This document shows positions 1 through 64,000 of a stretch of 64,000 bases of DNA, one piece after another. Source of the stretch: a virus. The notes under the pieces were generated by a model, which did not search any database, was not told the origin of the DNA, and was given only the letters and a program-made list of their open reading frames with translations. A program made the translations under genes and the position numbers. How positions within the stretch are numbered: position 1 is the stretch's first letter; each line of letters opens with the position of its first letter. The DNA lies in IMG/VR virus record IMGVR_UViG_3300009164_000054, positions 1-64,000 of that record, one strand, 5' to 3'.

Positions 1-7
1 AATTAAT

Positions 8-526
8 ATGCCTCACATAGGTGTTACACAACAAGCTGATCTTGTTGCTAGTAATGATAATGTGGGTAGAATGTTAAGAAGAGGAAAAACTTCTGCTACA
101 GCAGATAATACATGTGGAGCTGTAGTTACAGCTGCTCAATGGGTTATGACTAATACAGCTAGTGGGCCTACTCCAGTGAGAGGTGCAGGTGTATTTGCTA
201 ATAATGACCAATACTTCACTCTTGCCACTATATTATGGGCAAATAGATCTACATTATGTAATTCTACTAATAACTTTGTACTAGATCCTACTAAATATAG
301 TGCTGGTGTTAAATTAGCTACAGAATATATTAGAGCAAAAAGTTTTACTGATTTAAAAAATACTTTAATACCTGTTCTTATAGGACAAAAGAATTTATAT
401 TTCCTAACTGCTACATTTATTAATACTGACGATGAGTGGGCTCCTTGTATTGATTTTAAAGAATTATGGCTTTGGGATTCAGGAGCTTGGACAAATCTTA
501 CAACACAATTTAATACATATTTATAA
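8..526 (+). CDS. Hypothetical virion-block protein (possibly 5'-truncated)
   Basis: I do not recognise the family. The product from this ATG is 172 aa, but the frame stays open to the window edge, so the ATG may be internal and the true start may lie outside. It has no membrane segment and a Trp-rich C-terminus (LWLWDSGAWTNL), which suits a beta-rich virion protein. Its stop codon overlaps the next start (TAATG). Position at the end of a rightward block suggests a virion component by inference only. Confidence 0.6.
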   Translation: MPHIGVTQQADLVASNDNVGRMLRRGKTSATADNTCGAVVTAAQWVMTNTASGPTPVRGAGVFANNDQYFTLATILWANRSTLCNSTNNFVLDPTKYSAGVKLATEYIRAKSFTDLKNTLIPVLIGQKNLYFLTATFINTDDEWAPCIDFKELWLWDSGAWTNLTTQFNTYL

Positions 527-804
527 TGGCAACAGCAGCTTGGACACGTAAAGAAGGAAAGAATCCTTCTGGTGGATTAAACGCTAAAGGAATAGCATCA
601 TATAGAGCGGCAAACCCAGGAAGCAAGCTCAAAAAAGCTGTTACGACTAAACCTTCCAAACTTAAAGCTGGAAGTAAAGATGCAAAGCGAAGAGCATCTT
701 TTTGTAGTAGAATGTCTGGGATGAAGAAGAAAAATACATCTTCTAAGACAGCTAAAGATCCTAATAGTAGAATCAATAAATCATTAAGAAAATGGAACTG
801 TTAA
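526..804 (+). CDS. DUF6321-like small basic protein
   Basis: A 92-aa Lys/Arg-rich protein. It begins with AWTRKEGKNPSGGLNAKG and carries SYRAANPGSKL, KRRASFCSRMSGMKK and a terminal DPNSRINKSLRKWNC. This pattern matches, from memory, the DUF6321 family found in large tailed phages of marine and freshwater hosts. Function is unknown; strong basicity and position among late genes suggest a packaged or nucleic-acid-binding virion protein. It is translationally coupled to the gene before it and overlaps the short frame that follows. Confidence 0.75.
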   Translation: MATAAWTRKEGKNPSGGLNAKGIASYRAANPGSKLKKAVTTKPSKLKAGSKDAKRRASFCSRMSGMKKKNTSSKTAKDPNSRINKSLRKWNC

Positions 805-848
805 ACAAAAATGGGAAGCCTAGTCCTCCCCCTCCTCCTGGATTATAA
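792..848 (+). CDS. Possible 18-aa proline-rich peptide
   Basis: A very short frame, MELLNKNGKPSPPPPPGL, starts inside the end of the preceding basic gene and fills most of the space before the next gene. The run of five prolines and coupling to neighbours are compatible with a real mini-gene, but length alone gives no support. Confidence 0.3.
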   Translation: MELLNKNGKPSPPPPPGL

Positions 849-869
849 CAACTAAACAATAAATATATT

Positions 870-1391
870 ATGTCACAACCTAAAAAACCTGCAAAAGCAG
901 AAAGTACAGTCATAAAACCTATGGCTAAAAAAGATAGATTTAAAAATCTAGGTGGAGAAATTGGAAATCCTCCTTTCCCAAATGGAAGAAAAAATATGCC
1001 TTACGCACCTACCAAAATGGGTGGTGCTAAGAATGGTAAAACTATGAGCAAAGCTAAAGATGGTAAATCATTTCCTGATCTTAACAAAGATGGAAAGATT
1101 ACTAAAGCAGACATCCTTAAAGGACGTGGTGTTATAGCTAAGAAAGGTGCTACAATTAAGAAAGCACAATCTGGTATTAATACATTATTACCTGGTGGAT
1201 ATGCTCCTAAATCAAGAGAAGAAAAATACAACAACTATCCTAGTTCTAAATCTGCACCTAAAGCTAAAGCTAAACCTAAATCATCTATACAAGAAGCTAC
1301 TCCTCAAGAAGTAAAAAAATATGGAATGATGGGTTCACAACAGGCTAAATCAGGAGCTAAAATGAAGAAATGCAAATACGGTTGTAACTAA
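870..1391 (+). CDS. Basic protein with an EF-hand-like loop
   Basis: A 173-aa Lys-rich, low-complexity protein. Around residues 69-83 it has FPDLNKDGKITKADIL, which fits the calcium-binding loop D-x-N-x-D-G-x-I-x-x-x-D found in EF-hand and dockerin repeats. The rest is Gly/Lys/Pro-rich with a short Cys-containing end (KKCKYGCN). No enzyme motif is visible. It sits with other very basic small proteins at the end of the rightward block, so a packaged or DNA-condensing role is possible but unproven. The stop overlaps the next start. Confidence 0.7.
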   Translation: MSQPKKPAKAESTVIKPMAKKDRFKNLGGEIGNPPFPNGRKNMPYAPTKMGGAKNGKTMSKAKDGKSFPDLNKDGKITKADILKGRGVIAKKGATIKKAQSGINTLLPGGYAPKSREEKYNNYPSSKSAPKAKAKPKSSIQEATPQEVKKYGMMGSQQAKSGAKMKKCKYGCN

Positions 1392-1552
1392 TGACTTCTG
1401 GTAAAGCAAAGAAATCAGGAGCACCAAGAAAAGCTCCAAAGGTCTCTATTCCTAGAAAGGACAAACCTTTTTCAAAGACTAAGTCTATGGATGATAAAGC
1501 TATCAGAACTTCTCCTCAGCAACCAATGAAGCAAAAGAGATTATCAAAATAA
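1391..1552 (+). CDS. Small lysine-rich protein
   Basis: A 53-aa protein that starts on the overlapping TAATG of the upstream gene. It has 14 Lys residues, with clusters such as GKAKKSGAPRKAPK and KQKRLSK. There are no recognisable domains. It is the last rightward gene before the terminator. Composition links it to the two basic proteins upstream and suggests nucleic-acid binding. Confidence 0.6.
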   Translation: MTSGKAKKSGAPRKAPKVSIPRKDKPFSKTKSMDDKAIRTSPQQPMKQKRLSK

Positions 1553-1616
1553 TTTAATGTGCCCCTCCTAATGTTAGTTCGTTAGGACCTAAGACTACTG
1601 ATCTTATCAAAAAAGA

Positions 1617-1643
1617 AAGCCCTTATTTCAAGGGCTTTTTTTT
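1617..1643. terminator. Bidirectional intrinsic terminator between convergent operons
   Basis: AAGCCCTT at 1617-1624 pairs with AAGGGCTT at 1630-1637 around a 5-nt loop. A T-run follows on the plus strand, and the complement of an A-rich stretch (1609-1618) gives a T-run on the minus strand. It lies between the last rightward gene and the last leftward gene. Confidence 0.85.
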
Positions 1644-2289
1644 ATGATCTATATTTATTATAATAAACATTACCTTCTAATAATTTGTATCTTATACCAA
1701 ACTTATGCAATAGATACGGAAGACTAAGTTGATCTTGAACAGACCATATGCAATTATGATAGAACCACTCTTTCATTAAATTGTATTGTCTATTAGCTAT
1801 AACATTCTTAGAATATATGAATGTACCACACTCAAATAGAATATTGTCTACCCACGTAACATCTTTAGAATAACTCTGCACCTGTTCTATCATTCTTTCT
1901 CCCTCATATCTATCAATAAGATATTGATTACCTGTATCAATTAAGCTAATAACATAATCTAGCTCTTGCTTAACAGAACTTCTTCCTGAATGTTTAAAGA
2001 AACATGCATCTGTGTCAATACATTCATCTACCATTCTTTCTATAGCCAATGGATCTGATATTGAGAAACCAGAATCTATCCATATATAATAGTCATAATC
2101 TGGATGATCTTCCCAAACTATCATTTTAGGTATTTTACCACGTAGTCTAGGTAACATAGCTTTTTGTCTAGGAGATTCTGTTTGATCATCTATTCTATTA
2201 AATACTATTTCATACTTATCAGATTTTTGATCTACCCATCTAGAATATAATCCACTTCCAAATGAAGCTGTTGTTACTAGCACTCTCAT
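1642..2289 (-). CDS. Putative glycosyltransferase-like protein (DUF616/TOD1-type resemblance)
   Basis: A 215-aa protein with KAMLPRLRGKIPKM followed by HPDYDYYIWIDSGFSI, an acidic D-S-G in the usual position of the DxD site of GT-A folds, and a late WSVQDQLSLPYLL segment. The arrangement resembles DUF616/TOD1-like glycosyltransferases, though I cannot confirm this. It overlaps the upstream GT2-type gene by 4 nt, so the two are probably co-translated. Possible roles are modification of DNA, virion protein or host glycan. Confidence 0.6.
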   Translation of the reverse strand: MRVLVTTASFGSGLYSRWVDQKSDKYEIVFNRIDDQTESPRQKAMLPRLRGKIPKMIVWEDHPDYDYYIWIDSGFSISDPLAIERMVDECIDTDACFFKHSGRSSVKQELDYVISLIDTGNQYLIDRYEGERMIEQVQSYSKDVTWVDNILFECGTFIYSKNVIANRQYNLMKEWFYHNCIWSVQDQLSLPYLLHKFGIRYKLLEGNVYYNKYRS

Positions 2290-3038
2290 TGTTTATTTAC
2301 AAAATCTTTTAACATTTGTGCATAATCTTTATTCCAATGAGGATTTAAATGAACATCTCCTGTAGGTATTAGATTTCTTTGTCTTAAGTTTTCTATATAT
2401 TCACTATGTCTTTGTATGATGTTAGGCTTATCTGCAGTGTCTGTACCTTGTCCAGATTGATGATATCCTCTACCACCCCACATATAAAACCAAGAAGCTT
2501 CTGAGTCAGGCATTTTTGCATCAATAACATATTCTTTACCAAAGGAATGTATTCTATTAACTAATGTTGTATCTCCTCCAGCATTCTCTATAGGACTCTT
2601 ACCAATTGCTTCCCAAACTTTTTTACTGTATACAATACCTGAGTTACCAATTCCCATTATCTTTGTTATACTAGGCTCATTGTAATACACACCTGTTTCC
2701 CAATGTAAGATGTTAGTATCTTCTTTCCAAAATTTAGCTATGTTGGATAAATGATTAGACAAAGCTACATCATCATCATCCCATACAGCTATTAGTTCTC
2801 CAGAACATCTTTCTATAGCATAGTTTTCTTTATCCCCAATTGTAGGGAATGTTTCATCTAGATTATAGATTTTGATTTCTGGGTGATCGTATATTAACTT
2901 CTGAAGAGGGTAGTCATTAACTATGATTAGTTCTTTCTTACCTGGATACTCTTGTAGGAGGAAACTTTGTATAGCTTCCTCCAGAGTATCTACTCTTCCA
3001 TAAGTGATGCATTTAGCAGATATGAAAGGATATTGCAT
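2286..3038 (-). CDS. Family 2 (GT-A) glycosyltransferase
   Basis: A 250-aa protein with the GT2 layout: an N-terminal nucleotide-binding strand (ISAKCITYGRVDTLEEAIQS), then KELIIVNDYP, ENYAIERCSGELIAVWDDDDV with the acidic metal-binding cluster near residue 88-95, and GGDTTLVNRIHS further on. It would transfer a sugar from a nucleotide donor to an unknown acceptor in the cytoplasm. It pairs with the downstream glycosyltransferase-like gene. Confidence 0.85.
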   Translation of the reverse strand: MQYPFISAKCITYGRVDTLEEAIQSFLLQEYPGKKELIIVNDYPLQKLIYDHPEIKIYNLDETFPTIGDKENYAIERCSGELIAVWDDDDVALSNHLSNIAKFWKEDTNILHWETGVYYNEPSITKIMGIGNSGIVYSKKVWEAIGKSPIENAGGDTTLVNRIHSFGKEYVIDAKMPDSEASWFYMWGGRGYHQSGQGTDTADKPNIIQRHSEYIENLRQRNLIPTGDVHLNPHWNKDYAQMLKDFVNKQ

Positions 3039-3040
3039 AA

Positions 3041-3343
3041 TTACCAGATGTGAATTATACTAAAATAAGGAATCATAGCTACACTAAAATCTTCAAATTC
3101 AAAAGGAACTTCATATATTGTTGCTAATGCAGAAGGTTCTACCAGTACAAAACATCCTTCTACTAAATCTGTATCTGTAATACCTGTACCTACAGAAAAT
3201 ACTTCCAGCTTAGGCATTTTTTTAATTAAAGCTTTCTCTAAAGCTTCTTTAGTATTTTCATCTACTATAATTTTACCTTCAATTTTTTTAGGAATTTTAA
3301 TATACACTCTTGTTCCTAATAATTTTTTAAATCCTTTTTCCAT
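3041..3343 (-). CDS. Possible GroES-like co-chaperonin
   Basis: A 100-aa protein whose order of motifs fits the GroES fold: LLGTRVYIKIPKK at the start, GKIIVDENTK, then LEVFSVGTG and LVEGCFVLVEPSAL, corresponding to the GroES features V-L-V-K, GIILPD, G-x-V-V-A-V-G and V-x-x-G-D-x-V-L. Phages such as T4 encode their own GroES analogue (gp31) for capsid folding. The similarity is by eye only. Thioredoxin and small unknown genes lie upstream. Confidence 0.45.
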   Translation of the reverse strand: MEKGFKKLLGTRVYIKIPKKIEGKIIVDENTKEALEKALIKKMPKLEVFSVGTGITDTDLVEGCFVLVEPSALATIYEVPFEFEDFSVAMIPYFSIIHIW

Positions 3344-3362
3344 AATTGTTTTGTTTTAATTG

Positions 3363-3545
3363 TTATACACTTACTACTAATGTCCAAACATTAGATATTG
3401 ATGGTGGGAACTTTTCCCCTTTTGTCAAAGCTATAAATTCTTTGCCACTTCTGAACAATCCACTAACTCTTGTTCTTTGTCCTGTTTTTGCACTGATGTT
3501 TTCACTGCTTAGCTCTAGTAGAGCTAATAATAATTGTTTAATCAT
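3363..3545 (-). CDS. Hypothetical 60-aa protein
   Basis: I do not recognise it. The start at 3545 (MIKQLLLALLEL) is preferred over an upstream one inside the thioredoxin gene because it lies just after that gene's stop. It has an N-terminal leucine-rich helix followed by a basic central part (KTGQRTRVSGLFRSGKEF). It is cotranscribed with thioredoxin. Confidence 0.5.
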   Translation of the reverse strand: MIKQLLLALLELSSENISAKTGQRTRVSGLFRSGKEFIALTKGEKFPPSISNVWTLVVSV

Positions 3546-3549
3546 AGTT

Positions 3550-3813
3550 TTAGTTATTAAGTTCTTTTGAATCATTTATCTCTGTAAGAATAGCTTTGTA
3601 TTTATCTAATGGCATAGATCCAGACACTCTGTGCACCTCTTTACCATCTCTTAAGAAAACTAATGTAGGAACACTACGTACATTGTACTTCATAGCTGTT
3701 TCCATATCTTTTTCAATATCTATGTTAGTTATACCAATTACATCCTTTAATGTAGATGCTAACACTTTACATGGTCCACATGTAACCATTGAAAATTTAA
3801 GTACTTCTATCAT
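3550..3813 (-). CDS. trx: Thioredoxin
   Basis: An 87-aa short thioredoxin. The redox site CGPC appears near residues 12-15 (SMVTCGPCKVL), and the cis-proline loop VRSVPTLVFLRDGKEV follows in the C-terminal half. Such phage thioredoxins reduce disulfides, for example to regenerate ribonucleotide reductase or assist a polymerase. No reductase gene is present in the window, so the partner is unknown. The start overlaps the stop of the upstream HNH gene. Confidence 0.88.
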   Translation of the reverse strand: MIEVLKFSMVTCGPCKVLASTLKDVIGITNIDIEKDMETAMKYNVRSVPTLVFLRDGKEVHRVSGSMPLDKYKAILTEINDSKELNN

Positions 3814-4523
3814 TTTTGTTTTTTCAATTTTTTAATACAATAGTTTTTATGTAAGTAATAAGAATTAACATTAAGTGTGTCACATGCTTCTTTTACACTA
3901 CCATAAATTACATTGTTTATTAATACTTTAGTTGCAAATCCATTATTGCTACCTTTTTGTTTACCCTTTAAAGATTCTGATATAGCAGTAGCTCTTTTTG
4001 ATCTATCTTCTTCAGACAAATTATCCCAATATGCTTTTACTGATGTTTTTCTTTTTGTTTTTTCTAAATCAGCAGTGTCACCATATTGTTCTTCATATGT
4101 TTTATATTCTCTATTTTCATTAATTGAACTTAACTTTTTCTTTGTTTGTTCACTATGAGTTTTTCCATAGAAAGGATTATTTTCTCCAATATAGGAATCT
4201 TTAATTTTATTTAATGTTTCTACATCTTTGATTGATTTTTTGTTTAAAATTCTTGCACTTCTTAGATTTACAATATGTTCACGTGTATCATTTTCATAAC
4301 ATTCAGCTATCATTAAATGTGCTTTGATATGATCTTCTACTGATAAATTTACAAAATTAGTTTTGTTATTTACTGATAAAGTATCATCTGTCCATAAATT
4401 TTTAGGAATGATATGATGTTTATGTAAAACTAATGTTTTATCATAAGATAAAGTTGAACAATTTTTTATAAAGTCCAAATAAGTATAAAAATTTTCAAGA
4501 TCAAAATGTGTTGCAGATTTCAT
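3810..4523 (-). CDS. HNH homing endonuclease with NUMOD3 module
   Basis: A 237-aa protein with an HNH core (LHKHHIIPKNLW, then FVNLSVEDHIKAHLMIAE) and a NUMOD3-type DNA-binding motif (GENNPFYGKTHSEQTKKKL), followed by a C-terminal helix-turn-helix-like stretch (GSVKEACDTLNV). It is a free-standing endonuclease inserted between thioredoxin and phoH. A TATATTTG promoter-like element lies just 5 nt before its ATG, so it may be transcribed separately from its neighbours. Confidence 0.88.
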   Translation of the reverse strand: MKSATHFDLENFYTYLDFIKNCSTLSYDKTLVLHKHHIIPKNLWTDDTLSVNNKTNFVNLSVEDHIKAHLMIAECYENDTREHIVNLRSARILNKKSIKDVETLNKIKDSYIGENNPFYGKTHSEQTKKKLSSINENREYKTYEEQYGDTADLEKTKRKTSVKAYWDNLSEEDRSKRATAISESLKGKQKGSNNGFATKVLINNVIYGSVKEACDTLNVNSYYLHKNYCIKKLKKQK

Positions 4524-4527
4524 AATA

Positions 4528-4535
4528 CAAATATA
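4528..4535 (-). promoter_or_regulatory. TAnnTTTG-type promoter element before HNH gene
   Basis: The minus strand reads TATATTTG, a match to the Bacteroidetes -7 element TAnnTTTG. It ends only 4 nt before the start codon at 4523, so a transcript from it would be nearly leaderless. No clear -33 TTG is visible. Confidence 0.4.
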
Positions 4536-4542
4536 CTAATTA

Positions 4543-5196
4543 TTAATCTTTTCCATATTCTAAAGATAAAATTTTTCCAACAAGATCTGATCTATGGTTT
4601 TCTTTCAATTTGATCCATTCAATTCCTTCTATTTTTTTAGAAAGTTCAATTACATAAGATAATCCAGTGTAACTATTTTTTGTATCATTTTGTTCTGAAT
4701 CACCATTAATAATTATCTTACCTGTCTTACCAAGTCTTGTTAGTATAGCAAGCATTTCCCCTTTTGACAGGTTTTGCGCTTCCTCCACCACCAACACATC
4801 ATCAATAGTTTTACCACGTATAAACTGAACAGGATAAGCAATAACCCTCTTGTTCTTAACCAGTTCTTGAATCTTAAGTTTATCATAACACTTTTCAAGG
4901 TTTTCCTGAAATGCTTCTAGGTAAGGATTGAACTTCTCTTCAAGATCTCCTGGAAGAAACCCTAGTGATCCACCCACTTCAATTGTTGCTCTTGTAACAT
5001 AAATGTGATTACATTGTTTCTTCATTAAGAAATCTAAAGCAGCTTGGGCACATACTAGAGACTTACCACTTCCAGCTCTACCAGTAACAATAACTATTTG
5101 GTTATCTATTATTAACTGTTTAGCAAGCTTCTGTTCTTCGTTGAGGGTAACAGCATATTTGATATCACTTTTACGTTCCCTGTTAGGTTCTTTCAT
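4543..5196 (-). CDS. phoH: PhoH-like ATPase
   Basis: A 217-aa P-loop NTPase. Walker A is GRAGSGKS (about residues 39-46), Walker B is VLVVEEAQN, and INGDSEQND forms the sensor-like region; this order is typical of the PhoH family. PhoH proteins are RNA-linked ATPases common in phages, with no settled role. The NinG-like gene upstream overlaps its start by 14 nt. Confidence 0.92.
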   Translation of the reverse strand: MKEPNRERKSDIKYAVTLNEEQKLAKQLIIDNQIVIVTGRAGSGKSLVCAQAALDFLMKKQCNHIYVTRATIEVGGSLGFLPGDLEEKFNPYLEAFQENLEKCYDKLKIQELVKNKRVIAYPVQFIRGKTIDDVLVVEEAQNLSKGEMLAILTRLGKTGKIIINGDSEQNDTKNSYTGLSYVIELSKKIEGIEWIKLKENHRSDLVGKILSLEYGKD

Positions 5197-5635
5197 ATTT
5201 TAGTTTTAATTGGTTACGTCTATTATTAACCTCCTCATACTTATACATGTCATTTTCAACATTAGAATGCTCCTCAAGGGTCAAAAGTATAATATTTTCT
5301 TCATCTAAACAAGCTTCTGGATACTTTTCTTTTGGTAAAATGTGATGGAAATATGTACTCATTGCTTCTTTACCAAGATAGGCATCACTTATTTCTGACC
5401 TATGTGGTCTTTTCTTCCATATACACAAGAAGAACTGTCTCATTTCCAAGAACTTACTAGGAGATTTGTCCAGTTTTTGTGATAATAAACTGGACTTTTG
5501 CAAAGATTTACCATCACTAACCCCTTTTTTAGGGGTTAATGTTGGCTTTAACCTACTTTGAGCTAAAGGTTTTCTTTGTTTATGCTGAAAGCAATATTCT
5601 CCATCAGAATTCTTTCCACATGTTTTACACTTCAT
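5183..5635 (-). CDS. NinG-like/HNH-type putative recombination nuclease
   Basis: A 150-aa protein starting at [19 protein letters not shown]. The upstream in-frame ATG at 5710 is rejected because it lies well inside the preceding gene. It has an N-terminal zinc ribbon (CKTCG...YCFQH), a basic middle with many Lys/Arg, and a C-terminal FHHILPKEKYPEA...NIILLTLEEHSNVE segment resembling the HNH fold of phage NinG and related recombination nucleases. The role is probably in phage recombination. Confidence 0.65.
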   Translation of the reverse strand: MKCKTCGKNSDGEYCFQHKQRKPLAQSRLKPTLTPKKGVSDGKSLQKSSLLSQKLDKSPSKFLEMRQFFLCIWKKRPHRSEISDAYLGKEAMSTYFHHILPKEKYPEACLDEENIILLTLEEHSNVENDMYKYEEVNNRRNQLKLKYERT

Positions 5636-5930
5636 CTTCTTTAGTAAAGTAATGATTGAAAGGATTAGGTCCTGATGTGTATGGTTGTGTACTACCAGAT
5701 GTAGGACCATTAATACCTCCAGTTATTGGTAAAGTTCCAAATGGTGTAGGTGTGCAATCACAACTTCCTTTCCATGGAGCATTTATCTTTCCACATCTAT
5801 GACATTCCCATGATAAAGAAACTTTAGGACATGTGCACATTTGTGGTTGTCCTGTACTACTCCAAGTAAGAGGCATAGTTTTATATCCTCTACAAGTTGT
5901 ACATATCTGAGGGAAATCAAAATTAGTCAT
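5625..5930 (-). CDS. Zinc-ribbon protein
   Basis: A 101-aa protein with repeated Cys pairs: [32 protein letters not shown]. These would form one or two zinc ribbons. The C-terminal half is Gly/Pro/Thr-rich and probably disordered. It overlaps both neighbours and is part of the same leftward operon. Function unknown. Confidence 0.7.
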
Positions 5931-6165
5931 TGTCTTCTACTTTTTCATACGTTAATTCAAATATATCTGGTTTACATGGATAAAATTCTCCTTGTACTCC
6001 TTTTATGATATAATCACCTTTAGAAGCATGCATCTGTCCTTCTAAGGTTTGAATGTACAATTCTCCATCTCTAAATTCAACGCCTCTTAAAAAATCATAT
6101 ATTTCTTCTTGATTTCCATTCCATTGAATTGCTTCAATTACAACTGGTTTTTTTCTGTATTTCAT
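5923..6165 (-). CDS. Conserved phage protein ([20 protein letters not shown] family)
   Basis: An 80-aa protein containing [16 protein letters not shown] at the start and [21 protein letters not shown] near the end. Proteins with this pair of motifs are widespread in phages of many hosts. No activity is known to me. The stop overlaps the zinc-ribbon gene. Confidence 0.8.
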
Positions 6166-6797
6166 AATTTATTTATTTTTTTATGTTTAACATTAATTGG
6201 TGTATTTACTATTTTCTCTATAGACCATCCTCTAAGAACTCTATTATTAAATGTTGAAGTTGAAATATTTAATTTTTCACACCATTCAGACATACATAAA
6301 GTTTCTTCTAAGTAAGTATATACTTTATTATTAGTTCTATTTCTAGCTTGAATCATTGGTGTAGCCCATCTACAATTACTAGGTTCATAATTTCCATTCA
6401 CGTCTATTCTATCTATAGTTAAATCTTTTGATTCTCCCATATCTAAATAAAAATTAATAAATGAATCTTTCCATTTATCACATATAATAATTCCTCTTCC
6501 TCCATAGTTTTTATAACGAGGATTATTAGAATTATAACATCTGTCTTTCATAGACTGCCATATTGAAAATTCTCTAGACTTCCACATACCATGTGATCCT
6601 GTTAGAAGTGAACATTTATTACAACTTCTAGATGCACCACTTCTCAATGATGCACCTAAAACTTGTTTTTCTTTTCCACAATCACATTTTACATTATATA
6701 ATATGTGACCATTTTTGTTTCTGGTTTCAATTTCAGATATAACTGTTAGTATACCATATTTTTTACCAATCATACATTGTTTATTTGTTTTTCCCAT
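6162..6797 (-). CDS. HNH/AP2-type homing endonuclease
   Basis: A 211-aa protein of the family with an N-terminal zinc-binding module ([21 protein letters not shown]...SCNKC), then [24 protein letters not shown], the HNH-like [20 protein letters not shown], and a C-terminal helix-turn-helix ([20 protein letters not shown]). It is free-standing, between the conserved 80-aa protein and the MazG-like gene, and has its own TATATTTG element upstream. Confidence 0.88.
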
Positions 6798-6819
6798 AAT
6801 TTAAATATTTAAGATTTTA

Positions 6820-6827
6820 CAAATATA
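6820..6827 (-). promoter_or_regulatory. TAnnTTTG promoter element before HNH gene
   Basis: The minus strand reads TATATTTG 22 nt before the ATG at 6797, in a 50-nt A/T-rich intergenic stretch. A TTG lies 14 nt upstream (6842-6844), which is shorter than usual spacing. Confidence 0.5.
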
Positions 6828-6847
6828 CAATATTTATTAAACAAAAA

Positions 6848-7153
6848 CTAATTATCCTTACAAAACTGTCCATTTCTCATAACTCCACTACGTTTAGCTA
6901 TTACATTGTATGCACTCTCTAAACATTCTGTCAAACTCACTCCTTGCAGTTCTGCTTGGATGATGATTGTAACTAGGATGTCACCTAGTGCATCAATTAT
7001 CTCTTCTTTGTTGTTATCAAAGATAGCATCTGCTAGTTCTTCCACTTCTTCCAATGTTTTATCACATTGTCTACCTGGTGTTCCATTCTCTAGAATACCT
7101 TTTTGTTCTGCCCATGCTAATACAAGAGCTTCTAATTCATTGTAACTTTTCAT
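6848..7153 (-). CDS. MazG-like nucleotide pyrophosphohydrolase
   Basis: A 101-aa protein with the all-alpha NTP-pyrophosphatase pattern: TLEEVEELADAI followed by EEIIDALGDILVTIIIQAEL, giving the ExxE...D metal-binding set. It would hydrolyse (d)NTPs to monophosphates and PPi; the related phage enzymes are linked to nucleotide-pool control. It is adjacent to and overlaps the dNMP kinase gene. Confidence 0.85.
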   Translation of the reverse strand: MKSYNELEALVLAWAEQKGILENGTPGRQCDKTLEEVEELADAIFDNNKEEIIDALGDILVTIIIQAELQGVSLTECLESAYNVIAKRSGVMRNGQFCKDN

Positions 7154-7791
7154 ATTATTTTTTCTGTTATTAATATTTGTCTAACTTTTTCTATTAGATC
7201 TTTTATAGATCCATCATTAATGATTTCATAATCAAACTCTGCTTTATCAAGACTTGTCTCACTAGGATGTAATCTTACAGGTGTTTTACTTTTCTCAACT
7301 GGTCTAACCACTTTAATTGTAAGTCCTTTGACATCCTCTACAGCTTCTAATTCATTAGGAAACCTAACATCTGTAATAATCCAATTGCTTGGGTTGTACT
7401 CACTCATCTTTGGTCTCTTGTATTCACACATTAATGCGTTCACCCAAGCGTTAGGATGTAATCCATCACGTATAGCTTCTGTACCAAGCTTCTGAAGAAG
7501 TTCTCTTACAGACATTAATGCATTAAACTGTATGTCAGCAAATGGTGGTATTGAGTTAAGTGGTACTTGTTGCACTGTTCCCCATTCATATCCAAGATAT
7601 GACTTCTTGAATTCTTGATCTTCAAAATCCTCTACAGGAATACCAGTTAACAAGGAAGCTATTTGTTTTAGCTTCCCTGCAAACTTCTTAACTTCAAACA
7701 CTGGCCCATGATTACTAAGACATACCTCTTGTATAATTTCTCCAACAGTGTCTTTACCACTTCCTATTCTACCTGCTATACCTATTATCAT
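7150..7791 (-). CDS. Deoxynucleoside monophosphate kinase
   Basis: A 213-aa P-loop kinase. Walker A is GRIGSGKDT (residues 7-15). SVRELLQKLGTEAIRDGLHPNAWVNAL and WIITDVRFPNELEAV are characteristic of phage dNMP kinases (T4 gene 1-like). It would phosphorylate dNMPs to dNDPs for phage DNA synthesis. The start overlaps the recA stop and its own stop overlaps the MazG-like gene. Confidence 0.88.
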   Translation of the reverse strand: MIIGIAGRIGSGKDTVGEIIQEVCLSNHGPVFEVKKFAGKLKQIASLLTGIPVEDFEDQEFKKSYLGYEWGTVQQVPLNSIPPFADIQFNALMSVRELLQKLGTEAIRDGLHPNAWVNALMCEYKRPKMSEYNPSNWIITDVRFPNELEAVEDVKGLTIKVVRPVEKSKTPVRLHPSETSLDKAEFDYEIINDGSIKDLIEKVRQILITEKII

Positions 7792-8846
7792 AATGCATCT
7801 GGTTCAGGACATACATCTTCTTCCACTTCCACTTCTTCAATAGGAAGATCAGTTTGGTTGATTGCAGCTACAATCTTCTCTTTAAGCTCATCATAGAACT
7901 CTGGGTTATCAACTACCAACTGTTTGAATTCTTCTAAGTCATACTTAGTTCCATCTACTGTCATAGTTTTACCATACTTACGTCCTAGCTCAAACTCATT
8001 AAGAAGAGTCATCATCTCATCAAGAATGTCAATACCTTTACCATACACAATCTCAAACTCTGATTTTCTATATGGAGGAGACATTTTATTCTTGACAGCT
8101 TTCAGCTTAGTAATGTTACCATAGTTTACATCACCATCTTTGGCTAAAGTTCTAGACACTTCTATTCTTACATCACTGTAGAATTTAAGAGCATGACCAC
8201 CTTGAGTTGTTGTAGGATTACCAAACATAACACCAATCTTCTCTCTATATTGGGATATTACGATAACACATACATTATGCTGTGATAGAGCCCCTTTAAG
8301 CTTTGGATAAGCATTACTGTTCAATAAAGCTTTTCTACCGATTGTAGAGTCTCCTACATCACCATCAAGCATCTTCTTAGGAATAAGCGATGAATCTGAA
8401 TCGATAATTACTAGATCAATCTCTCCAGTGTTAATCATTTCCATAGCAATATTGAAACCCTCCTCACCACAAGATGGTTGAGAAATCAATAGCTTAGTTG
8501 TATCAACACCTAGTTTCTTGAAATAGTTCTTGTCAACAGCATGCTCACCATCTATATATAGAACAGTTCCTCCTGCTTTTTGACATTCAGCTGCAGCATG
8601 TCCACATATTGTAGATTTACCTGTGCCCTCCCAGCCCATAAGTTCATAGAGTTTCCCCTTTACAAATCCTCCTACACCAAGTGTGATGTGATCAAAACCA
8701 ATACTCCCTGTACTGATTACATCATAATCACCTCCTGCTTTAGAGTCTAACGCTAATATTGAACCAACCCCATATTTTTTATTAAGGTTGTCAACTGCTT
8801 CTTGAAACTTGTTATTAGTTTCTTTTACTACTTTTTTTCCTGCCAT
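7788..8846 (-). CDS. recA: RecA recombinase
   Basis: A 352-aa RecA-family protein, close to the bacterial RecA length. Walker A is GWEGTGKST (71-79), the LYIDGEHA strand follows, Walker B is in LVIIDSDSS, and VIVISQYREKIGVMFGNPTTTQGGHALKFYSDVRIEV covers the L1/L2 region. The C-terminal tail is acidic (EEVEVEEDVCPEPD). It should form the recombination filament on ssDNA. It is the first gene after a terminator and a structured leader, so it may have its own promoter. Confidence 0.93.
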   Translation of the reverse strand: MAGKKVVKETNNKFQEAVDNLNKKYGVGSILALDSKAGGDYDVISTGSIGFDHITLGVGGFVKGKLYELMGWEGTGKSTICGHAAAECQKAGGTVLYIDGEHAVDKNYFKKLGVDTTKLLISQPSCGEEGFNIAMEMINTGEIDLVIIDSDSSLIPKKMLDGDVGDSTIGRKALLNSNAYPKLKGALSQHNVCVIVISQYREKIGVMFGNPTTTQGGHALKFYSDVRIEVSRTLAKDGDVNYGNITKLKAVKNKMSPPYRKSEFEIVYGKGIDILDEMMTLLNEFELGRKYGKTMTVDGTKYDLEEFKQLVVDNPEFYDELKEKIVAAINQTDLPIEEVEVEEDVCPEPDAL

Positions 8847-9091
8847 TATTTAGTTGTTTTAATTGTTTTTTAGTTATTTTTTAGTTGTTTTAACTGTTTA
8901 AAGATAATAAATTTTTGTGTTATTTCCTAACCTTTTGTAGTAAGATAGACCCCATAAATTAGGGTTTATCTATCCACGATTGGTCCCATAAATCTTAGAA
9001 ATTTGGGACGAAATAGTTATTCTTGGTGAAAAATAGGTATTTCTGATATGTTCTGGTGAAAAGTAGGTTTGACTATTAATAGTCAATAGTC
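8847..9091 (-). promoter_or_regulatory. Structured non-coding leader upstream of recA
   Basis: No gene is seen. The minus strand carries TATCTTTA, a near match to TAnnTTTG, about 50 nt before recA. Farther up are two hairpin-forming blocks that both contain CCCATAAAT (8951-8959 and 8986-8994). The better hairpin pairs GTCCCA at 8983-8988 with TGGGAC at 9004-9009. GACTATTAATAGTC at 9071-9084 is a perfect 14-bp palindrome. Confidence 0.45.
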
Positions 9092-9116
9092 AAAAAAACC
9101 CTAAATTTCTTTAGGG
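9092..9116 (-). terminator. Intrinsic terminator
   Basis: On the minus strand CCCTAAA (9116-9110) pairs with TTTAGGG (9105-9099) around a 4-nt loop, then seven T (9098-9092). It closes the transcript that ends with the small zinc-binding protein at 9160. Confidence 0.88.
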
Positions 9117-9159
9117 CTCTTTCTTCACAATTTAAAAAAAACATAACAGAACAGAACTT

Positions 9160-9339
9160 TTATTCACTTGTTCTAAGTGATGTATTACCTTTTTCACATT
9201 TATCAAAAGGACAATGTCTGCATTCATTACCACAGCATTGTTTCTTTGTTTTTAATAGATACTCCTTAGTGAAATGAATTCTTCCATCCTCTAAGTAATA
9301 GTCTCTAAACTCTATGAATTCTTTTTTATCTTCACTCAT
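9160..9339 (-). CDS. DUF5522-like small zinc-binding protein
   Basis: A 59-aa protein containing IHFTKEYLLKTKKQCCGNECRHCPF, cut here into its pieces HFTKEYLLK and CCGNECRHCPF. This matches the DUF5522 pattern found in many Bacteroidetes genomes. Four closely spaced Cys suggest metal binding. Its ATG overlaps the TGA of the upstream gene. It is followed by a terminator. Presence of this family supports a Bacteroidetes host. Confidence 0.75.
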   Translation of the reverse strand: MSEDKKEFIEFRDYYLEDGRIHFTKEYLLKTKKQCCGNECRHCPFDKCEKGNTSLRTSE

Positions 9340-9515
9340 TTTCTATTCATTTTAGAAGGAACTATTATATATTCCTCATCGAATAACTGATGCACTCTCT
9401 TTGGATCTAAACTGAATATATCAATTAGTTCTTCTGGAGATAATGCTGGATATCTTTCTTTGAACTCAAATATAAGAAGTTTAGTTTTTAGAGCTAGTTT
9501 TCTTGTATTCCCCAT
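9336..9515 (-). CDS. Hypothetical 59-aa helical protein
   Basis: I do not recognise it. The sequence (MGNTRKLALKTKLLIFEFK, then YPALSPEELIDIFSLDP) is probably all-alpha and might be a small helix-turn-helix. It is coupled by an ATGA overlap to the DUF5522-like gene and overlaps the end of the upstream gene by 35 nt. Confidence 0.6.
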   Translation of the reverse strand: MGNTRKLALKTKLLIFEFKERYPALSPEELIDIFSLDPKRVHQLFDEEYIIVPSKMNRK

Positions 9516-9738
9516 CTTGAGATTGTTTTATAAGTTCTCTTTCATCTTCGAATGCATATCGATACTTAGCATCTTTATATTCCTCCATGATGATTGGATT
9601 ATGCATTTTTCTGAAGAAGTCTTTGCTGGTGCTCTCTATAGCTAGAATGATGTGACTATCATTATATCCACATACATATCCCTTATACTTAGGATGCACT
9701 ATCAACATATTCTTATACTGGTTGAATACTTTTTCCAT
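9481..9738 (-). CDS. Hypothetical 85-aa protein
   Basis: No family recognised. It has an N-terminal YKGYVCGYNDSHIILAIES beta-type part and a charged, helical C-terminus. It overlaps both neighbouring genes, which supports its place in the leftward operon. Confidence 0.6.
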   Translation of the reverse strand: MEKVFNQYKNMLIVHPKYKGYVCGYNDSHIILAIESTSKDFFRKMHNPIIMEEYKDAKYRYAFEDERELIKQSQDGEYKKTSSKN

Positions 9739-10051
9739 CTTTGTCTAGGTTTAAACTTGCTAATCTATTTTCTAACTCATATTCCACCTTTAGAATGAAG
9801 TTGATCTTGTCTTCGAGTTCTTGATCAACAATTCTACCTACAAAAGGCATTAGTTCATAAAGATTTGTATACACCCTAGCTAATCCATATTTAGTTTTTA
9901 TTTGACTAAATTGAAATCCAGGAATCTTTATAAGATCATTAAATATTTGGTCTACATAAGTTAATACAGAAGGTTCATCAATAGACATTCCATAATGCCC
10001 TTCTTCTAAATAAGCTGCATACTTATCATTAAATTCTTTATACGTTCTCAT
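9713..10051 (-). CDS. Hypothetical 112-aa protein
   Basis: No family recognised. Soluble, mainly helical, with an acidic N-terminal half and a coiled-coil-prone end (VDQELEDKINFILKVEYELENRLASL). It overlaps both neighbours by 14-26 nt. Confidence 0.65.
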   Translation of the reverse strand: MRTYKEFNDKYAAYLEEGHYGMSIDEPSVLTYVDQIFNDLIKIPGFQFSQIKTKYGLARVYTNLYELMPFVGRIVDQELEDKINFILKVEYELENRLASLNLDKDGKSIQPV

Positions 10052-10445
10052 TTGTTTCTTCTTTAGGGGTTAATTTGTTTTCTAATATTTCAAATGCTGC
10101 TTCTATAGCAAACAATTCTGCTTCTTTTCTAGTTTTTTTAATATCTGGACTGATATTACCAATTTTATATGAAAAATAATTACTAGGATATATAGATCCT
10201 TCATTTAGTGGTCTAAAAATCTCTATTAATATATGATTCTCATCAAATACATCTAATAACATTCTAGGATTGGCATCAATCATAATTGCTAGTTTGTCAT
10301 CTTCTATACCTGTTTCTCTCATCATGTCTTTGAATTCATCTGGAACATCTGCTGTTTGCAATGATTCAATCATCTTTTCTAAAAACCATGCTCTAATAAC
10401 AACAGCTGATGCTGTATGTTTTTGTAATAAATCTATTCCTTTCAT
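10038..10445 (-). CDS. Hypothetical 135-aa protein
   Basis: No family recognised. The C-terminal KKTRKEAELFAIEAAFEILENK helix is typical of phage-encoded proteins with a conserved KTRKEAE...AAF tail. No catalytic motif seen. Confidence 0.65.
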   Translation of the reverse strand: MKGIDLLQKHTASAVVIRAWFLEKMIESLQTADVPDEFKDMMRETGIEDDKLAIMIDANPRMLLDVFDENHILIEIFRPLNEGSIYPSNYFSYKIGNISPDIKKTRKEAELFAIEAAFEILENKLTPKEETNENV

Positions 10446-10446
10446 A

Positions 10447-10650
10447 TTATTGTTCTATTGGTTGTTCATGTAATACTAGAGAGGCTTCTATCCACCATAC
10501 TCTTTCAAAATCAAACTCAGTTAACGGTTCCTTTTCTTTGCATGCTTTATATTTGATGTCATACATCATAGCAGCCATCTCACAGAATGTAGCAGTCTTT
10601 TCTGTTCCATACTCTTCTATCAGTGATTCTAATATTTGTCTATTAAACAT
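10447..10650 (-). CDS. Hypothetical 67-aa protein
   Basis: No family recognised. A short helical protein (LESLIEEYGTEKTATFCEMAAMMYDIKYKA). It overlaps the 3' end of the gene upstream by 8 nt. Confidence 0.6.
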   Translation of the reverse strand: MFNRQILESLIEEYGTEKTATFCEMAAMMYDIKYKACKEKEPLTEFDFERVWWIEASLVLHEQPIEQ

Positions 10651-11194
10651 GTTCTTTTAGTTTATCAATTATTAATACTTCTTTTTCTTCATCCCAACCT
10701 TCCCACACTTCAAACTCATCTTCAAATGTAATACCTATTTTATCTTCCCAGAACTCTACAAGATCTGCGCTCTTCTTAAATATTCTCAATTGAAGACTTA
10801 TCTCATCTTTGCTTAGTCCTGATTTGATAATCTTAACAGACTTAGGGAATTCACTCTGGAAGGCTTTTGATGTTTTAGAATACTTACCTTGTTTAACAAG
10901 TTCAAAGTCTTGCTTGAATCTTTCATTGAGTTGATATACAACAACAACAAACCCATCTTCATAATCATAATCTTCTATTATAGATTTTGTTCTTTCATAT
11001 TCTCCATCTAAGAACTCCCTAAACTTATCCAAATTATCAGGCTTAAATAACAGATATATAGAATCTTTATAATCATGTTGCATTTTTTCATCTTTAATGT
11101 ATCCATTTATAAATCCATTTGAGCGTAAAGCATCCTTTGGCACCCGAAGAGTGGGCACCATAAAGATACTAGTTATATTCTTTTTTACTTCCAT
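10643..11194 (-). CDS. Hypothetical 183-aa phage protein
   Basis: No confident family. It has alternating charged strands and helices (SIYLLFKPDNLDKFREFLDGEYERT, DGFVVVVYQLNERFKQDFELVKQGKYS). It begins one base after the exonuclease stop and may act with it; this is inference from position. Confidence 0.7.
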   Translation of the reverse strand: MEVKKNITSIFMVPTLRVPKDALRSNGFINGYIKDEKMQHDYKDSIYLLFKPDNLDKFREFLDGEYERTKSIIEDYDYEDGFVVVVYQLNERFKQDFELVKQGKYSKTSKAFQSEFPKSVKIIKSGLSKDEISLQLRIFKKSADLVEFWEDKIGITFEDEFEVWEGWDEEKEVLIIDKLKEHV

Positions 11195-11195
11195 G

Positions 11196-12248
11196 TTATC
11201 CCTTAATGTTAACTATTCCATTAGATAAATAGTTTTTGTGGCTTATGTTCCACGTTCCTGTTTCTTTACACCATATAAGTGCTTTAACAATATCTTCTAC
11301 ACCAGGATATGTTCTTCCTTTGTGTACAAATCCATCATGAGCATCTCCCATATCATCAATATCTAGTGTATAAATCAATGGCTGATAGTAGTTGGTTGAA
11401 TCACATACAATAAACTTTAGATATTCCACTGTATATTCATAATATTCACTCTCTGGATCATCTACTAGTTTTAACATTGCATGAAAATACAAATAAGCTT
11501 GGATGTATGCTCTTCTGTAAAGATAGTATTCTTCATAGAAATTCTCTACACTCCATGTACATTTTAAATCATATGGCTGTATGACTCTTTCATCATGATC
11601 AATGATCACTTTATCAAGCATACTCTTAAGAGGAAGACCATCTAGGTCATATCCTTCTACCTGCATTTGATCTATCACTGTATACCTAGAGCTGTTCACT
11701 AGATTAACAATTGGTGCTGTTGTACTATTAGTCTTTAACTGCTCAACAATCTTTTCAGCAATAGATACTTCCATTGTATTGATAACAGTTAGATTCTTAG
11801 TTCTAACCATTCGTATTTCATTATAATAGATCTCAGCATCAGATCCAAAGAACTTACCTATCACAGCCTCGTATTTAATCTTAAATCCTGATATAACATA
11901 AGCTTCTTGTGATATGTCTGTAAAATCTTTTGTCACTACACCATTTTCATCTGTACAATCTCTTGTTACACGATATAATGCTTCAACAAAGTCTAACATT
12001 AATCCTGTTGGTGTAGAAGCACAAGATGACATATAGAACTTTTCATCAAATAAATGAGGTTCCATTAAAATACACTCAACCAACTTACCCATGTTAATAG
12101 ATGTATTGTCTTTATCTTCTACAGATTCATTTAAATAATATTTTTTATAATATTTTCTTCTATTTTCAGAAAACATTTTTAAAGATGAGGAACTATCCAT
12201 AACTACTTTCCTATAATCTTCTTCTGTTCTTTTTTTACTTGTTATCAT
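11196..12248 (-). CDS. PD-(D/E)XK exonuclease (exodeoxyribonuclease VIII-like, PF12684 type)
   Basis: A 350-aa protein. LPLKSMLDKVIIDHDERVIQPYDLKCTW supplies the Asp and the D-x-K of a PD-(D/E)XK core, and the early MGKLVECILMEPHLF resembles the substrate-loop region of the phage exonucleases grouped with RecE/DUF3799. It would resect DNA ends for recombination with the SSB and RecA-like proteins of this phage. crAss-like phages commonly carry such a nuclease. The GIY-YIG gene sits immediately upstream. Confidence 0.8.
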   Translation of the reverse strand: MITSKKRTEEDYRKVVMDSSSSLKMFSENRRKYYKKYYLNESVEDKDNTSINMGKLVECILMEPHLFDEKFYMSSCASTPTGLMLDFVEALYRVTRDCTDENGVVTKDFTDISQEAYVISGFKIKYEAVIGKFFGSDAEIYYNEIRMVRTKNLTVINTMEVSIAEKIVEQLKTNSTTAPIVNLVNSSRYTVIDQMQVEGYDLDGLPLKSMLDKVIIDHDERVIQPYDLKCTWSVENFYEEYYLYRRAYIQAYLYFHAMLKLVDDPESEYYEYTVEYLKFIVCDSTNYYQPLIYTLDIDDMGDAHDGFVHKGRTYPGVEDIVKALIWCKETGTWNISHKNYLSNGIVNIKG

Positions 12249-12262
12249 ATTTTTAATTTGTG

Positions 12263-12919
12263 TTATGTTAAATATTTAAACGGTTTACATTTTTCAGGAG
12301 AATTATTTAATCTTCTTCTAAGTGTTTCTATAGGTATATTAAAAAGTTTAGCAACCATAGACATAGATTTATATATCTCATTAGTTTCAGTATTAATAAC
12401 TTTTTTTCCTTTTTTGTATAACGCTTTGTTTTTATTGTTCAATAAACCTTTTGAAATCTTAAGTTTATGCTCATTAGAAAGTTTCTTTCCTAAATTTGCA
12501 ATTCTATTAGCTTGTCTAGTTTTTGAAGATCTTTTTTTACCTAAATTAGAAATTCTTAATTTCTCTTTAGTTTCTTCAGAAACTTTATGACCAAGCATTT
12601 TTTGTCTTCTTTTTTCAATAGATTCTTTTGATTGTTTATGCCCTGCACTTCCTCTACCTCCTGCATCAATATTTACTAGCGGTCCTTTGTTTAAAGTTCT
12701 TCTACCTATTGATTCTATTAAAGAAATTTCTATTAATAAAGCTTCTTCGTAAGTTATATCATTATGTAGAATTTCAACTTTATAAGATGTTTTATCTGTA
12801 ATTGCTTTCCAAAAAGAATTTCTGCAGTTTTTAGAATAAGCTCTTTTTAAAGTTGCACCAACACCAATGTAAAATATTTCATTTTTGTCTAATCTGATGT
12901 GTTGATAAACTATTGCCAT
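12263..12919 (-). CDS. GIY-YIG homing endonuclease with NUMOD3 repeats
   Basis: A 218-aa protein. The N-terminal VYQHIRLDKNEIFYIGVG fits the GIY-YIG core variant YxH...FYIGvG, with a catalytic Arg (RAYSK) and Glu (LLIEISLIESIG). The middle has repeated NUMOD3-like motifs (GHKQSKESIEKRRQKM, GKKRSSKTRQA), and the end a helix-turn-helix (SMSMVAKLFNIPIETLRRRL). It overlaps the stop of a small ribbon-helix-helix gene by one base, so the two are coupled. Confidence 0.88.
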   Translation of the reverse strand: MAIVYQHIRLDKNEIFYIGVGATLKRAYSKNCRNSFWKAITDKTSYKVEILHNDITYEEALLIEISLIESIGRRTLNKGPLVNIDAGGRGSAGHKQSKESIEKRRQKMLGHKVSEETKEKLRISNLGKKRSSKTRQANRIANLGKKLSNEHKLKISKGLLNNKNKALYKKGKKVINTETNEIYKSMSMVAKLFNIPIETLRRRLNNSPEKCKPFKYLT

Positions 12920-13053
12920 TACATTAATAAGTCTTGAATAATTATTAATCTAATGTATGCTGATAGGCTAAGTCCTAATGATTCAGCTTTTTTAACTAAT
13001 TTTTCTTTTACTTCTCCATTTATACGAAGTAAAATAGTTTCTTGATTTTTCAT
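12919..13053 (-). CDS. Ribbon-helix-helix (CopG/Arc-type) small DNA-binding protein
   Basis: A 44-aa protein. ETILLRINGEVKEKLVKKAESLGLSLSAYIRLIIIQ fits the RHH pattern: a short amphipathic beta strand (TILLRI), helix A (EVKEKLVKKAESLG) and helix B (SLSAYIRLII). It is a plausible repressor of its own promoter and of the GIY-YIG gene, whose ATG overlaps its stop (TAATG). A good promoter lies directly upstream. Confidence 0.75.
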   Translation of the reverse strand: MKNQETILLRINGEVKEKLVKKAESLGLSLSAYIRLIIIQDLLM

Positions 13054-13073
13054 TTGTATATATTTTTGTTATA

Positions 13074-13104
13074 CAAACGTAATACAAATATTTTAATCTA
13101 CCAA
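13074..13104 (-). promoter_or_regulatory. Bacteroidetes-type promoter for the RHH/GIY-YIG pair
   Basis: On the minus strand TTG (13104-13102), a 20-nt spacer, then TACGTTTG (13081-13074). This matches TTTG-N(19-21)-TAnnTTTG. The start codon follows 20 nt later. Confidence 0.65.
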
Positions 13105-13109
13105 ATTTT

Positions 13110-13172
13110 TTATAACATTTTTTTAAACATTACTGCTCTGTATTGAGCTTCTGTTTTTGTTCCTTTTATCAT
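13110..13172 (-). pseudogene. 20-codon frame, possible gene remnant
   Basis: A frame MIKGTKTEAQYRAVMFKKML lies right after the 55-aa gene and stops just before the RHH promoter. It looks like the start of a protein cut short, perhaps by insertion of the RHH/GIY-YIG pair. It could equally be chance. Confidence 0.25.
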
Positions 13173-13174
13173 AA

Positions 13175-13342
13175 TTATTTGTATATTAATATTGCTGATT
13201 GTAATGCTCGTTCACCTCTTATAGCATTGATAGATGTCATAACTAATGATACAACAGTCTTCAATTCTTTATTCTCTATCATCAATTGAAGATCTCTCTG
13301 GATGATATATACATTCTCACTCTCCCAATATCTTGTTTTCAT
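13175..13342 (-). CDS. Hypothetical 55-aa helical protein
   Basis: Starts inside the 3' end of the metallopeptidase-like gene (MKTRYWESEN) and is helical throughout (DLQLMIENKELKTVVSLVMTSINAIRGERAL). No family recognised. An overlap of 26 nt and steady coding composition support it. Confidence 0.5.
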   Translation of the reverse strand: MKTRYWESENVYIIQRDLQLMIENKELKTVVSLVMTSINAIRGERALQSAILIYK

Positions 13343-13697
13343 CTTCTTTGATTTTTAAAATTTGATTAGTTAAATATTCTAATGAATAAGCATAAGCTTC
13401 TTCTGATTCATATGCAAACTCTATACCTATCTTTTCAAATAGATATACAATAGCATGAAAAGCTTCATGAGCTACAATGCCTGGGTTATCTATATCATCT
13501 TTAAACCTTATAAGAATACATCCAGTCTTAAGTTTAAATGTAGTGGCTATAGCTTTTTGATTAGTCATTCTTTTATCAAACTTCTTCTTAGATATGTTCT
13601 CTTTGATTTCTTCGTACAGATCATCATCTGATTGTCCTATAGACACAACTACATCATGTCCATATACATCTATTGGTATCACTTTAAATATGTTCAT
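13317..13697 (-). CDS. Putative zinc-metallopeptidase-like protein (HExxH)
   Basis: A 126-aa protein with VAHEAFHAIVYLFEKIGI near residues 75-92, giving the HExxH zinc site with a downstream Glu (ESEEAYAY). The layout resembles small phage-encoded minimal metallopeptidases. Cleavage activity is not shown. It overlaps the genes on each side. Confidence 0.65.
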   Translation of the reverse strand: MNIFKVIPIDVYGHDVVVSIGQSDDDLYEEIKENISKKKFDKRMTNQKAIATTFKLKTGCILIRFKDDIDNPGIVAHEAFHAIVYLFEKIGIEFAYESEEAYAYSLEYLTNQILKIKEDENKILGE

Positions 13698-13924
13698 AGT
13701 GTTTGTTTAAATGCTTCTATAATTTGTGGATACAAAGCTCGTATCTCCCTTGGTACTCTACTGAAGAACCATCTCACCTCTAGTTCATATTGCTCACCCT
13801 TGTCATCTAATCCTTGTGGATGTATTAACCAGAAATAATGATATTTACCATTGTTCTCTACGTGTCCTTCATGCCACACTTCATTAAAAGCAGGTTCTTT
13901 GTTTATTGTTATTGCGTTAGTCAT
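13694..13924 (-). CDS. Hypothetical 76-aa protein
   Basis: No family recognised. Aromatic-rich (WHEGHV, YHYFWLIHPQG, VRWFFSRVPREIRALYP). The pattern looks conserved, but I cannot assign a role. It overlaps both neighbours. Confidence 0.65.
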   Translation of the reverse strand: MTNAITINKEPAFNEVWHEGHVENNGKYHYFWLIHPQGLDDKGEQYELEVRWFFSRVPREIRALYPQIIEAFKQTL

Positions 13925-14324
13925 CTATTGTAATGTTATTAGTTATACGATGTTCTATTTCCTTCTTCATTATTTCTTCCATCCATGGAGCTATTTTACC
14001 TCCCATATCTTTAATGATATTATTGATATGATCATTTGACATATCTGCTACTGATTTATATGATAGAGGACTTCTACCATCTTTACCTCTATTGCCCCAA
14101 TGTGCAGCACTTCTATTCATCTGATGATCATCTGATAGATATATAGTGGAACGTGCATCAACTAATGAAAGATCTTTACCTCCATAGCGTTGATAATCTG
14201 TACCACCATCTACCATTGTTTCATTCCAACAATTACATGTTTTGTAATCATGTCTGTTATATGATGTAAGCACTTCTCCACATTCTCTACATTGTACTCT
14301 ATTGAGTATTATCTGTTTCTCCAT
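13917..14324 (-). CDS. Conserved phage protein with zinc-finger-like N-terminus
   Basis: A 135-aa protein with VQCRECGEVLTSYNRHDYKTCNC followed by VDGGTDYQRYGG. The Cys pairs would bind one zinc. This N-terminal CxxC...HDYxxC-C...VDGG pattern is shared by small conserved phage proteins of unknown function. The C-terminal half is helical. Confidence 0.7.
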   Translation of the reverse strand: MEKQIILNRVQCRECGEVLTSYNRHDYKTCNCWNETMVDGGTDYQRYGGKDLSLVDARSTIYLSDDHQMNRSAAHWGNRGKDGRSPLSYKSVADMSNDHINNIIKDMGGKIAPWMEEIMKKEIEHRITNNITIDD

Positions 14325-14329
14325 AATGA

Positions 14330-14752
14330 TTATCTATCACATTCAACAAATGATTCTGGGTACTCTTTTAATGCTTTAAGATATTCTTCTATCCAAGGAA
14401 CAAAATTATGATACATTCCCCAACCATTTGGGCTATTGAATGTTTCATAATGTTTTGGTCTAGCTTTCATATCTGATAAACCTTTTTCTATAATAGGAAT
14501 TATCTCATAAGCTTGTACAGGATTAGCCTCTTCAAACTTATATTGAGCATCATAATCATTTTCAGGAATATCATACCCTGGTTTCAATTGATAAGGTCTC
14601 CATAGTGCTTCATACAATCCAGCAGCGTCAGCCATCTTTCCTAGATTATGTGTAATGTTTGCATTATACAAAGATTCTCTTTGTGGTTCTAATGTTTTAC
14701 CTTCGTCATAAGTGACATGGTAATTTCTATATAATGTTACGTCTAAACTCAT
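14330..14752 (-). CDS. Conserved phage protein (ITHNLGKMAxxAGLYEALWRP family)
   Basis: A 140-aa protein with MSLDVTLYRN at the start, NITHNLGKMADAAGLYEALWRP in the middle and SPNGWGMYHNFVPWIEEYL near the end. These motifs recur in hypothetical proteins of many unrelated phages. No known activity. Confidence 0.8.
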   Translation of the reverse strand: MSLDVTLYRNYHVTYDEGKTLEPQRESLYNANITHNLGKMADAAGLYEALWRPYQLKPGYDIPENDYDAQYKFEEANPVQAYEIIPIIEKGLSDMKARPKHYETFNSPNGWGMYHNFVPWIEEYLKALKEYPESFVECDR

Positions 14753-14847
14753 TTGTTTTGTTTATTACAGGTTTTACATTTTAGTGTCTCTGGATCAAAG
14801 TTTCTCTCTGTCTTACACTTGTCACAATATTGATATAATGTTATCAT
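14749..14847 (-). CDS. 32-aa zinc-ribbon peptide
   Basis: MITLYQYCDKCKTERNF followed by LKCKTCNKQNK gives two CxxC knuckles. It overlaps the genes on each side by 4 nt (ATGA type), which supports translation. Function unknown. Confidence 0.6.
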   Translation of the reverse strand: MITLYQYCDKCKTERNFDPETLKCKTCNKQNK

Positions 14848-15227
14848 TTCTTTTTAACTTGTTTCTCTTTTAATGTTTTCTTATCATGGCATGTTGTACA
14901 CAAAATCTGTAGATTATCTTGTTCACAGAACAATCTTTCTACAAATCCTGGTAAATCATCTGCACAATTAAGACTCCCAGCAGGTAACACGTGATCAACA
15001 TTAACTTGTTTCTCAGGATACCACTTCTTACACTTCTTACACTGATATTCATACTTCTGGCGTTTACTAACACCTTTATAATCTCTACGTGCATTTAATT
15101 TACATACTGATATAGGCTTCCACCATCTACTCTTTTGTCTCAAAGCACTTCTTATGAAGCTCCAGAAGGCTGCCTCACTCATTGTACCACTGCATCTTGT
15201 CTTTGGGACTAACACTCTCTTCGCCAT
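14844..15227 (-). CDS. HNH endonuclease (phage operon type)
   Basis: A 127-aa protein with a zinc-binding CKKCKKWYPEKQVNVDHVLPAGSL, then LFCEQDNLQILCTTCHDKKT. This is a full HNH finger. Unlike the homing endonucleases here it lacks NUMOD modules and looks like the HNH proteins regularly found in phage replication operons. An inverted repeat overlapping a promoter lies directly upstream. Confidence 0.85.
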   Translation of the reverse strand: MAKRVLVPKTRCSGTMSEAAFWSFIRSALRQKSRWWKPISVCKLNARRDYKGVSKRQKYEYQCKKCKKWYPEKQVNVDHVLPAGSLNCADDLPGFVERLFCEQDNLQILCTTCHDKKTLKEKQVKKK

Positions 15228-15246
15228 ATTATTATAATTAAGTTAT

Positions 15247-15273
15247 GTCGCAAATATAGGATAAATTTGCGAC
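15247..15273 (-). promoter_or_regulatory. Operator-like inverted repeat overlapping a promoter
   Basis: GTCGCAAAT (15247-15255) and ATTTGCGAC (15265-15273) are perfect 9-bp arms with a 9-nt spacer. On the minus strand the downstream arm includes TATATTTG, the Bacteroidetes -7 element, with a TTG 16 nt upstream. A repressor bound here would cover the promoter of the HNH gene at 15227. Confidence 0.6.
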
Positions 15274-15292
15274 ACAACTGTAATTAATTTTA

Positions 15293-16807
15293 CTACTTAA
15301 TCGTGTTCACACGATTGGTAATCTTAGCTTTCATTTCACTAAGATTCAATACAATAGCATTGATCTCTGCTGCTGATATAGAAGGCATGTTGAACTCATG
15401 TTTCTTAGCTTCAGTTGCAAATCCTTCTTTCGCTTTTTCAGCTAAGCTTTCCAATTCACGAATAGCATATTGCTCATCCAATTGTAAGAAATCAAAGCTT
15501 CTATCATTCATGATTTGATCTGCTTCAGCAACAGTGGTTAACATGAATGGAAGATATTCCCAACATCTACCTTTCTCTGTACCAATACCAACCACTTTCA
15601 TAGGATTATGAAGAGTCATAACTGTAGTATCACCACAAAGAACATAAGGAGCTGTGTATCCTGCAAAGTGAAGACCTGCTGTAGCACAATCTTGTGTACT
15701 CCAGTTACATTCTTCTTTAGGCATGGTTACAACTTGTCCTACACGAATGTCAAATGTTTGAGTCCAGTTATCAGTGAATCTATTCTCTTCTCTATTAGGA
15801 AGATCTAGATAGATTTCTGTAAGTGTACCAATTCTTTGTCCATGGTCTATAGGCCATTCTTCATCATAAGTATATTCTTCCACCTCACCTGTTCCATCAC
15901 ATCTTTCACACTCTACCCATTCTCCATCTTCCCAAGATTCTTCATCTTCCCATCCACCATCACCTAAACAATCAGGACATGTTGTAGATGTATGAGTTTC
16001 TGTTTTAGTTAGGTTGTCTTTATGTACAAGTTTGTATTCTCCTTCTTCTAAGAAGATTGTATAATCATCTGGGTTCTTCTTCCACACAGCTTTCACTTTG
16101 TTGTAAGCATTACTTACAAAGTATACAAGCTCTGGAGAACCATGGAGTGTTACAACATTTCTAAGAGCTACAAAGAATCCTTGTTTAGTGATTTTGAAAC
16201 TATTATCTGTTAAGAATCTGTATAGTTCATTAGCAACCTCAGCTCTTGGATTAAGACAACACCACATAAAGAAGTTTTTATGGGCCATGTAATCATCATC
16301 ATTGTTAAGAGCTTCTTGAATGTCTCCAAATCCTGTATAATAACTCACTCTATCAACTATCTCAATGAATTTCTCCACAAGCAATTGAGGCATACTTCTA
16401 GATGTTCCTGTTAGATAAACAGAATTACCTTCTACAATGAAATCAGGAAGACTAGCAAGTGATTCTATTCCTTTCTGTAGAGCTTTGATTCTAGCTGCTT
16501 CAGCTTTTGCTTTCTCTACATCAGCTGCAACATCTCTAGAACCTATGATAGCATGTATTTCATATGCATCTTTAGCTTCTATAACAGCATAGTAATCTTC
16601 TTCTGTTGCTCCAGGCTTACTTAATACACTTCCATCAACAAGGACCACTGTAAGTGTGTCATTAGCTATTTGAACTCTAAGATAGGGAGTCACCTTTGGT
16701 GTTTCCTCTTCCTGCATTAATTGTTCTAACTTCTCAGCTACCACTTTAGTAATTGCAGATTCTGCTGTTTGCTTGAACCAGTCAAGACTTAAAAATTTGT
16801 TTTCCAT
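15293..16807 (-). CDS. rIIB-like protein with DnaJ-type zinc motif
   Basis: A 504-aa protein downstream of the rIIA-like gene. The second half (CATAGLHFAGY, DTTVMTLHNPMKVVGIGTEKGRCWEYLP) has the GLH and N/P-KVVxIP-type pattern of T4 rIIB-like proteins. Near residues 270-310 it carries CPDCLGDGG and CERCDGTGEV, two CxxCxGxG knuckles like DnaJ, separated by an acidic stretch. The N-terminal third is helical. rII proteins are membrane-associated exclusion and replication-linked factors in T4; here the role is inferred. Confidence 0.7.
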   Translation of the reverse strand: MENKFLSLDWFKQTAESAITKVVAEKLEQLMQEEETPKVTPYLRVQIANDTLTVVLVDGSVLSKPGATEEDYYAVIEAKDAYEIHAIIGSRDVAADVEKAKAEAARIKALQKGIESLASLPDFIVEGNSVYLTGTSRSMPQLLVEKFIEIVDRVSYYTGFGDIQEALNNDDDYMAHKNFFMWCCLNPRAEVANELYRFLTDNSFKITKQGFFVALRNVVTLHGSPELVYFVSNAYNKVKAVWKKNPDDYTIFLEEGEYKLVHKDNLTKTETHTSTTCPDCLGDGGWEDEESWEDGEWVECERCDGTGEVEEYTYDEEWPIDHGQRIGTLTEIYLDLPNREENRFTDNWTQTFDIRVGQVVTMPKEECNWSTQDCATAGLHFAGYTAPYVLCGDTTVMTLHNPMKVVGIGTEKGRCWEYLPFMLTTVAEADQIMNDRSFDFLQLDEQYAIRELESLAEKAKEGFATEAKKHEFNMPSISAAEINAIVLNLSEMKAKITNRVNTIK

Positions 16808-16840
16808 TTTATTTATTTATTTAATTGTTACTTGTTAAAG

Positions 16841-16862
16841 AGAGGGACACGAATGTCCCTCT
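16841..16862 (-). terminator. Strong UUCG-capped hairpin between rIIA and rIIB
   Basis: On the minus strand AGAGGGACA and TGTCCCTCT form a perfect 9-bp stem with a TTCG loop, followed by CTTTAAC. The T-run is weak, so it could be a partial terminator or an mRNA-stabilising 3' end for rIIA rather than a full stop. Confidence 0.7.
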
Positions 16863-16868
16863 GTTAAA

Positions 16869-19166
16869 TTATACTAATTCTTCTAAACTAGCTTCTGTTA
16901 ATACTTCATCATTTATTCTAATTTTATAATGCTCAAGATTCACTCTATGTTTGTGATATTTGAACAAGTCAGTCATCAAGTTGCACAATGGATCTTCTGC
17001 ATTATAATAACCCATTCTTGAACACAAAGGATTCAAGAAATACAATTTATCAAGCAAAGCTTTCATCTCTAGATACTCTGTGTATATTAATGGATCAAAC
17101 AGATTGTGTTGTTCTGCTACAGATAACATTGATTTAACTAATGCTGGATCACTTGTTACATAATTCAAACGCTTATATTGAACTAGCTTCTCTAGTTTAT
17201 CACCTAAATCTTTAGAAGTGTAAGCAATCATTTTTGCTTTATCAAATACATATCTATTTTTCTCAATTAGTTCATATACTAGCACTGATGTAATCATTCT
17301 TTTGAATGGTGCATTCTTTCCTTCCATAAATTTATCATATGATATTAAATTGTGTATCTCTAGTTGATTAACTATCTTTAGTTCTCTGTCTGAAAATGTA
17401 ACCACTTCCATCACTTGCTTTTGCATCATTGCATAAAGAGCATCGAGTTTCAATGAATCTTCATGTTTAGCATACACAATCACTTCTTTACGTTTATGTA
17501 ACTCTTCCAGTTTATACAATTGAGAATCAAACTTACAGTTTCTACCATTGCTATATCTAGCTAATGGAACACCTTTCTTACATACAATCTCTCCTTGAAT
17601 CTTAAGTCTTTTACCACTAGCTACACCAGCTGTACTAACCTTCACTTTCTTTCTACTATCAATAAATGATTGTGTTACATAAATTGAATCTAGATCAATG
17701 AAGTTTGCTTCAATAAGAGATAGAACATATTGATATTCCTTAATCACTTGTCTCCACTCATGTCTTTTATACTGATGCAATTGTAATCTGTGGTAGTAGG
17801 TATCTGAATCATAGTTGCTAGGTTTACCTAGCTTCATAGGTTTATTTCGTTTAACAAAACATTGTTGAACATCTGTTCTGCATATAGATTTCATATAGTC
17901 TTTCTTCAATTGAGAAATTCTATCTTCATATAAATACACATTAACCTTACCATTACATATGTTCTCTATGTTATATCCCCAAACATAATGCTTAGTGGCA
18001 TCCTTCATCTTCTTATCCTTCAATGTGAATTTAAGGACATATGCACTATCTATCATGTGTGACTTAGTTCTACCATATACAGAAGGGAAATCTAGTAGAG
18101 TTACACCTTTTAGTTCTGGGACAGCTGCTTTAATAGTGGCATATTTAATCAAAGGACTAATACTAAGTGTTCTATTATTTACCATTTCAACAAAATGTCC
18201 ACTCTTTTCCAAGTAATTAATCATAGATTTGATATCATCACTCTTGATTACAGTTTCATTATACTTACCAATAAAATAATCTGCTACCTCTGCAAGTTTC
18301 TTCTTGATGATGTCTTTAGCTTCCTGTGTATATCTTAATGATTCTCTGTTTGGTGTAGGGAATAACCCATCACTTAGTGAAAATCTAAGAGCTATAGGAA
18401 ACTCAAGTCTGTCTATTCCAAGTTTTTCAAAGTCAAGTGGATAATATACATTGTCCAAACAGATGTGTAACTTGTTATCTGTATTCATTTCAGAGAATTG
18501 AAAGTGTGTGTGTCTACTAATAACAAAATCATTAGTGATGCTTGAATCTTCTGGTACATCAAAATACACACTCTCGAAATAACACAATTGTTCTTTAATC
18601 TTTCTTTGGAAGTTATACTTATCACCATACTTAACAGGAATAATAATCTTTACACCATTAGCTTCTGTTGTTTCTGTTTCATATAAAAGATCAATAGTGT
18701 TAGTATCTTCTCCTTCATACATCATATACTTACGTTCCATACCATCTTTTCTACATACAAAATAGAAACTACTAGAATATGCTAGAGGGGCCTTGAAACC
18801 AAGACCCATCATACCTAATTCTGTAGCACTATTTCTCTTAGTAGACTTACCATACTTACTAATGATGTTACGTACATCATCAGCATCTAGGCCTATACCA
18901 AAATCTTCTACACAAAACTCATAATTGTTATATGATGCAGCTTTTAGTGAAACTATAATTGGTGTGTCTACACCAGCTCTTCTATGACTATCTAGAGCAT
19001 TACTTGCGCATTCTCTAATAGCTGAGCCTATATCATCAGAATATAAATTCTTACTTAACATCTGCATCAATATCTGTGCAGAATCTAAGTCTAAAGACAT
19101 ACCAATACTTTCTTGTGTTTGTCCTTCTGTTAGGACGTGTGCTTCTGTCTGTTTTTCTAATATCAT
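16869..19166 (-). CDS. rIIA-like GHKL ATPase
   Basis: A 765-aa protein with a GHKL (Hsp90/MutL/histidine kinase) ATP-binding domain: N box RECASNALDSH (51-61), G1 box DFGIGLD (88-94), and G2 lid GMMGLGFKAPLAYS (118-131). T4 rIIA and rIIA-like proteins of crAss-like phages share this domain. The remaining 600 residues have no motif I recognise. It is followed by the rIIB-like gene, which supports the pairing. Confidence 0.8.
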   Translation of the reverse strand: MILEKQTEAHVLTEGQTQESIGMSLDLDSAQILMQMLSKNLYSDDIGSAIRECASNALDSHRRAGVDTPIIVSLKAASYNNYEFCVEDFGIGLDADDVRNIISKYGKSTKRNSATELGMMGLGFKAPLAYSSSFYFVCRKDGMERKYMMYEGEDTNTIDLLYETETTEANGVKIIIPVKYGDKYNFQRKIKEQLCYFESVYFDVPEDSSITNDFVISRHTHFQFSEMNTDNKLHICLDNVYYPLDFEKLGIDRLEFPIALRFSLSDGLFPTPNRESLRYTQEAKDIIKKKLAEVADYFIGKYNETVIKSDDIKSMINYLEKSGHFVEMVNNRTLSISPLIKYATIKAAVPELKGVTLLDFPSVYGRTKSHMIDSAYVLKFTLKDKKMKDATKHYVWGYNIENICNGKVNVYLYEDRISQLKKDYMKSICRTDVQQCFVKRNKPMKLGKPSNYDSDTYYHRLQLHQYKRHEWRQVIKEYQYVLSLIEANFIDLDSIYVTQSFIDSRKKVKVSTAGVASGKRLKIQGEIVCKKGVPLARYSNGRNCKFDSQLYKLEELHKRKEVIVYAKHEDSLKLDALYAMMQKQVMEVVTFSDRELKIVNQLEIHNLISYDKFMEGKNAPFKRMITSVLVYELIEKNRYVFDKAKMIAYTSKDLGDKLEKLVQYKRLNYVTSDPALVKSMLSVAEQHNLFDPLIYTEYLEMKALLDKLYFLNPLCSRMGYYNAEDPLCNLMTDLFKYHKHRVNLEHYKIRINDEVLTEASLEELV

Positions 19167-19167
19167 G

Positions 19168-19533
19168 TTATATAAATTTAATTTGTTCTAAAATTTGTCT
19201 TGATTCTATATATCTATTTAAGTCTTCTGGTTCTGTAAATAAACTTTCTGGGTTTTCTATTTTCATCACTCTCCATTTCCAATCCATTATATATGATTTT
19301 GCTATCCAGCTTTTATCAAACTCTTCTGAATTAGCTTTATCATGATCTCTATATGCTGCATCAGCTTTTACTCTGTTATACTGATCTAAAGATGACGCAG
19401 GCCAATGTGTTTCATAAAATTGTAATGTATTAGTACCTTCTCCACAATACCAACCAAGTGTAAATCCACTTGAATAACTAATAGCTATAAAGTCTCCTAT
19501 TTGGAGATCACCTCCATAATTTACTGTTCTCAT
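19168..19533 (-). CDS. Hypothetical 121-aa protein
   Basis: No family recognised. The start (GGDLQIGDFIAISYSSGFTLGWYCGEG) is beta-rich. The C-terminus is helical and rich in Glu/Arg. It overlaps the start of its upstream neighbour by 4 nt and ends just before rIIA. Confidence 0.65.
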   Translation of the reverse strand: MRTVNYGGDLQIGDFIAISYSSGFTLGWYCGEGTNTLQFYETHWPASSLDQYNRVKADAAYRDHDKANSEEFDKSWIAKSYIMDWKWRVMKIENPESLFTEPEDLNRYIESRQILEQIKFI

Positions 19534-19874
19534 ATTGTTTCTCTTTTTACTAACCAGATTTGTTTGAAGTTTAAATCAAACTTCTCAATAGGACTATCCT
19601 GTTCAGGAGCTTCTATTTTATATTTTTTAATATCATATGTATAAGGAACACTCCGTTGTAATATATGATCAAATTTAGAAGCACTTCTTTGTGTAATATC
19701 TACATTAACTTTACATTTTACATTTATGTATCTATCTACAAGTGGTTGCCATTGATAGACTGTTTTACTTCTTCTAGGAACTTCCACCAATTTTAAATAC
19801 TTAGGCTGTTGCGTAAGTGTTAAGATTTCATCTCCTATTTCAAGCTCTTCTATGTTTATTAATTGATTTTCCAT
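19530..19874 (-). CDS. Hypothetical 114-aa protein
   Basis: No family recognised. ELEIGDEILTLTQQPKYLKLVEVP resembles small beta-barrel proteins with an I-G-D-E turn. Coupled to the 121-aa gene downstream. Confidence 0.65.
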   Translation of the reverse strand: MENQLINIEELEIGDEILTLTQQPKYLKLVEVPRRSKTVYQWQPLVDRYINVKCKVNVDITQRSASKFDHILQRSVPYTYDIKKYKIEAPEQDSPIEKFDLNFKQIWLVKRETI

Positions 19875-19877
19875 AAT

Positions 19878-20096
19878 CTATAATGAGTTAAGTAATTCTT
19901 CTTTTGTTTTAAATATTTCTCTTTCGTAAAATGTAGGACTGTTCCCATTATACCCTTCAATGGTATATCTGTCTTGATAAGTCATAATTTTCATTATTTT
20001 ACCTGGATCAACTTCATAAATAACACATTCTTTTGGTCTATTACCAATCATTATCCATACTGTATCTCCTGGATCATATTTTGTTTCTATTTTCAT
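19878..20096 (-). CDS. Hypothetical 72-aa beta-rich protein
   Basis: No family recognised. The motif YDPGDTVWIMIGNRPKECVIYEV is typical of small barrel proteins that phages encode in replication operons. Lies between uracil-DNA glycosylase exon 2 and the 114-aa gene. Confidence 0.6.
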   Translation of the reverse strand: MKIETKYDPGDTVWIMIGNRPKECVIYEVDPGKIMKIMTYQDRYTIEGYNGNSPTFYEREIFKTKEELLNSL

Positions 20097-20105
20097 ATTG
20101 TTAAA

Positions 20106-20569
20106 TTAAAAGGGCACATCTATTGGCACCCATTGTACACTAAATCCATTGTTTTCTTCTAATAGCACATCCACTTTACTGAACACACCTTCTGTATCCC
20201 ATTCAGAATGTTTATATGCAGCACTGGCTGGATGACTAAGCTCAAACACATGAGTAAATATCCCTGTGTATTTTTTATATCTAGCTGCATCCTTACCAAG
20301 AAACACAATTGGCACTCCTAAGTGATTTATTATTTCCTCAAACAGATATTTAACAAGTGGTTCCCATGCATCTAGATGACTTCCTGCTTTGTTAATCTCT
20401 GTTGTTAGAGCTGCATTGAACATAAGAACACCCTGATGAGCCAAATGACTAACATCTGGATCTTTAATAATATCAAAGTTCAATCCATTATAATATTCTC
20501 TCTCTATGCCCATATAGAAATGTTCTAATGTAGGCTGTAATTGTTCTGTAATAGAACATCCCATTAATA
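20106..20569 (-). CDS. ung: Uracil-DNA glycosylase, exon 2 (C-terminal part)
   Basis: This exon encodes LQPTLEHFY (the substrate-recognition helix), HLAHQGVLMFNAALTTE (compare W-A-x-Q-G-V-L-L-L-N-T-x-L-T-V in family 1 UDG), VPIVFLGKDA and ELSHPASAAYKHSEW (the His-containing DNA-intercalation loop HPSP). Joined to exon 1 after intron removal it gives a 239-aa enzyme, near the usual length of about 225. An internal ATG at 20564 could also start a truncated product. It would act on uracil in DNA, or as a replication accessory. Confidence 0.85.
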
Positions 20570-21427
20570 CATTTGTTAACTCTAAAGCTCTTTATCCTTA
20601 GATTCTGCATCTTTTTTTTTTAGATTATACATGCAGTTCAGACTATATCATCAATTTCTACTCAATCAGAGGAAATTGTCCTGCGCTCGTGGTGTTTTAC
20701 CATCTTCAGCATTACCTGTTAAGACTCCTTACACTAGTCGTTGAACCTTCTAATTATTTCTAACTAGCTTGGCTGCTGATTGTCTATCTCTAGATTTTCC
20801 AGCAATTCACAGGATTTATCATGGACTATTAAATAATTATAAGCTGCTAGTAAAATTTCTTTATTGTCTTTAAGGAATCCTAATCCTCTGTTACAGCTAT
20901 TACATAATAAACCTCTAACCTTGTTTGTTGAATGATCGTGATCTATGCATAAAGTTGTAGCTCTCATTTTTTCTGTATCAGATATTTTTAATGATTTTTT
21001 ACATATAGCACAACTTTTATTTTGATTTTCAAACATTTTCATAAATGTTTTTTTATCTAAACCATAACTTTTTATTCTAGAAAGTCTAGATTTAGATTTA
21101 TTACATTTTTTACAAGAGTAATTATTACCTGCACAACTAAACGTAGAAACACAATTATTAAAGTTAGATAAAGGAAGTTCTAATTTGCAAGTTGGACATA
21201 TAAAATTACCATTACTAATAGCAATTTTTCTCTTATCTCTAAATAATTCCACTTCAGATTTTTCTCCCTTACTTACTCTAATATTTCTAGTTATTGATGC
21301 TTTTCTACAAGAAATACATGTAGTATAACATTTGTTTTTTATTTTTCCTAAAAACAATTTATTTTCTTTTTCTACTTTACAACGTGTACATTTTTTCATA
21401 TACAAATATAATCATTTTAACTGGTTA
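20570..21427 (-). mobile_element. Group I intron interrupting uracil-DNA glycosylase
   Basis: The minus strand contains the conserved group I elements in order: Q-like CAGCAGCCAAGC (20778-20767), R-like GTTCAACGACTAG (20747-20733 region) and S-like GATATAGTCT (20649-20640). The best splice pair leaves an exon ending in T (GATGGAT) and an intron ending in G (AACAAATG). This restores the reading frame through D-G-L-L-M-G-C-S, with the same spacing as in family 1 glycosylases. Length 858 nt. An endonuclease gene fills its 5' part. Confidence 0.85.
20764..21399 (-). CDS. Intron-encoded endonuclease VII-type HNH homing endonuclease
   Basis: A 211-aa protein starting at MKKCTRCKVEK (the upstream in-frame TTG is not preferred). 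It has two N-terminal zinc knuckles (CTRC...CISC, CPTC...CKKC), then SCAICKKSL and CIDHDHSTNKVRGLLCNSCNRGLGFLKDN, the recombination endonuclease VII signature. Its last codons (DNQQPS) overlap the Q/P4 region of the ribozyme. A TATATTTG promoter element (21403-21410) lies 3 nt before the ATG. Confidence 0.9.
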   Translation of the reverse strand: MKKCTRCKVEKENKLFLGKIKNKCYTTCISCRKASITRNIRVSKGEKSEVELFRDKRKIAISNGNFICPTCKLELPLSNFNNCVSTFSCAGNNYSCKKCNKSKSRLSRIKSYGLDKKTFMKMFENQNKSCAICKKSLKISDTEKMRATTLCIDHDHSTNKVRGLLCNSCNRGLGFLKDNKEILLAAYNYLIVHDKSCELLENLEIDNQQPS

Positions 21428-21683
21428 ATCCATCTGCAACAGGCGCATCATTCTTAAGTGTGTGATATGGACATAAGCCTACCATCACAACCTTTAGTTC
21501 ATCTAATGGTGTCTCTAAGAAACATCTCCAAACATGCATAGAGAGAGGAGCAACTCGCTTGCCCCTCTTACTCTCTGCTTTTAGGAATGCATATATCTTA
21601 TCACACTGCTCACTCTCTATAAATGGACGCATTTTAGCATGCCATGATGGGTGAAACTGATGTTTAAAATTGCTCCAATTCAT
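21428..21683 (-). CDS. ung: Uracil-DNA glycosylase, exon 1 (N-terminal part)
   Basis: Encodes the first 85 codons plus one base. WHAKMRPFIES opens the protein, and VVMVGLCPYHTLKNDAPVADG is the active-site loop, aligned to GQDPYHGPGQAHG of family 1 enzymes. The catalytic Asp of GQDPYH is Cys here (GLCPYH, Cys71). Without splicing, the frame stops at 21417. Its start lies inside the end of the upstream 62-aa gene. Confidence 0.85.
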
Positions 21684-21852
21684 CTTCTTCTATTAATTGT
21701 CTAATTGATTCTTTACATAGTTCTATTTCATGTGTAGGAGAACCTCCTTCTTCTATTTCATCTTGACACAAAGAAACAAAGTCCCATATTTCATCAAACT
21801 TATTTGGGTGCTCATTCTTTAATGATCTAGCCCATTGTACTAGCTCTTCCAT
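21664..21852 (-). CDS. Hypothetical 62-aa acidic protein
   Basis: No family recognised. Helical, Glu-rich (SLCQDEIEEGGSPTHEIELCKESIRQLIEEDELEQF). It overlaps the glycosylase start by 20 nt and shares one base with the stop of the DUF932-like gene. Confidence 0.6.
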   Translation of the reverse strand: MEELVQWARSLKNEHPNKFDEIWDFVSLCQDEIEEGGSPTHEIELCKESIRQLIEEDELEQF

Positions 21853-22619
21853 TACGCTACAAATAATTCTAATTGGTTACCAGCTGGTATAACTAATTCT
21901 TGTTTAGATGTAATAATATCTGCTGCTCCTGTAAAGAAACTATGAGCATCAATATGATTGTTCATCCATAAGCTTGGGTGCACTTGTTTCATACTAAATG
22001 TTGTAAACTGATAAAGCTCCCATAATGAATTGCTAGCATTGTAATCATGAGTTGGTTTATCCAATTCTCTCTTAATGATGTTCAATTGTGTTGATTCAAT
22101 GAATTGCTCTTCAATGTACATTCTACCAATCAATTCAGCTTGTGCTCTTTTATCAAGATCAATAGATTTCATAGCTTCTCTCTCCACTTGCATCTTTATA
22201 AATGCTTCTCCTGCTCTCTTGATATATTCTACAATAGCTTGTGGTGTGAATGTTTGTATTTCTCCTTGGTGTTTCTTTTTGAATGCACCATAATCACCAC
22301 TAACACATCCATTCTCACAAATGAATATTCTTGTACCAATAGCAAACTTCAGTGATAGAGATTTATCATAGCTATTCTGCCATCCTATTTGTAATTGCAT
22401 TTCACTATCTGCCACATTTTTAATTGTGAACTTACCATTAGCAACCCTACCCTCTTTTGCAGAGGTGTATAGTTCTTGGTCTAGAACAAATCCTGATTGA
22501 TGTATACTCTCAAGTGTGAGGTCCATCAGTTGTTCATGTGAAACTGGTTTGTAAGTTTTAGTCTGTTGAGGGATTGGTGCTGCTAGCAACATTCCTCTTG
22601 CTGTGTTGTAATTTTCCAT
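21852..22619 (-). CDS. DUF932-like protein
   Basis: A 255-aa protein. VSHEQLMDLTLESIHQSGFVLDQELYTSAKEGRVANGKFTI, then FAIGTRIFICENGCVSGDYGAFKKKH, match the DUF932 organisation (a phage/plasmid protein of unknown biochemical function) found in crAss-like phages. It shares its last base with the next gene. Confidence 0.75.
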   Translation of the reverse strand: MENYNTARGMLLAAPIPQQTKTYKPVSHEQLMDLTLESIHQSGFVLDQELYTSAKEGRVANGKFTIKNVADSEMQLQIGWQNSYDKSLSLKFAIGTRIFICENGCVSGDYGAFKKKHQGEIQTFTPQAIVEYIKRAGEAFIKMQVEREAMKSIDLDKRAQAELIGRMYIEEQFIESTQLNIIKRELDKPTHDYNASNSLWELYQFTTFSMKQVHPSLWMNNHIDAHSFFTGAADIITSKQELVIPAGNQLELFVA

Positions 22620-22625
22620 GTTATT

Positions 22626-22805
22626 TTATCCTAATGTTAATGATACGTTCCTATGAAAGAACCTTGTTAATATTCCTTCTAAATTCTCTATTCCTATACA
22701 TTCCACTGTTCCTAATGTTTCACCATCTTCTGTAGTGGATAACCATTCAATATTCTCTTTAATCTCTTCTTCGAGTATTTCTAACTCGTCATCTGTTACT
22801 CTCAT
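22626..22805 (-). CDS. Hypothetical 59-aa acidic protein
   Basis: No family recognised. A Glu-rich helical start (VTDDELEILEEEIKENIEWL) and a beta-type end. The start overlaps the stop of the 73-aa gene upstream by 4 nt, and it fills the space before the DUF932-like gene. Confidence 0.55.
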   Translation of the reverse strand: MRVTDDELEILEEEIKENIEWLSTTEDGETLGTVECIGIENLEGILTRFFHRNVSLTLG

Positions 22806-23023
22806 AATGTTTGTTTATAAATTTCTAATAGTTCTTTTCTGTTTCTATACTTATACTTATTATACTCTTTGCCTTCTGATTCAATACACCACTCTGCAAA
22901 TCCAATAGCAAATTCATCTGCTATTTCTACCATTTTATCTACTGATTCAGAAACTTCTTCTGCCTCTACTATAGGTTCAGTAGTCCAAATGTACTCATTA
23001 TATAATTTTTCTTTTAGTGTCAT
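22802..23023 (-). CDS. Hypothetical 73-aa protein
   Basis: Helical, acidic in the middle, ending in EGKEYNKYKYRNRKELLEIYK, a tail form also seen in many Bacteroidetes phage hypothetical proteins. No function known. Confidence 0.65.
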   Translation of the reverse strand: MTLKEKLYNEYIWTTEPIVEAEEVSESVDKMVEIADEFAIGFAEWCIESEGKEYNKYKYRNRKELLEIYKQTL

Positions 23024-23026
23024 AAT

Positions 23027-23425
23027 TTAATATTCTAAAATTCCTGAATCTCTAATTGCTTCATAAAGCTCTTTCTTCTGTGGAGGGAATAACACTGTAG
23101 CATCAATCAGAGCTTCTAAATATCTCTTTCTGGATGATATATCTAATATGTTATTCACCTTAAGTGCACTATCTATTCTATTTGATAGTTCCATTATCAC
23201 TGTAGCTCCTCTTTTGAAATGTTCTGCATCTTCCTCATCTCTCACTTCAATAAGTTTACCTACATAGCCTTCAATGTGTGGAATAGTTTGTTTAAGAGAC
23301 TGTTTAGCTCTATGTGTAAACAAATTATTCTCATTCATTGTTTCAAATCTCTCTAATAATGCAACAGAGAGGGATAAGCTCTCTATCACTATATCATTTA
23401 GTTCATCTGATGTTAATTTGCTCAT
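23027..23425 (-). CDS. Hypothetical 132-aa helical protein
   Basis: No family recognised. Long amphipathic helices (LNDIVIESLSLSVALLERFETMNEN, AHRAKQSLKQTIPHIEGYVGKLIEV). No membrane segment. Overlaps the gene upstream by 4 nt. Confidence 0.65.
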   Translation of the reverse strand: MSKLTSDELNDIVIESLSLSVALLERFETMNENNLFTHRAKQSLKQTIPHIEGYVGKLIEVRDEEDAEHFKRGATVIMELSNRIDSALKVNNILDISSRKRYLEALIDATVLFPPQKKELYEAIRDSGILEY

Positions 23426-23640
23426 AATATTTGATATTGTTTAGCAAAATAATCTACAACTTCTGGTATATGTTTTTTGTAATAAGGTTGATTATCCATA
23501 CAAAATTCTTTAAGTTGTTGTTTATTAGTTATAGTCTTAAAATGGCTTTCACCACTTACTGCAATACTTACTAAATCATCTAATTCGTTTATAAAATCTT
23601 TTACTAACCAACCTTCCCAAATGTGTTTTTCTAAATTCAT
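23422..23640 (-). CDS. Hypothetical 72-aa protein
   Basis: No family recognised. Lies between primase and the 132-aa gene with 4-nt overlaps on both sides, so it belongs to the same translationally coupled chain. Confidence 0.6.
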   Translation of the reverse strand: MNLEKHIWEGWLVKDFINELDDLVSIAVSGESHFKTITNKQQLKEFCMDNQPYYKKHIPEVVDYFAKQYQIL

Positions 23641-24641
23641 ATTATTTCTCTTTGTGTTAAATATCTCTCAATTGTCTTTAATCCATGTGTTCTGGCAAGG
23701 TCTGCCCAATCTTTTATTCCTTCTTCTAGATAAATCTTTGGTACATTACAATACTCAAACCCAAACTTTTCTGTTATGAGTTGAGAATTCTTTACACCAG
23801 CTTCATCACTGTCAAAGGATAAGATTTGTGTGTCAGAGTTTTCTTTGATGTATTCTACATTCTCTTCAGAGAAACATCCTAAGCCTTCATTCTGTACAGC
23901 ACAACAACATGGCACAACCTTCTTCATCACCATATAATCCTTCTTACTCTTATTGATGAATGCAACATCACAATCTTTTATATCTTGTAATCCATCCATC
24001 ATTGTAATAGGAACATTGTTAGGCATCCATTTATTCTTCTTATCTGCAAATGGTCTGTAGATTTTCCAATAGCCCTCATATAGATAACCAAATCTAAGCT
24101 CAGTGTCCTTTAGAGGGAACTTCTGTTTGTTTAGATAGAGAGTGTCTATTGAATACACATTGTTAGCTCTAAGATCATCTATGTCCTGATAATATTCATT
24201 CCAATATGCTAGCTCTTCGTGTGTGAACTTTCTTGACTTCACTTGAATAAAGAATTCACGTTTGCTTAATAATGGTGGTTGCGTATATTCAGAAACAATT
24301 CTCTCATAGTTTTTTGTAGAAGAAGAATTAACAATACCAAGATCAAAATCTCTATCAATCATAAACAATGCTTCACTTAATGATGATAGATTGAATAGCA
24401 TTACCACAAAATTAAAACATCCACCTCTTCTAGTAGAATCTGAAAAATCATGAAATGTTAATGCTTTTCCTTTATATCCTATAATGAATGAAGGATTCTT
24501 CTCGTTTCTAAATGGTGAATAAGTAACAACATTTATCTTCCAGTTATCGTGAGGCATATACATTCTGTATATATCATATTCAGATATCCTGCTCAGTATA
24601 TTCTCACATGTTAGTTTTACTCTTCTTGTTCCTTTTATCAT
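23637..24641 (-). CDS. DNA primase (TOPRIM, DnaG-like)
   Basis: A 334-aa protein. The N-terminus (VTYSPFRNEKNPSFIIGYKGKALTFHDFSDSTRRGGCFNFVVML) corresponds to the bacterial/phage primase CHC2-like segment, though the classic zinc Cys set is not obvious. The C-terminal TOPRIM part includes INKSKKDYMVMKK, QNEGLG and SFDSDEAGVKNS, holding the acidic metal residues. It would make RNA primers for the phage replisome together with the DnaB-like helicase. It follows a terminator and may start a new transcription unit. Confidence 0.85.
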   Translation of the reverse strand: MIKGTRRVKLTCENILSRISEYDIYRMYMPHDNWKINVVTYSPFRNEKNPSFIIGYKGKALTFHDFSDSTRRGGCFNFVVMLFNLSSLSEALFMIDRDFDLGIVNSSSTKNYERIVSEYTQPPLLSKREFFIQVKSRKFTHEELAYWNEYYQDIDDLRANNVYSIDTLYLNKQKFPLKDTELRFGYLYEGYWKIYRPFADKKNKWMPNNVPITMMDGLQDIKDCDVAFINKSKKDYMVMKKVVPCCCAVQNEGLGCFSEENVEYIKENSDTQILSFDSDEAGVKNSQLITEKFGFEYCNVPKIYLEEGIKDWADLARTHGLKTIERYLTQREII

Positions 24642-24668
24642 AGCTCTAAATGTAAATTATTGCTATTA

Positions 24669-24685
24669 GTACCAATTATTGGTAC
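24669..24685. promoter_or_regulatory. 17-bp perfect palindrome upstream of primase
   Basis: GTACCAAT and ATTGGTAC flank a single T at 24669-24685. It lies in the 116-nt space between the SSB terminator and the primase start, so it could be an operator or a second hairpin. Confidence 0.45.
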
Positions 24686-24704
24686 TTTTCGCAAACTATT
24701 ACTA

Positions 24705-24736
24705 ATAAAAAACCCTCTCCAAATTAATGAAGAGGG
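24705..24736 (-). terminator. Intrinsic terminator after SSB-like gene
   Basis: On the minus strand CCCTCT (24736-24731) pairs with AGAGGG (24718-24713) over a 12-nt loop, then TTTTTTAT. It follows the SSB-like gene by about 20 nt. Confidence 0.82.
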
Positions 24737-24757
24737 CTCTTACTAACAATAAATCAA

Positions 24758-25630
24758 TTAATAATCATCTCCATCTTCAGATATAAACGCATCAGAAGCA
24801 ACTAAGTTATCATCTGTGTTATAATCTTGTAAATCTTTCAGGATGTAATAGTCTTTACAACCATATTCTCCAACAACATTCACTACGAATTTCTCATGTG
24901 CTTTCAATTCTTTTGGTTTCTTATTCTTAAGATTATCTATTGTTTTTCTGTTTCCATAATCAACAAGTCTAAATTGTTTAAGACCACCTCCATAAAGAAA
25001 AGCTTTGTTGTAGATTCCTTGATACTCTTTAGACTCACCATCACGTTCTTTAACTATGACAGTAGCTAATGCACCCACTGGACCACACCATTCACCATTG
25101 ATTTCATCTTTAAGTTGTTTCACATTACCTTTCATCAACTTCTTCCATTCTATTTCTAATGTTGTAGTTGCTTTACGATAATCTAATTCACACAACCATG
25201 TGCGTAAGAAGTTATAAAAATCTTCTTCACCTACATATGCAATTCTATAATCTCTATCTTTCTTAAACCAATCAGCTAGATCATTCTCATCAGCTGCCCA
25301 AGAACACATACCAACATTATTGACATATTGATTCTTAGTACCATCTTTATTCTCACGTTCTTTATCTTCTAAGAAGAAGCTCACTTTGAACTTATCTTTA
25401 TTTTTAAGTTCTTCTAACCATATATCAACACGAAGATAGTTATTACCATCTTTGGTCTCACCTAAGTACTCAGCAGCTTTGCTGTCTTCTTTAAGTTCCA
25501 TACCAAGTATGTCTTTAAACTCTTCGATTGTTGGATTAATAGCTACTACGTTTGCTTCAAACAAACCAACTTTTTTTCCGAAATCTCCACTTCCTGTGTT
25601 TTCTCTTTTACTTCCGCCAATTCCTGCCAT
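24758..25630 (-). CDS. ssb: Single-stranded DNA-binding protein (crAss-type)
   Basis: A 290-aa protein between a RecA-fold ATPase and a terminator. It has LRVDIWLEELKNKDKFKVSFFLEDKERENKDGTKNQYVNN, typical of the OB-fold ssDNA-binding proteins of crAss-like phages, and a short acidic end FISEDGDDY, as in SSB tails that recruit partners. The Gly/Ser-rich N-terminus (MAGIGGSKRENTGSGDFGKK) is probably disordered. Assignment rests on length, context and tail. Confidence 0.65.
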   Translation of the reverse strand: MAGIGGSKRENTGSGDFGKKVGLFEANVVAINPTIEEFKDILGMELKEDSKAAEYLGETKDGNNYLRVDIWLEELKNKDKFKVSFFLEDKERENKDGTKNQYVNNVGMCSWAADENDLADWFKKDRDYRIAYVGEEDFYNFLRTWLCELDYRKATTTLEIEWKKLMKGNVKQLKDEINGEWCGPVGALATVIVKERDGESKEYQGIYNKAFLYGGGLKQFRLVDYGNRKTIDNLKNKKPKELKAHEKFVVNVVGEYGCKDYYILKDLQDYNTDDNLVASDAFISEDGDDY

Positions 25631-25658
25631 AATTTTGATTTTTAATTTATTTATTTAG

Positions 25659-26333
25659 TTATGCATTATAATAATTAGTTAAACTGTCTGCTACTAATTG
25701 CAGATTGTTTGGTATTTTAAGCTCTTGGAACATTCCATCAGGGCTTTTAGCTGGTATCTTTCTATAACGATTAGTTATTAGTTGATAGTTAACTGTTCCA
25801 TCTTTGTTCTCTTCTACACTAGTGTATAGACAAACAGTCAACAGTCCTTCAAGTAAGACTTGATTGTCAATTAATTTACCTGCTGTTTTGATTTTATATC
25901 CTATGATATCTTGTCCATCCATTATTTCTTCTGGATGTGTTAGATAGAACACAGTGATATCATTTCTTAACTGTCTAGCAGTTCTAAATAGATCTACCAT
26001 GTCTTTAGCCATAACACTAAATTTGGTAAATCCTGTCTCTGTAGCTTTACTCACCATATTGAATCCCATAATATAATTAGAGTCTTCAATGATGATGTTC
26101 TTAACATGTGGAGCTTTTTCAGAAATAGTCTTTAATAAACGAGTGATCTCGTTAGCATCATCTACTTCCTTGTAATTCTTCTTTTCTAGATTGTAAAGTT
26201 TCTCACTCCCTTTGAATGGAAGTTCTTTCTTTGCAACATTGATAATGTACGTTTCTTCTGGATTTAAATGCTTTATTGCTGTACTTTTTCCTGTACCAGT
26301 TGCACCTACAATCCCTACTAATTTACTTGCCAT
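25659..26333 (-). CDS. RecA-fold P-loop ATPase (Sak4-like)
   Basis: A 224-aa protein with Walker A GATGTGKST (10-18), Walker B region VKNIIIEDSNYIMG, and DITVFYLTHPEE followed by GYKIKTAGKLIDN. This suits the compact phage nucleotide-binding proteins related to Sak4, which act in single-strand annealing. Adjacent to SSB, its usual partner. A TATCTTTA element sits near 26370 on the minus strand and may drive it with SSB. Confidence 0.75.
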   Translation of the reverse strand: MASKLVGIVGATGTGKSTAIKHLNPEETYIINVAKKELPFKGSEKLYNLEKKNYKEVDDANEITRLLKTISEKAPHVKNIIIEDSNYIMGFNMVSKATETGFTKFSVMAKDMVDLFRTARQLRNDITVFYLTHPEEIMDGQDIIGYKIKTAGKLIDNQVLLEGLLTVCLYTSVEENKDGTVNYQLITNRYRKIPAKSPDGMFQELKIPNNLQLVADSLTNYYNA

Positions 26334-26394
26334 TGATTTTAATTTATTTAGTTATTTAATTTTCATTATATAAAGATAAGAATAATTTTTTTAA

Positions 26395-26946
26395 TTATAT
26401 CTTTTTATTCCAAGGTATTTTACCAAATCTAGGATTTTTGTCTCCTTTTTTAGCTTCTGATATTCTTTGTTTATGTTCTTCAGATTTTTTAACACCTTTA
26501 TTGGCTTGAGACATTTTTAATTTTGTTTCATCTGATAATTTTCTATCTTGTTTTGCTAAAGATAGCTTTAATCTGTGCTCTGGAGATAATTTCTTACCAG
26601 TTAAGGCTTTTTTGGTTTTCTCAATTGCTTCTACACTATTTCCAGCTTTATTTAATGGATGTGTAGGTTTCATATTGTAGCCTTTATTATAGTTAAATGC
26701 ATCTAACATATTACACCAATAATGCTCTTGTGAATATAAATATTCTTCATCACATTCTTCAAGAATTTCAAAATCAAATGATTTTTCACCATACTTATTA
26801 AAAGCACGTTGAAGATGTTCATTTATATGAATATTGTTTCTTAAAGTATATTTATGTTTGGAAATTCTATTTAAAAAATTAATAGTTTTTCCTACATAAA
26901 GTTTATTATTTACTTTATTGGTGATTGTGTAGATGCATGAAGTCAT
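26395..26946 (-). CDS. GIY-YIG homing endonuclease with NUMOD3 repeats
   Basis: A 183-aa protein with the GIY-YIG core CIYTITNKVNNKLYVGKT, catalytic Arg in FLNRISKHK and Glu in LYSQEHYWCNML. Three NUMOD3-like motifs follow (GKKLSPEHRLKLS, DRKLSDETKLKMS, GVKKSEEHKQRIS). Free-standing insertion between the ATPase and the SF2 helicase, overlapping the helicase stop by 4 nt. Confidence 0.9.
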   Translation of the reverse strand: MTSCIYTITNKVNNKLYVGKTINFLNRISKHKYTLRNNIHINEHLQRAFNKYGEKSFDFEILEECDEEYLYSQEHYWCNMLDAFNYNKGYNMKPTHPLNKAGNSVEAIEKTKKALTGKKLSPEHRLKLSLAKQDRKLSDETKLKMSQANKGVKKSEEHKQRISEAKKGDKNPRFGKIPWNKKI

Positions 26947-28022
26947 AAGTAAAATATTTTATCTTTGTCAAACAGATCTAAGGCTCTTGAAAGCCATGTT
27001 AATTCGATAGGTTCTGTTGTACTAACAATACAAATATACGCTTTTTTTTCTAAATTATCATAATCCATTGCCATACATCTAAATATTTTTTGTGTAAGAT
27101 TTTCAGGATTTGAATCAAAAGAATTTATTATAACTCTATTTAACTTTGAAAATGTCACTCCTGTATTACCAATCTTTACAACAGCTAAATGTTTTCCTTC
27201 TCCTTCAGCAAAGTCTTCAAAAATACTTTTTTCTTTAGACTTATTATGATAGGATGGAATACCAAGATTATCTGCAACAGCAGTGGTACCGCAGAATACT
27301 AAGACCCTCTCATTTTTATGTGCAGCCAAAAGTGCCTTTGTAGCTATAGATTTGGCTAGGGATGATTGAATCAAACGCATTCTAGCTAGACGTAAAAACA
27401 TTGTATCTGTACCACTATTCTGTAGTTTGTTAATCACCCAGGATATGCCATCATAATGCTTCTTCTCAGTCTTGAGCTTACCCTTGTAATCATTGTACAC
27501 AGTGTTATCTAAAGGCACTCTTATTACATGTATTTCATAATCTACAATAACACCTTCTTCAATTGCTTTTTCAATTGGATATGTAGCTATTACATGTATG
27601 TCAAGTTCTTCTTCTAATGTTCGTTCTGTATCACTGGCTAATGTACCAGTGAGACCAAGAATCTGTTTGTTGTTATCAAACAAATCCTTACACACTTCTA
27701 TCTGAGCTTCACTCAGTAGATGTATCTCATCTATAATAACAAGATCATACTTCTTATCACTATATTTCTTTAGTGATAGGTGAGTTGTATATGTTACATT
27801 AGCATCGAGATATCCTCTATCAGCAAAATCAGCTTGCCAAGAGTCTTTAATCTTATTATCTGGATAAGCAATAAGCACGCTCTTAAGTTTTGGTTTAAAA
27901 TGTTCTAGTATATTAATACTAGTTCTTATCTTACCAAACCTAGGACATAAGTTTAATATGCCATGCTTCTTTTTTAACCATACATCAGCAAATTCTCTTT
28001 GCCTTTTATCACGTATTGTCAT
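26943..28022 (-). CDS. SF2 helicase (DEIH, SNF2/UvsW-like)
   Basis: A 359-aa protein with the SF2 order: a variant motif I (LCPRFGKIRTS, where Walker A Gly-Lys-Thr becomes G-K-I), KSVLIAYP, DEAD-box form IDEIH, motif III LTGT, and the C-terminal VLVFCGTT and VVKIGNTGVTFSKLNRVI and QKIFRCMA motifs. It could branch-migrate or remodel DNA for replication and recombination. Similar proteins are a standard part of crAss-like replication modules. Overlaps DnaB by 4 nt. Confidence 0.82.
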   Translation of the reverse strand: MTIRDKRQREFADVWLKKKHGILNLCPRFGKIRTSINILEHFKPKLKSVLIAYPDNKIKDSWQADFADRGYLDANVTYTTHLSLKKYSDKKYDLVIIDEIHLLSEAQIEVCKDLFDNNKQILGLTGTLASDTERTLEEELDIHVIATYPIEKAIEEGVIVDYEIHVIRVPLDNTVYNDYKGKLKTEKKHYDGISWVINKLQNSGTDTMFLRLARMRLIQSSLAKSIATKALLAAHKNERVLVFCGTTAVADNLGIPSYHNKSKEKSIFEDFAEGEGKHLAVVKIGNTGVTFSKLNRVIINSFDSNPENLTQKIFRCMAMDYDNLEKKAYICIVSTTEPIELTWLSRALDLFDKDKIFYL

Positions 28023-29086
28023 TCTCTTAGGAAATATGATTTATTTGTTACGCTCTGATAGTCATCATCAGTGATGTCTTTTTTTCTAGGCAATTCCTTG
28101 AATAGGCCCAATTCACCCAAGAATGCAAGTCCTATTCTTAAATCGTCTGCACCATAGCTATTTTTAATAAGTCTAACACTTCTAAAATACTTAGCACCAT
28201 ATTCATCTTTTAGTTTATCTAAGTCATAACCACTAGGGTCTGCCACTTTGTATCTCATAGGATCAAATAATGCCATAACAACATCAGCATCATTCTGTGT
28301 TGCTGAGCTGTCTGCAAAATCCTCTAGTTGAGGTTCTACATCACCATTCTTTATTCTAGAAGGATTAGAAATGTCACGATTGAACTGACTAACCACCACT
28401 GGTGAATATCCATAGAAATCTCTAGCATATCTAAGTTCATCAGACATCTTATCAATAGCTTGTTTCTTTGTAGGTTGATCTTTAGTTAGCTTAAGCAAAC
28501 CAATGTGATCTATTACCACCATAGTGATTTGACTTGGGTCATTAGGAATATATATTTTATTCCATTTATCCAATTGTTCTATTGTACCATTCTCTAGCGC
28601 ATAATCTTTTAGCTCTTTTGCTATACCTACAGGATTTTCTGGTCCATCAATGATAGTAACAATTTCACACAGCTTATCTACATAATCTTTGTAATGTAAG
28701 AACAGATCATGTTCATCTTTAGTCAGCTTCTCAGTCCAACCAAGAAGCTTACCTACAGGAATAATGATTCCCTGGTCTAGAAATATTTTACGAGATACCC
28801 ATTTGGCAATCTTATAAGTTCTACTTCTCTCCATGGACCTATACCACACCTTCACTTTGATACCTGAAGCAATTCCTTCTTTAGACATAGCCCAATCAAC
28901 AGGATTAAGAACAAATGCATCATCAATGAAAGATGTTTTACCACTACCAGTTAGACCACCTACAAGATAATACATACTCTTACGAATACCTACATATCTA
29001 GTCAAGCGATCAAATCCCATAGGGATTCCTTTGTTGAGATCATTCATCCCTTTCTCAACTTCTGCATTTAATAGTTCAAAACTCAT
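28019..29086 (-). CDS. DnaB-like replicative helicase
   Basis: A 355-aa RecA-fold helicase. Walker A GGLTGSGKTSF (43-53), a downstream GIAKELKDYALENGTIE region, Walker B ITMVVIDHIGLL, then VVVSQFNRDISNPSR and QLEDFADSSATQNDADVVMAL, the DnaB/KaiC motif H4 region. It lacks a long N-terminal domain. It should unwind the fork with the TOPRIM primase. Overlaps its neighbours. Confidence 0.88.
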   Translation of the reverse strand: MSFELLNAEVEKGMNDLNKGIPMGFDRLTRYVGIRKSMYYLVGGLTGSGKTSFIDDAFVLNPVDWAMSKEGIASGIKVKVWYRSMERSRTYKIAKWVSRKIFLDQGIIIPVGKLLGWTEKLTKDEHDLFLHYKDYVDKLCEIVTIIDGPENPVGIAKELKDYALENGTIEQLDKWNKIYIPNDPSQITMVVIDHIGLLKLTKDQPTKKQAIDKMSDELRYARDFYGYSPVVVSQFNRDISNPSRIKNGDVEPQLEDFADSSATQNDADVVMALFDPMRYKVADPSGYDLDKLKDEYGAKYFRSVRLIKNSYGADDLRIGLAFLGELGLFKELPRKKDITDDDYQSVTNKSYFLRE

Positions 29087-29294
29087 GTTTTATGTTTTTA
29101 GATGGATATCTACTTATTCTTGACCTAGGATTTTCTTTCATTGCATGCTTTAATGAATCATACTCAGTAAAAACTCCTTCTGGCTTATATCCACATTCAT
29201 TTTCATAAATGTAAATATCTGGAGCATCTTTTAATTCTAATTCATTATATAGCTCAACTGTTCTATCATCAAATGTAACTACTCTTTGTTTCAT
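29076..29294 (-). CDS. Hypothetical 72-aa protein
   Basis: No family recognised. Acidic N-terminal half, basic tail (MKENPRSRISRYPSKNIKHEF). Overlaps DnaB and the 64-aa gene by 4-11 nt. Confidence 0.55.
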   Translation of the reverse strand: MKQRVVTFDDRTVELYNELELKDAPDIYIYENECGYKPEGVFTEYDSLKHAMKENPRSRISRYPSKNIKHEF

Positions 29295-29485
29295 AATAGC
29301 TCTATTTCTTGTTTAACTTCTAACCAAAATGGTTTCATCACTTGATAACAGTGTTCTAATATCTCATCAACTGCTATTAATGCACAATTCTTAGCTCTTT
29401 GTAAACAATCTTCTTGTCCAAGTTTCCATTGAACATTAGGATAGAACTTCTGAATTAATTCTTTAGCCTTTTCTTTTGGTGTCAT
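29291..29485 (-). CDS. Hypothetical 64-aa helical protein
   Basis: Starts TPKEKAKELIQKFYPNVQWK and continues with KNCALIAVDEILEHCY. This small form, KAkeLi..f and CALIAVdeil, is common in Bacteroidetes phages. No function known. Shares one base with the next gene. Confidence 0.6.
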   Translation of the reverse strand: MTPKEKAKELIQKFYPNVQWKLGQEDCLQRAKNCALIAVDEILEHCYQVMKPFWLEVKQEIELL

Positions 29486-30114
29486 TAGATATCTGTACCT
29501 CCTGTTGGTTTTAGTTTAGCTTCAGTGATTGTTCCACCATCTTTAATTAGTTCAATGAAAGGCTCAAATGCTCTTTGATTCAGATATACAGAGGATCCTT
29601 GCATAAACTTAAGTCTATTGGCATTCTCTGTAATGGATGTTTCTTTCTTTTGATTCACCTCGAAGTTGAGAGCAGCTATAAGTTGTTCAGCTGTATATTC
29701 TCCTTCTAAGAGTATTTTATCAAATTTCAATCTACAATCATCTTTATGTAATCTAAGTGCTCTAGTGCCCTTGAATGTCTTACCCTTGTGTTCAAATGAA
29801 TCTGTACCTGGGTAAGTCTTCCACCACTCTTCAAAATCTGTTGTGGCAGGTCTTCTTCTTACAATCTTAGTGTTCATCTTAGTGTCCATAAACACTAACA
29901 AATCTCTACCTAGCACTGTGAGTTTCTCATCATCTTTTGTTATCAATGCCTTTCTTATTAAAGACTGATAGACAGAAGCAATCTTCATACTCCCCTCACA
30001 TAGAGGAGAGACATCATACTGTTCGTCTATCAGCTTCAGTAGAAATATAACATCAAGGTTGTGACCTCTTTTGATGAGCTCCTCGTATTGTTGAGGGCTT
30101 ATTGTCAATTTCAT
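29485..30114 (-). CDS. Candidate helicase loader/replication initiator-like protein
   Basis: A 209-aa protein. The N-terminal half looks like a winged helix (YEELIKRGHNLDVIFLLKLI, VYQSLIRKALITKDD EKLTVLGRDLLVF). The C-terminal part, FEEWWKTYPGTDSF and KDDCRLKFDKILLEG plus FMQGSSVYLNQRAFEPFIELI, resembles the C-terminal region of DnaD/DnaT-type loaders. Position immediately upstream of DnaB supports a loader role. Evidence is indirect. Confidence 0.5.
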   Translation of the reverse strand: MKLTISPQQYEELIKRGHNLDVIFLLKLIDEQYDVSPLCEGSMKIASVYQSLIRKALITKDDEKLTVLGRDLLVFMDTKMNTKIVRRRPATTDFEEWWKTYPGTDSFEHKGKTFKGTRALRLHKDDCRLKFDKILLEGEYTAEQLIAALNFEVNQKKETSITENANRLKFMQGSSVYLNQRAFEPFIELIKDGGTITEAKLKPTGGTDI

Positions 30115-30262
30115 GTTTTACTATTTTAATTTTTGCAGGTTTTCTTTTCTTATTCTCCTGTTCATCTTCCCATTTATGCCATGCTGCTTCAATCTCTTTT
30201 TGTCTCTCAACAGCATAGATTTCATCATTGGTGTATTCCCAATCTTGTAACAGCCAGTCCAT
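30053..30262 (-). CDS. Hypothetical 69-aa charged protein
   Basis: No family recognised. Acidic helical start and a basic tail (KKRKPAKIKIVKHEI). It overlaps the start of the candidate loader by 62 nt, unusual for this operon, so either gene may begin elsewhere. Confidence 0.5.
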   Translation of the reverse strand: MDWLLQDWEYTNDEIYAVERQKEIEAAWHKWEDEQENKKRKPAKIKIVKHEIDNKPSTIRGAHQKRSQP

Positions 30263-30264
30263 AA

Positions 30265-30528
30265 TTATTTAGCTTTTCTAGGTCTCCCAATTTGCTTCTT
30301 AGCACCTGTTGTAGTTTTGATAACGTTAGCCTTAGGAGTTCTCTTTGTGTATTTTCTCTTTGGCTTAACTTCTAGCTCTACTACATCATCACTTTTGATT
30401 GGGTAATCATCATCGTTCTCCATTTTAATTGTAACTGTTAAGTCTCTAGATGATCTAAATAAACCTAATATCACTGCTGTAGCAACAGCAACAATTCCTG
30501 TAATAATAATAACTGAATTTGTTTCCAT
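30265..30528 (-). CDS. Membrane-anchored protein with AT-hook-like tail
   Basis: An 87-aa protein. Residues about 5-25 (SVIIITGIVAVATAVILGLF) form one hydrophobic segment. The rest is cytoplasmic-type and basic, ending in KRKYTKRTPK and KKQIGRPRKAK, with the G-R-P core of an AT-hook. It could tether AT-rich DNA to the membrane. It sits between the 86-aa gene and the replication genes. Confidence 0.6.
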   Translation of the reverse strand: METNSVIIITGIVAVATAVILGLFRSSRDLTVTIKMENDDDYPIKSDDVVELEVKPKRKYTKRTPKANVIKTTTGAKKQIGRPRKAK

Positions 30529-30539
30529 GTTTTCTTTCT

Positions 30540-30800
30540 TTAATTGTTAATGATTTTTAATCCAAACTGTAGGTCAAACCATCCGAAGGTTGACTCAGCT
30601 TTACTTTTGTTAAACTTAAATATTTTTTTTAGTAATGGAATAGCATAACGCTTGAATTCCTCATGTTGTTCTTCTGTCATGGTATTATTACTATACCACA
30701 ATTCATCTTCTTTAATATCATCAACAGTCTTACCAACCATTTTTAATTGGTATTCTATTAGATGATCCGTAATGTTTGTACGGTTTACTTTTGCTTTCAT
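30540..30800 (-). CDS. Hypothetical 86-aa protein
   Basis: No family recognised. Basic N-terminus, then NTMTEEQHEEFKRYAIPLLKKIFKFNKSKAESTFGWFDLQFGL. Its start overlaps the polymerase stop, so it is co-translated with DNA polymerase and may be an accessory factor. Confidence 0.6.
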   Translation of the reverse strand: MKAKVNRTNITDHLIEYQLKMVGKTVDDIKEDELWYSNNTMTEEQHEEFKRYAIPLLKKIFKFNKSKAESTFGWFDLQFGLKIINN

Positions 30801-32758
30801 TCAAATAAATTTAATTGGTTAGGTATGTACACTGTTTTGATTCTTCTGCCTTCATTGTTAATCTTGGTGACTAGTCTGTTTGCTTTCTCTATGTAATAAT
30901 CATAGTTTACATTATCAGTTTTACTGCGTTTTGGTAAGTAATTACAAACTTTACATACCCATTCGCCTGCTTCTATCTGACTGATTGCAGCAGCTCTAGT
31001 TTGACATTCAGGATTCTTCACCTTAAATATCTTATCACCATCGTTTGATACATAGTAACGTATCAACTTGTTGTACACAGTAGTTTCTCCTGTAGTTCTA
31101 TTCGTTCCTTCATAATGAAAACTTCTAGTTGCTTTCTGTCTTAAACAAAAATCATATAGATTAGTATGATGTATAATCGTAGTATCCACAGGAGTGCCAT
31201 AAACAAAATAACGCTCAAGAGCAATGGGAACAATTCTAGCTGACTTGTTCTTGTGCAATTCAAAATCAGTAAGGAAATCACCTTTTTTCTTAATCTCTCC
31301 ATTTGTCATAATTGCTAAATAATCATTCACTGTACTAAAAATAATCTTGGAATAGTCAGTCCTCTCTAATTCATATTGTGTTAGGTCCATCCAGTCCTTG
31401 TTGATCTCATGCATCAAAGGAAGTAATTCTTTCTTAATCTTGATAGTTACACCATCTGTGTTGGCAGAAATCACATGTATATCATTTAACTCGTATTGTT
31501 CAATAAGCATCATCAATGATAGTTCACCAGTTATAGTGGTGAACATAGTGAGTTGCCTATCATATATCCAGTTTTGCATATCTGATGATTTACCATATAC
31601 AGAGTTAACAGCAAGTTTAAGTGCTCCAACAATTCCTTTAATCTTCTTATTACTCTTAGCAAGAGGTTTAAGCTCTAATCTTTTATCAAACATCTGTTTG
31701 TATCCTCTAAGGAATTCTTTTCCTAAATGAGCAGGAAACTTACCGTTGTTGATAATGATTGCTGGGTAATAAGAACTAACATCCCAATCGATTATCTCAT
31801 AGTCTTCATCAGCTTCAAATATCTTAGGACTATTCTCTGTGTGAAGACCACCTTTCATAAAAGAATATACATTTCCATAGAAATCTATATGCTCTTTGAA
31901 ATCATCTTGCAGACCAAGCTGCATTTTCTTTATCTTAGTTAAGAATGTCTTAAGCTGTGGTGTTTGAAATTCAACATACCTAGCAATACAATTCTTAACA
32001 TCAATTGTCTTTCTAAAATATCCCTTCTTAGGAAGCTCTGTATATTTTATACCTTTCTCTTGACAATAATACTTCTTAATCATCTCATCACCAATTTTAC
32101 TATCAGAATAGTTTAGACAAGGGATACCAAACTCTTGTTCGATATCCTGTCTAAGCTCTATTTGATTGTTTCCTTTGTATAAGGGATGATCTGTATCACC
32201 AAGTGTTATCTTATAGAATTCATACGTAGCATCAACATCATTGTGACAATAGTCAATAGTCATTGCTACCTCTTCTTTTGTCATATCAACCTTAGTGTGA
32301 TGTATAGGCATCTCTTCTATATTCTCAAGATCCATCTCAAACTCTAGTCTTTTTAGACTCACCATTCGATTCTTATTATCGTAGTGGTGTATCTTGAACA
32401 GATCTAATTGTTTGAGGCTTAATTCATGCTCTCTGTACTCAGGAAACACATCATAATTAGCATCATGTATAACATCAGCAGCCTTCTGTGCTATTCTTGC
32501 ACATATTTCTAGGTTTGTTAACTCATGCCAATTCTCATAGTTTCTCAAGATCCATTCAACCACTTGACTATCGAAGCGTAGATTATTATATCCCACCCAA
32601 TAAGCATCACTATTAGCTTCTGTATATCTAACGAAAGCATCAAGTTGATTCTTCCATTTAGATACTTGAAAGCTTTTACCAGCTTTACCAGGCACCATAC
32701 AAACAACACAAAACAGTTCTTGCATTGTCTCTATGTCGAAAATGATTACTTCTTTCAT
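30797..32758 (-). CDS. Family B DNA polymerase
   Basis: A 653-aa enzyme. Exonuclease motifs: ExoI FDIET (7-11), ExoII YNNLRFD (57-63), ExoIII DYCHNDVD (169-176). Polymerase motifs: A DWDVSSYYP (324-332), B KLAVNSVYG (381-389), C SANTDGV (431-437), where the usual Y-x-D-T-D is replaced by A-N-T-D-G. It is shorter than cellular PolB, as in crAss-like phages. A Cys pair near the end (CKVCNY) might bind zinc. It replicates the phage genome with the helicase, primase and SSB around it. Confidence 0.93.
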   Translation of the reverse strand: MKEVIIFDIETMQELFCVVCMVPGKAGKSFQVSKWKNQLDAFVRYTEANSDAYWVGYNNLRFDSQVVEWILRNYENWHELTNLEICARIAQKAADVIHDANYDVFPEYREHELSLKQLDLFKIHHYDNKNRMVSLKRLEFEMDLENIEEMPIHHTKVDMTKEEVAMTIDYCHNDVDATYEFYKITLGDTDHPLYKGNNQIELRQDIEQEFGIPCLNYSDSKIGDEMIKKYYCQEKGIKYTELPKKGYFRKTIDVKNCIARYVEFQTPQLKTFLTKIKKMQLGLQDDFKEHIDFYGNVYSFMKGGLHTENSPKIFEADEDYEIIDWDVSSYYPAIIINNGKFPAHLGKEFLRGYKQMFDKRLELKPLAKSNKKIKGIVGALKLAVNSVYGKSSDMQNWIYDRQLTMFTTITGELSLMMLIEQYELNDIHVISANTDGVTIKIKKELLPLMHEINKDWMDLTQYELERTDYSKIIFSTVNDYLAIMTNGEIKKKGDFLTDFELHKNKSARIVPIALERYFVYGTPVDTTIIHHTNLYDFCLRQKATRSFHYEGTNRTTGETTVYNKLIRYYVSNDGDKIFKVKNPECQTRAAAISQIEAGEWVCKVCNYLPKRSKTDNVNYDYYIEKANRLVTKINNEGRRIKTVYIPNQLNLFE

Positions 32759-32949
32759 AGTTTTGTTTTTTTATGATCTGTCCAATCTAACCAAAATCCT
32801 ATAGCTACAATAATGTTCATACTAAATGATGCTAATATTTCTACTATGTCCTTATATACATTAATAGAAAGATGGATATGTCCTACTACCCAGAAGGGCA
32901 TAGCAAGATTATTTGATATCCATCTAACTAAATAATTTATAAATTTCAT
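32755..32949 (-). CDS. Hypothetical 64-aa membrane protein
   Basis: Two hydrophobic stretches (LAMPFWVVGHIHLSINVY and ILASFSMNIIVAIGFWL) suggest two membrane segments. It starts after a TATCTTTG promoter element and overlaps the polymerase start by 4 nt. Confidence 0.6.
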   Translation of the reverse strand: MKFINYLVRWISNNLAMPFWVVGHIHLSINVYKDIVEILASFSMNIIVAIGFWLDWTDHKKTKL

Positions 32950-32955
32950 AGCCTA

Positions 32956-32963
32956 CAAAGATA
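32956..32963 (-). promoter_or_regulatory. TAnnTTTG promoter element upstream of the polymerase unit
   Basis: The minus strand reads TATCTTTG, an exact TAnnTTTG match, 6 nt before the ATG at 32949. No good -33 TTG is visible. Confidence 0.45.
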
Positions 32964-32973
32964 ATGAAAAATA

Positions 32974-33420
32974 TTAGTTATTATAATAATATCTTACGTG
33001 ATCAGAATATATTACCACTCTACTTGGTATACCATTGAATGATATATTAGTTGGAGGAACTTCAATACCTATTTCTGCAGGCTGTTGTTTAATCTCAGAC
33101 TTCTCTACAATCTCTTCACATATCTCTTTTAATATTACTTCTGATTTACTATCAGTTACATCTAATAGAGAACCTGGCATAAGATCAAAGTCTATTGATT
33201 GTTGTACAATAGTTGGTCTAAGTTTTGTTTTCTTAGTTGGTCCATTCCAAGTGTTAGTAATCTTTCTAGTGTTTCTAGCTAATGCTACAGCTTTGCTATA
33301 AATACCTGATGATGGTCTTTCCCATTCTATAGCTAAATCTTCTGCTATAATAGGAAGAGGTTTACCTGTTCTAATTTGTTGTTTAATCTCATTTACTTGC
33401 TTCGGTGTGTAATGTTTCAT
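32974..33420 (-). CDS. Putative helix-turn-helix protein
   Basis: A 148-aa protein with YTPKQVNEIKQQIRTGKPLPIIAEDLAIEWERP followed by YSKAVALARNTRK, which looks like a helix-turn-helix pair. The remainder has a low-complexity acidic middle and a conserved-looking end (GIPSRVVIYSDHVRYYY). Function unknown; possibly transcriptional. Its stop precedes the promoter element for the polymerase unit. Confidence 0.5.
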   Translation of the reverse strand: MKHYTPKQVNEIKQQIRTGKPLPIIAEDLAIEWERPSSGIYSKAVALARNTRKITNTWNGPTKKTKLRPTIVQQSIDFDLMPGSLLDVTDSKSEVILKEICEEIVEKSEIKQQPAEIGIEVPPTNISFNGIPSRVVIYSDHVRYYYNN

Positions 33421-33665
33421 ACTGGTTTTAATTTACGGTTTATAAATTCTCTTACAATCATTCTATTCTTATGTGGTAACTCTCTAGTCTCAAACTCAAC
33501 TTGTATGATGTTCTCATACACTTTTCTTGATATCATGTATTTAACACCATTCTTGTGAGTTGGATCATTTGATTCTAATGTAGCAGCTGTATTCTTTAGC
33601 TTGTTAGCTATTGATTCAGCTATCTTTCTTTCTTTTGTATGCTTATCTGATGATAATATATTCAT
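33417..33665 (-). CDS. Hypothetical 82-aa basic protein
   Basis: No family recognised. Basic, helical N-terminus (TKERKIAESIANKLKN). Overlaps the HTH-like gene by 4 nt. Confidence 0.6.
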   Translation of the reverse strand: MNILSSDKHTKERKIAESIANKLKNTAATLESNDPTHKNGVKYMISRKVYENIIQVEFETRELPHKNRMIVREFINRKLKPV

Positions 33666-33667
33666 AT

Positions 33668-34120
33668 TTATTCTTCTTCTAATCCATCATTTAATGTTTC
33701 ATCCCAATCATCATCTGATTCAGGAACTCTTAATATCACTCTATCTTCAAATAATATAACACCTGGATGTTCAGTTTCATCACTTATCTCTATATCTATA
33801 TATCCATCACACTCTCGTAATATGAAATTGATATCATCTAATGATACTTCTCTAAGTTCATCTGTGTGTTGTCCTTCATCCCACCAACCAAGTTCTTCTT
33901 CAGTTGCTAATAGTTCTTCATCATCATCTATGATGAATAGTTCAACAGGCGCACCATTAGCAGCCATAAATGCATCAGCATCTTCAGGAACTTCTTCTAG
34001 TGCCCATAGTTCTACATATGGCTCCATTATGCCAACAGATATTCTGTTGACAAAGAGCATACCCTCCTCTAATGTAAAAGGAAGGTAACTCTTTAATACT
34101 ATTTCTCCTGTATACCACAT
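33668..34120 (-). CDS. Hypothetical 150-aa acidic protein
   Basis: No family recognised. Very acidic (many D/E runs such as DDDEELLATEEELGWWDEG). Acidic phage proteins sometimes mimic DNA, but nothing specific is seen here. Shares one base with the next gene. Confidence 0.6.
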   Translation of the reverse strand: MWYTGEIVLKSYLPFTLEEGMLFVNRISVGIMEPYVELWALEEVPEDADAFMAANGAPVELFIIDDDEELLATEEELGWWDEGQHTDELREVSLDDINFILRECDGYIDIEISDETEHPGVILFEDRVILRVPESDDDWDETLNDGLEEE

Positions 34121-34413
34121 TAGAACCCTGTTTTAATTGGTTGTGGTGATATTTCATATGTACATTCTTGACTATATAGTCTTAGAATGATGTGAAGCTG
34201 TTCTATTCTTAAATAGTTTTCTTCTTCATCTAATGCTAGTCCTTTTATCTGTACGCCATTACCATTATCAATTAGTTCAATAGCTTTTGTTCCTACAAGA
34301 CTACTGTTCCATTCAAGGTGATCACTGTAATATAATGTGTGTATCATTGAGCCTTCTGTGTTTGTTTTTAGATAGTCATACTCATGTATACCATCTATGT
34401 AAATCTCTTCCAT
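34120..34413 (-). CDS. Hypothetical 97-aa protein
   Basis: No family recognised. Beta-type (MIHTLYYSDHLEWNSSLVG, NGVQIKGLALDEEENYLRIEQLHIIL). Shares its last base with the next gene start. Confidence 0.6.
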   Translation of the reverse strand: MEEIYIDGIHEYDYLKTNTEGSMIHTLYYSDHLEWNSSLVGTKAIELIDNGNGVQIKGLALDEEENYLRIEQLHIILRLYSQECTYEISPQPIKTGF

Positions 34414-34417
34414 GTTA

Positions 34418-34831
34418 TTAGGGGGTTTTAATTATTTCTATTAATTTTTTAAGACATTCAAGTTCTGCTTCTTCGTAGGTATAGTTTTTGCGTTCAGACT
34501 CAAAATCATCTAAATTATAATCTTGAATTACAATTTCAAATCTGTAACTAATTACTTCACCTGATGAATCGCAATAAGGTATTATTAAAGAATGCTCATT
34601 ATACTTCTCTCTAAACCATCTAAATGCTTGTTGGCATAATGGTGCTGAACATATAATATCTTCTGTTTGGTTTGTGATTAAACCATCAGTATCAAAAAGC
34701 AAAGCTCCACAGCCATATAAAGTTGGTATTCTTTCTTTTGTTTTATAAGTCCAAGATGATAAACAAGGTTCATCAAATCCTAATTCTTTTAAAGCCAATG
34801 CTTGTTCGTAGGGAATAAACTCTTTTTCCAT
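34418..34831 (-). CDS. Conserved phage protein (YEQALALKELGFDE family)
   Basis: A 137-aa protein. IPYEQALALKELGFDEPC, SAPLCQQAFRWFREKY and the end YEEAELECLKKLIEI recur in hypothetical proteins of Bacteroidetes phages. The AFRWFREKY motif with a downstream YEEAE..CL is the best marker of the family. Function unknown. Confidence 0.75.
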   Translation of the reverse strand: MEKEFIPYEQALALKELGFDEPCLSSWTYKTKERIPTLYGCGALLFDTDGLITNQTEDIICSAPLCQQAFRWFREKYNEHSLIIPYCDSSGEVISYRFEIVIQDYNLDDFESERKNYTYEEAELECLKKLIEIIKTP

Positions 34832-34833
34832 AG

Positions 34834-35067
34834 CTAATATCCTGCTAGTTTTGCCATTAATCCATCTTGACTTAATATATAAGCAAGATCATCTTCTTGT
34901 TTTGGTGTAAGAGATTTAATAGCAGAAACAAGATTGATTCTACTATATGTTATATCTTCTCCATACATCTTCTTTACATTCTCTCCTATTTCTAAGAGCT
35001 CTGATACATTAAAATTGTCTACAGGATTGTTATTATCATCAACCCATCTTCCGTTAATAATACGCAT
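34834..35067 (-). CDS. Hypothetical 77-aa protein
   Basis: No family recognised. Helical, soluble. Ends in SLTPKQEDDLAYILSQDGLMAKLAGY. Separated from the 78-aa gene by 5 nt. Confidence 0.55.
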   Translation of the reverse strand: MRIINGRWVDDNNNPVDNFNVSELLEIGENVKKMYGEDITYSRINLVSAIKSLTPKQEDDLAYILSQDGLMAKLAGY

Positions 35068-35072
35068 AATTA

Positions 35073-35309
35073 TTAATTTAATTGGTTATCTATTACTTTC
35101 TCTATTATTTCATTGTATACATCATCACTAAGTAAATCAGTGATAACTATTCCTTCTAACTTAACTGATGTTATTTCAAACTCAGCAGAACATCCTGGAT
35201 GTCCAGATCCATCTGGATAATACATAACCATTGGTTCTGGTGGAGAATAATACCCATGTACATCTAAACGTACATCATATACATTTACTTCTGTTTCTAT
35301 TTCTTTCAT
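35073..35309 (-). CDS. Hypothetical 78-aa protein
   Basis: No family recognised. VYDVRLDVHGYYSPPEPMVMYYPDGSGHPGCSAEFEI is beta-rich; small proteins of this kind are common in large phages. Preceded by the direct-repeat copy at 35312. Confidence 0.6.
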   Translation of the reverse strand: MKEIETEVNVYDVRLDVHGYYSPPEPMVMYYPDGSGHPGCSAEFEITSVKLEGIVITDLLSDDVYNEIIEKVIDNQLN

Positions 35310-35311
35310 AT

Positions 35312-35345
35312 CTTATTTCTTTTTAAATTGTTTAATAAATTGTTT
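35312..35345. repeat. 34-bp direct repeat, copy 1
   Basis: Nearly identical (2 mismatches) to 35691-35724. It contains the codons for the FIKQFK ending of the gene at 35313. The second copy lies in the remnant upstream of that gene, 379 bp away. Confidence 0.75.
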
Positions 35346-35690
35346 AATAACATCTATTGATGATTCAAAAGCTATTAAACTACCTTCTACTAAATGAATA
35401 CTCATTTTATCTTGATTCTTTTCGATATTTTCTCTTATAATTCCTATTTCTGAAATAATATCATTTAAAAAAGACTTAACTTTTTTCTCACTATAACTTC
35501 TTTCTTGTTGCCATTTAGCACCTGCAATAAAAGAATTTCTTATGTCATAATTTTTATCATACCAATCCATATAATCATTTGTTTCTATAATTGGATATAA
35601 TCTTTCAGCAACTTCTTCAAAAACTTTATCTTTTTGTAATTCTAAAGGCAGTTCTGATAATTTAATTACGGATTTTGTTATTTTTTTCAT
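35313..35690 (-). CDS. Module protein with SFIAGAKWQQERSYSEKKV motif
   Basis: A 125-aa protein starting at MKKITKSVIKLSEL. It contains NSFIAGAKWQQERSYSEKKV, a module that in Bacteroidetes phages is usually found C-terminal to the KIILTT...DEFLEWFVKNP module (see 35763-36428). Here the two modules are separate genes. Ends in FIKQFKKK, the tail repeated in the remnant just upstream. Function unknown. Confidence 0.7.
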   Translation of the reverse strand: MKKITKSVIKLSELPLELQKDKVFEEVAERLYPIIETNDYMDWYDKNYDIRNSFIAGAKWQQERSYSEKKVKSFLNDIISEIGIIRENIEKNQDKMSIHLVEGSLIAFESSIDVIKQFIKQFKKK

Positions 35691-35762
35691 CTTATTTGTT
35701 TTTAAATTGTTTAATAAATTGTTCAAGGTTTTTTCCATTATTAGATTCACAGTTTATTCCAG
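35691..35762 (-). pseudogene. Remnant C-terminal coding fragment and repeat copy 2
   Basis: An open frame without its own start ends in NLEQFIKQFKNK followed by TAAG and the next ATG, matching the end of the gene at 35313. The 34-bp repeat copy is 35691-35724. It appears to be what is left of a duplicated or rearranged gene end. Confidence 0.45.
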
Positions 35763-36428
35763 CTATACTTGTTTTCCAAAATATTCTTTTGGAACTTTAA
35801 AAGCATTTAATGAATATTCAATAGCATCTTGTTTAAATTCTTCTTTTAGTTTGCTTTCCCAATATTTACAATTAGCGTAAAAGTAATTATCAAAATCTCC
35901 ATCTTCTGAATATTCTAAACAATCATTATCAAATTTTTCAAGTAATTCTTTAGAAGCAATTTTTCTAAATTCTTCAAAACTTAATGGTTCTTCTTTTGGA
36001 ATGATGATTTTGTATTCAGACCAATTTCTAATAGGTTTACCAGTAACAGTGTCTATAAAAGTTCTTTTAACCTCAACCTCCTCACAACTTGGATTCTTAA
36101 CAAACCATTCTAAAAATTCATCATCAATAGCTTTTACACCATCTTTGATTAAGTCTTGGTATGTTGTTAGAATTATTTTTTTGCAACTTGGAGCATCATT
36201 AGCTAATTCAAACATTTCTCCATTAGAAATGGTATTGTTATCAACATTTAGCCAATAATCATTAAGTTTAATTTCTTCATCATTAGTGATGTATATGTGT
36301 TGCGGAGTAATAGAGGCTACTCTATTATCATACATTCCAGCTTCTTTTTTACATAAGGCTAGTCCTGTTCTAATAGATTTAGACAACCTACTTAGTTTAT
36401 CTGTTGATAATACGTGTATGTTTTTCAT
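35763..36428 (-). CDS. Bacteroidetes phage module protein (DEFLEWFVKNPSCEEVEV)
   Basis: A 221-aa protein. MKNIHVLSTDKLSRL at the start, NDEEIKLNDYWL, KKIILTTYQDLIKDGVKAIDDEFLEWFVKNPSCEEVEV and YKIIIPKEEP are hallmarks of a family abundant in Bacteroidetes phage metagenomes. In that family the second half usually carries a GAKWQQER..YSEEEV module, here in the separate downstream gene. Function unknown. An operator-like inverted repeat lies 53 bp upstream. Confidence 0.75.
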   Translation of the reverse strand: MKNIHVLSTDKLSRLSKSIRTGLALCKKEAGMYDNRVASITPQHIYITNDEEIKLNDYWLNVDNNTISNGEMFELANDAPSCKKIILTTYQDLIKDGVKAIDDEFLEWFVKNPSCEEVEVKRTFIDTVTGKPIRNWSEYKIIIPKEEPLSFEEFRKIASKELLEKFDNDCLEYSEDGDFDNYFYANCKYWESKLKEEFKQDAIEYSLNAFKVPKEYFGKQV

Positions 36429-36480
36429 ATTATAATGTGTTTTTATAGTTAAATTGTAAGTTTTAAACTGACTAGAGTGA

Positions 36481-36508
36481 TATAAATCATAATATAATGT
36501 GATTTATA
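36481..36508 (-). promoter_or_regulatory. Operator-like inverted repeat
   Basis: TATAAATCA (36481-36489) and TGATTTATA (36500-36508) are perfect 9-bp arms with a 10-nt spacer, in the leader of the gene starting at 36428. The geometry resembles the repeat at 15247, with different sequence. Confidence 0.5.
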
Positions 36509-36515
36509 AAAGAAT

Positions 36516-36538
36516 AAGGGCTCCACTACAGAGCCCTT
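36516..36538 (-). terminator. Hairpin, probable terminator
   Basis: AAGGGCTC (36516-36523) pairs with GAGCCCTT (36531-36538), 8 bp, loop 7. On the minus strand it is followed by ATTCTTTTAT. It sits just after the 48-aa membrane protein gene. Confidence 0.65.
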
Positions 36539-36550
36539 GAATTCTCCTCC

Positions 36551-36697
36551 CTAATAACCCAACTTATGCAGTTGGTCTATGTTGGCTTCTACAATATACA
36601 CACCATGTGTTATTGTACATGAGAATGCTATACACATAGCAAACGCTAATTGTCTGAATTGCCAAAACTCTGTTGGCTGTAATCTAATTGTCTTCAT
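36551..36697 (-). CDS. 48-aa single-span membrane protein
   Basis: A small frame with one hydrophobic segment (FRQLAFAMCIAFSCTITHGVYIV). It is flanked by hairpins on both sides (36516-36538 and 36731-36757), so it forms its own unit. No family recognised. Confidence 0.5.
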   Translation of the reverse strand: MKTIRLQPTEFWQFRQLAFAMCIAFSCTITHGVYIVEANIDQLHKLGY

Positions 36698-36730
36698 TTC
36701 TATTGTTATTAAGGATTAATACATAATAAG

Positions 36731-36757
36731 AAAAGCCCCTAGTTTCCTAGAGGCTTT
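36731..36757 (-). terminator. Intrinsic terminator after RNA gene region
   Basis: On the minus strand AAGCCTCTAG pairs with CTAGGGGCTT (one internal mismatch) around TTTC-type loop, then TTTTCTTATT. It overlaps the stop codon of the 39-aa frame. Confidence 0.75.
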
Positions 36758-36875
36758 AATAGGACCTTCTCCCTTGAGAGATGTCAATTGTTGAGGTTAG
36801 GAACTTTGGATACCCTGCTTCTCTATGAGTACTCAACACCTTCTCTGCGTGGATAGGACTCAACATTCGTGGCAT
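36756..36875 (-). CDS. Possible 39-aa basic protein
   Basis: MPRMLSPIHAEKVLSTHREAGYPKFL... is an open frame between the odd tRNA and the terminator. Base composition is slightly higher in G+C than its surroundings. It could also be chance within a structured transcript (the stretch 36876-36925 contains a GTTACT/AGTAAC hairpin). Confidence 0.35.
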   Translation of the reverse strand: MPRMLSPIHAEKVLSTHREAGYPKFLTSTIDISQGRRSY

Positions 36876-36925
36876 GCAAACTACCCAATGTCTGTTACTG
36901 TGCTATTTGCGTCAAGTAACTGCTG

Positions 36926-37021
36926 TGATTGAGACAGGACTTGAACCTGTATGTGTACCGAGTTTATTTGGATTATGAGTACACTTAACCCAATTAGCGT
37001 CTACCATTTCGCCACTCAATC
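36926..37021 (-). tRNA. tRNA gene with Leu-type D arm and abnormal anticodon region
   Basis: Acceptor GATTGAG/CTCAATC (7 bp), D arm GCGAAATGGTAGACGC as in tRNA-Leu, and a T arm ACAGG-TTCAAGT-CCTGT are all clear. No CCA is encoded. Between D and T arms are 46 nt instead of the usual 23-38. They hold TTGGG(TT)...(AA)TCCAA with a 12-16-nt loop, ending in a Met-like CTCATAA, plus GTGTAC/GTACAC pairing that would make a pseudoknot. Leu anticodons TAA or AAG also occur in the loop, so identity is uncertain. Confidence 0.7.
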
Positions 37022-37038
37022 ATTTAATAATAGATAAA

Positions 37039-37542
37039 CTACATTTTATTTATATAAGATCTATTTGCAGATATATCACGTATTGTTGCATAAGGTATAT
37101 CATACTCTATAGATAAATATTTCAAATCTAACTTTTCTTTATTAGTTCTTCTTAATGAGATTATATTATATATCTGAGTAACTAAAGTAATATCAAATTG
37201 TCTATTAGGTGGTACATGTCCTTTTTGAAACTTTTTACCCTCATCTACTACTAATCTACCTTTAGCTTTACAATCTTGCATATTATCTTTCTGTGTACCT
37301 AAAAATAAATGATTAGGATTTACACATTTTCTGTTATCACATGTATGACAAACTTTTAATGTATTATCTGTGATATTACCGTAAATTAGCTCATATGATA
37401 ATCTATGAGAACCATGTGTCTTATCTTTTGTTTTAAATGCACCGTATCCATTTGATCTACATGATGCTGTCCATTCCCAACAATCATTCTCTGATTTGAT
37501 ACTTACTTTATCCCAGAATCTTTTAATTTGTTCTTCAGTCAT
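37039..37542 (-). CDS. HNH homing endonuclease (HNH_3 type)
   Basis: A 167-aa protein: FWDKVSIKSENDCWEWTASCRSNGYGAF (NUMOD4-like start), GSHRLSYELIYGNI, then VCHTCDNRKCVNPNHLFLGTQKDNMQD, a canonical HNH_3 core, and a C-terminal helix-turn-helix (LSIEYDIPYATIRDIS). It lies between the tRNA and the tRNA-like element of the RNA gene cluster, a typical landing place for such genes. Confidence 0.9.
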   Translation of the reverse strand: MTEEQIKRFWDKVSIKSENDCWEWTASCRSNGYGAFKTKDKTHGSHRLSYELIYGNITDNTLKVCHTCDNRKCVNPNHLFLGTQKDNMQDCKAKGRLVVDEGKKFQKGHVPPNRQFDITLVTQIYNIISLRRTNKEKLDLKYLSIEYDIPYATIRDISANRSYINKM

Positions 37543-37557
37543 AATATAATTATTTTG

Positions 37558-37606
37558 CCACAGGGATAAGAATTGAACTTACATTTACATACCATTATGC
37601 CCTGTG
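37558..37606 (-). tRNA. 49-nt tRNA-like element without an anticodon arm
   Basis: CACAGGG and CCCTGTG form a perfect 7-bp acceptor. A T-arm-like GTAAG-TTCAATT-CTTAT lies before its 3' strand, and a D-loop-like CATAATGGTATG follows its 5' strand. Only 17 nt separate acceptor and T arm, so the anticodon arm is missing. Its 5' end directly abuts the CCA of the tmRNA. It may be a decayed tRNA or a processing signal for RNase P. Confidence 0.6.
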
Positions 37607-37938
37607 TGGTGGAGGTGGCGGCATACGATAGCCGCGTCCAAATTACGTTCATCAATACAATTTATACAGCTTATTTAGGGTCAAGCTCAGCTTAACGATC
37701 CACCACTCTGTTTAATCTAACAGAGAAATCTTCATTAATTTAGGCTGCTACACCAAGATCAGTATCTACATTCAATAATGAGAACACTTTGTTCATGTTA
37801 GCTTCGATTTGTGCGTTTGCTCCTAGAGCCACTACACGAGAATTGTTTTTGCCATTTAATTAAATTCACCTTAGTTTACAGTTATCTCTCTGGCTGATTG
37901 TATTAATTATTGGTAACCTGTCAAATCCAGTCACCCCC
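37607..37938 (-). ncRNA. ssrA: Phage-encoded transfer-messenger RNA (tmRNA)
   Basis: The 5' end reads GGGGGTGACTGGATTTGACAGG, the standard tmRNA opening, and the 3' end CCACCTCCACCA. GGGGGTG and CACCTCC give a 7-bp acceptor with one G-T pair, and CCA is encoded. The mRNA-like part follows TAGTG with a GCT resume codon and a 29-codon frame ending ...LGVAA and TAA. Then come a TCTCTGTTAGATTAAACAGAG hairpin and the TTTGGACGCGGC lead to the T arm. The T arm is unusual (GCGGC/GCCGC with loop TATCGTAT). Likely role: rescue of stalled ribosomes during infection. Length 332 nt. Confidence 0.85.
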
Positions 37939-38006
37939 AAAATTGTAGGATATCGCTTAACCTACGAAGTTGATCACACTTCTTTTCTATACGAACGATT
38001 TTTTTT

Positions 38007-38095
38007 AGCACCCAGTTTATATAGCTTGAATCTCTCAAGCACCATGCCTTATTAGGGTCTCTATATAAACTTAGGGTCACGTAGTAAGAGATGCT
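38007..38095 (-). ncRNA. Structured RNA element upstream of tmRNA
   Basis: Perfect 11-bp arms AGTTTATATAG (38014-38024) and CTATATAAACT (38061-38071) enclose a GCTTGA-loop-TCAAGC hairpin (38024-38040). Outer pairs CCC/GGG and AGCA/TGCT extend the stem. No T-run follows on the minus strand, so it is not a simple terminator. Two more small hairpins (GAAGT/ACTTC and GTAGG/CCTAC) lie between it and the tmRNA. Function unknown. Confidence 0.5.
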
Positions 38096-38176
38096 CTAAA
38101 TGTTTTTTACAGATAGACTGGGACACATTACTACTTGCTGAGAACTCATTTGTGTTGTATATGCAGAAATTCTCAT
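38096..38176 (-). CDS. Possible 26-aa peptide
   Basis: A short frame coupled by ATGA overlap to the 36-aa frame upstream. Supported only by this overlap. Confidence 0.25.
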   Translation of the reverse strand: MRISAYTTQMSSQQVVMCPSLSVKNI

Positions 38177-38283
38177 ATCTTCATCTCATTATCTTTCTCA
38201 AGGATAACAACACATTCTACATCTCTGTAGACATCTTTATGTAAACACACTACTATAGCCAAGTCTTTTAACGCAGACCTCAT
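38173..38283 (-). CDS. Possible 36-aa protein
   Basis: MRSALKDLAIVVCLHKDVYRD...LEKDNEMKI has a reasonable mix of hydrophobic and charged residues. A TACCTTTG element, matching TAnnTTTG, lies about 20 nt upstream. The same DNA can form hairpins around 38270-38290, so it may instead be part of a structured RNA. Confidence 0.4.
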   Translation of the reverse strand: MRSALKDLAIVVCLHKDVYRDVECVVILEKDNEMKI

Positions 38284-38399
38284 TAAGGCAGGCTTTTTGT
38301 TTACAAAGGTATTCAATGTTTAACCTATAGCTTCTAACAGATTATAAGTTCTGACGCTTTACACAGCTTAGCTATTTATTATGCAAATATAATAAATTA

Positions 38400-38555
38400 T
38401 TATTGATTAAGTGTATGTCTTACATCAATTGTTCTTTGTCTTATAATTCCTCTCTTGAAATTATATATCACTTCTACTATTAGTCTCTTAGACAATGTAT
38501 GTCTGTAGGTATTAGTTGAACCAACTAATGTTCCTTTACTAATTCTAGGTCTCAT
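38400..38555 (-). CDS. 51-aa basic protein
   Basis: MRPRISKGTLVGSTNTYRHTLSKRLIVEVIYNFKRGIIRQRTIDVRHT is beta-type and rich in Arg/Lys. Its start follows one base after the stop of the coiled-coil membrane protein, which supports translation. No family recognised. Confidence 0.5.
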   Translation of the reverse strand: MRPRISKGTLVGSTNTYRHTLSKRLIVEVIYNFKRGIIRQRTIDVRHTLNQ

Positions 38556-38556
38556 G

Positions 38557-38787
38557 TTACAGCGTAGCAATGAACATAGTTATTGATGCTGTAGCTAATA
38601 TAGCACACACCCAGCATAATATATTGAAATCACGCTTATATATAGCTTTCTGTTTCTCTAGCACATCTATTATCTGATCTTTGATCTCTAATGCTCTTTC
38701 TGCTTTATTCTGATATTCATGTACATCAGCTTTAATAAGCTGTATTTGATTCAATAGTTGATCTATTGTCTTTAAATCTTTCTTCAT
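38557..38787 (-). CDS. Coiled-coil protein with C-terminal membrane anchor
   Basis: A 76-aa protein. Residues 1-50 form a coiled coil (LKTIDQLLNQIQLIKADVHEYQNKAERALEIK), and FNILCWVCAILATASITMFI is one membrane span. It may be involved in lysis or superinfection exclusion, inferred from the small-membrane-protein neighbourhood only. Confidence 0.6.
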   Translation of the reverse strand: MKKDLKTIDQLLNQIQLIKADVHEYQNKAERALEIKDQIIDVLEKQKAIYKRDFNILCWVCAILATASITMFIATL

Positions 38788-38805
38788 TGTTATTTGATTG
38801 TTTAA

Positions 38806-38967
38806 TTATTTCTTACCTAATATCATACCAATAAGAATTGGTAGTATGATTGGACTAAATATAAATGATGCGAAAGCATAAGCCTTCACATCATCTAATC
38901 TATCATAAGTCTCTATGAACACACCTAGCATAACTAAGTATGATGCAATGATGTATATAAATATCAT
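38806..38967 (-). CDS. 53-aa two-span membrane protein
   Basis: MIFIYIIASYLVMLGVFI and AFASFIFSPIILPILIGMI are two hydrophobic segments with charged residues between them, ending in GKK. The size and topology allow a holin-like role, but no family is recognised. Its start overlaps the coiled-coil gene upstream by 4 nt. Confidence 0.5.
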   Translation of the reverse strand: MIFIYIIASYLVMLGVFIETYDRLDDVKAYAFASFIFSPIILPILIGMILGKK

Positions 38968-39155
38968 AAGCCAATAAGTTCATCAAAACAGCTCTCTAAC
39001 AAATATGTTAAATCACGTCTCTCGTGTAACAATACATCAACTTGTTCTTCAATGATATGAATATTCGTATCATCGTGTGCATCTCTAAGACCATCTAAGA
39101 AACATATTTCATTCTTGATGTCTTGTAATCTTTGTTCAATTTGTTCTGTTCTCAT
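38964..39155 (-). CDS. 63-aa coiled-coil protein
   Basis: Helical, charged (TEQIEQRLQDIKNEICFLDGLRDAHDD, VDVLLHERRDLTYLLES). No family recognised. Shares one base with the gene upstream. Confidence 0.55.
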   Translation of the reverse strand: MRTEQIEQRLQDIKNEICFLDGLRDAHDDTNIHIIEEQVDVLLHERRDLTYLLESCFDELIGL

Positions 39156-39547
39156 TATATTAAGTATTTTTTAAATTTTTCTGTTACTAATCGTATTTGT
39201 TCTCTAGCATAAACATCTGCATCATAATCCATATATGCATCAACAAGAGCTTTTATTTCATTGGCTTTATCTGTTACATATTGCACACCATGAGTAGAAT
39301 TATTATAACTATGAGCTGTGTCAAAGCCTATAATAAAGTATTCATTGTCTTTGTCCCATTGACTAAGTGTTATCTCTTCAGGACATCCATCGGGCTGTAG
39401 ATAGTTTCCCCAACCTTCATTATCTATTAGTTTTACTAATATTGGATGGTCTTTGGGAATATGAACGTATCCACATCCCCAACCAATTGTTCTAATATGA
39501 GATTTAAAATCTTCCTCATATGCTACTGTACTAATGTATGTCTCCAT
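39155..39547 (-). CDS. Conserved phage protein (GYVHIPKDHP family)
   Basis: A 130-aa protein. GCGYVHIPKDHPILVKL and FIIGFDTAHSYNNS... TKANEIKAL fit a conserved phage protein family in which G-Y-V-x-I-P-x-D-H-P and an F-D-x-A-H motif recur. Function unknown. Confidence 0.75.
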   Translation of the reverse strand: METYISTVAYEEDFKSHIRTIGWGCGYVHIPKDHPILVKLIDNEGWGNYLQPDGCPEEITLSQWDKDNEYFIIGFDTAHSYNNSTHGVQYVTDKANEIKALVDAYMDYDADVYAREQIRLVTEKFKKYLI

Positions 39548-39551
39548 AATG

Positions 39552-39683
39552 TTATAATGTTTTATCTATTACTACTTCTATTAATACTAATCCAGAAAAT
39601 AATAGAGCTAACAATACTATTAGCCCTAATACAGCTTCTCTATGTTTCCACATGTAAGCTAATTGTTGTTTAATGTTTTTCAT
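39552..39683 (-). CDS. 43-aa single-span membrane protein
   Basis: MKNIKQQLAYMWKHREAVLGLIVLLALLFSGLVLIEVV: basic amphipathic start, then one hydrophobic segment. ATGA overlap with the lipoprotein-like gene upstream. Confidence 0.5.
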   Translation of the reverse strand: MKNIKQQLAYMWKHREAVLGLIVLLALLFSGLVLIEVVIDKTL

Positions 39684-39817
39684 ATTACTCTATGTTTAGG
39701 ATATTTATAACTGTGTGGTGAATGTGAAGCACAACTACTCATACTAAGTATAATAAGAAGTGCTGTTGCTGTAATAGCGTACATTATTAATAATGTAATG
39801 TAAGGATGTCTTTTCAT
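39680..39817 (-). CDS. 45-aa lipoprotein-like protein
   Basis: MKRHPYITLLIMYAITATALLIILSMSSC is a lipoprotein signal with a lipobox-like MSSC, followed by a short His/Ser/Tyr-rich tail (ASHSPHSYKYPKHRVI). Size and form resemble the outer-membrane spanin subunit of phages. Coupled to the 43-aa membrane protein; together they could be a spanin pair, by inference. Confidence 0.5.
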   Translation of the reverse strand: MKRHPYITLLIMYAITATALLIILSMSSCASHSPHSYKYPKHRVI

Positions 39818-39819
39818 GG

Positions 39820-40026
39820 CTAATTGCTATTAAAATGTTTTTCAAGATCACATGCTATTATAACACTTGGTATCCAACCAAATAATAACATAAGCATTAG
39901 TATGCCACCATCTGTGTAACATTCACGTAGCGATAGCTCTGATAGAGCATATCCAATAAGACTCATAGAAGTCCATGTTGTAAGTAAGCATGCTATTATA
40001 GCAAGCATAAGTTTTGTTGATTTCAT
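39820..40026 (-). CDS. 68-aa two-span membrane protein
   Basis: LAIIACLLTTWTSMSLIGYAL and GILMLMLLFGWIPSVIIAC are two membrane segments with a small Cys-containing loop. No family recognised. Confidence 0.55.
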   Translation of the reverse strand: MKSTKLMLAIIACLLTTWTSMSLIGYALSELSLRECYTDGGILMLMLLFGWIPSVIIACDLEKHFNSN

Positions 40027-40037
40027 ATTGTTTGTTA

Positions 40038-40133
40038 TTAAGGGATTAATAATCTAATTAAGAATACAAATGCTATAACTATTATCCATAGTATAGTTTG
40101 TAATCCTTGGTTTTGTTTATTCTCGTGATACAT
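40038..40133 (-). CDS. 31-aa membrane peptide
   Basis: MYHENKQNQGLQTILWIIVIAFVFLIRLLIP: short polar N-terminus and one hydrophobic segment. Short but consistent with the run of small membrane proteins here. Confidence 0.4.
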   Translation of the reverse strand: MYHENKQNQGLQTILWIIVIAFVFLIRLLIP

Positions 40134-40276
40134 AATGTATGTGTATTAAATCATCTATAGTTATTCATAAAAGGAAAACGACCAAATCTTCAGAGTGTGA
40201 AGGTGTATATGTACTACATCCTACTGTTCTAGGAGTTAAATGATTTGTAATAGAAAGAGAGACAAAAACTTTCTAT

Positions 40277-40627
40277 TTATCTATGACCATGATTAAGTCT
40301 TGTTAAATAACTGTTGCTTGGTGATTTAGATTCTCTCTTCATGCCTTCAAGTTTTCTAATAGGTGATAATTTTTTACCATATGTCTGTAATAAGAAAACG
40401 TTATAAAGTTCACGATCTTTAGAAGGCTTATCTATTCTGAATTCTTCAGTGATACCAAGTTCATCTAATATATCATCCATAAAGGTTACACCACTAAGAT
40501 TAAAATATATTGATATGAGAGTTTTTTGTTTTCTCATACCAAATATATGTTCTACAGTGCAATCTTTATATTTACCAAATTTAAGCTTTGACTTAACTGT
40601 CAGTGTTCTTAATATTGTTGCGCTCAT
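40277..40627 (-). CDS. Conserved 116-aa basic protein
   Basis: Starts SATILRTLTVKSKLKFGKYKDCTVEHIFGMRKQKTLISIYFNLSGVTFMDDIL. FGKYKDxTVExI is a widespread small-protein motif that also occurs in unrelated phage proteins. Basic C-terminus. Function unknown. Confidence 0.65.
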   Translation of the reverse strand: MSATILRTLTVKSKLKFGKYKDCTVEHIFGMRKQKTLISIYFNLSGVTFMDDILDELGITEEFRIDKPSKDRELYNVFLLQTYGKKLSPIRKLEGMKRESKSPSNSYLTRLNHGHR

Positions 40628-40719
40628 GTTTTTTAATGTTAAATATAACTAACAAATAACAATGTATTTGTAAATTATATGTTGTGTTATGTTCAATAGA
40701 CCCGTAGAAGAGCCTATTA

Positions 40720-40887
40720 TTATTCTTTTATAATAGATAACAAATATATAAGAACATCTCTCTTACCACGTAAGTATTCATATTCTAATATATATGATTC
40801 ATCTTTATCAGATATCATTAACATATCATCTAGTAAGAAGAATCTATCTGCTATTATATCAAGCTCTGATTGTATAATGTCTTTCAT
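40720..40887 (-). CDS. Hypothetical 55-aa acidic protein
   Basis: MKDIIQSELDIIADRFFLLDDML... helical, acidic. It is the first gene of the leftward block after the divergence zone. No family recognised. Confidence 0.5.
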   Translation of the reverse strand: MKDIIQSELDIIADRFFLLDDMLMISDKDESYILEYEYLRGKRDVLIYLLSIIKE

Positions 40888-41229
40888 AATGCTATATGTA
40901 TTGATTATGTTATTAGGTTTTTATTGTTTGTTATTAGAGGTTATTTTACTATGAAGGTATACACATCGATACATTCACACTCATTAAGAATTATAAATTC
41001 CTACAAAAATATCATCAAAACATCGTATTGTGATGTAATACTCTTACAAAAAGTTTATTTCTCCCTCGTAGAAAGTTTGTTTTCTTCCTACAAAATATAT
41101 TCTACAGTTTATACCTATATATATAGGTAGAAGTTATTGATGTTGTGATGTTGTTTTTTATAGCCCACCCAAACGATTAACATCCCACCCTTATATATAA
41201 CAATAAGGTTTAACACTAAGTAGAATGTT
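40888..41229. promoter_or_regulatory. Non-coding region with promoter-like repeats (leftward side)
   Basis: No convincing gene. The minus strand has repeated motifs of the form ATnTTTTGTAGGAA at 40998-41011 and 41085-41100, one including TATTTTTG (TAnnTTTG). A similar TTTTTGTAAGA is at 41042-41054. These may be tandem early promoters of the leftward block. The 16-bp palindrome 41113-41128 and two CCCACCC runs (41164-41170, 41184-41190) follow. Confidence 0.5.
41113..41128. promoter_or_regulatory. 16-bp perfect palindrome
   Basis: ACCTATATATATAGGT reads the same on both strands. Located between the leftward promoter-like repeats and the C-rich runs. Confidence 0.5.
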
Positions 41230-41254
41230 GAGCCTCCCATTGATTGAGAGGCTC
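41230..41254 (-). terminator. Hairpin after isolated gene 41264
   Basis: GAGCCTC (41230-41236) pairs with GAGGCTC (41248-41254), loop 11. No long T-run follows on the minus strand, but the position right after the stop supports transcript end formation. Confidence 0.65.
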
Positions 41255-41263
41255 GAGTTCCAT

Positions 41264-41662
41264 TTAGATTTGCGCTAACAATGCGTCAACATTAACTTGA
41301 GACAATCCTGCGCTCACTGCAGTTGATTTCACTGCTTGTGCTTTAAGAATGTCCAAAGCAAAATCATCAGCATAATCATCAGCCAATGCTTGTGCACTTG
41401 TGAATGCATCAATGATGTCAGTTCTTGTGAATGTGCTTGCACTACCATCAGCATTAAGAATGACCTTCTTGTCAGCATCAACATTGTTGTATGTGAATGT
41501 ATTAACATTACAATACAATGGGAATGTGATGTCCTCTGACTTGGTCCAACCATTTTCTACTAACACTGCTTTAGGGCAGAAGTAAGAATCTTTTGCTTTA
41601 TCAACGAAGTAAGCATTTCCTGCAGGCGTAAAGTTAGCCTTAACAATTTTAAGTGATTTCAT
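41264..41662 (-). CDS. Isolated 132-aa protein of unknown function
   Basis: The start at 41662 (MKSLKIVKANFTPAGNAYFVDKAK) is chosen because the upstream ATG lies in a G/C-rich hairpin. The protein has a beta-rich N-terminal half and an Ala/Asp-rich helical end (SAQALADDYADDFALDILKAQAV). It stands alone, with its own terminator and a structured upstream region, and uses more C-ending codons than its neighbours. This suggests high expression. I do not recognise the family. Confidence 0.75.
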   Translation of the reverse strand: MKSLKIVKANFTPAGNAYFVDKAKDSYFCPKAVLVENGWTKSEDITFPLYCNVNTFTYNNVDADKKVILNADGSASTFTRTDIIDAFTSAQALADDYADDFALDILKAQAVKSTAVSAGLSQVNVDALLAQI

Positions 41663-41698
41663 AATCAGGTTCTGTTTTTTATTGAGTGTTACGTTGAA

Positions 41699-41753
41699 TG
41701 GGGGACTACCCCCAACCACTCAAAATGATGTGGGGGTCTTGGGTTGGAGTGGT
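41699..41753. promoter_or_regulatory. Nested G/C-rich hairpins in divergence zone
   Basis: TGGGGG-ACTA-CCCCCA (41699-41714) is a perfect 6-bp hairpin. ACCACTC (41715-41721) pairs with GAGTGGT (41747-41753). The composition is unusual for this AT-rich genome. Could be an origin-associated structure or leader of the isolated gene. Confidence 0.5.
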
Positions 41754-41812
41754 CTCACACAGTACACACATAAGCCATATCAAAATTTTGAAAAAAAATT
41801 TGAAAAAAGTTT

Positions 41813-41841
41813 TTGGATATATAAAATATATTTTACCTTTG
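41813..41841 (+). promoter_or_regulatory. Rightward Bacteroidetes-type promoter 1
   Basis: TTG (41813-41815, inside TTTTTG), an 18-nt spacer, then TACCTTTG (41834-41841). It closely fits TTTG-N(17-21)-TAnnTTTG. It points at the late block beginning at 41998. A G-rich GGCGGGTGGGTGGG (41841-41854) falls at the expected transcription start. Confidence 0.65.
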
Positions 41842-41950
41842 GCGGGTGGGTGGGTTTGTCTATAAGGATAATTAGTTATCAATATAGTTCTCTAGATAAA
41901 TATTATTCATAATATAGCTATGATATAAAAATATTTATCTATTATGTTCA

Positions 41951-41976
41951 TTGTTAGTTTTATTTATATATCTTTG
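41951..41976 (+). promoter_or_regulatory. Rightward promoter 2
   Basis: TTG (41951-41953), 15-nt spacer, TATCTTTG (41969-41976), an exact TAnnTTTG match 21 nt before the ATG at 41998. The spacer is short, so this may be a secondary start. Confidence 0.5.
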
Positions 41977-41997
41977 TCAATAGAATAAAACTAAATT

Positions 41998-42348
41998 ATG
42001 GAACCAACAGTTATAGTACAAAGACTAAAGAAGAGTGTATCAACTGATATACAACTAGCTGAGAAGTATTATTCTATTCTATCAGCTATAAACAATCTAC
42101 ATCTCACTGAGAGAGAAATACAGCTTATATCTTTTACAGCTATTAAAGGAAACATTACATATGCTAATGTAAGGGAAGAATTCTGCAAACTACACAAAAC
42201 AACAGGTCCTACAATTAACAACATCATCAGCAAGCTGAAGAAGGTGGGTATATTTATTAAGGAAGGTGGTAAGGTGAAGGTGAACCCAGTTATTGTTATT
42301 GATTTCACTAAAGATTTAACACTAGGTATAACACTCACACATGAATAA
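41998..42348 (+). CDS. Winged helix-turn-helix regulator
   Basis: A 116-aa protein, first of the rightward block. LHLTEREIQLISFTAIKG and YANVREEFCKLHKTTGPTINNIISKLKKVGIFIKEGGKVKVNP form a winged helix (recognition helix TTGPTINNIISKLKKVG, wing KEGGKVKVN). A plausible transcriptional or late-gene regulator. Overlaps the IHF-like gene by 8 nt. Confidence 0.7.
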   Translation: MEPTVIVQRLKKSVSTDIQLAEKYYSILSAINNLHLTEREIQLISFTAIKGNITYANVREEFCKLHKTTGPTINNIISKLKKVGIFIKEGGKVKVNPVIVIDFTKDLTLGITLTHE

Positions 42349-42703
42349 GCCAACAACAATGTCTGTGAAAGAGTTCATCATTAAGAGGATGGCTCTTAGT
42401 TTAGTAACATCTGAGAAGATTATTGATAATGTTATACAACATCAGTTTGATTCTGCCAATGATGCTCTCAACTTAAACAACACTGTAGAGATATCAGGGT
42501 TTGGTAAGTTCTTCTTTAATGTTAAGAAGGCAGAGACACATTACAATAAGCTTCTAGCCATGAAGCAAGCATATGAGAATACATTAGCTGATCAATCTAT
42601 AACAGATAAGAAAAGAAATGCTACAGAACAAAGAATGATTACAGTGTTAAGGGATATCAAAACATTAAAACCAAAGATGCATGAGCCTAGGACAGATATA
42701 TGA
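42341..42703 (+). CDS. IHF/HU-like DNA-bending protein
   Basis: A 120-aa protein. VKEFIIKRMALSLVTSEKIIDNVIQHQFDSANDALNLNNTVEISGFGKFFFN has the HU/IHF order: N-terminal helices, then N-x-V-E-I-S-G-F-G-K-F and beta arms. The C-terminal 50 residues are an extra helix. An IHF-like gene next to terminase is typical for crAss-like phages, where it may act in packaging or transcription. Confidence 0.85.
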   Translation: MNKPTTMSVKEFIIKRMALSLVTSEKIIDNVIQHQFDSANDALNLNNTVEISGFGKFFFNVKKAETHYNKLLAMKQAYENTLADQSITDKKRNATEQRMITVLRDIKTLKPKMHEPRTDI

Positions 42704-42938
42704 GGGATGGAAGAATCATCTTCTCCCTGAAGAAAGAAATAAAGCTTTTATAGAATATACAAGCCAAACAAGAACTGCTATATGTGAACAATGTGACAAG
42801 CATTCTTCTAAACACAAATCAGTGAGACCAGATGCACATTGCACAGAATGTGGGTGTACGCTCTCAGCAAAGACTAAATGTTTAACATGTGAATGTCCAT
42901 TAAGAAAATGGAGAGCCACAGAACTACCTACAATATGA
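42681..42938 (+). CDS. Zinc-ribbon protein of the packaging block
   Basis: An 85-aa protein with CEQCDKHSSKHKS, HCTECGCTLSAKTKCLTCECP, many Cys pairs for two zinc sites. Such proteins precede terminase in crAss-like phages. It overlaps both neighbours. Confidence 0.75.
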   Translation: MSLGQIYEGWKNHLLPEERNKAFIEYTSQTRTAICEQCDKHSSKHKSVRPDAHCTECGCTLSAKTKCLTCECPLRKWRATELPTI

Positions 42939-43246
42939 ACATACGTAAAATCCCTTTAGAACCTCTTATACAAATCCTTCAAGATCTATTTGAGAATGGA
43001 ACTGATTTCATTGATATATCAGGAGAACAGAATGCAGAAGGTGAAGCTCCAAGAGACATGATAAAGATATCAGTTAAACCTGAATATATGATGGATCATG
43101 ATGAACTTAATGATGAGAATACAATTGAGTTTATGGAAGAGGAAATAGAGATGGATTACACAGGTTCATTTGAAGAGAACACTAAACGTACCATCATAGA
43201 TGATAAGACGTCCTTCTCTGATGAAGATATAGATAATTTAATATAA
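42935..43246 (+). CDS. Hypothetical 103-aa acidic protein
   Basis: The start at 42935 (MNIRKIPLEPLIQILQDL) overlaps the preceding stop (ATGA). Acidic C-terminus (NTIEFMEEEIEMDYTGSFEEN). No family recognised. Confidence 0.65.
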   Translation: MNIRKIPLEPLIQILQDLFENGTDFIDISGEQNAEGEAPRDMIKISVKPEYMMDHDELNDENTIEFMEEEIEMDYTGSFEENTKRTIIDDKTSFSDEDIDNLI

Positions 43247-43252
43247 GAAGCT

Positions 43253-43528
43253 ATGACAAAACCAAACTATCATAGAAAAATTATACAGCTGTTAGAACGT
43301 CTACACAAAGCACATCCTACATATAATATAGGAAGACATTTTGCAACAGCTCTTGATGGTTATCAAGATGTATGGGGAGTGTCTGACAGAGAATTGCTCT
43401 TCTCATTACAGAAATATGAAGCAAGCCTGGATATGGATAGAGATCATATAGATGAAGAAGAGATAGAAGAGATAATAAAGGATGGCATGAATTTAAATGT
43501 AATATTCCTTGATGAAGAGGAGGACTAA
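43253..43528 (+). CDS. Hypothetical 91-aa acidic protein
   Basis: KPNYHRKIIQLLERLHKAHPTYNIGRHFATALDGYQDVWGVSDRELLFSLQKYEASL followed by a D/E-rich tail. The conserved-looking first half is typical of crAss-like phages, but function is unknown. Confidence 0.65.
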   Translation: MTKPNYHRKIIQLLERLHKAHPTYNIGRHFATALDGYQDVWGVSDRELLFSLQKYEASLDMDRDHIDEEEIEEIIKDGMNLNVIFLDEEED

Positions 43529-43539
43529 ACAAATACAAA

Positions 43540-43872
43540 ATGGCAGTAAAGAAAACTACATACATAACAACGGAACTCAATTGGGCAGAAGAACAGTTAT
43601 CAAGCTGGAAACAATACGTTGATGCTAATCCTTTACATACATTAGAGGATAGAATCAAATGGAAAGAAACTAAAGCTGGTGGTGCTATGCCTATGGTGAT
43701 TGCCTCTATCGAGGCTCAAGGTAAGTTTGTACAAGAGACAATGAAGAACTATCTAGCTCTCTTAGAACAAGTAGAAAAGCTCAGAGAGAAAGAAGAAGCT
43801 AAAGCAGTACCTATAAGAGGTGGTGCTGAGCTTGGAAGTATGGCAGAAGAGTTTTTAAAAGGTAGAAAATAA
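43540..43872 (+). CDS. Candidate terminase small subunit
   Basis: A 110-aa, mostly helical protein: WAEEQLSSWKQYVDANPLHTLEDRIKWKETKAGGAMPMVIASIEAQGKFVQETMKNYLALLEQVEKLREKEEAK, ending in GSMAEEFLKGRK. The position directly upstream of, and overlapping, the large subunit suggests a small terminase role. No sequence signature proves this. Confidence 0.5.
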   Translation: MAVKKTTYITTELNWAEEQLSSWKQYVDANPLHTLEDRIKWKETKAGGAMPMVIASIEAQGKFVQETMKNYLALLEQVEKLREKEEAKAVPIRGGAELGSMAEEFLKGRK

Positions 43873-45896
43873 TGGATGGACTACAAAGTATTGACTACAA
43901 GGATTGGTTCATCAATCAAAAGAGAGTTCCTCAGAAAGACTCAGATGAGTATAAAGCGTTCTATGCCTATCATAAACAACTATGCATTGATGGTTGTACA
44001 ATGGGAGGAGTATATATCAATCCTTTTTTATATTGGCATTTAAACTTCTGGAATACAGAAGTAGATATAATAGATGAACGTGGAAGAATATCACAGAAAT
44101 ATGCTAATCCATATTTACGTGATAATGAATGGGTTATTACAAATGAAATAGATAGAGCACAAATAGAAAAGAAAGGCCTAGTTATACTGGGCATTCGTCG
44201 TTTGGCTAAGTCAGTAATTGAGAGCAGTTATATAGGTTGGGGAGCTACATTTGATGAGAACTCCCAGAACATTATAGCAGGATTGAATGCTCCCGATATA
44301 AAGCTTATCACAGATAAGATTGACAAAGGATTAAACTTTCTACCAGAAGCATGGAGATGGCAGAGGGTTGAGGATAATTGGAAAAACCAAGTTACTTTAG
44401 GGATCAAGACAAAAGCAGGAGAGCGAATCCCCTTTTCTCAGATCCTTATTCGTAACTTAGATGGTGGTAATAACGAGGAAGCAATTGCAGGTACTAAACC
44501 TAGAAAATTAATTATTGATGAGATTGGTAAAGGAAGTTTCCTTAGAGGACTACAAGCTGCAACTCCAGGTTTTACTACACCATATGGTTGGGGATGTAGC
44601 CCTATCCTTACAGGTACTGGAGGAGATATGCAGAATTTTATGGATGCTAAGTCTCTTATGTTCGATGTAGAGAATTTCAACTTCCTTACATATAATAACG
44701 CTAAAGATGATAAACGAGTACATGGGCTATTCATATCCCATAAGTACAGAATGGAAGCTAAAGAAGAATCCACATTAGGAGCATACCTTGAACAACCAGC
44801 AGATTCTGAATTACACAATGTAAAGATGCTAGTCTCTAATGAAGAGAAAGCAGATAAGATTACAAATGATAACCTTGACAGATTAAAAAAAGCTGGTGAT
44901 AGACTAGCTTATTTAAAAGAGAAGATGTATTACCCACAAGAAGTGGATGATATATTCTTGAATGAGGACACAAATATATTTGATATAGAAGCTACCAAAC
45001 GTCAGAAGGCTAGACTACTAGCACAAGAAAGAACAGGAACCCCTGTTGTTCTTTATGATGATGGTAATGGTGTAAAGCATGAGTTTACAGACAAATTACC
45101 TATATCAAACTTCCCTCTTAAGAATAGTGATAACAAAGAAGCTCCTGTAGTGATATATGAGTTTCCAATAGAGAGTCCTCCTTATGGATTATATGTAGCA
45201 GGGATTGACCCTTATAGACAGGGCAAGTCTGCTTATTCAAGTTCATTAGGATCTGTGTATATATACAAACGTATGCACAGTATATCAGGAGAGAAGTATC
45301 AAGATATGTTTGTTGCTAGCTATTGTGCTAGACCAGAGAAGAAAGAAACCTGGGAAGAACAAGCACGTTACCTGATTAAATATTACAATGCAAGAGCTCT
45401 ATGTGAGAATGACGAAATATCTTTTATTGACTACATGATAGCTAAAGGAGATGCTCATTACCTAGAAAGACAACCTGATTGGTTAAAGGAAATAGTTCCA
45501 AATACTACCGTAAGACGAGACTATGGAATACATAGATCTTCTGAGAAAATTAGAGACTTTTTACATGGCTGCCTTAAAAAATATTCAGAAGAAGTTATAC
45601 ATACAGAGAAAGATGAAGATGGAAACATTAAATCTGAAACAAAAGGTATGTCTAAAATATTTGATCCTGTTCTCCTCGAGGAGATGATACAATATAATGA
45701 GACAGGTAACTTTGATAGAATCATTGCAGCAGAACTAGCAATAGCTCTAGCAATGAAACTAGATCCCATAATGGGAAAAATAGGAGGAGAGCAAGATGTA
45801 AGAATGCAATCAATGTTCACAAAGAACAAAAAGAATACTCTGTTTACACAAAGCAGATCAATGTTTAACACACCAAAAAATAAATTGTTTAGATAA
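43872..45896 (+). CDS. terL: Terminase large subunit
   Basis: A 674-aa protein of the crAss type. Walker A-like GIRRLAKS (107-114), Walker B KLIIDEIG (about 213-220), and the nuclease-domain strand YVAGIDPYRQG further on. It is the ATP-driven motor that packages DNA through the portal and cuts it. It lies between the candidate small subunit and the portal with one-base gaps. Confidence 0.92.
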   Translation: MDGLQSIDYKDWFINQKRVPQKDSDEYKAFYAYHKQLCIDGCTMGGVYINPFLYWHLNFWNTEVDIIDERGRISQKYANPYLRDNEWVITNEIDRAQIEKKGLVILGIRRLAKSVIESSYIGWGATFDENSQNIIAGLNAPDIKLITDKIDKGLNFLPEAWRWQRVEDNWKNQVTLGIKTKAGERIPFSQILIRNLDGGNNEEAIAGTKPRKLIIDEIGKGSFLRGLQAATPGFTTPYGWGCSPILTGTGGDMQNFMDAKSLMFDVENFNFLTYNNAKDDKRVHGLFISHKYRMEAKEESTLGAYLEQPADSELHNVKMLVSNEEKADKITNDNLDRLKKAGDRLAYLKEKMYYPQEVDDIFLNEDTNIFDIEATKRQKARLLAQERTGTPVVLYDDGNGVKHEFTDKLPISNFPLKNSDNKEAPVVIYEFPIESPPYGLYVAGIDPYRQGKSAYSSSLGSVYIYKRMHSISGEKYQDMFVASYCARPEKKETWEEQARYLIKYYNARALCENDEISFIDYMIAKGDAHYLERQPDWLKEIVPNTTVRRDYGIHRSSEKIRDFLHGCLKKYSEEVIHTEKDEDGNIKSETKGMSKIFDPVLLEEMIQYNETGNFDRIIAAELAIALAMKLDPIMGKIGGEQDVRMQSMFTKNKKNTLFTQSRSMFNTPKNKLFR

Positions 45897-45897
45897 C

Positions 45898-48483
45898 ATG
45901 GCAATAATTAGATACACAAAAGATGCTACCATACGGTATGCCTACTTAAACATCTTTCCTGATCAGTTCAAGACAGAGAAGGAGAAACAAGATGAGAGCT
46001 GGATTAAAAACACCATGGATTATTTTTCCAACAAAGCTTATGCTGAATACATAAAGAATAGAGATACGTTTGTAAAGAACTATGATCTTATGAAGGGTAT
46101 TCTACGTATGGAAGATTTCTATCAAGAACCAGAGGTGAGAAGCTTTACAGATGTACTTACAGCAGATCTAGAACTTCCAGCTTATGTAAAACATTATTCT
46201 ATTGTAACAACACCTATTAATGAGTTAGTAGGAGAGATATCAAAGAGACCTGATACATTCAGAGTGAAAGCTTTTGATGATGATAGTAAAGCAGAAGAGC
46301 TTCAGTTCAAGACTGATACATTACAAGAATATGTAATTAATCAAGTGAAACAACAACTAGCTGCAAAAGCTGCAATGCAAGGAGAAGAAATAGATCCTGA
46401 GCAATTAGATCAGATGACTATGGAACAAGTTAAGGATCAACTTGATAGTTATACATCCATAGCTGAGAAGTGGGCTAACCATGTTCTTACATGTCAGAAA
46501 GCTGAATTCAATCTTAAAGAAAAGAGTGAAGATGCATTTAGAGATATGTTAATATCTGCTAGAGAGTTCTATCATATATATGAAGACAACTCTAAGTTAG
46601 GATTTAACATAGAGGTGGCTAATCCAAAGAATACTTGGTACCTATCTACACCAGATAGAAAATATATATCAGATCCAACAGGTAGAGCACAAGGTGCATA
46701 TGCTGCTGGTACTGTGACAGTTATGGAACTATCTGAAATTATTGAATCTGTTCCTGATCTTACTAAAGAAGAAATAGATCACCTTAGATCATCCTTACAA
46801 GATTATGGATTAATCAATGTACGTGAATCTAATCTTGGTAATCCTAATGCTCCAGAAGGACAAGACTCTGTGCAGTATGATACATTTGACCCTCTCGTTT
46901 TACAAACAAGAATGATGATAGAGAGTGAGATGAAAGAGAACAATGATGGACTTAAAGACTTCTTAGGACTAACCAACAACGTTAGTTCATTTGGATATAA
47001 GTATGTTGTTGTAAGAAGCTATTGGATATCTAAAAAGAAAATAGGTAAGTTGATTTATACAGATGAAATGGGTAATGAGCAATCAATGCTTGTTGATGAA
47101 TCATATAAATCAGGAACTATTCCTACACAATCATCACTAGAATGGGGATGGATTAACCAATGGTATCAAGGAACAAAGATTGGTCCAGACATCTATCATA
47201 TCAAACCATTTAAACTATTAAACTATTGTCCTATTATTGGTACTATACATGAGGTGAAGAACACAGAGGCTAAATCTCTTGTCGATCTTATGAAGCCTTT
47301 CCAGGTAATATATAATGTATGTATGAACCAACTTTACAAACTACTTGAGAAAGAGGTGGGTAAAGTGCAGCTTATGTCATTAAGACACATTCCTATTCCT
47401 AAAGATGGAGATGCACAAGATGCTCTTGACATATGGGAAATGGAAGCACGTAATAGAGGAGTGGTGTTTATTGATGATAGCCCAGAGAATATGAAGAGCC
47501 CTAGCTCATTCAATCAATTTACAGCTCTTGATCTTACACGTACACAAGAGATACAATCTAGATATAATCTTGCTATGCAGATTAAACAAGAATGTTGGGA
47601 ACTTGTAGGTATGTCTAAACAACGTATGGGATCTGTTTCTGCTTCTGAATCAGCTACAGGTACTAACACTGCAATGCAACAGAGTTATTCTCAAACAGAG
47701 CCTCTGTTCGTGGCACATGAGTATGTGATGGGACAATTGTATCAGAGTATTATAGATGCTGCTCTTTATGTAGAATCATCCAAACCACAATCTACTCTAT
47801 CATATATTACATCTGAGGGTGAGTCTGCATTTGTACAAGTGAATGGAACAGATCTTAGATTTAGAGATTTGAAAGTGTTCCTTACTAATAGACCAGAAGA
47901 TACACAAATGTTTAATGAGCTTAGACAATTGTCTCAAGCTATTATACAAAATGGTGGCACACTTTATGATGTTGTTGAACTGTACAGTTCTAAATCACAA
48001 AGAGATCTTAAGAAAACATTCAAAGATCTTAGAGATAGACAGATTGCACAACAAGAACAAGCTAATCAGTTGCAACAACAACAATTGCAACAACAACAAG
48101 AACAATCTCAAGCACAAATTCAACAAGCTGCTCAACAAGCTGAAGCACAAATGGCTCATGATGATTATCAAAAAGAACTTGATAGACTATCTAAAAAAGA
48201 AATTGCCATCATACAAGCTACAGGATTTGGTAATGTTGAAGCTGAAGATGTTAATGCTAATGCTATTCCTGATGTAATGGAAGTTAGTAGACTTGCTTAC
48301 GATCAAGATAAAGCTACTAAAGAATATGGATTAAAAATGGCTGATGTTCAATCTAAAAACAAACAGTTCAACGATAAGATGGCAGTTGAAAAAGATAAGA
48401 TTGCTGTTGCAAGAGAGAACATGGCAAACGATTTAGCTATTGCTAAAGAAAATGCTAAGGGCAGAAATAACAAAAAAGGTTAA
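45898..48483 (+). CDS. Portal protein
   Basis: An 861-aa protein immediately after terminase. EVRSFTDVLTADLELPAYVKHYSIVTTPINELVGEISKRPDTFRVKA, WGWINQWYQGTKIGPDIYHIKPFKLLNYCPIIG, and GSVSASESATGTNTAMQQSYSQTEP correspond to the long crAss-like portal. The C-terminal 180 residues are Gln-rich coiled coil (QQQQLQQQQEQSQAQ). Builds the dodecameric DNA channel. Confidence 0.9.
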   Translation: MAIIRYTKDATIRYAYLNIFPDQFKTEKEKQDESWIKNTMDYFSNKAYAEYIKNRDTFVKNYDLMKGILRMEDFYQEPEVRSFTDVLTADLELPAYVKHYSIVTTPINELVGEISKRPDTFRVKAFDDDSKAEELQFKTDTLQEYVINQVKQQLAAKAAMQGEEIDPEQLDQMTMEQVKDQLDSYTSIAEKWANHVLTCQKAEFNLKEKSEDAFRDMLISAREFYHIYEDNSKLGFNIEVANPKNTWYLSTPDRKYISDPTGRAQGAYAAGTVTVMELSEIIESVPDLTKEEIDHLRSSLQDYGLINVRESNLGNPNAPEGQDSVQYDTFDPLVLQTRMMIESEMKENNDGLKDFLGLTNNVSSFGYKYVVVRSYWISKKKIGKLIYTDEMGNEQSMLVDESYKSGTIPTQSSLEWGWINQWYQGTKIGPDIYHIKPFKLLNYCPIIGTIHEVKNTEAKSLVDLMKPFQVIYNVCMNQLYKLLEKEVGKVQLMSLRHIPIPKDGDAQDALDIWEMEARNRGVVFIDDSPENMKSPSSFNQFTALDLTRTQEIQSRYNLAMQIKQECWELVGMSKQRMGSVSASESATGTNTAMQQSYSQTEPLFVAHEYVMGQLYQSIIDAALYVESSKPQSTLSYITSEGESAFVQVNGTDLRFRDLKVFLTNRPEDTQMFNELRQLSQAIIQNGGTLYDVVELYSSKSQRDLKKTFKDLRDRQIAQQEQANQLQQQQLQQQQEQSQAQIQQAAQQAEAQMAHDDYQKELDRLSKKEIAIIQATGFGNVEAEDVNANAIPDVMEVSRLAYDQDKATKEYGLKMADVQSKNKQFNDKMAVEKDKIAVARENMANDLAIAKENAKGRNNKKG

Positions 48484-48490
48484 AAAAGTT

Positions 48491-48506
48491 CTCCTCTTCG
48501 GGGGAG
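48491..48506 (+). other. UUCG tetraloop hairpin after the portal gene
   Basis: CTCCTC-TTCG-GGGGAG is a 6-bp stem (one G-T) with a cUUCGg tetraloop, right after the portal stop. No T-run follows, so it is more likely an mRNA-stability or processing element than a terminator. The following 120 nt are non-coding, A/T-rich. Confidence 0.6.
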
Positions 48507-48626
48507 TAAAAAATATTAATGCTATATTATCAACAAAATTGAATCATATCAACTGATAATGCTTTGATATTCAAAACTCTTATTATACATTTACATTAAA
48601 TAAACCAAACACAAATACAACTACAT

Positions 48627-49883
48627 ATGGCTGACAATTTAGAAACTATGGGAAACTTTAGTATCCAAGATACTATGGAAATGGGAATGGGTAACCAAGA
48701 ACTATTAAATGACTTGTTTTCCCCTGAGACAGCATCATCTAATCCAGAAGATGTAACTCCTATTATCAATGAGGCTGATGCACCTGCTGCACCTGCTAAA
48801 CCAGAAGTTCCAAAAGGTAAGGATATTGTTCCTCCTAAGAGCGTTGATGGTAAAACAGATGAAGAGAAACTAGAAGGTCAATCAATGATCTCTGATTTCT
48901 TAAGTGATAATCCTGATGATGAAGAGGAAGAAGCTCCAGTATCAAAAGTTGCAAAATCTGCAACAGTTGATAATGATGAGGTTGAAGATGAACCAGAAAC
49001 AACACAGTTCACAGCTCTTGCTAATGATCTATATAAACTAGGAGTGTTCACATCTGATGATGATACACAAGAACCAGTTTCTACAGCAGAAGAATTCTTA
49101 GAAAGATTTAATGAAGAAAAGAAAAAAGGTGCTAGTGAAATAGTACAAAACTTCATAGGACAATTTGGAGAAGATTATCAAGAAGCTTTTGATGCCATAT
49201 TTGTAAAAGGAGTTGATCCAAAAGATTACTTCACTACATATAACACTGTTGTTGGATTTGCTGAGATGGATCTTTCTGATGAGACCAATCAAGTTAGAAT
49301 AATGAAACAAGCTCTAACTAATCAAGGGTTTGATCCAGAAGATATAGAAACAGAAGTTGAAAGACTTAAAAACTATGGTGACTTAGAAAGTGTTGCAACT
49401 AAAAACCACAAGGTGTTAGTTAAAAAAGAAGCAGCTAAGTTACAAGAATTAGAAGCTAAATCTGCAGCTGAGCTACAACAAAAAGCTCAAGTCAGAAATC
49501 AATATATAAGCAATGTGCAATCCATCTTAAATGATAAGGTGAAAGCAAAAGAGTTTGATGGTATTCCTATCAATCCAAAATTAGCAACAGAACTACAAGA
49601 CTTCTTATTAGTAGATAAGTGGAAAACTCCATCAGGAGAAACTCTTACAGACTTTGATCGTGCTATTCTTGATATGAAAAGACCTGAGAACCACGCAATG
49701 AAAGTTAAGGTGGGGCTAATTCTAAAGATGTTAGAAAAAGATCCTACATTATCAGCTATACAAAGAACAGGTGTTACGAAGAAATCTAACGAACTGTTTG
49801 GAGAAGTTGCAAGACAAGTTACCAAAGCTAAGAGCACTGGTACAGGAGCAAGTAGTGTTAATACAAAATCGTGGTTTCAATAA
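48627..49883 (+). CDS. Putative scaffolding protein
   Basis: A 418-aa acidic protein directly before the major capsid protein. The N-terminal 130 residues are Asp/Glu/Pro/Ala-rich and disordered-looking. The C-terminal half has long helices (VLVKKEAAKLQELEAKSAAELQQKAQVRNQYI). Scaffold proteins are typically acidic, helical, and encoded upstream of the capsid gene; no sequence signature was used. Confidence 0.6.
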   Translation: MADNLETMGNFSIQDTMEMGMGNQELLNDLFSPETASSNPEDVTPIINEADAPAAPAKPEVPKGKDIVPPKSVDGKTDEEKLEGQSMISDFLSDNPDDEEEEAPVSKVAKSATVDNDEVEDEPETTQFTALANDLYKLGVFTSDDDTQEPVSTAEEFLERFNEEKKKGASEIVQNFIGQFGEDYQEAFDAIFVKGVDPKDYFTTYNTVVGFAEMDLSDETNQVRIMKQALTNQGFDPEDIETEVERLKNYGDLESVATKNHKVLVKKEAAKLQELEAKSAAELQQKAQVRNQYISNVQSILNDKVKAKEFDGIPINPKLATELQDFLLVDKWKTPSGETLTDFDRAILDMKRPENHAMKVKVGLILKMLEKDPTLSAIQRTGVTKKSNELFGEVARQVTKAKSTGTGASSVNTKSWFQ

Positions 49884-49912
49884 CAAATTAATAATTAATA
49901 AATTCAAATAAA

Positions 49913-51466
49913 ATGGCAGTTCAAACAATCCCTGGGTTAACTGGTTTTACTTATGCTCGTGTAGCGTCTATGGACAAGCGTGCAGTAGGTAAACTTACAG
50001 ACTCGAATCACTTGGAAAGTTTTCACTCTACTGAGCCTGCGGACTATGACAAAAAAATCATCAGTCTTTATACCCAGAGCTCATTGTACAGTAATGACTT
50101 TCTTGACATGATCAACAAAAGCACACCTTATTATATCGATAATAATAGTGATGCATGGAAATGGCAAGTAGCAGTTCCTTACAAATTCCCAAAAATTATT
50201 GACATCCCTGCTTCTACAGAAGCTCTGAGCAAACCAGGTATCGATGGTCAAGAATTCCAATTAGTATTAGATACTAATGAGTTTTCTAAAAACGCTATCA
50301 TCTCTGTAGGTACACGTCAGTATGGTCCACGTTTCTACGTAATTAAAGATCCTGTGCCTTGGAATGCTGGATTTTTGTATTCATTCACTCTTGTGACTGA
50401 CAATCCTACTATCGATTTCGTTAATCCTTTGTTCTTACAATATGGTATCGAACTTGAATTAGTTGATGCAGCTATTGGAGAATTTGATCAAGACTTATTA
50501 GGTCTTCCAAGATTAGGTGAGCAAATCACAATGTTCGAATCTTTAGGTTCTGCATATGGATATGAGCACAAAATCACAGAATGGGCTGATGATAAAATGA
50601 TGAGAGATGCTTCAGGTAAACCTCTTGACATTTTGGTATATGCTCCACAAAGACGTAACCAATTACCTTTAACTCGTAATGATGTTAAATGGGAACCGTT
50701 CATTGAGTTCTGGATGCGTAAATCTATGTTGGAATTGAAAGTTAAACGTATGATCTGGGCTAAACCAGGTACAGTTAAAACTAACGGTTCTAAACAAGAA
50801 GTTAAACGTACATCTGCTGGTGTTTACCACAGAATGAGAAACAATGGTAACTTAGTACAATACAACAGAGGTGAATTCTCTGCTAACTTGATTCGTTCAG
50901 TATTTGGTGATCTTTTCTACAGAAGAGTGGATGTTAAAGACAGACGAGTTAAAATGTACACTAACGAAGCTGGATTCGATGTATTCCAACAAGCTTTGAA
51001 AACTGATGCATTAAATTCAGGTCTTACATTTATGGCAGATTCTGGAAACAGATATATGCAAGGTGAAGGACAACATATCACTTACAACTTTGCATTCGAT
51101 GCAATGGTTACACGTGAGACTGGTAGAGTTGAACTTATTCACTTGAAAGAATTAGATTTACCACAAACTAACCTAGAGTTTGGACAAAACAAAAAATCTA
51201 CGCCTGTATTTATGGTGTTTGATGTTTCTCCAATGGGTGATGGTAGTATGGTGAACAACATTAGAGAAGTGAGAATGAAAGGTGCTCCTTCTATGACTTG
51301 GGGTTATATTGATGGTACTCGTCACCACTTAGGTTTTGCTAAGTCTCAAGGTATGAGTTCAGCTAACAAATTCCCAGGATATGAAATTTGGATGAAAGAC
51401 AGATGTGATGTATTCATCGAAGATTTGTCTAGAACTGTGTTGATCGAGGAAATCCCACAATTCTAA
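49913..51466 (+). CDS. Major capsid protein (crAss-like)
   Basis: A 517-aa protein. GFTYARVASMDKRAVGKLTDSNHLESFHSTEP, the central RQYGPRFYVIKDPVPWNAGFLYSFTLVT and C-terminal PGYEIWMKDRCDVFIEDLSRTVLIEEIPQF match the crAss-like HK97-fold capsid family. It uses CGT Arg and AAC Asn codons far more than most neighbours, which supports very high expression. A strong hairpin follows it. Confidence 0.92.
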   Translation: MAVQTIPGLTGFTYARVASMDKRAVGKLTDSNHLESFHSTEPADYDKKIISLYTQSSLYSNDFLDMINKSTPYYIDNNSDAWKWQVAVPYKFPKIIDIPASTEALSKPGIDGQEFQLVLDTNEFSKNAIISVGTRQYGPRFYVIKDPVPWNAGFLYSFTLVTDNPTIDFVNPLFLQYGIELELVDAAIGEFDQDLLGLPRLGEQITMFESLGSAYGYEHKITEWADDKMMRDASGKPLDILVYAPQRRNQLPLTRNDVKWEPFIEFWMRKSMLELKVKRMIWAKPGTVKTNGSKQEVKRTSAGVYHRMRNNGNLVQYNRGEFSANLIRSVFGDLFYRRVDVKDRRVKMYTNEAGFDVFQQALKTDALNSGLTFMADSGNRYMQGEGQHITYNFAFDAMVTRETGRVELIHLKELDLPQTNLEFGQNKKSTPVFMVFDVSPMGDGSMVNNIREVRMKGAPSMTWGYIDGTRHHLGFAKSQGMSSANKFPGYEIWMKDRCDVFIEDLSRTVLIEEIPQF

Positions 51467-51522
51467 TAATAACAGTAGGCGTACAGCTTCCCATTATAGA
51501 ACAGCGTATGTCTCTTTTTTCC

Positions 51523-51569
51523 GAGAAGAATCCCCTCACCTCCTCTCCCTCCTAGAGGGGAAGCTTCTC
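51523..51569 (+). other. Strong hairpin after the capsid gene
   Basis: GAGAAG/CTTCTC and CCCCTC/GAGGGG form two stacked stems around an internal bulge and a pyrimidine-rich loop. There is no T-run after it, so it may stabilise the capsid mRNA or be a partial terminator. Confidence 0.55.
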
Positions 51570-51632
51570 AAATTAGAGTGATGGATTGTGGTGTCCACAG
51601 TCGCATTCCATTCAATTGGAACACTCTGCAAG

Positions 51633-51701
51633 GCGGTTTAGTGTAATAGGTAGCATATCGGGCTCATAACCCAATGGCCAGGTTCGAGTCCTGAATCCGC
51701 A
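51633..51701 (+). tRNA. tRNA with CAU anticodon (Met or Ile2)
   Basis: Acceptor GCGGTTT...AATCCGC (one T-T mismatch), anticodon loop CTCATAA in a stem TCGGG/CCCAA, T arm CCAGG-TTCGAGT-CCTGA. No CCA is encoded. Anticodon CAU suits Met, or Ile2 if the C is modified to lysidine; Ile2 would read the many ATA codons of this genome. It lies between the capsid gene and the next virion gene on the same strand. Confidence 0.85.
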
Positions 51702-51736
51702 ACTAAAATAAACCAAATAAATTAAATTAACTACAT

Positions 51737-52705
51737 ATGGGTAAGACAGGCAAAATCTCTACGATAAAGAGAGAGTTCACTAGTACACAACTTCAAACTA
51801 TGGACAGTGGGTTAGCACAAAAAGGAATGACAAGAATCCCTGGAACAGGAGTATTCAAGTATCCTTACAAAGAATTAGATGGTAAGTACAGAACAGGATT
51901 AGATCCTACTGCTTCATACATCAGAAGAATTTCAGATCCTCTAGAAAGAGAATTAGAAACTGAAAGAGTTACTAAGCTTAAAGAAAAACTTGAATATGAA
52001 TTAGGTGATATTGATTTAGGACCTCGTTCAAACTTCTGGAACTATGGACTATCAACTTCTACAGATGACCAGACTCACGTACAATCTGTTAAATTAATGG
52101 ATGGTGATAACTTCTTTGATCTATCAGTTCCTTTTCAAGAGATAGCCTTTTCATGGTTGAGAGTACATCCAACAATTGCATCAAGTCACCAAGCTTGGGA
52201 AAGAGGTGAGTATCCAGCAGAGACACAGTTCTATGTTGTAGATGATGAGATTGAGAATGCAGTTATATACAAGAAAAAACAATTGATCAACAAAGCAATT
52301 GTATTATTTGATTCAATGACTCCTGAGAAGAAAAAGAAAGTTGCAAGACTTTTAGGACTTCCAGTAACAGAAGAAACCAAAGAAGAGGTTGTTTACAATC
52401 AAGTAGATAACGTATTGAAACAAACAGAATTTAAGAATGGTAAATATTCAGGATTAAATCCAGTTGAAGTGTTCAATAGATTTGCTACAATGAAAGATGA
52501 CTTACTACATATTAAAGATTTAGTTAAACAAGCAACAGCACATTCAGTATATAGAATCAAACCTAATGGTAAGATATATGAAGGTGAATATGAAGTGGCA
52601 AAAGATGAAGATGACTTAGTTAGATTCTTAGCTGATGATGATAACCAAGATGAGTTATTGATATTAGAAGGTAAATTAAAAACTAAAAAACTAGCTTCTG
52701 TTTAA
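51737..52705 (+). CDS. Conserved crAss-like virion protein
   Basis: A 322-aa protein right after the tRNA. RSNFWNYGLSTSTDDQTHVQSVKLMDGDNFFDLSVPFQEIAFSWLRVHPTIASSHQAWERGEYP and DDNQDELLILEGKLKTKKL resemble a conserved structural protein that follows the capsid gene in crAss-like phages. Exact position in the virion is unknown. A terminator overlaps its stop. Confidence 0.65.
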   Translation: MGKTGKISTIKREFTSTQLQTMDSGLAQKGMTRIPGTGVFKYPYKELDGKYRTGLDPTASYIRRISDPLERELETERVTKLKEKLEYELGDIDLGPRSNFWNYGLSTSTDDQTHVQSVKLMDGDNFFDLSVPFQEIAFSWLRVHPTIASSHQAWERGEYPAETQFYVVDDEIENAVIYKKKQLINKAIVLFDSMTPEKKKKVARLLGLPVTEETKEEVVYNQVDNVLKQTEFKNGKYSGLNPVEVFNRFATMKDDLLHIKDLVKQATAHSVYRIKPNGKIYEGEYEVAKDEDDLVRFLADDDNQDELLILEGKLKTKKLASV

Positions 52706-52717
52706 GAGGCTAGTTTT
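52687..52717 (+). terminator. Intrinsic terminator
   Basis: AAAACTAGC (52687-52695) pairs perfectly with GCTAGTTTT (52709-52717), loop 13, and contains the stop codon of the upstream gene. The T-run is short. Genes continue downstream, so it may be partial. Confidence 0.65.
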
Positions 52718-52733
52718 AAAAATATAAAAGCAT

Positions 52734-53465
52734 ATGATCCCAGTAGATAGTTTATTATATAAAGTAGATCAAAGACTAAATAAACTATCAACTAATGAGC
52801 ACCAACAGATTCAATTAGAAGATAAGATTTTAGCTTTGAACGAAGCTCAGATTAAGTTGATAAAACAAAAGATTGATGGTATTAGTATTGCTAGTGGATT
52901 AGGAATGGATTCTTTTAAAAAGCGTTACGAAGATTTACAAAGTCTTGTAATGAATTATAATCACCAACCTTTAACATTAACATTAAAAGATCGTGATTTA
53001 AATCAATGGGCTGCTAATATTCATTTACTTGAACCTAAGTATATGTTTTATGTTGACAGTTATGCATTAGCTGATAAAGGAAGATGTAAAGATAGAAAGA
53101 TATGGATTAACCGAGATCTTGCTAAACATGGTGATCTTCAATTCATATTAAACAATGAGCATTACAAACCTTCATTTGAATACCAAGAAACATTTAACTT
53201 CTTAGCATCAGATGAAATCTCAATCTTTACTGATGGTACCTTTACCCCTAAGAATCTACAAATAATGTATATGAGATATCCTCTTTATATTAATAAAACA
53301 GGATATATAATGTTAGATGGTAATCCATCATTTGATCAAGACTGTGAACTTGAGACATACTTAGAAGATGAACTTCTAGATCTTACAGTTCAGAATCTAG
53401 CAATGTATACTGAGAATGCTGCTGCAGTACAAAGTGCACAGTTCAGAATACAAACAAACGAGTAA
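52734..53465 (+). CDS. Conserved virion/neck protein
   Basis: A 243-aa protein. Starts IPVDSLLYKVDQRLNKLSTNEHQQIQLEDKILALNEAQIKLIKQKI (helical), then ILLEPKYMFYVDSYALADKGRCKDRKIWINRDLAKHGDL and LQIMYMRYPLYINKTGYIMLDGNPS. The pattern fits the connector or ring proteins between portal and tail in crAss-like phages. Assignment is by context. Confidence 0.6.
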   Translation: MIPVDSLLYKVDQRLNKLSTNEHQQIQLEDKILALNEAQIKLIKQKIDGISIASGLGMDSFKKRYEDLQSLVMNYNHQPLTLTLKDRDLNQWAANIHLLEPKYMFYVDSYALADKGRCKDRKIWINRDLAKHGDLQFILNNEHYKPSFEYQETFNFLASDEISIFTDGTFTPKNLQIMYMRYPLYINKTGYIMLDGNPSFDQDCELETYLEDELLDLTVQNLAMYTENAAAVQSAQFRIQTNE

Positions 53466-53490
53466 ATTTTTAACTTAATAAATAAACAAA

Positions 53491-54681
53491 ATGGCTGATT
53501 TTTCATTAACCACGTTATTCGTGGTTCCAGTAGGGCAAACAACTGTCCCTAGCTCTGGCTCAACACAAGACTTGACTGCAGGTACTGTGGGAATCTTTAA
53601 CAATCTTTATGCTACTGTAACTAGTACCACTATCAAAAGTGCTCCTTACTTCTACATTGCACAAGGAAGACAAAACACTTATCTTCAAGGATCTAAAAGA
53701 TCTGACAAAATTGGTGTTGCTACAACTGCATTAACAGGTAATGCTCAAACAATTTCAGGAAAAGCATCTAACGTAACTGAATGGTATAAAGTAACAGGAT
53801 GTCCAACTGCGGCAAACCAAATTACTGATGTAACTAACTTCACTGCACAATGTGGTGATGTAATCACACTTACCCTTCGTGCTGACAGTTCTTACCTTAG
53901 AACTCTTTATTTCAACGGATTTACACGTTCAGTAACTATTCAAGCACCTTGTTGTGATTGTGGTGATGATCCATGTACTGATGTTGATGCAAATGGATTG
54001 ATTAACCAATTGATTGCAAAATTAACTGCACAAGCTCCTGGTATCAATCCTGACAACATTAGCTTGAACAACTTCTACACATTTGAAAATGTAGGTGGAA
54101 CTATTCTACGTATTACAGGAAAACCTTTAACAGCATATGGACAACCATGTGATATTGCTGCGTTCCCTTTTGAATATGACAGAATGACTTTCAGAACTTT
54201 TGTATATGCTGGTCCAGCTACAACTGCTGACTTTATTGTTGCTGATTCTTGTAACATTGTTGCTGATGCTGTTATCACTCAACGTTCTTCTTATGCTTCA
54301 GGACAAGCTGCAGAATTTATTCAATTAGAGAAAAACTTCTATAGCTACCAAGCTGGTTACTTGAAACACCTTTACAGAATGAATGGTTACAATGAGAACT
54401 TTGAATCTTATGTTTCTGCAGGTGCTACTTATAACTCATTCTATATCAAATTCAATGAGTATGACAAATCTGCTTACCAATGGGGCGATTATATTATGGA
54501 AGATTCTACAGTAATTCTTGCGGTTCCTCAAGGAGGTTCTGATCTTACTGATGAATTTGAAGCAATCTTGGTAGGTGCTTTAGGAGCTGTTACAGATGAT
54601 AATGATTGTGTAATTACAACCACTACTACATCAACTGCTGCGCCTTCAACAACAACCACTTCATCTACTAACATTCCTTAA
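53491..54681 (+). CDS. Putative major tail/virion protein with Thr-rich end
   Basis: A 396-aa protein. Beta-rich (SLTTLFVVPVGQTTVPSSG, IKSAPYFYIAQGRQNTYLQGSKRSDKIGVATTAL), a Cys cluster near residue 155-162 (APCCDCGDDPC), and a Thr/Ser-rich C-terminus (TTTTTSTAAPSTTTTSS). Codon use is similar to the capsid gene, so it may be abundant in virions. The exact role (tail tube or head decoration) is open. Confidence 0.55.
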   Translation: MADFSLTTLFVVPVGQTTVPSSGSTQDLTAGTVGIFNNLYATVTSTTIKSAPYFYIAQGRQNTYLQGSKRSDKIGVATTALTGNAQTISGKASNVTEWYKVTGCPTAANQITDVTNFTAQCGDVITLTLRADSSYLRTLYFNGFTRSVTIQAPCCDCGDDPCTDVDANGLINQLIAKLTAQAPGINPDNISLNNFYTFENVGGTILRITGKPLTAYGQPCDIAAFPFEYDRMTFRTFVYAGPATTADFIVADSCNIVADAVITQRSSYASGQAAEFIQLEKNFYSYQAGYLKHLYRMNGYNENFESYVSAGATYNSFYIKFNEYDKSAYQWGDYIMEDSTVILAVPQGGSDLTDEFEAILVGALGAVTDDNDCVITTTTTSTAAPSTTTTSSTNIP

Positions 54682-54715
54682 GGATAACAAGTAGAATTAT
54701 AAATTCCTAATACTG

Positions 54716-54752
54716 AGGGGAGATGAGTTTAAAAACGCTCTCTCCCCTTTTT
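54716..54752 (+). terminator. Intrinsic terminator
   Basis: GGGGAGA (54717-54723) pairs with TCTCCCC (54741-54747), followed by TTTTT. It lies 35 nt after the putative major virion gene. Confidence 0.8.
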
Positions 54753-54774
54753 ATTAACCTTCAAACACAAACTC

Positions 54775-55341
54775 ATGGCAGATTTAAAATTAGACATACT
54801 TGTAGTACCTACATATAGTACATTAACACTTGGAGTGATGGACGCTTCAACCTATCCAACAGATCCACCAGATGTTGAAAGTGCAAGTATGAAAATAACT
54901 ATTCCTGGATTTGGAGAAGCTCCATTATTACCATTTGATGTAAATTCATTTAATTTATATAACTCTGGTAATCTTGGTATTACTGAAGTGGGTATTGATC
55001 AACCTCTACCTGATGGAATATACAGATTAAGATACTCTGTAGCACCTGCATATTTGAACTTTGTAGAAAGAACAATAATGCGTACAGAAAGAATACAAGA
55101 AAAGTTTGATAGAGCTTTTCTTCAATTAGATTTAATGGAATGCGATGGTGCAATTAAAACACAATCTAGTGTTACATTAAACACGATCAACTTCTTTATA
55201 CAAGGAGCAATAGCTGCAGGTAATAACTGTGCTGAATATGAGGCAACTAGATTATACAATCAAGCAGATAATATGTTAAATAGTTTTTTAAGATCTAACT
55301 GTGGTTGTTCAGGTAACAACTATCAAATTAATTTCAATTAA
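54775..55341 (+). CDS. Conserved virion protein
   Basis: A 188-aa protein. LDILVVPTYSTLTLGVMDASTYPTDPPDVESASMKITIPGFG is beta-rich, and the C-terminal half helical with NCGCSGNNY at the end. Similar proteins follow in crAss-like tail blocks. Function unknown. Confidence 0.65.
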   Translation: MADLKLDILVVPTYSTLTLGVMDASTYPTDPPDVESASMKITIPGFGEAPLLPFDVNSFNLYNSGNLGITEVGIDQPLPDGIYRLRYSVAPAYLNFVERTIMRTERIQEKFDRAFLQLDLMECDGAIKTQSSVTLNTINFFIQGAIAAGNNCAEYEATRLYNQADNMLNSFLRSNCGCSGNNYQINFN

Positions 55342-55343
55342 TC

Positions 55344-55439
55344 ATGGCACAATGTAATTCATGTGGAGCTAATGTAGGATGTGGATGTCAATTAAAAAAT
55401 GGACTATGTGCTACATGCGCAGGTAAAATAAATAAATAA
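55344..55439 (+). CDS. 31-aa Cys-rich protein
   Basis: MAQCNSCGANVGCGC...GLCATCAG has seven Cys in 31 residues, two CxxC pairs. Small Cys-rich proteins of this form occur between tail genes of Bacteroidetes phages. It probably binds zinc. Confidence 0.65.
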   Translation: MAQCNSCGANVGCGCQLKNGLCATCAGKINK

Positions 55440-55440
55440 T

Positions 55441-55806
55441 ATGTTAACACCAAGACTAACTAATTGTCCTGAATGTGCAGACATTCCTAATTTATTAAAA
55501 AAGATAGATTGTAAGTTAGCAGAATATGCTAATGGTCTATACAACAATGTTGTATTCATGTTGAATCAAGTTGTCTCTGCTGGAGCAATGATTCAACTTT
55601 TGGCGTATAAAAGAATCCTTACATACAAACAATGTAATCCTGATTACTTAAGTGATTTCTGTATGGATAAGATTGTAAGTAAGGTGATAAGACTAACATC
55701 AGGTTGTTATATCAAACCTATCTTTACACCAATTCCTACAACATCTACAACATCAACATCTACTACTTGTCAACCACTAACCACCACCACCACAACAACA
55801 ATATAA
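55441..55806 (+). CDS. 121-aa virion-associated protein with Thr-rich tail
   Basis: Starts MLTPRLTNCPECADIPNLLKKIDCKLAEYANGLYNN (Cys-containing helix). C-terminus is Thr/Ser-rich (PTTSTTSTSTTCQPLTTTTTTT). No family recognised. Adjacent to the Cys-rich peptide and the collar-domain protein. Confidence 0.6.
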   Translation: MLTPRLTNCPECADIPNLLKKIDCKLAEYANGLYNNVVFMLNQVVSAGAMIQLLAYKRILTYKQCNPDYLSDFCMDKIVSKVIRLTSGCYIKPIFTPIPTTSTTSTSTTCQPLTTTTTTTI

Positions 55807-55818
55807 AATAAATATAAT

Positions 55819-56949
55819 ATGTCTAATTGTCAAAATTGTTTTAATGGATGCACCGAAACTGTTTCAGATCAGTGTGTCAGATATACAGGAATAGATGTTC
55901 CTACATTAGGTATTCAAACTGGTGATCCTTTATCAGTGATTGAACAATCTCTAACCACATTTCTTGTTTCTGCATTAGATGGATCTGGAATAAAAATAGA
56001 CCTTAGTAGTATAGATGTATGTACAGCGGTACAACAATATCTTCCTAATTGTGGAGAACTATCTATTGCAGATATATCAAAAGCTCTTATAGAAGCTGCT
56101 TGTAATATACAAGAACAAGTTGATGTTATTGCTGCTACACTTGCTGTATTAAACGCTGATTATACAATTGGATGTTTAACAGGTGTTACAGCATCTTCTG
56201 ATACACATGCCATTGTGCAAGCTACAATAACAAAACTTTGTAGTGTTGATGCTAGTTTAGCATTTGTAATTGGTCAACTGCCATCATATGTATTAAAATC
56301 AGAAATCTGTACATTGATTGAAGATTGTACAAGTGGTACTAGTGTAGCAATTAAAGCTCAAAGCAAAATGCTTCCTTATAGTGTAATTTCTTATTATGGA
56401 CCAGCATCTGGATATCCAACTATATCAGATGGATTTGGTAGTACAGGTGCAGGATATGGATATTGGGAAAATGTATATCTATGTAATGGAGGAAATCCAG
56501 GTGTTCCAGATTTGAGAGGAAGAGTTGCTGTAGGTGCTACAGATATGGCAACAGCAGCATGGCCTACCAGTGGACAAACACAACCAGGTGTTAATGATAA
56601 TCCTGCATATGGATACAAAGATCCAGCTACAGGAATACAAGGAAGTAACTTTACTACATTAACATTAGCACAAATACCAGCACATAATCATGCTGGTTCT
56701 ACAGCAACTACAATTATTTCTCCATCGAGCCACAGTCATACTTTTGCTACACAAAATGTTTCTACTGGTTCTGTTGGTAATAATGTTCAAGGTACAAGTC
56801 AAAGTACTGCGGGTGGAACAAAAACAACAAGTGATGTTACAATTAGTGCAACAACAACATTAACAATATTACCACAAGGCCAGGGTGAGAAACATTCTAA
56901 TATTCAACCAGGACTTGCAGTTTATTATCTTATCTATATCCCAGCATAA
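55819..56949 (+). CDS. Tail-collar domain protein (receptor-binding/fibre)
   Basis: A 376-aa protein. Cys-rich N-terminus (NCQNCFNGCTETVSDQCVRYTGIDVPTLGIQTGDPLSVIEQ) likely docks it on the virion. From about residue 185 it has the phage tail-collar domain: GYWENVYLCNGGNPGVPDLRGRVAVGATDM, ending in a His-rich QIPAHNHAG and HSH pattern and QPGLAVYYLIYIPA. It probably trimerises to bind the host. Confidence 0.8.
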   Translation: MSNCQNCFNGCTETVSDQCVRYTGIDVPTLGIQTGDPLSVIEQSLTTFLVSALDGSGIKIDLSSIDVCTAVQQYLPNCGELSIADISKALIEAACNIQEQVDVIAATLAVLNADYTIGCLTGVTASSDTHAIVQATITKLCSVDASLAFVIGQLPSYVLKSEICTLIEDCTSGTSVAIKAQSKMLPYSVISYYGPASGYPTISDGFGSTGAGYGYWENVYLCNGGNPGVPDLRGRVAVGATDMATAAWPTSGQTQPGVNDNPAYGYKDPATGIQGSNFTTLTLAQIPAHNHAGSTATTIISPSSHSHTFATQNVSTGSVGNNVQGTSQSTAGGTKTTSDVTISATTTLTILPQGQGEKHSNIQPGLAVYYLIYIPA

Positions 56950-56955
56950 TAATAT

Positions 56956-59900
56956 ATGTCTTACCCACCTACTCCACAAAGAAAAGCTTGCAACTGTAGT
57001 GATCCTTGTATCTCTACAGATGATGTTTACTACGCTGGTCCCAATCTTCCAAACTCAGGAATCAATACTTATAATGTATTAACAGAAGTTATAGAGAAGC
57101 TAGATGCTATCTATGCTGTTCCTACATTACAGAAAGTAACAGAGGTGGGTAATTATACCACTCTACCAATAATTGCAGATTCATTTGTAAAGATTGGTGG
57201 AGATGGTACTAATATTTTATTGGATGATGGTACAGTGTTACCTATAGGAGATTTACCTTCACCTACAACACCTGGATTACAAGAAGTATTAACTGTTGGC
57301 AATACTGACAACATAGGTAATTCAATGTTATTTATTGACCCTTCGGATACTAATAATCTTTCAGGGATTAATTATGGGGGTCATTTTGTCGTTGGTAATG
57401 AATTAAATAATTCTTTAAGTAGTACATCTATGTTAAATACTGGAATTAGATTCTATAATAGTGATATAGGTTCTGATACATTACATTTTAATGCTAATTT
57501 AACTACTGATGATAAATCAAATTGGGGATATACTAATAATTATTTTATACCTAAAAAACCTGAAGGAACTTATACACTAGCTACATTAGATGATATACCA
57601 GCACCTTTAGGATATACACCAGTTAATAAAGCTGGTGATACAATGCTTGGAGATTTAATACTAAATGAAGATCCATCAACTGCATTAGGTGCTGCAACAA
57701 AGCAGTACGTGGATAATATAGCAGCAGGGATTAACTTCCATGCTCCTGTAACAGTGGCCACAGATGTATCATTAGTTGCCACATATAATAACGGTGTAGA
57801 TGGTCTAGGGGCAACGTTAACAGGAACATCTGTTGGTGTATTAATGATAGATGGAGAAACTCCTGCATACTTACAAAGAATATTAGTTTGGCAACAAATA
57901 AATGCTATTGAGAATGGTATATATGATTTAACTACAGTAGGAGATGGGACAACAATATATCAGTTAACAAGATCAACAGATGCTGACAATTCTCCTGTAG
58001 GTGAAATACAGTATGGAGATTACGTTCTTGTATTATCAGGAGATACTAACGGAGGATTTGGATTTATATGTAACACACCAGGAACAATAGATATTGGAAT
58101 AACACCAATTAACTATGTTCAATTTAATGCTGCTCAAGCTGTAACAGCTGGTTATGGATTACAAGAGCTAACTCCTAATGTAATATCTATAAACCCATTA
58201 GAGACACAGGAGAAGATAACCCTTACAACAACAGGTACTGGAGCTGCTACATTAGATGATCTTACTAATACACTTAATATACCTACAATAGGAGTTGTTT
58301 CAGCTACAGAAACTGGTGTAGTAAATAATACTTCCTTACAAGAACTTGGAGGAGTTGATAAAACAATTAATGGTGTAAGAGTTGGTAGAGGGAATATTTC
58401 TGACCCTGCTTCTGAAAATACCGCAGTAGGTTATCAGGCTTTACAATCAGTTATTCATACTACAGGAGATGAAGGATATTATAACACTGCATTTGGTGAT
58501 GAAGCATTAAAATCATTAACTACTGGTAATTCAAGTAGTGCATTTGGAGATTGGGCATTAAGACTTTGTACAACAGGGTCATATAATACAGGAATTGGAG
58601 GTGGAGCTTTAATGGGTCTAACTACTGGCTCATACAATCTAGCAGTAGGTGAGAATAGCCTTCTTTCTAATGTATCTGGACAAAGGAATACTGCAGTGGG
58701 TTCTTTTGCATTAAATTTAAATACAGGTTCTTATAATACTGCAATTGGTATGTTAGCAGGAGGATTATCAACTTCTTCAGGTAATTGGAATATACTTGTA
58801 GGAATGCAAGCTGGTAGAGATATAAGCACAGGAGGCAACAATTTATTAATTGAAAACATAACTAATGCCTCTATAACTTCAGGTAGTTTTAATATTGTGT
58901 TAAACCCTAAACAAAAATCTGGTGTAACCACAGGATCTTTTAATACGATTATAGGATGCTGGGATGGGGCATTTCCAAATGCAATGGCAAATAATGTTAT
59001 AATAGGAGATGGTCAAGGTAACATTAGGTTTAGAACAACAGAGACAGGATTAACAACAGTTCCTGGTCAAACAAATGCTTTAATAGATGGAGACACCACT
59101 GGTAAAGCTGTGGTGACTAAGGAGTATTTAAGTACTACTAACTACTGGACTAAGACAGGGAATGATATTTACAATAATAACACTGGAAATATAATAATTG
59201 GAGCAACTACAGCCCCAAATCCATCACTTATAGGAAAATTAAATATAGTAGGTAATATTTATACAACTGGAAAAGTATGGTCTGCAGATGCTCAAGGTTT
59301 CAGATTTAATGATGGGGCATCAGGAATGTATTATAGAGCCACTCAAGGTTTAGAATTTGTAGTTTATGGTGATGGAACTAGTGCACTAGGACACTATAAT
59401 TTTACACCTGTATATCCACTTGGAGGTAATCCAAATTATGTAAGTGGTACAACAAGATGTATAAATACTAGTGGAACATACGCTGCAATTTCTGGAAGTG
59501 TATCATCAAGAATAATAAATATAGAACCTACTATTAACCAAACTGGAACAGCAAATGGAATAATAAGAGGTCTTTATATAAATCCAACACTAACCTCTGC
59601 TTATGATTTTAGAGCAATAGAAGTAACTGCTGGAAAGGTGATTGTACCAACTGCAATTAATAGTAATGAGGCTGTAAATAAAGGACAAGTAGATAACAGA
59701 CTCGTAGTTGAAACAGCAGTACCATATACACTAACAGATACAGATAGTGGAGGAATAGTTATATTCACAGCATCTACAACACTAACAATACCAACAGGAC
59801 TTGCTGCTGGGTTTGAATGTACATTTGTAACATTAGCTGGTGTAACACTAACTGTATCTGCTGGATCAAATGTATTAAATAATGCTACTGGTACTTTATT

Positions 59901-59973
59901 GGCACCACAACTAAGTTTTACATTAAAGAGAATGATAGCTGCAAACACATTCATAGCAACAGGAAACCTATAA
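56956..59973 (+). CDS. Tail fibre with YadA-head-like repeats
   Basis: A 1005-aa protein. The N-terminus DDVYYAGPNLPNSGINTYNVLTEVIEKLDAI resembles the collar protein's N-terminal module. Residues about 480-630 have repeats such as NTAVGYQALQ, NTAFGDEAL and YNTAIGMLAGG of the left-handed YadA/Hia-head type, which trimerise. The C-terminal 150 residues are beta-rich. An adsorption fibre is the best reading. Confidence 0.75.
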   Translation: MSYPPTPQRKACNCSDPCISTDDVYYAGPNLPNSGINTYNVLTEVIEKLDAIYAVPTLQKVTEVGNYTTLPIIADSFVKIGGDGTNILLDDGTVLPIGDLPSPTTPGLQEVLTVGNTDNIGNSMLFIDPSDTNNLSGINYGGHFVVGNELNNSLSSTSMLNTGIRFYNSDIGSDTLHFNANLTTDDKSNWGYTNNYFIPKKPEGTYTLATLDDIPAPLGYTPVNKAGDTMLGDLILNEDPSTALGAATKQYVDNIAAGINFHAPVTVATDVSLVATYNNGVDGLGATLTGTSVGVLMIDGETPAYLQRILVWQQINAIENGIYDLTTVGDGTTIYQLTRSTDADNSPVGEIQYGDYVLVLSGDTNGGFGFICNTPGTIDIGITPINYVQFNAAQAVTAGYGLQELTPNVISINPLETQEKITLTTTGTGAATLDDLTNTLNIPTIGVVSATETGVVNNTSLQELGGVDKTINGVRVGRGNISDPASENTAVGYQALQSVIHTTGDEGYYNTAFGDEALKSLTTGNSSSAFGDWALRLCTTGSYNTGIGGGALMGLTTGSYNLAVGENSLLSNVSGQRNTAVGSFALNLNTGSYNTAIGMLAGGLSTSSGNWNILVGMQAGRDISTGGNNLLIENITNASITSGSFNIVLNPKQKSGVTTGSFNTIIGCWDGAFPNAMANNVIIGDGQGNIRFRTTETGLTTVPGQTNALIDGDTTGKAVVTKEYLSTTNYWTKTGNDIYNNNTGNIIIGATTAPNPSLIGKLNIVGNIYTTGKVWSADAQGFRFNDGASGMYYRATQGLEFVVYGDGTSALGHYNFTPVYPLGGNPNYVSGTTRCINTSGTYAAISGSVSSRIINIEPTINQTGTANGIIRGLYINPTLTSAYDFRAIEVTAGKVIVPTAINSNEAVNKGQVDNRLVVETAVPYTLTDTDSGGIVIFTASTTLTIPTGLAAGFECTFVTLAGVTLTVSAGSNVLNNATGTLLAPQLSFTLKRMIAANTFIATGNL

Positions 59974-59975
59974 TT

Positions 59976-62900
59976 ATGAATAACTTAGCATTCCAAATAT
60001 ACGGAACAAAAAAAGCAGCTCCCTTTCAATCTGTCTGGAAGACAGATACTGCTGTTACAGTTAGTACAACAGAACTAGCTAATACAGCAGCAACAACACC
60101 ACTGCCATCAGGGTGGAGTGGAACTAATCTGTTGACAGGTGGATACACTCACACTGCAGGAAATACAGCTGTGTTACTAGTTAATAATTTAACACCTACT
60201 GCAGGACAGAGTTATCAAATCGTATGCACACTTTCAGCAGGATCAACAGGTTCAGTTATAATAAACTTTGGAGGAGTGTCCAGTGCTTCATTAACTGCTA
60301 CCACTACAACAATCCTAACTCCAATAAATGCAGCAATTAAGTTATCAATTACTCCATCAAATGACTTTGTTGGAACTGTATCGCTAAGTGTAAAACAGAG
60401 TTCGTCAGCACTTAATCAAATACAGCTACCAATAACTCTTGCCTCTGGAAAATCAGTATGGATAGACTGGGGAGATGGTCAGTATAGCACTGCAAACAGC
60501 ACTAATATTATTCCAAATAGAATACACACGTATACAACACCAGGAGAGTATCCAGTAAGGGTATTTGGAGATGACTTCAGTTTTGGATTTGGAAGTCCAA
60601 ATCAGGTTACTAATGATAGATTAAAAATAAAGTCTATATCTAGTTGGGGCAAATTAAAAATGGGGTCATCTTCTTTTTTTGGTTGTTCTAATGTAACCAT
60701 GTCTGGAATAACTGATATTCCTGATTTAATTGGAGTAACTAACTTATCAAATGCATTTAATACTTGTTCTAACTTAACTACTGTTGGTAGAATGAATGAA
60801 TGGAATATGAGTAGTGTTACTAACCTACTTGGAATGTTTAGCAATTCAGGTAATTTTAATCAATGTATAGGTGGTTGGAATTTATCTAGTGTTACTACTT
60901 TTGAAGGAATGTTTTATAATTGTTTGGAATTTAACAATGGAGATAACAGCACACCATTAAATAATTGGATATTAAATACAACATCATCAGTGTCATTAAA
61001 CTATCCATTTATTAATTGTAGAAAATTCAATAGATACATAGGTGATTGGAATACATCTAAAGTGAATATAATGGCAGACATGTTTCAAGGAGCTACAGTA
61101 TTCAATAATGGATTTGCTGCTGGTGTTGGAACAGGAAACCAATTAAATTGGGATACATCTTCTTGTACTAATATGAGTAGAATGTTTGTAAGTGCTCCTG
61201 CATTTAACTCTAATGTATCATCATTTAATGTATCTAAAGTTACAACATTTAATCAAATGTTTACTTATTGTAATGCATTTAATAATGGATTTGCATCTGG
61301 AGATGGAGTAGGAAATCAATTACCTTGGAATATAGGTGGTAATGTAACAGGTACAATTAGTATGGAAGGTATATTTTCTTATGCTCCTGCATTTAATTCT
61401 AACTTAGGAACAGGGACAACACCATGGGATGTTAGTAAGGTGACAACATTTGCAAGTATGTTTAATGGAGCATCTAAGTTTAGAAATGGTGATGATACAG
61501 CTCCTATAAATAATTGGAATATAGGAGGAAGTGTAACATCAGTTACTTTAACTAGTATGTTTGCTAGTGCATCTGTTTTCAACAGAGATATTAGTAGTTG
61601 GAATGTAAGTAAGGCGACTAGTACTAGTGGTATGTTTTCTTTTGCTTCTGCCTTTAATCAACCTATTGGGAATTGGGAAAGAAGTACAGTAGGGAATGTA
61701 TCTACAATGGGCAATATTACTAATATGGGTAACATGTTCCAATATAGCTTAGCATTTAATCAAGATATTAATCTATGGAATGTAAATAAGGTGACATCAT
61801 TTTATCAAATGTTCCAAGGGGCTAGAGATTTTAATAAAAATATTGGAGATTGGGATATAAATACTTTAGCAACATCAGTTGATATGACTGCTATGTTTTG
61901 GGTTGCCCCTAATTTCAATCAAGATATTAGTAAGTGGAACGTATCTAAAGTAACAGCATTTGTAAAAATGTTTGCTGGTGCTACTGCCTTTAATAATGGA
62001 GACAATAATCAAGAGAATCCAATAACTTTTAGAATTGGTATAAATGGATGGAACATAAATACCGCTGCAACATCAGTTAGTATGTTTGATATGTTTAATG
62101 GTGCTTCTGCTTTTAATCGACTTATTGACTCTTGGAATGTAAGTAAGGTGACAAATATGGTAAGTATGTTTGAAAATGCTAGAGCATTTAATCAACCTCT
62201 TGCTGGATGGGAAAGAATTACACCAGATGTTTCTAGTTTAAGTAATGTTACCACTATGAGTAAGATGTTTTATCAAGCTTTCTTATTCAATCAACCTATT
62301 GGAAATTGGAATGTGAGTAATGTGACTGATATGAGTAATATGTTTGCTGGCTTTTTTAATGTTGGTTTTACTACTTTTAACCAAGACATTAGTAACTGGA
62401 ATGTTAGCAATGTTACTACTATGGCTAGTATGTTTACATATAATAATGCATTTAATCAGGCAATAAGTGGTTGGAATGTGCCCAAAGTTAATAGTTTCGC
62501 AAGCATGTTTAATACGAGCAGATACAACCAACCATTAAACTTGTTGAATATTGGTGGAGATTCTTCAGTAACAACAATAAATATGGCTTCTATGTTTCAG
62601 CGAAATGGTTATTTTAATCAAGACATAAGTATGTGGAATGTACCTAAGGTGACTAATATGTCTAATATGTTTTATAATGACTCGGCACCAGTTAGCACAT
62701 TCAACCAACCTATAGGTTCTTGGGATGTGAGTAATGTTACTAATATGTCTAGTATGTTTACTGGTGCTAAAGCCTTCAACCAGCCTATTGGTTCTTGGGA
62801 TGTGAGTAAAGTAACTAATATGTCTTCTATGTTTTCTAACCTATTCACCAATGCTAGTTCTATGGACTTTAACCAAGACATAGGTTCATGGAATATAAGT

Positions 62901-63341
62901 AATGTTACTAGCTTTGCTAATTTTATGGCAGGAAAAACACCAGCTACATTCTCATCAACTAACCTAGATGCTATATATAATGGATGGAGTGCATTACCAA
63001 GTGTTAAACCAAATATATCAATAAGTTTTGGATCTGCTAAGTATTCACAAGTTGGTAAACCAGGGAAAGATACATTATTAACAAGTCCGAATAATTGGAC
63101 AATAGCAGATGGTTTATTAACAGTTTCTGGTACATCAAATAACGGAGGACTAATTAGAGTGACAACAACTGCTGCTCATGGATTTACAACAGGAAATTCA
63201 GTTTATATATATGGAGTTAATGGAACAACAAATGCAAATGGAACATGGACAGTTACAGTAGTAAACACTACAGTAATAGAACTTCAAGGAAGTGCATACA
63301 ACGCAGCATGGACTAGTGGTGGAAATGTAATATTAGGATAA
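59976..63341 (+). CDS. Adhesin-like tail protein with DUF285 (BspA-type) repeats
   Basis: An 1121-aa protein. After a short N-terminal region and a PKD-like segment (SVWIDWGDGQYS...RIHTYTTPGEYPVRVFG, about residues 160-200) it has about 24 copies of a repeat with core WNVSKVTNMSSMFxxAxxFNQ, the 26-residue DUF285 surface-protein repeat. The end (LIRVTTTAAHGFTTGNSVYIYGVNG) is a beta module common at phage tail tips. Probably a long LRR-like host-contact arm. Confidence 0.8.
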   Translation: MNNLAFQIYGTKKAAPFQSVWKTDTAVTVSTTELANTAATTPLPSGWSGTNLLTGGYTHTAGNTAVLLVNNLTPTAGQSYQIVCTLSAGSTGSVIINFGGVSSASLTATTTTILTPINAAIKLSITPSNDFVGTVSLSVKQSSSALNQIQLPITLASGKSVWIDWGDGQYSTANSTNIIPNRIHTYTTPGEYPVRVFGDDFSFGFGSPNQVTNDRLKIKSISSWGKLKMGSSSFFGCSNVTMSGITDIPDLIGVTNLSNAFNTCSNLTTVGRMNEWNMSSVTNLLGMFSNSGNFNQCIGGWNLSSVTTFEGMFYNCLEFNNGDNSTPLNNWILNTTSSVSLNYPFINCRKFNRYIGDWNTSKVNIMADMFQGATVFNNGFAAGVGTGNQLNWDTSSCTNMSRMFVSAPAFNSNVSSFNVSKVTTFNQMFTYCNAFNNGFASGDGVGNQLPWNIGGNVTGTISMEGIFSYAPAFNSNLGTGTTPWDVSKVTTFASMFNGASKFRNGDDTAPINNWNIGGSVTSVTLTSMFASASVFNRDISSWNVSKATSTSGMFSFASAFNQPIGNWERSTVGNVSTMGNITNMGNMFQYSLAFNQDINLWNVNKVTSFYQMFQGARDFNKNIGDWDINTLATSVDMTAMFWVAPNFNQDISKWNVSKVTAFVKMFAGATAFNNGDNNQENPITFRIGINGWNINTAATSVSMFDMFNGASAFNRLIDSWNVSKVTNMVSMFENARAFNQPLAGWERITPDVSSLSNVTTMSKMFYQAFLFNQPIGNWNVSNVTDMSNMFAGFFNVGFTTFNQDISNWNVSNVTTMASMFTYNNAFNQAISGWNVPKVNSFASMFNTSRYNQPLNLLNIGGDSSVTTINMASMFQRNGYFNQDISMWNVPKVTNMSNMFYNDSAPVSTFNQPIGSWDVSNVTNMSSMFTGAKAFNQPIGSWDVSKVTNMSSMFSNLFTNASSMDFNQDIGSWNISNVTSFANFMAGKTPATFSSTNLDAIYNGWSALPSVKPNISISFGSAKYSQVGKPGKDTLLTSPNNWTIADGLLTVSGTSNNGGLIRVTTTAAHGFTTGNSVYIYGVNGTTNANGTWTVTVVNTTVIELQGSAYNAAWTSGGNVILG

Positions 63342-63359
63342 TAAATCAAATAAAATAAA

Positions 63360-64000
63360 ATGACAGTATTAATAACATTAACAACAGCAGGTGCAGACAC
63401 AGGACCATTTAATCTCTATTCAGATGTTAATGGATATGCGTATGCATTTGTATTAAACGTAACCAAACAACAACTAACTGATGGTTATCCATCTGATATA
63501 GTTCCTGATGGTACAACCATAATCAAAGTTCAATCTGTTAATAGTTTATGTAATAATTTTACATTATTAAATGTTCCACCACCACCACCAACCACTACCA
63601 CTACATCTAGCACTTCTACCAGTACAAGCACTAGTACCAGCACTAGTACCAGTACTAGTACAAGCACTTCTACATCAACAAGTACCAGTACTTCTACTAG
63701 CACTAGTACATCAACATCTACATCAACATCTACATCAACAAGCACTACTACTAGTACTACTACTGCTACACCATGTACTCTTAGTATACTTTCTACATTA
63801 ACTACAGATCCTGACAATCAAGCAGGAAATAATGGAACAGCAACAATAGTATTTCAAGGAGGAACTGCACCATTTACATATACATTAAATTCTGTAGCGC
63901 AAGGAGCTGCAATTTCTCCATTAGTTATTAATGGACTATCGGCATTAACATCTTACACTGTTGAAATAATAGATTCAAATCTATGTAATGATACTACAAC
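63360..64000 (+). CDS. Virion protein with long Thr/Ser repeat linker (3' end beyond window)
   Basis: Starts MTVLITLTTAGADTGPFNLYSDVNGYAYAFV, a short beta domain as in many tail proteins. After VPPPPPTTTT a run of about 55 Thr/Ser residues (63588-63770) forms a flexible linker, and then a second beta domain (ATIVFQGGTAPFTYTLNS) continues to the window edge. No stop is present, so the gene is partial here. Confidence 0.75.
   Translation, partial: MTVLITLTTAGADTGPFNLYSDVNGYAYAFVLNVTKQQLTDGYPSDIVPDGTTIIKVQSVNSLCNNFTLLNVPPPPPTTTTTSSTSTSTSTSTSTSTSTSTSTSTSTSTSTSTSTSTSTSTSTSTSTSTTTSTTTATPCTLSILSTLTTDPDNQAGNNGTATIVFQGGTAPFTYTLNSVAQGAAISPLVINGLSALTSYTVEIIDSNLCNDTT

Follow-up and report, generated by a model that had tools for sequence, protein, structure and literature searches.

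A tRNA-like element without an anticodon arm abuts the tmRNA CCA in a virus resembling crAss-like phages and may act as an RNA processing mark

Introduction

Cut marks with a tRNA-like fold are already known. In the mascRNA and menRNA of MALAT1 and MEN-beta, and in the t-elements and tRNA punctuation of mitochondria, such a fold lies directly after a functional RNA, and tRNA-processing enzymes read it to form the 3' end of that RNA. The viral locus analysed here likewise has a tRNA-like element, referred to below as the mini element, directly after a tmRNA, although here the cleavage is only predicted. The known cases are eukaryotic or organellar and are longer, whereas the mini element is from a phage, is 48 nt long and has no anticodon arm. 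The upstream RNA also differs: here it is a tmRNA, and the predicted cut would complete its CCA.

Bacterial and phage tRNA-tRNA dimers and polycistronic tRNA operons resemble the mini element in having no or few nucleotides after the CCA, and in these transcripts a single cut by RNase P completes the 3' end of the upstream RNA; the downstream partner in our locus differs in being non-decoding. Artificial minimal RNase P substrates (pATSer-type hairpins and minihelices; PMC11221534) have the same 12-bp stack of acceptor and T-stem and also lack an anticodon arm, whereas the mini element is natural, retains a D-loop remnant and would lie inside a phage transcript. In its substrates, bacterial RNase P touches the acceptor and T-stems alone and clamps the elbow where the D- and T-loops meet (PMC11221534, PMC4810234), measuring along the stack (PMC4810234); the premise of the initial annotation of this locus, that RNase P recognises an acceptor plus a T arm, agrees with both of these studies.

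Two further comparisons are relevant. In tmRNAs with group I introns in the T-loop (PMC11915505), as at this locus, a mobile element has invaded the tmRNA 3' end and the RNA has been spared; two relatives (L020, L278) are of this type. The present locus differs in being intron-free, in having an HNH gene after the tmRNA and in having its tmRNA T-arm replaced. Phage tRNAs of the tRNA-Leu type (class II) share the D-arm TGGCGGAATTGGTAGACGC and the T-arm with a set of tRNA-like elements, the GATTGAG family, that is described below; this family differs from them in having no canonical anticodon arm and a middle that varies in length and sequence. Nothing on point was found in the open-access literature for phage tRNA-like elements that lack an anticodon arm, and a limited search of that literature did not find a family of tRNA-like RNAs with a hypervariable anticodon domain.

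Results

The DNA analysed, here called the window, was the first 64 kb of a 90,622-base IMG/VR virus record. Judged by sequence, its tmRNA and the flanking regions resemble those of crAss-like phages of Bacteroidota (phi14:2, cr128_1). The tmRNA gene (37938-37607, minus strand) was in the standard one-piece form and scored 72.8 bits against RF00023 (gathering threshold 47) across the full model (1-374), with a tag region at about 37850-37740 and an encoded CCA at 37609-37607, both on the minus strand. A permuted two-piece tmRNA was excluded, since the RF00023 match was full-length in the standard form. Upstream of the tmRNA, the non-coding region 38130-38245 was approximately 79% identical to phi14:2 and is possibly another conserved RNA.

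The initial annotation had placed a 49-nt tRNA-like element immediately after the tmRNA CCA. The sequence and the RF00023 boundary confirmed this position, with a gap of 0 nt, and the 5' end of the element adjoins the mature 3' end expected for the tmRNA; the element proper is 48 nt long (37606-37559, minus strand), and position 37558 is a discriminator-like G. On the minus strand, the tmRNA ends in CACCTCC-A-CCA and is followed by CACAGGG, CATAATGGTATG, TAAAT, GTAAG-TTCAATT-CTTAT, CCCTGTG, G, CAAAATAATTATATT and the ATG of the HNH gene. The acceptor (37606-37600/37565-37559, CACAGGG/CCCTGTG) had seven of seven Watson-Crick pairs, as first described, and the T-arm (37582-37566, GTAAG-TTCAATT-CTTAT) had five of five pairs, one of them G-U, with a loop that fits TTCRANY. 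Acceptor and T-stem together give 12 stacked base pairs that start at the base after the CCA. A D-arm remnant of 12 nt (37599-37588, CAT-AATGGT-ATG), which had been missed initially, forms three base pairs and a loop, AATGGT, with the GG needed for contact between D-loop and T-loop. It is joined to the T-arm by a 5-nt linker (37587-37583, TAAAT). The element therefore has a 7-bp acceptor, a 5-bp T-arm with TTCRANY and a D-loop GG, all of which are tRNA features.

The reported lack of an anticodon arm was borne out: only 17 nt (the D-arm and the linker) separate the acceptor from the T-arm, and the arm of 5 bp with a 7-nt loop that completes the RF00005 cloverleaf was absent. A tRNA model match with a full anticodon arm was sought with ARAGORN and Rfam, and none was found; neither ARAGORN nor RF00005, even at E≤10 over 2 kb, reported a tRNA at 37559-37606. 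The 3' RCCA was also absent, as G73 (37558) is followed by CAAAA, giving G73-C74 and then AA (GCAA). The RC at 73-74 was also present in the tRNA-like elements of the clade (AC in 42/65). A 3' RCCA helps bacterial RNase P but does not strictly define its substrates. One explanation for the missing arm is that the tRNA is interrupted or split, its anticodon being supplied by splicing or by a second piece. Group I introns are frequent at this locus in relatives (L020, L278, L005); however, no group I intron (RF00028) was found in the window, in contrast to the tmRNA T-loops of L020 and L278, and the two halves of the 48-mer are contiguous and leave no room for an intron. The sequence largely refutes this explanation, and we consider it extremely improbable.

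The probability that such an element arises by chance was estimated with a strict scan of both strands, in which an element of 38-60 nt had to have an acceptor with all seven pairs Watson-Crick and a T-arm with five pairs and a TTCRANY loop. In Markov-1 shuffles 0.005 elements were expected per window, compared to the one observed, which was located at the CCA; when the T-stem was relaxed to at least four pairs, the expectation was 0.067 per window. When the 60 nt that follow the CCA were shuffled 400,000 times, no element arose that started at the first base. A wider scan (40-140 nt) of the 90.6-kb record gave only two matches, the mini element and the element beyond the HNH gene. These values make a chance hairpin scarcely credible, despite the AT-rich sequence and an overall fold z-score of only -2.3 relative to shuffles.

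Folding, which had been proposed as a check, gave a divided result. In the energy model, the acceptor stem had a pair probability of 0.94-1.0, even in the context of the whole tmRNA, and the T-arm had a probability of approximately 0.14 and lay outside the minimum free energy structure; the D-stem probability was only 0.11. The difference was small: the minimum free energy was -11.1 kcal/mol, compared to -10.6 kcal/mol for the best structure containing the T-arm, so that the model favours an extended hairpin by about 0.5 kcal/mol. Because the model ignores the elbow contact and modified bases, we regard the instability of the T-arm as a mild counterpoint.

To place the locus in context, the window was compared with four syntenic phage contigs (L032, L026, L019, L014), whose tmRNAs are 84-90% identical to that of the window. 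The close relatives have a T-arm of GTGGG-TTCGAAA-CCCAC with a canonical T-loop (GGTTCGAA) and an unencoded CCA; a CCA was encoded in 0 of approximately 70 readable tmRNAs of the clade. In the window, the tmRNA 3' end (37607-37641, minus strand) consists of the T-arm GCGGC-TATCGTAT-GCCGC, the acceptor CACCTCC, A73 and CCA, and this 35-nt stretch occurs with 100% identity at an unrelated viral locus, L146. Since this end differs from that of the relatives and equals that of L146, we concluded that it was exchanged together with an insertion. The T-arm of the window tmRNA is found in 28 distinct viral tmRNAs, some of the standard and some of the permuted form. Its alternative loop, UAUCGUAU (window 37635-37618, minus strand), keeps the U-C-G and has the 54/58 partners swapped; carriers include L045-L050, L055, L127, L146, L006-L008 and L011.

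The insertion itself lies between 37610 (A73 of the tmRNA) and 36926 (A73 of the second tRNA-like element), a segment that is missing in all four syntenic contigs. At the junction in relatives (L032, L026, L019), CCTCCA is followed directly by CAGCAGTTACTTG or CAGCAGTTGCTTG. In the window this direct junction between tmRNA A73 and a structured RNA is split by an insert that begins and ends with a tRNA-like element and contains a gene for an HNH endonuclease of 167 aa (37039-37542, minus strand; PF13392 HNH_3, E=3e-8), which does not occur between the flanks in L032, L026, L019 or L014. By sequence comparison, the apparent event is insertion of an HNH cassette between the tmRNA and the structured RNA, with exchange of the T-arm and CCA end of the tmRNA.

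A distance of 16 nt separates the mini element from the start of the HNH gene. The element could in principle be a scar or target site of the homing endonuclease at the DNA level, a hairpin without a role as RNA. Exchange of the whole tmRNA 3' end is what homing with co-conversion predicts. However, a homing site needs no 7-bp acceptor, TTCRANY T-loop or D-loop GG, and no tRNA or tmRNA gene was found beside those HNH relatives whose flanks were checked. We judge this explanation very improbable.

Other mobile elements were observed at the same position. Group I introns in the tmRNA T-loop were present at L020 (2989-2766, minus strand), L278 (4221-3998, minus strand) and L005 (1602-1871), the last being cr128_1, which has an antisense ORF at the end of the intron. 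The introns of L020 and L278 identify the tmRNA 3' end as a repeated target of mobile elements, in agreement with the four T-loop intron sites known in tmRNA genes (PMC11915505). In Buchavirus loci (L006-L008, L011; near 1471-2060) the tmRNA was apparently permuted and had the TATCGTAT T-arm; annotated Buchavirus records have an antisense endonuclease ORF between the two tmRNA pieces, and RAGATH-9, RAGATH-20 and hatchet motifs lie near this tmRNA.

The second tRNA-like element, at the far end of the insert (37021-36926, minus strand; 95 nt plus A73), scored 37.9 bits against RF00005 and belongs to the GATTGAG family. The ARAGORN call of tRNA-Thr(agt) at this position is probably spurious. Members of the family were located in the window and at L346 (1990), L262 (3465), L278 (3488), L310 (1682), L331 (13677) and L372-L389. 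They have a constant acceptor (GATTGAG/CTCAATC), D-arm (TGGCGRAATNGGTA) and T-arm (ACAGGTTCRANTCCTGT) and a hypervariable, unalignable, non-decoding middle, for a total length of 68-133 nt; ARAGORN called nothing in 16 of 19 aligned members. With introns allowed, ARAGORN labelled nearly everything, with scattered identities, and this output was excluded as evidence. In six loci (L372, L373, L374, L376, L387, L388) a conserved piece, GTAAYAACGGAARAACCTAAGAGAGATTRACAAAAACTCCGTACA, abuts the 5' end of the GATTGAG element and is likely to be another structured RNA of the array.

A scan of 1.03 Mb of loci from the clade found 45 distinct tRNA-like elements that were not called by ARAGORN, compared to two in shuffles; part of this set had been baited with the 3' sequence of the GATTGAG family, which inflates that family's share of the 45, and the other acceptor types were unbaited. 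The acceptors differ in sequence yet pair (GATTGAG/CTCAATC, AGTCAGG/CCTGACT, TCCAGAG/CTCTGGA, GGTCAAG/CTTGACC, AGCAAGG/CCTTGCT, AATCGGT/ACCGATT), and among 30 elements picked by D-arm and T-arm alone, a set that includes canonical Leu-type tRNAs, the acceptor was fully paired (7/7) in 28. A canonical anticodon arm was present in three of the 45 uncalled elements (chance level 0.04), as against 13 of 20 ARAGORN tRNAs. The mini element is one of the 45 and has the features of this non-decoding family, namely a paired acceptor, a T-arm, a D-loop GG and no canonical anticodon arm; by sequence it falls outside the GATTGAG and AGTCAGG subfamilies.

Two other tRNA-like elements lie close to a tmRNA. 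In L278 the start of a 68-nt element is exactly 3 nt beyond tmRNA A73, with CTA in place of CCA, and in L299 a 47-nt element without an anticodon arm lies 26 nt after the tmRNA. Short anticodon-less tRNA-like hairpins with an AATGGT loop were also observed at L209 (6211-6251, plus strand; 41 nt) and L238 (1074-1032, minus strand; 43 nt), placed between protein genes of unrelated phages. The same scan found no element in the cultured relatives phi14:2 and FpV4, and hence no laboratory phage that carries one; in the metagenomic, uncultured gut crAss-like phage cr128_1 it gave one weak match, probably due to chance.

A conserved structured RNA (36925-36780, minus strand) that begins CAGCAGTTACTTGACG follows the second tRNA-like element. 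Across 19 distinct loci, this RNA (CAGCRGTTRCTTGA...) had seven covarying base pairs, with changes on both sides, and no Rfam family matched it. At all 19 loci its first base directly follows A73 of a tRNA-like 3' end, which was a member of the non-decoding family in 11 cases, a tmRNA in seven and another acceptor in one. These junctions, together with the abutting element in L278, led us to conclude that a boundary can be marked interchangeably by the tmRNA or by a non-decoding element; the mini element occupies one such RNA boundary. The RNA block is closed by an intrinsic terminator-like hairpin (36757-36732, minus strand; AAAGCCTCTAGGAAACTAGGGGCTTT with a T-rich tail). No terminator was found between the tmRNA and the HNH gene, and the first one lies after the structured RNA.

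Searches for further copies of the mini element were carried out in IMG/VR and GTDB with the exact and the degenerate 48-mer. They returned only an identical copy, on a second IMG/VR contig that carries the region at 100% identity, and two pattern matches in unrelated MAGs; blastn in phages gave only weak matches in coding regions. Since only one sequence variant is known, the 48-mer has no covariation of its own. The initial annotation had left two readings, a processing signal or a shrunken tRNA; the geometry was upheld, and both readings fit it and do not exclude each other. Decay is the main rival to a punctuation role: a phage tRNA gene beside the tmRNA would have lost its anticodon arm by deletion, leaving a pseudogene, perhaps one that arrived with the HNH cassette and has not yet eroded. 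An ordinary tRNA has D-, T- and acceptor arms of this kind, the single known variant would fit, and normal tRNAs lie a few nucleotides after other TATCGTAT tmRNAs (L352, L354, L358). The acceptor CACAGGG is unrelated to the larger family, and for this reason the mini element may be an independent, decayed tRNA. In contrast, the acceptor stem is perfect and the spacing exactly zero; similar non-decoding elements are common in related phages, with acceptors kept by compensatory change; L278 provides a second tmRNA-abutting case; and, apart from the two exact-pattern matches in unrelated MAGs, GTDB genomes contain no full-length tRNA with this acceptor and T-arm. On balance we regard decay as unlikely, while taking it seriously.

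Discussion

The reading that we favour, at slightly better than an even chance, is that the mini element is a non-decoding tRNA-like punctuation mark at which RNase P would cut at the tmRNA CCA. In this reading we infer co-transcription, cuts by RNase P and by 3' processing, and selection for processing. One transcript would run from the tmRNA through the mini element, the HNH mRNA, the second tRNA-like element and the structured RNA to the terminator. Host RNase P would recognise the 12-bp stack of acceptor and T-stem and the elbow of D- and T-loops, and would cut between A76, the last base of the tmRNA CCA, and C1 of the mini element, so that a single cut would complete the CCA end of the tmRNA. 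At the second tRNA-like element, 3' processing after A73 would give the 5' end of the structured RNA, and the two marks would keep the tmRNA and the structured RNA separable from the HNH mRNA. The parts that RNase P uses, the stack and the D- and T-loops, are kept in the mini element, and what has been lost is the anticodon arm, which RNase P does not need. Three points keep confidence in punctuation moderate: the element has no RCCA tail, only one variant is known, and an extended hairpin competes with the T-arm. The mini element is not generally needed, since relatives make their tmRNA without one.

Processing may be a side effect of some other role of the non-decoding family. The mini element could be a free non-decoding RNA with a job of its own, such as a decoy for host tRNA-cutting defences or for enzymes that modify or charge tRNAs, its end processing being incidental. 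The contrast between the hypervariable middle (68-133 nt) of the GATTGAG family and its constant arms resembles an arms race where anticodon nucleases act. Nevertheless, the position at the CCA and the junction rule (19/19) favour a role at RNA boundaries, and the mini element has nothing for an anticodon-directed enzyme because its middle is absent. We consider such an independent role improbable.

Extended beyond this locus, the punctuation reading is more tentative, at somewhat below an even chance. In crAss-like phages of aquatic bacteria, a non-decoding tRNA-like class with constant acceptor, D- and T-arms and a missing or hypervariable anticodon domain may punctuate arrays of structured RNAs around the tmRNA, with the 48-mer as its most reduced form, an RNase P mark that would finish the CCA. 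If this is true, reduced tRNAs would serve phages as punctuation within RNA operons, an arrangement described chiefly in mitochondria and in a few long RNAs of eukaryotes. Phages would also possess an entire class of tRNA-like RNAs that is overlooked or mislabelled in standard annotation, as with the 'tRNA-Thr' of the window, and a homing-type insertion at the tmRNA 3' end would be tolerable without an intron.

Follow-up and report, generated by a model that had tools for sequence, protein, structure and literature searches.

Identification of a long-tag tmRNA gene in a crAss-like phage

The window, the whole 64,000-nt stretch of viral DNA analyzed here, carries a one-piece tmRNA (ssrA) gene of 332 nt at positions 37607-37938 on the minus strand, and a chance resemblance is excluded by covariation in relatives. 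tmRNA tags are usually about 10 residues long and are treated as simple degrons. The tag predicted for the phage gene has 37 codons, about four times the usual length, and it belongs to a virus-specific family of tags with a selected internal motif that occurs in more than 100 uncultured phages and in the cultured flavobacterial phages phi38:1, Calle, phi14:2, and Fpv. Phage tmRNAs as such are already known, and that of Calle has been annotated; the long-tag family is new in the open-access literature searched, in which we found no description of it or of trans-translation tags of crAss-like phages. The novelty lies in this tag family, and we infer a function for its motif. The cultured members make it directly testable what a phage gains from its own ribosome-rescue RNA and whether tagged proteins are diverted.

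The covariance model of tmRNA (RF00023) matched exactly at 37607-37938 (-) from end to end (model positions 1-374 of 374), with a score of 72.8 bits and an E-value of 2.1e-26 in cmscan, against a gathering score of 47 bits. The Infernal search that an earlier note on this DNA had proposed for a suspected tmRNA thus bore the suspicion out. ARAGORN, the other check proposed there, called two tRNAs only in the window and missed the gene. The window is part of a 90.6-kb IMG/VR virus contig, and its assignment to a crAss-like phage, also made earlier, agrees with the capsid protein, which matches PF23898 (Crass_capsid, E=9e-28), and with the terminase, which is closest to those of crAss-like phages (40% identity to Leptolyngbya phage Lbo-JY46; 31% to Cellulophaga phi4:1 and phi17:2). 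A second record, L004, is 100% identical to the window over 7,241 bases, so the gene is not an artefact of a single assembly.

Structure of the tmRNA gene

The 7-bp acceptor stem is formed by the 5' strand GGGGGTG (37932-37938) and the 3' strand CACCTCC (37611-37617), a pairing that had been recognized from the letters alone. It includes G3.U70, the alanine identity pair, which was present in 29 of 29 relatives, and three of its pairs showed changes on both sides in these relatives. The discriminator A is followed by an encoded CCA (37607-37610), as the earlier note had stated; among the members checked, the CCA is limited to the population of the window and L004, and it is missing in Bacteroidota hosts and in most of these phages alike. 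The gene also contains a tmRNA-type D-loop, CTGGATTTGACAGG, and both GGACGCGG and the previously noted lead TTTGGACGCGG stand ahead of the T arm. The T arm itself (37618-37635), GCGGC-TATCGTAT-GCCGC, combines an atypical loop, unlike the TTCRANN of relatives, with a stem of 5 bp (GCGGC/GCCGC) that covaries, 4 of the 5 pairs having changes on both sides.

The long-range helix H2, which connects the tRNA-like domain to the message part, is formed by AATACAAT (37897-37904) and ATTGTATT (37654-37661). It was 98.7% paired in relatives, and changes on both sides were found in 5 of its 8 pairs. A nearly invariant block, CAGAGAGATAACTGTAAACTAAGGTGAA, common to at least 119 viral contigs, lies at the site of pseudoknot PK1 (37865-37892), and its invariance leaves the pairing there without a possible covariation test. 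Pseudoknots PK1-PK4 were sought, and 3' of the tag there was support for one or two short hairpins only. The hairpin CTCTGTT-AGATTA-AACAGAG at 37706-37725 was about 99% paired, with changes on both sides in 3 of 7 pairs. Taken together, the acceptor stem, H2, the downstream hairpins, and the T stem had 97.1% paired cells across the 29 relatives, compared with 34-54% for slid control structures, and 17 of 36 pairs had changes on both sides, compared with 8.2 in shuffles. Because the script that picked the relatives demanded pairing in the acceptor and T stems, H2 and the hairpin at 37706-37725, neither of which entered into the selection, are the cleaner evidence. Single-sequence folding of the window RNA was moderately better than that of shuffles (z -2.4).

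Two other classes of RNA were considered and rejected. A permuted two-piece tmRNA (RF04321) does not fit a 5' end at 37938 and a 3' end at 37607 in normal order on the same minus strand, and an RNA that consists of a tRNA-like domain (TLD) only, of the DS6A type, is ruled out by the 37-codon tag, which is conserved in relatives.

Tag reading frame

The tag is most likely translated from the resume codon GGC at 37853, which is homologous to the Gly codon that opens the host tag G(ENNYALAA). The frame, GKNNSRVVALGANAQIEANMNKVFSLLNVDTDLGVAA, covers 37743-37853 (-) and is followed by the stop codon TAA at 37740-37742; it was matched by the tag profile with an E-value of 2.3e-14, and it has a host-homologous start and signs of purifying selection. 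Its last codons, GTA GCA GCC TAA, give the VAA-stop end that the earlier note had read correctly. The resume site was placed there at TAGTG-GCT, which our results do not support. The GGC lies 24 nt upstream of that GCT (37829) in the same frame, in the context AATTAAAT-GGC-AAA-AAC-AAT, and it is preceded by TTAAAT, as in host tmRNAs. In the host tmRNAs compared, the tag opens at a Gly codon, mostly after TTTAAAT/C, and reads GENNYALAA, GNNNYALAA, GENTYAVAA, or GNTQYAMAA. TAGTG-GCT is not conserved: it is absent in short-tag members and is changed or missing in L046, L237, L243, and L267, which keep the upstream Gly (or Asp) start. With the resume site misplaced, the first reading took in the later part of the tag alone and missed a long, conserved, phage-specific tag.

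The sampled Bacteroidota tags have 9 residues, although one was read by ARAGORN as 15 (DNKQLTGENNYALAA). ARAGORN also placed the resume sites of the relatives too far downstream, and annotation based on this program misses or misreads long-tag phage tmRNA genes. The tag of phi38:1 is expected to open A-GNNTNAVNAQIEANM..., with Gly as the first coded residue.

The long-tag family

The search pattern for the family was derived from the block that precedes the tag and is therefore independent of the tag itself. It matched at least 119 viral contigs, and long tags are carried by about 120 viral contigs and, in addition, by the isolates. The 80 distinct tags have 20 different lengths, from 24 to 49 residues (median 35); ANM is present in 79 of them, and 75 end in AA. 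An alignment of 28 tags showed no variation at Q, A, N, and M and almost none at V, and the consensus of the core is Q-x-x-A-N-M-x-x-V-x-x-[LI]-[LI]. The pattern AQIEANM alone was found in 68 viral stretches, 61 of which were in a long-tag tmRNA setting.

The cultured members are Cellulophaga phages phi38:1 and Calle (Callevirus), which form an isolate group with a VGV end instead of AA, phi14:2 (Crassvirales, Steigviridae), and the Flavobacterium Fpv phages. A tmRNA feature is annotated in Calle but not in phi38:1, and the annotated Fpv records examined have none. A crassvirus capsid was detected in 28 of 33 family records checked. SmpB was found neither in the 33 relatives nor in the record of the window, which makes the host SmpB the default, and ClpP was sought in the window's record and not found. 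The earlier view that phage tmRNAs are rarely reported is not in line with the literature: tmRNA was present in 402 of 18,146 phage genomes (PMC9004378), 79 unique phage tmRNA sequences have been collected (PMC11915505), and the tmRNA of Cellulophaga phage Calle has been counted as present (PMC8776804).

Selection on the core and its restriction to phages

The Q, A, N, and V residues of the core are fixed or nearly so, and the third positions of their codons vary. The 13-codon core had a dN/dS of 0.19 in frame, and shifting the frame gave 0.62 and 2.25; the positional entropy was 0.75, 0.49, and 1.09 at codon positions 1, 2, and 3, respectively. By these patterns, the tag is very probably translated, and its peptide sequence is under selection.

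The tag profile, which has 30 columns, matched all 6 control phage records once each (E 1e-9 to 1e-14); in the record of the window, its sole hit was the tmRNA (E about 2e-14). It had no match in 198 Bacteroidota genomes, and no tmRNA was seen among the 119 matches listed for AQIEANM in bacterial and archaeal genomes; on these two results, we rejected hosts and prophages as the source of the long tag. In the samples searched, the core is confined to phages. The core was not found elsewhere in phage proteins, the tmRNA being the sole match in the 6 control records and in the window's record (G000), and the long ORFs of the viral loci matched weakly (E 0.05-0.9). Long tags are not a general phage trait, as the 13-residue tags of phage G, MindFlayer, and Amabiko show. 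A putative mycobacteriophage Bxz1 tag used as a query gave no match and was left out of the comparison.

Proposed function of the long tag

In known systems, Ala-tmRNA enters stalled ribosomes with SmpB and EF-Tu, and ClpX or ClpA recognizes the ALAA at the C-terminus of the tag (PMC3985003). We consider it probable that the phage gene encodes a working one-piece tmRNA that uses the SmpB and AlaRS of the host, and that its tag joins a C-terminal degron to a conserved peptide, perhaps a docking helix. By analogy with known tmRNA biology, the host AlaRS would charge the phage RNA through G3.U70, and the host SmpB and EF-Tu would bring it to the stalled ribosome. The message, as comparison with relatives shows, is the 37-codon frame from GGC. 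Both ends of the host tag are kept, with a G-K/N-N start like G-E-N-N and a hydrophobic ...AA end, and the conserved core is inserted between them. The AA terminus may still act as a ClpX-type degron, and the core may be a short, probably helical docking signal that passes tagged phage products to a chosen protease, adaptor, or chaperone. This last step is the least certain. The helix that AlphaFold placed over residues 3-34 (mean pLDDT 73; core pLDDT 81-86) counts in its favor, although the confidence of the model is moderate. Against it, comparison of the tag with Pfam and PDB returned no similar domain or solved structure, and the amphipathicity, which peaked at 100 degrees, was not significant (about 10% of permutations were as high). 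The VGV end of phi38:1 and Calle also speaks against the reading as a whole.

If the tag does combine two signals, a large group of Bacteroidota phages, mostly crAss-like, may have rewritten the rescue label. We put forward tentatively, and with more doubt than belief, that QxxANMxxVxx[LI][LI] redirects the rescued chains to a partner of the phage's choice, or makes them act as effectors or inhibitors of protein quality control in the host, so that the phage tag competes with GENNYALAA.

An ordinary phage tmRNA, a spare for scarce or cleaved host tmRNA whose long tag is merely tolerated and whose core has no partner, would account for the degron-like end that is kept in nearly all tags. It would also fit with the frequency of phage tmRNAs (PMC9004378) and with the tRNAs that many long-tag phages also carry. 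However, mere tolerance would not keep Q..ANM..V fixed from one phage group to another while its codons drift synonymously, and we regard this explanation as unlikely.

The T loop raises another question. A TTCRANN loop is typical of the tmRNA family, though we did not count it as essential, and TTCGA or TTCAA was found in almost every relative whose 3' end was mapped, while the loop of the window lacks TTCRA. In addition, a 681-bp insertion bearing an HNH gene adjoins the tmRNA gene, and a TLD-only molecule strongly inhibits tmRNA (PMC4131195). The window copy could therefore be impaired or inhibitory, a decoy that binds SmpB but falls short of full tagging, as proposed for the TLD-only RNA of DS6A, but we give this only a small chance. 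The DS6A RNA has no tag, whereas the window gene has one; moreover, compensating changes leave the T stem fully paired, both G3.U70 and the tag frame are intact, and Buchavirus has the same loop, so simple decay does not explain the altered loop. The atypical loop lowers our confidence in the full function of the window copy, which may work less well, and not in its descent.

Slightly less probable still is a service of the core to the RNA, as a structural or pairing element or as an internal start at the ATG that all 84 distinct sequences share (with GCT-AAY-ATG dominating), given that the Q, A, N, and V residues stay despite changes at the third positions of their codons and that no pairing partner for the core was found in the fold of the window RNA.

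Comparison with known tmRNAs

The phage gene resembles the Bacteroidota host tmRNA in its one-piece form, G3.U70, a resume Gly codon after TTTAAAY, and the AA end of the tag. It differs in the tag, which has 9 residues in hosts and 24-49 in these phages, and in QxxANMxxV, which hosts lack. The portion 3' of the tag is much smaller in the phage gene, which has 332 nt with a long tag, compared with about 370-400 nt with a short tag in hosts. Bacillus phage G and Streptomyces phages MindFlayer and Amabiko also carry a tmRNA, but with 13-residue tags. The tmRNA of phage Melnitz is in two pieces (PMC9004378) and the RNA of mycobacteriophage DS6A has no tag (PMC4131195), in contrast to the one-piece gene with a 37-codon tag described here. 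The Calle tmRNA belongs to the same long-tag family but has a normal T loop and the VGV end, and its annotation and the corresponding paper report the presence of a tmRNA alone and leave the tag undescribed (PMC8776804). A changed protease readout is likewise known for the tags of Mollicutes, namely Mycoplasma and Mesoplasma florum (PMC3985003, PMC9097571). Mycoplasma tags end in AFA where ClpXP is missing (PMC3985003), and the M. florum tag is read by its Lon (PMC9097571). The phage tags, however, end in AA and have an unrelated core.

In MindFlayer and Amabiko (L304/L305, about 1501-1581), there is, besides a full tmRNA, a second RF00023 match of 81 nt, which at 42 bits is below the cut-off and coincides with no ARAGORN tRNA call. 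This match may represent a tRNA-like domain without a tag, as in DS6A.

T loop, insertions, and introns at the 3' end

The 681-bp insertion (36928-37608, minus strand) lies directly 3' of the tmRNA and is absent from the syntenic relative L010. It carries an HNH_3 endonuclease ORF (37039-37542), a tRNA, and a set of tRNA-like hairpins that lacks an anticodon arm. The tRNA, of 97 nt at 36925-37021 and class II in appearance, was called Thr-AGT by ARAGORN. The tRNA-like structure, directly after the CCA of the tmRNA at 37558-37606 (-), has a 7-bp acceptor (CACAGGG/CCCTGTG) together with D-like and T arms; neither ARAGORN nor Rfam gave a call there.

The T loop TATCGTAT is also present in permuted-looking tmRNA 3' pieces of the Buchavirus crAss phages L023-L026 (cr56_1, cr109_1, cr113_1, and MT835588). 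An antisense endonuclease gene lies between the Buchavirus tmRNA pieces and is of full length in L023, L025, and L026. The HNH protein of the window shares no homology with the endonucleases of Buchavirus or cr128_1, and that of Buchavirus is of another family. The tag of cr56_1 reads GNTSYVMDYTRLVA, and each of L023-L026 has a different tRNA-like sequence after the tmRNA.

Group I introns were found near the 3' end of the tmRNA in L007, L038, L064, and L086, and such an intron interrupts the T arm in L007 and in the gut phage cr128_1. The T loop is an entry point of group I introns in tmRNA genes (PMC11915505). It is an attractive idea, but only a possible one, that the T loop of the window was altered to resist homing, possibly homing of the intronless kind. 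The phage cr128_1 (L022, 2200-2870) has a short tag, GNTYRAAA, an endonuclease gene that overlaps the intron end, and a 39-nt block in common with the window tmRNA. In alignment A2, the T stem (columns 347-364) differs between close relatives and is always compensated, and the remaining tmRNA is nearly identical. Frequent exchange of the tmRNA 3' end, or pressure exerted on it by integrases or homing enzymes, may account for this. Ribozyme-type RNAs (RAGATH-9, RAGATH-20, and Hatchet) were also observed in L023-L026 and L271, some of them no more than 1-2 kb away from the tmRNA pieces.
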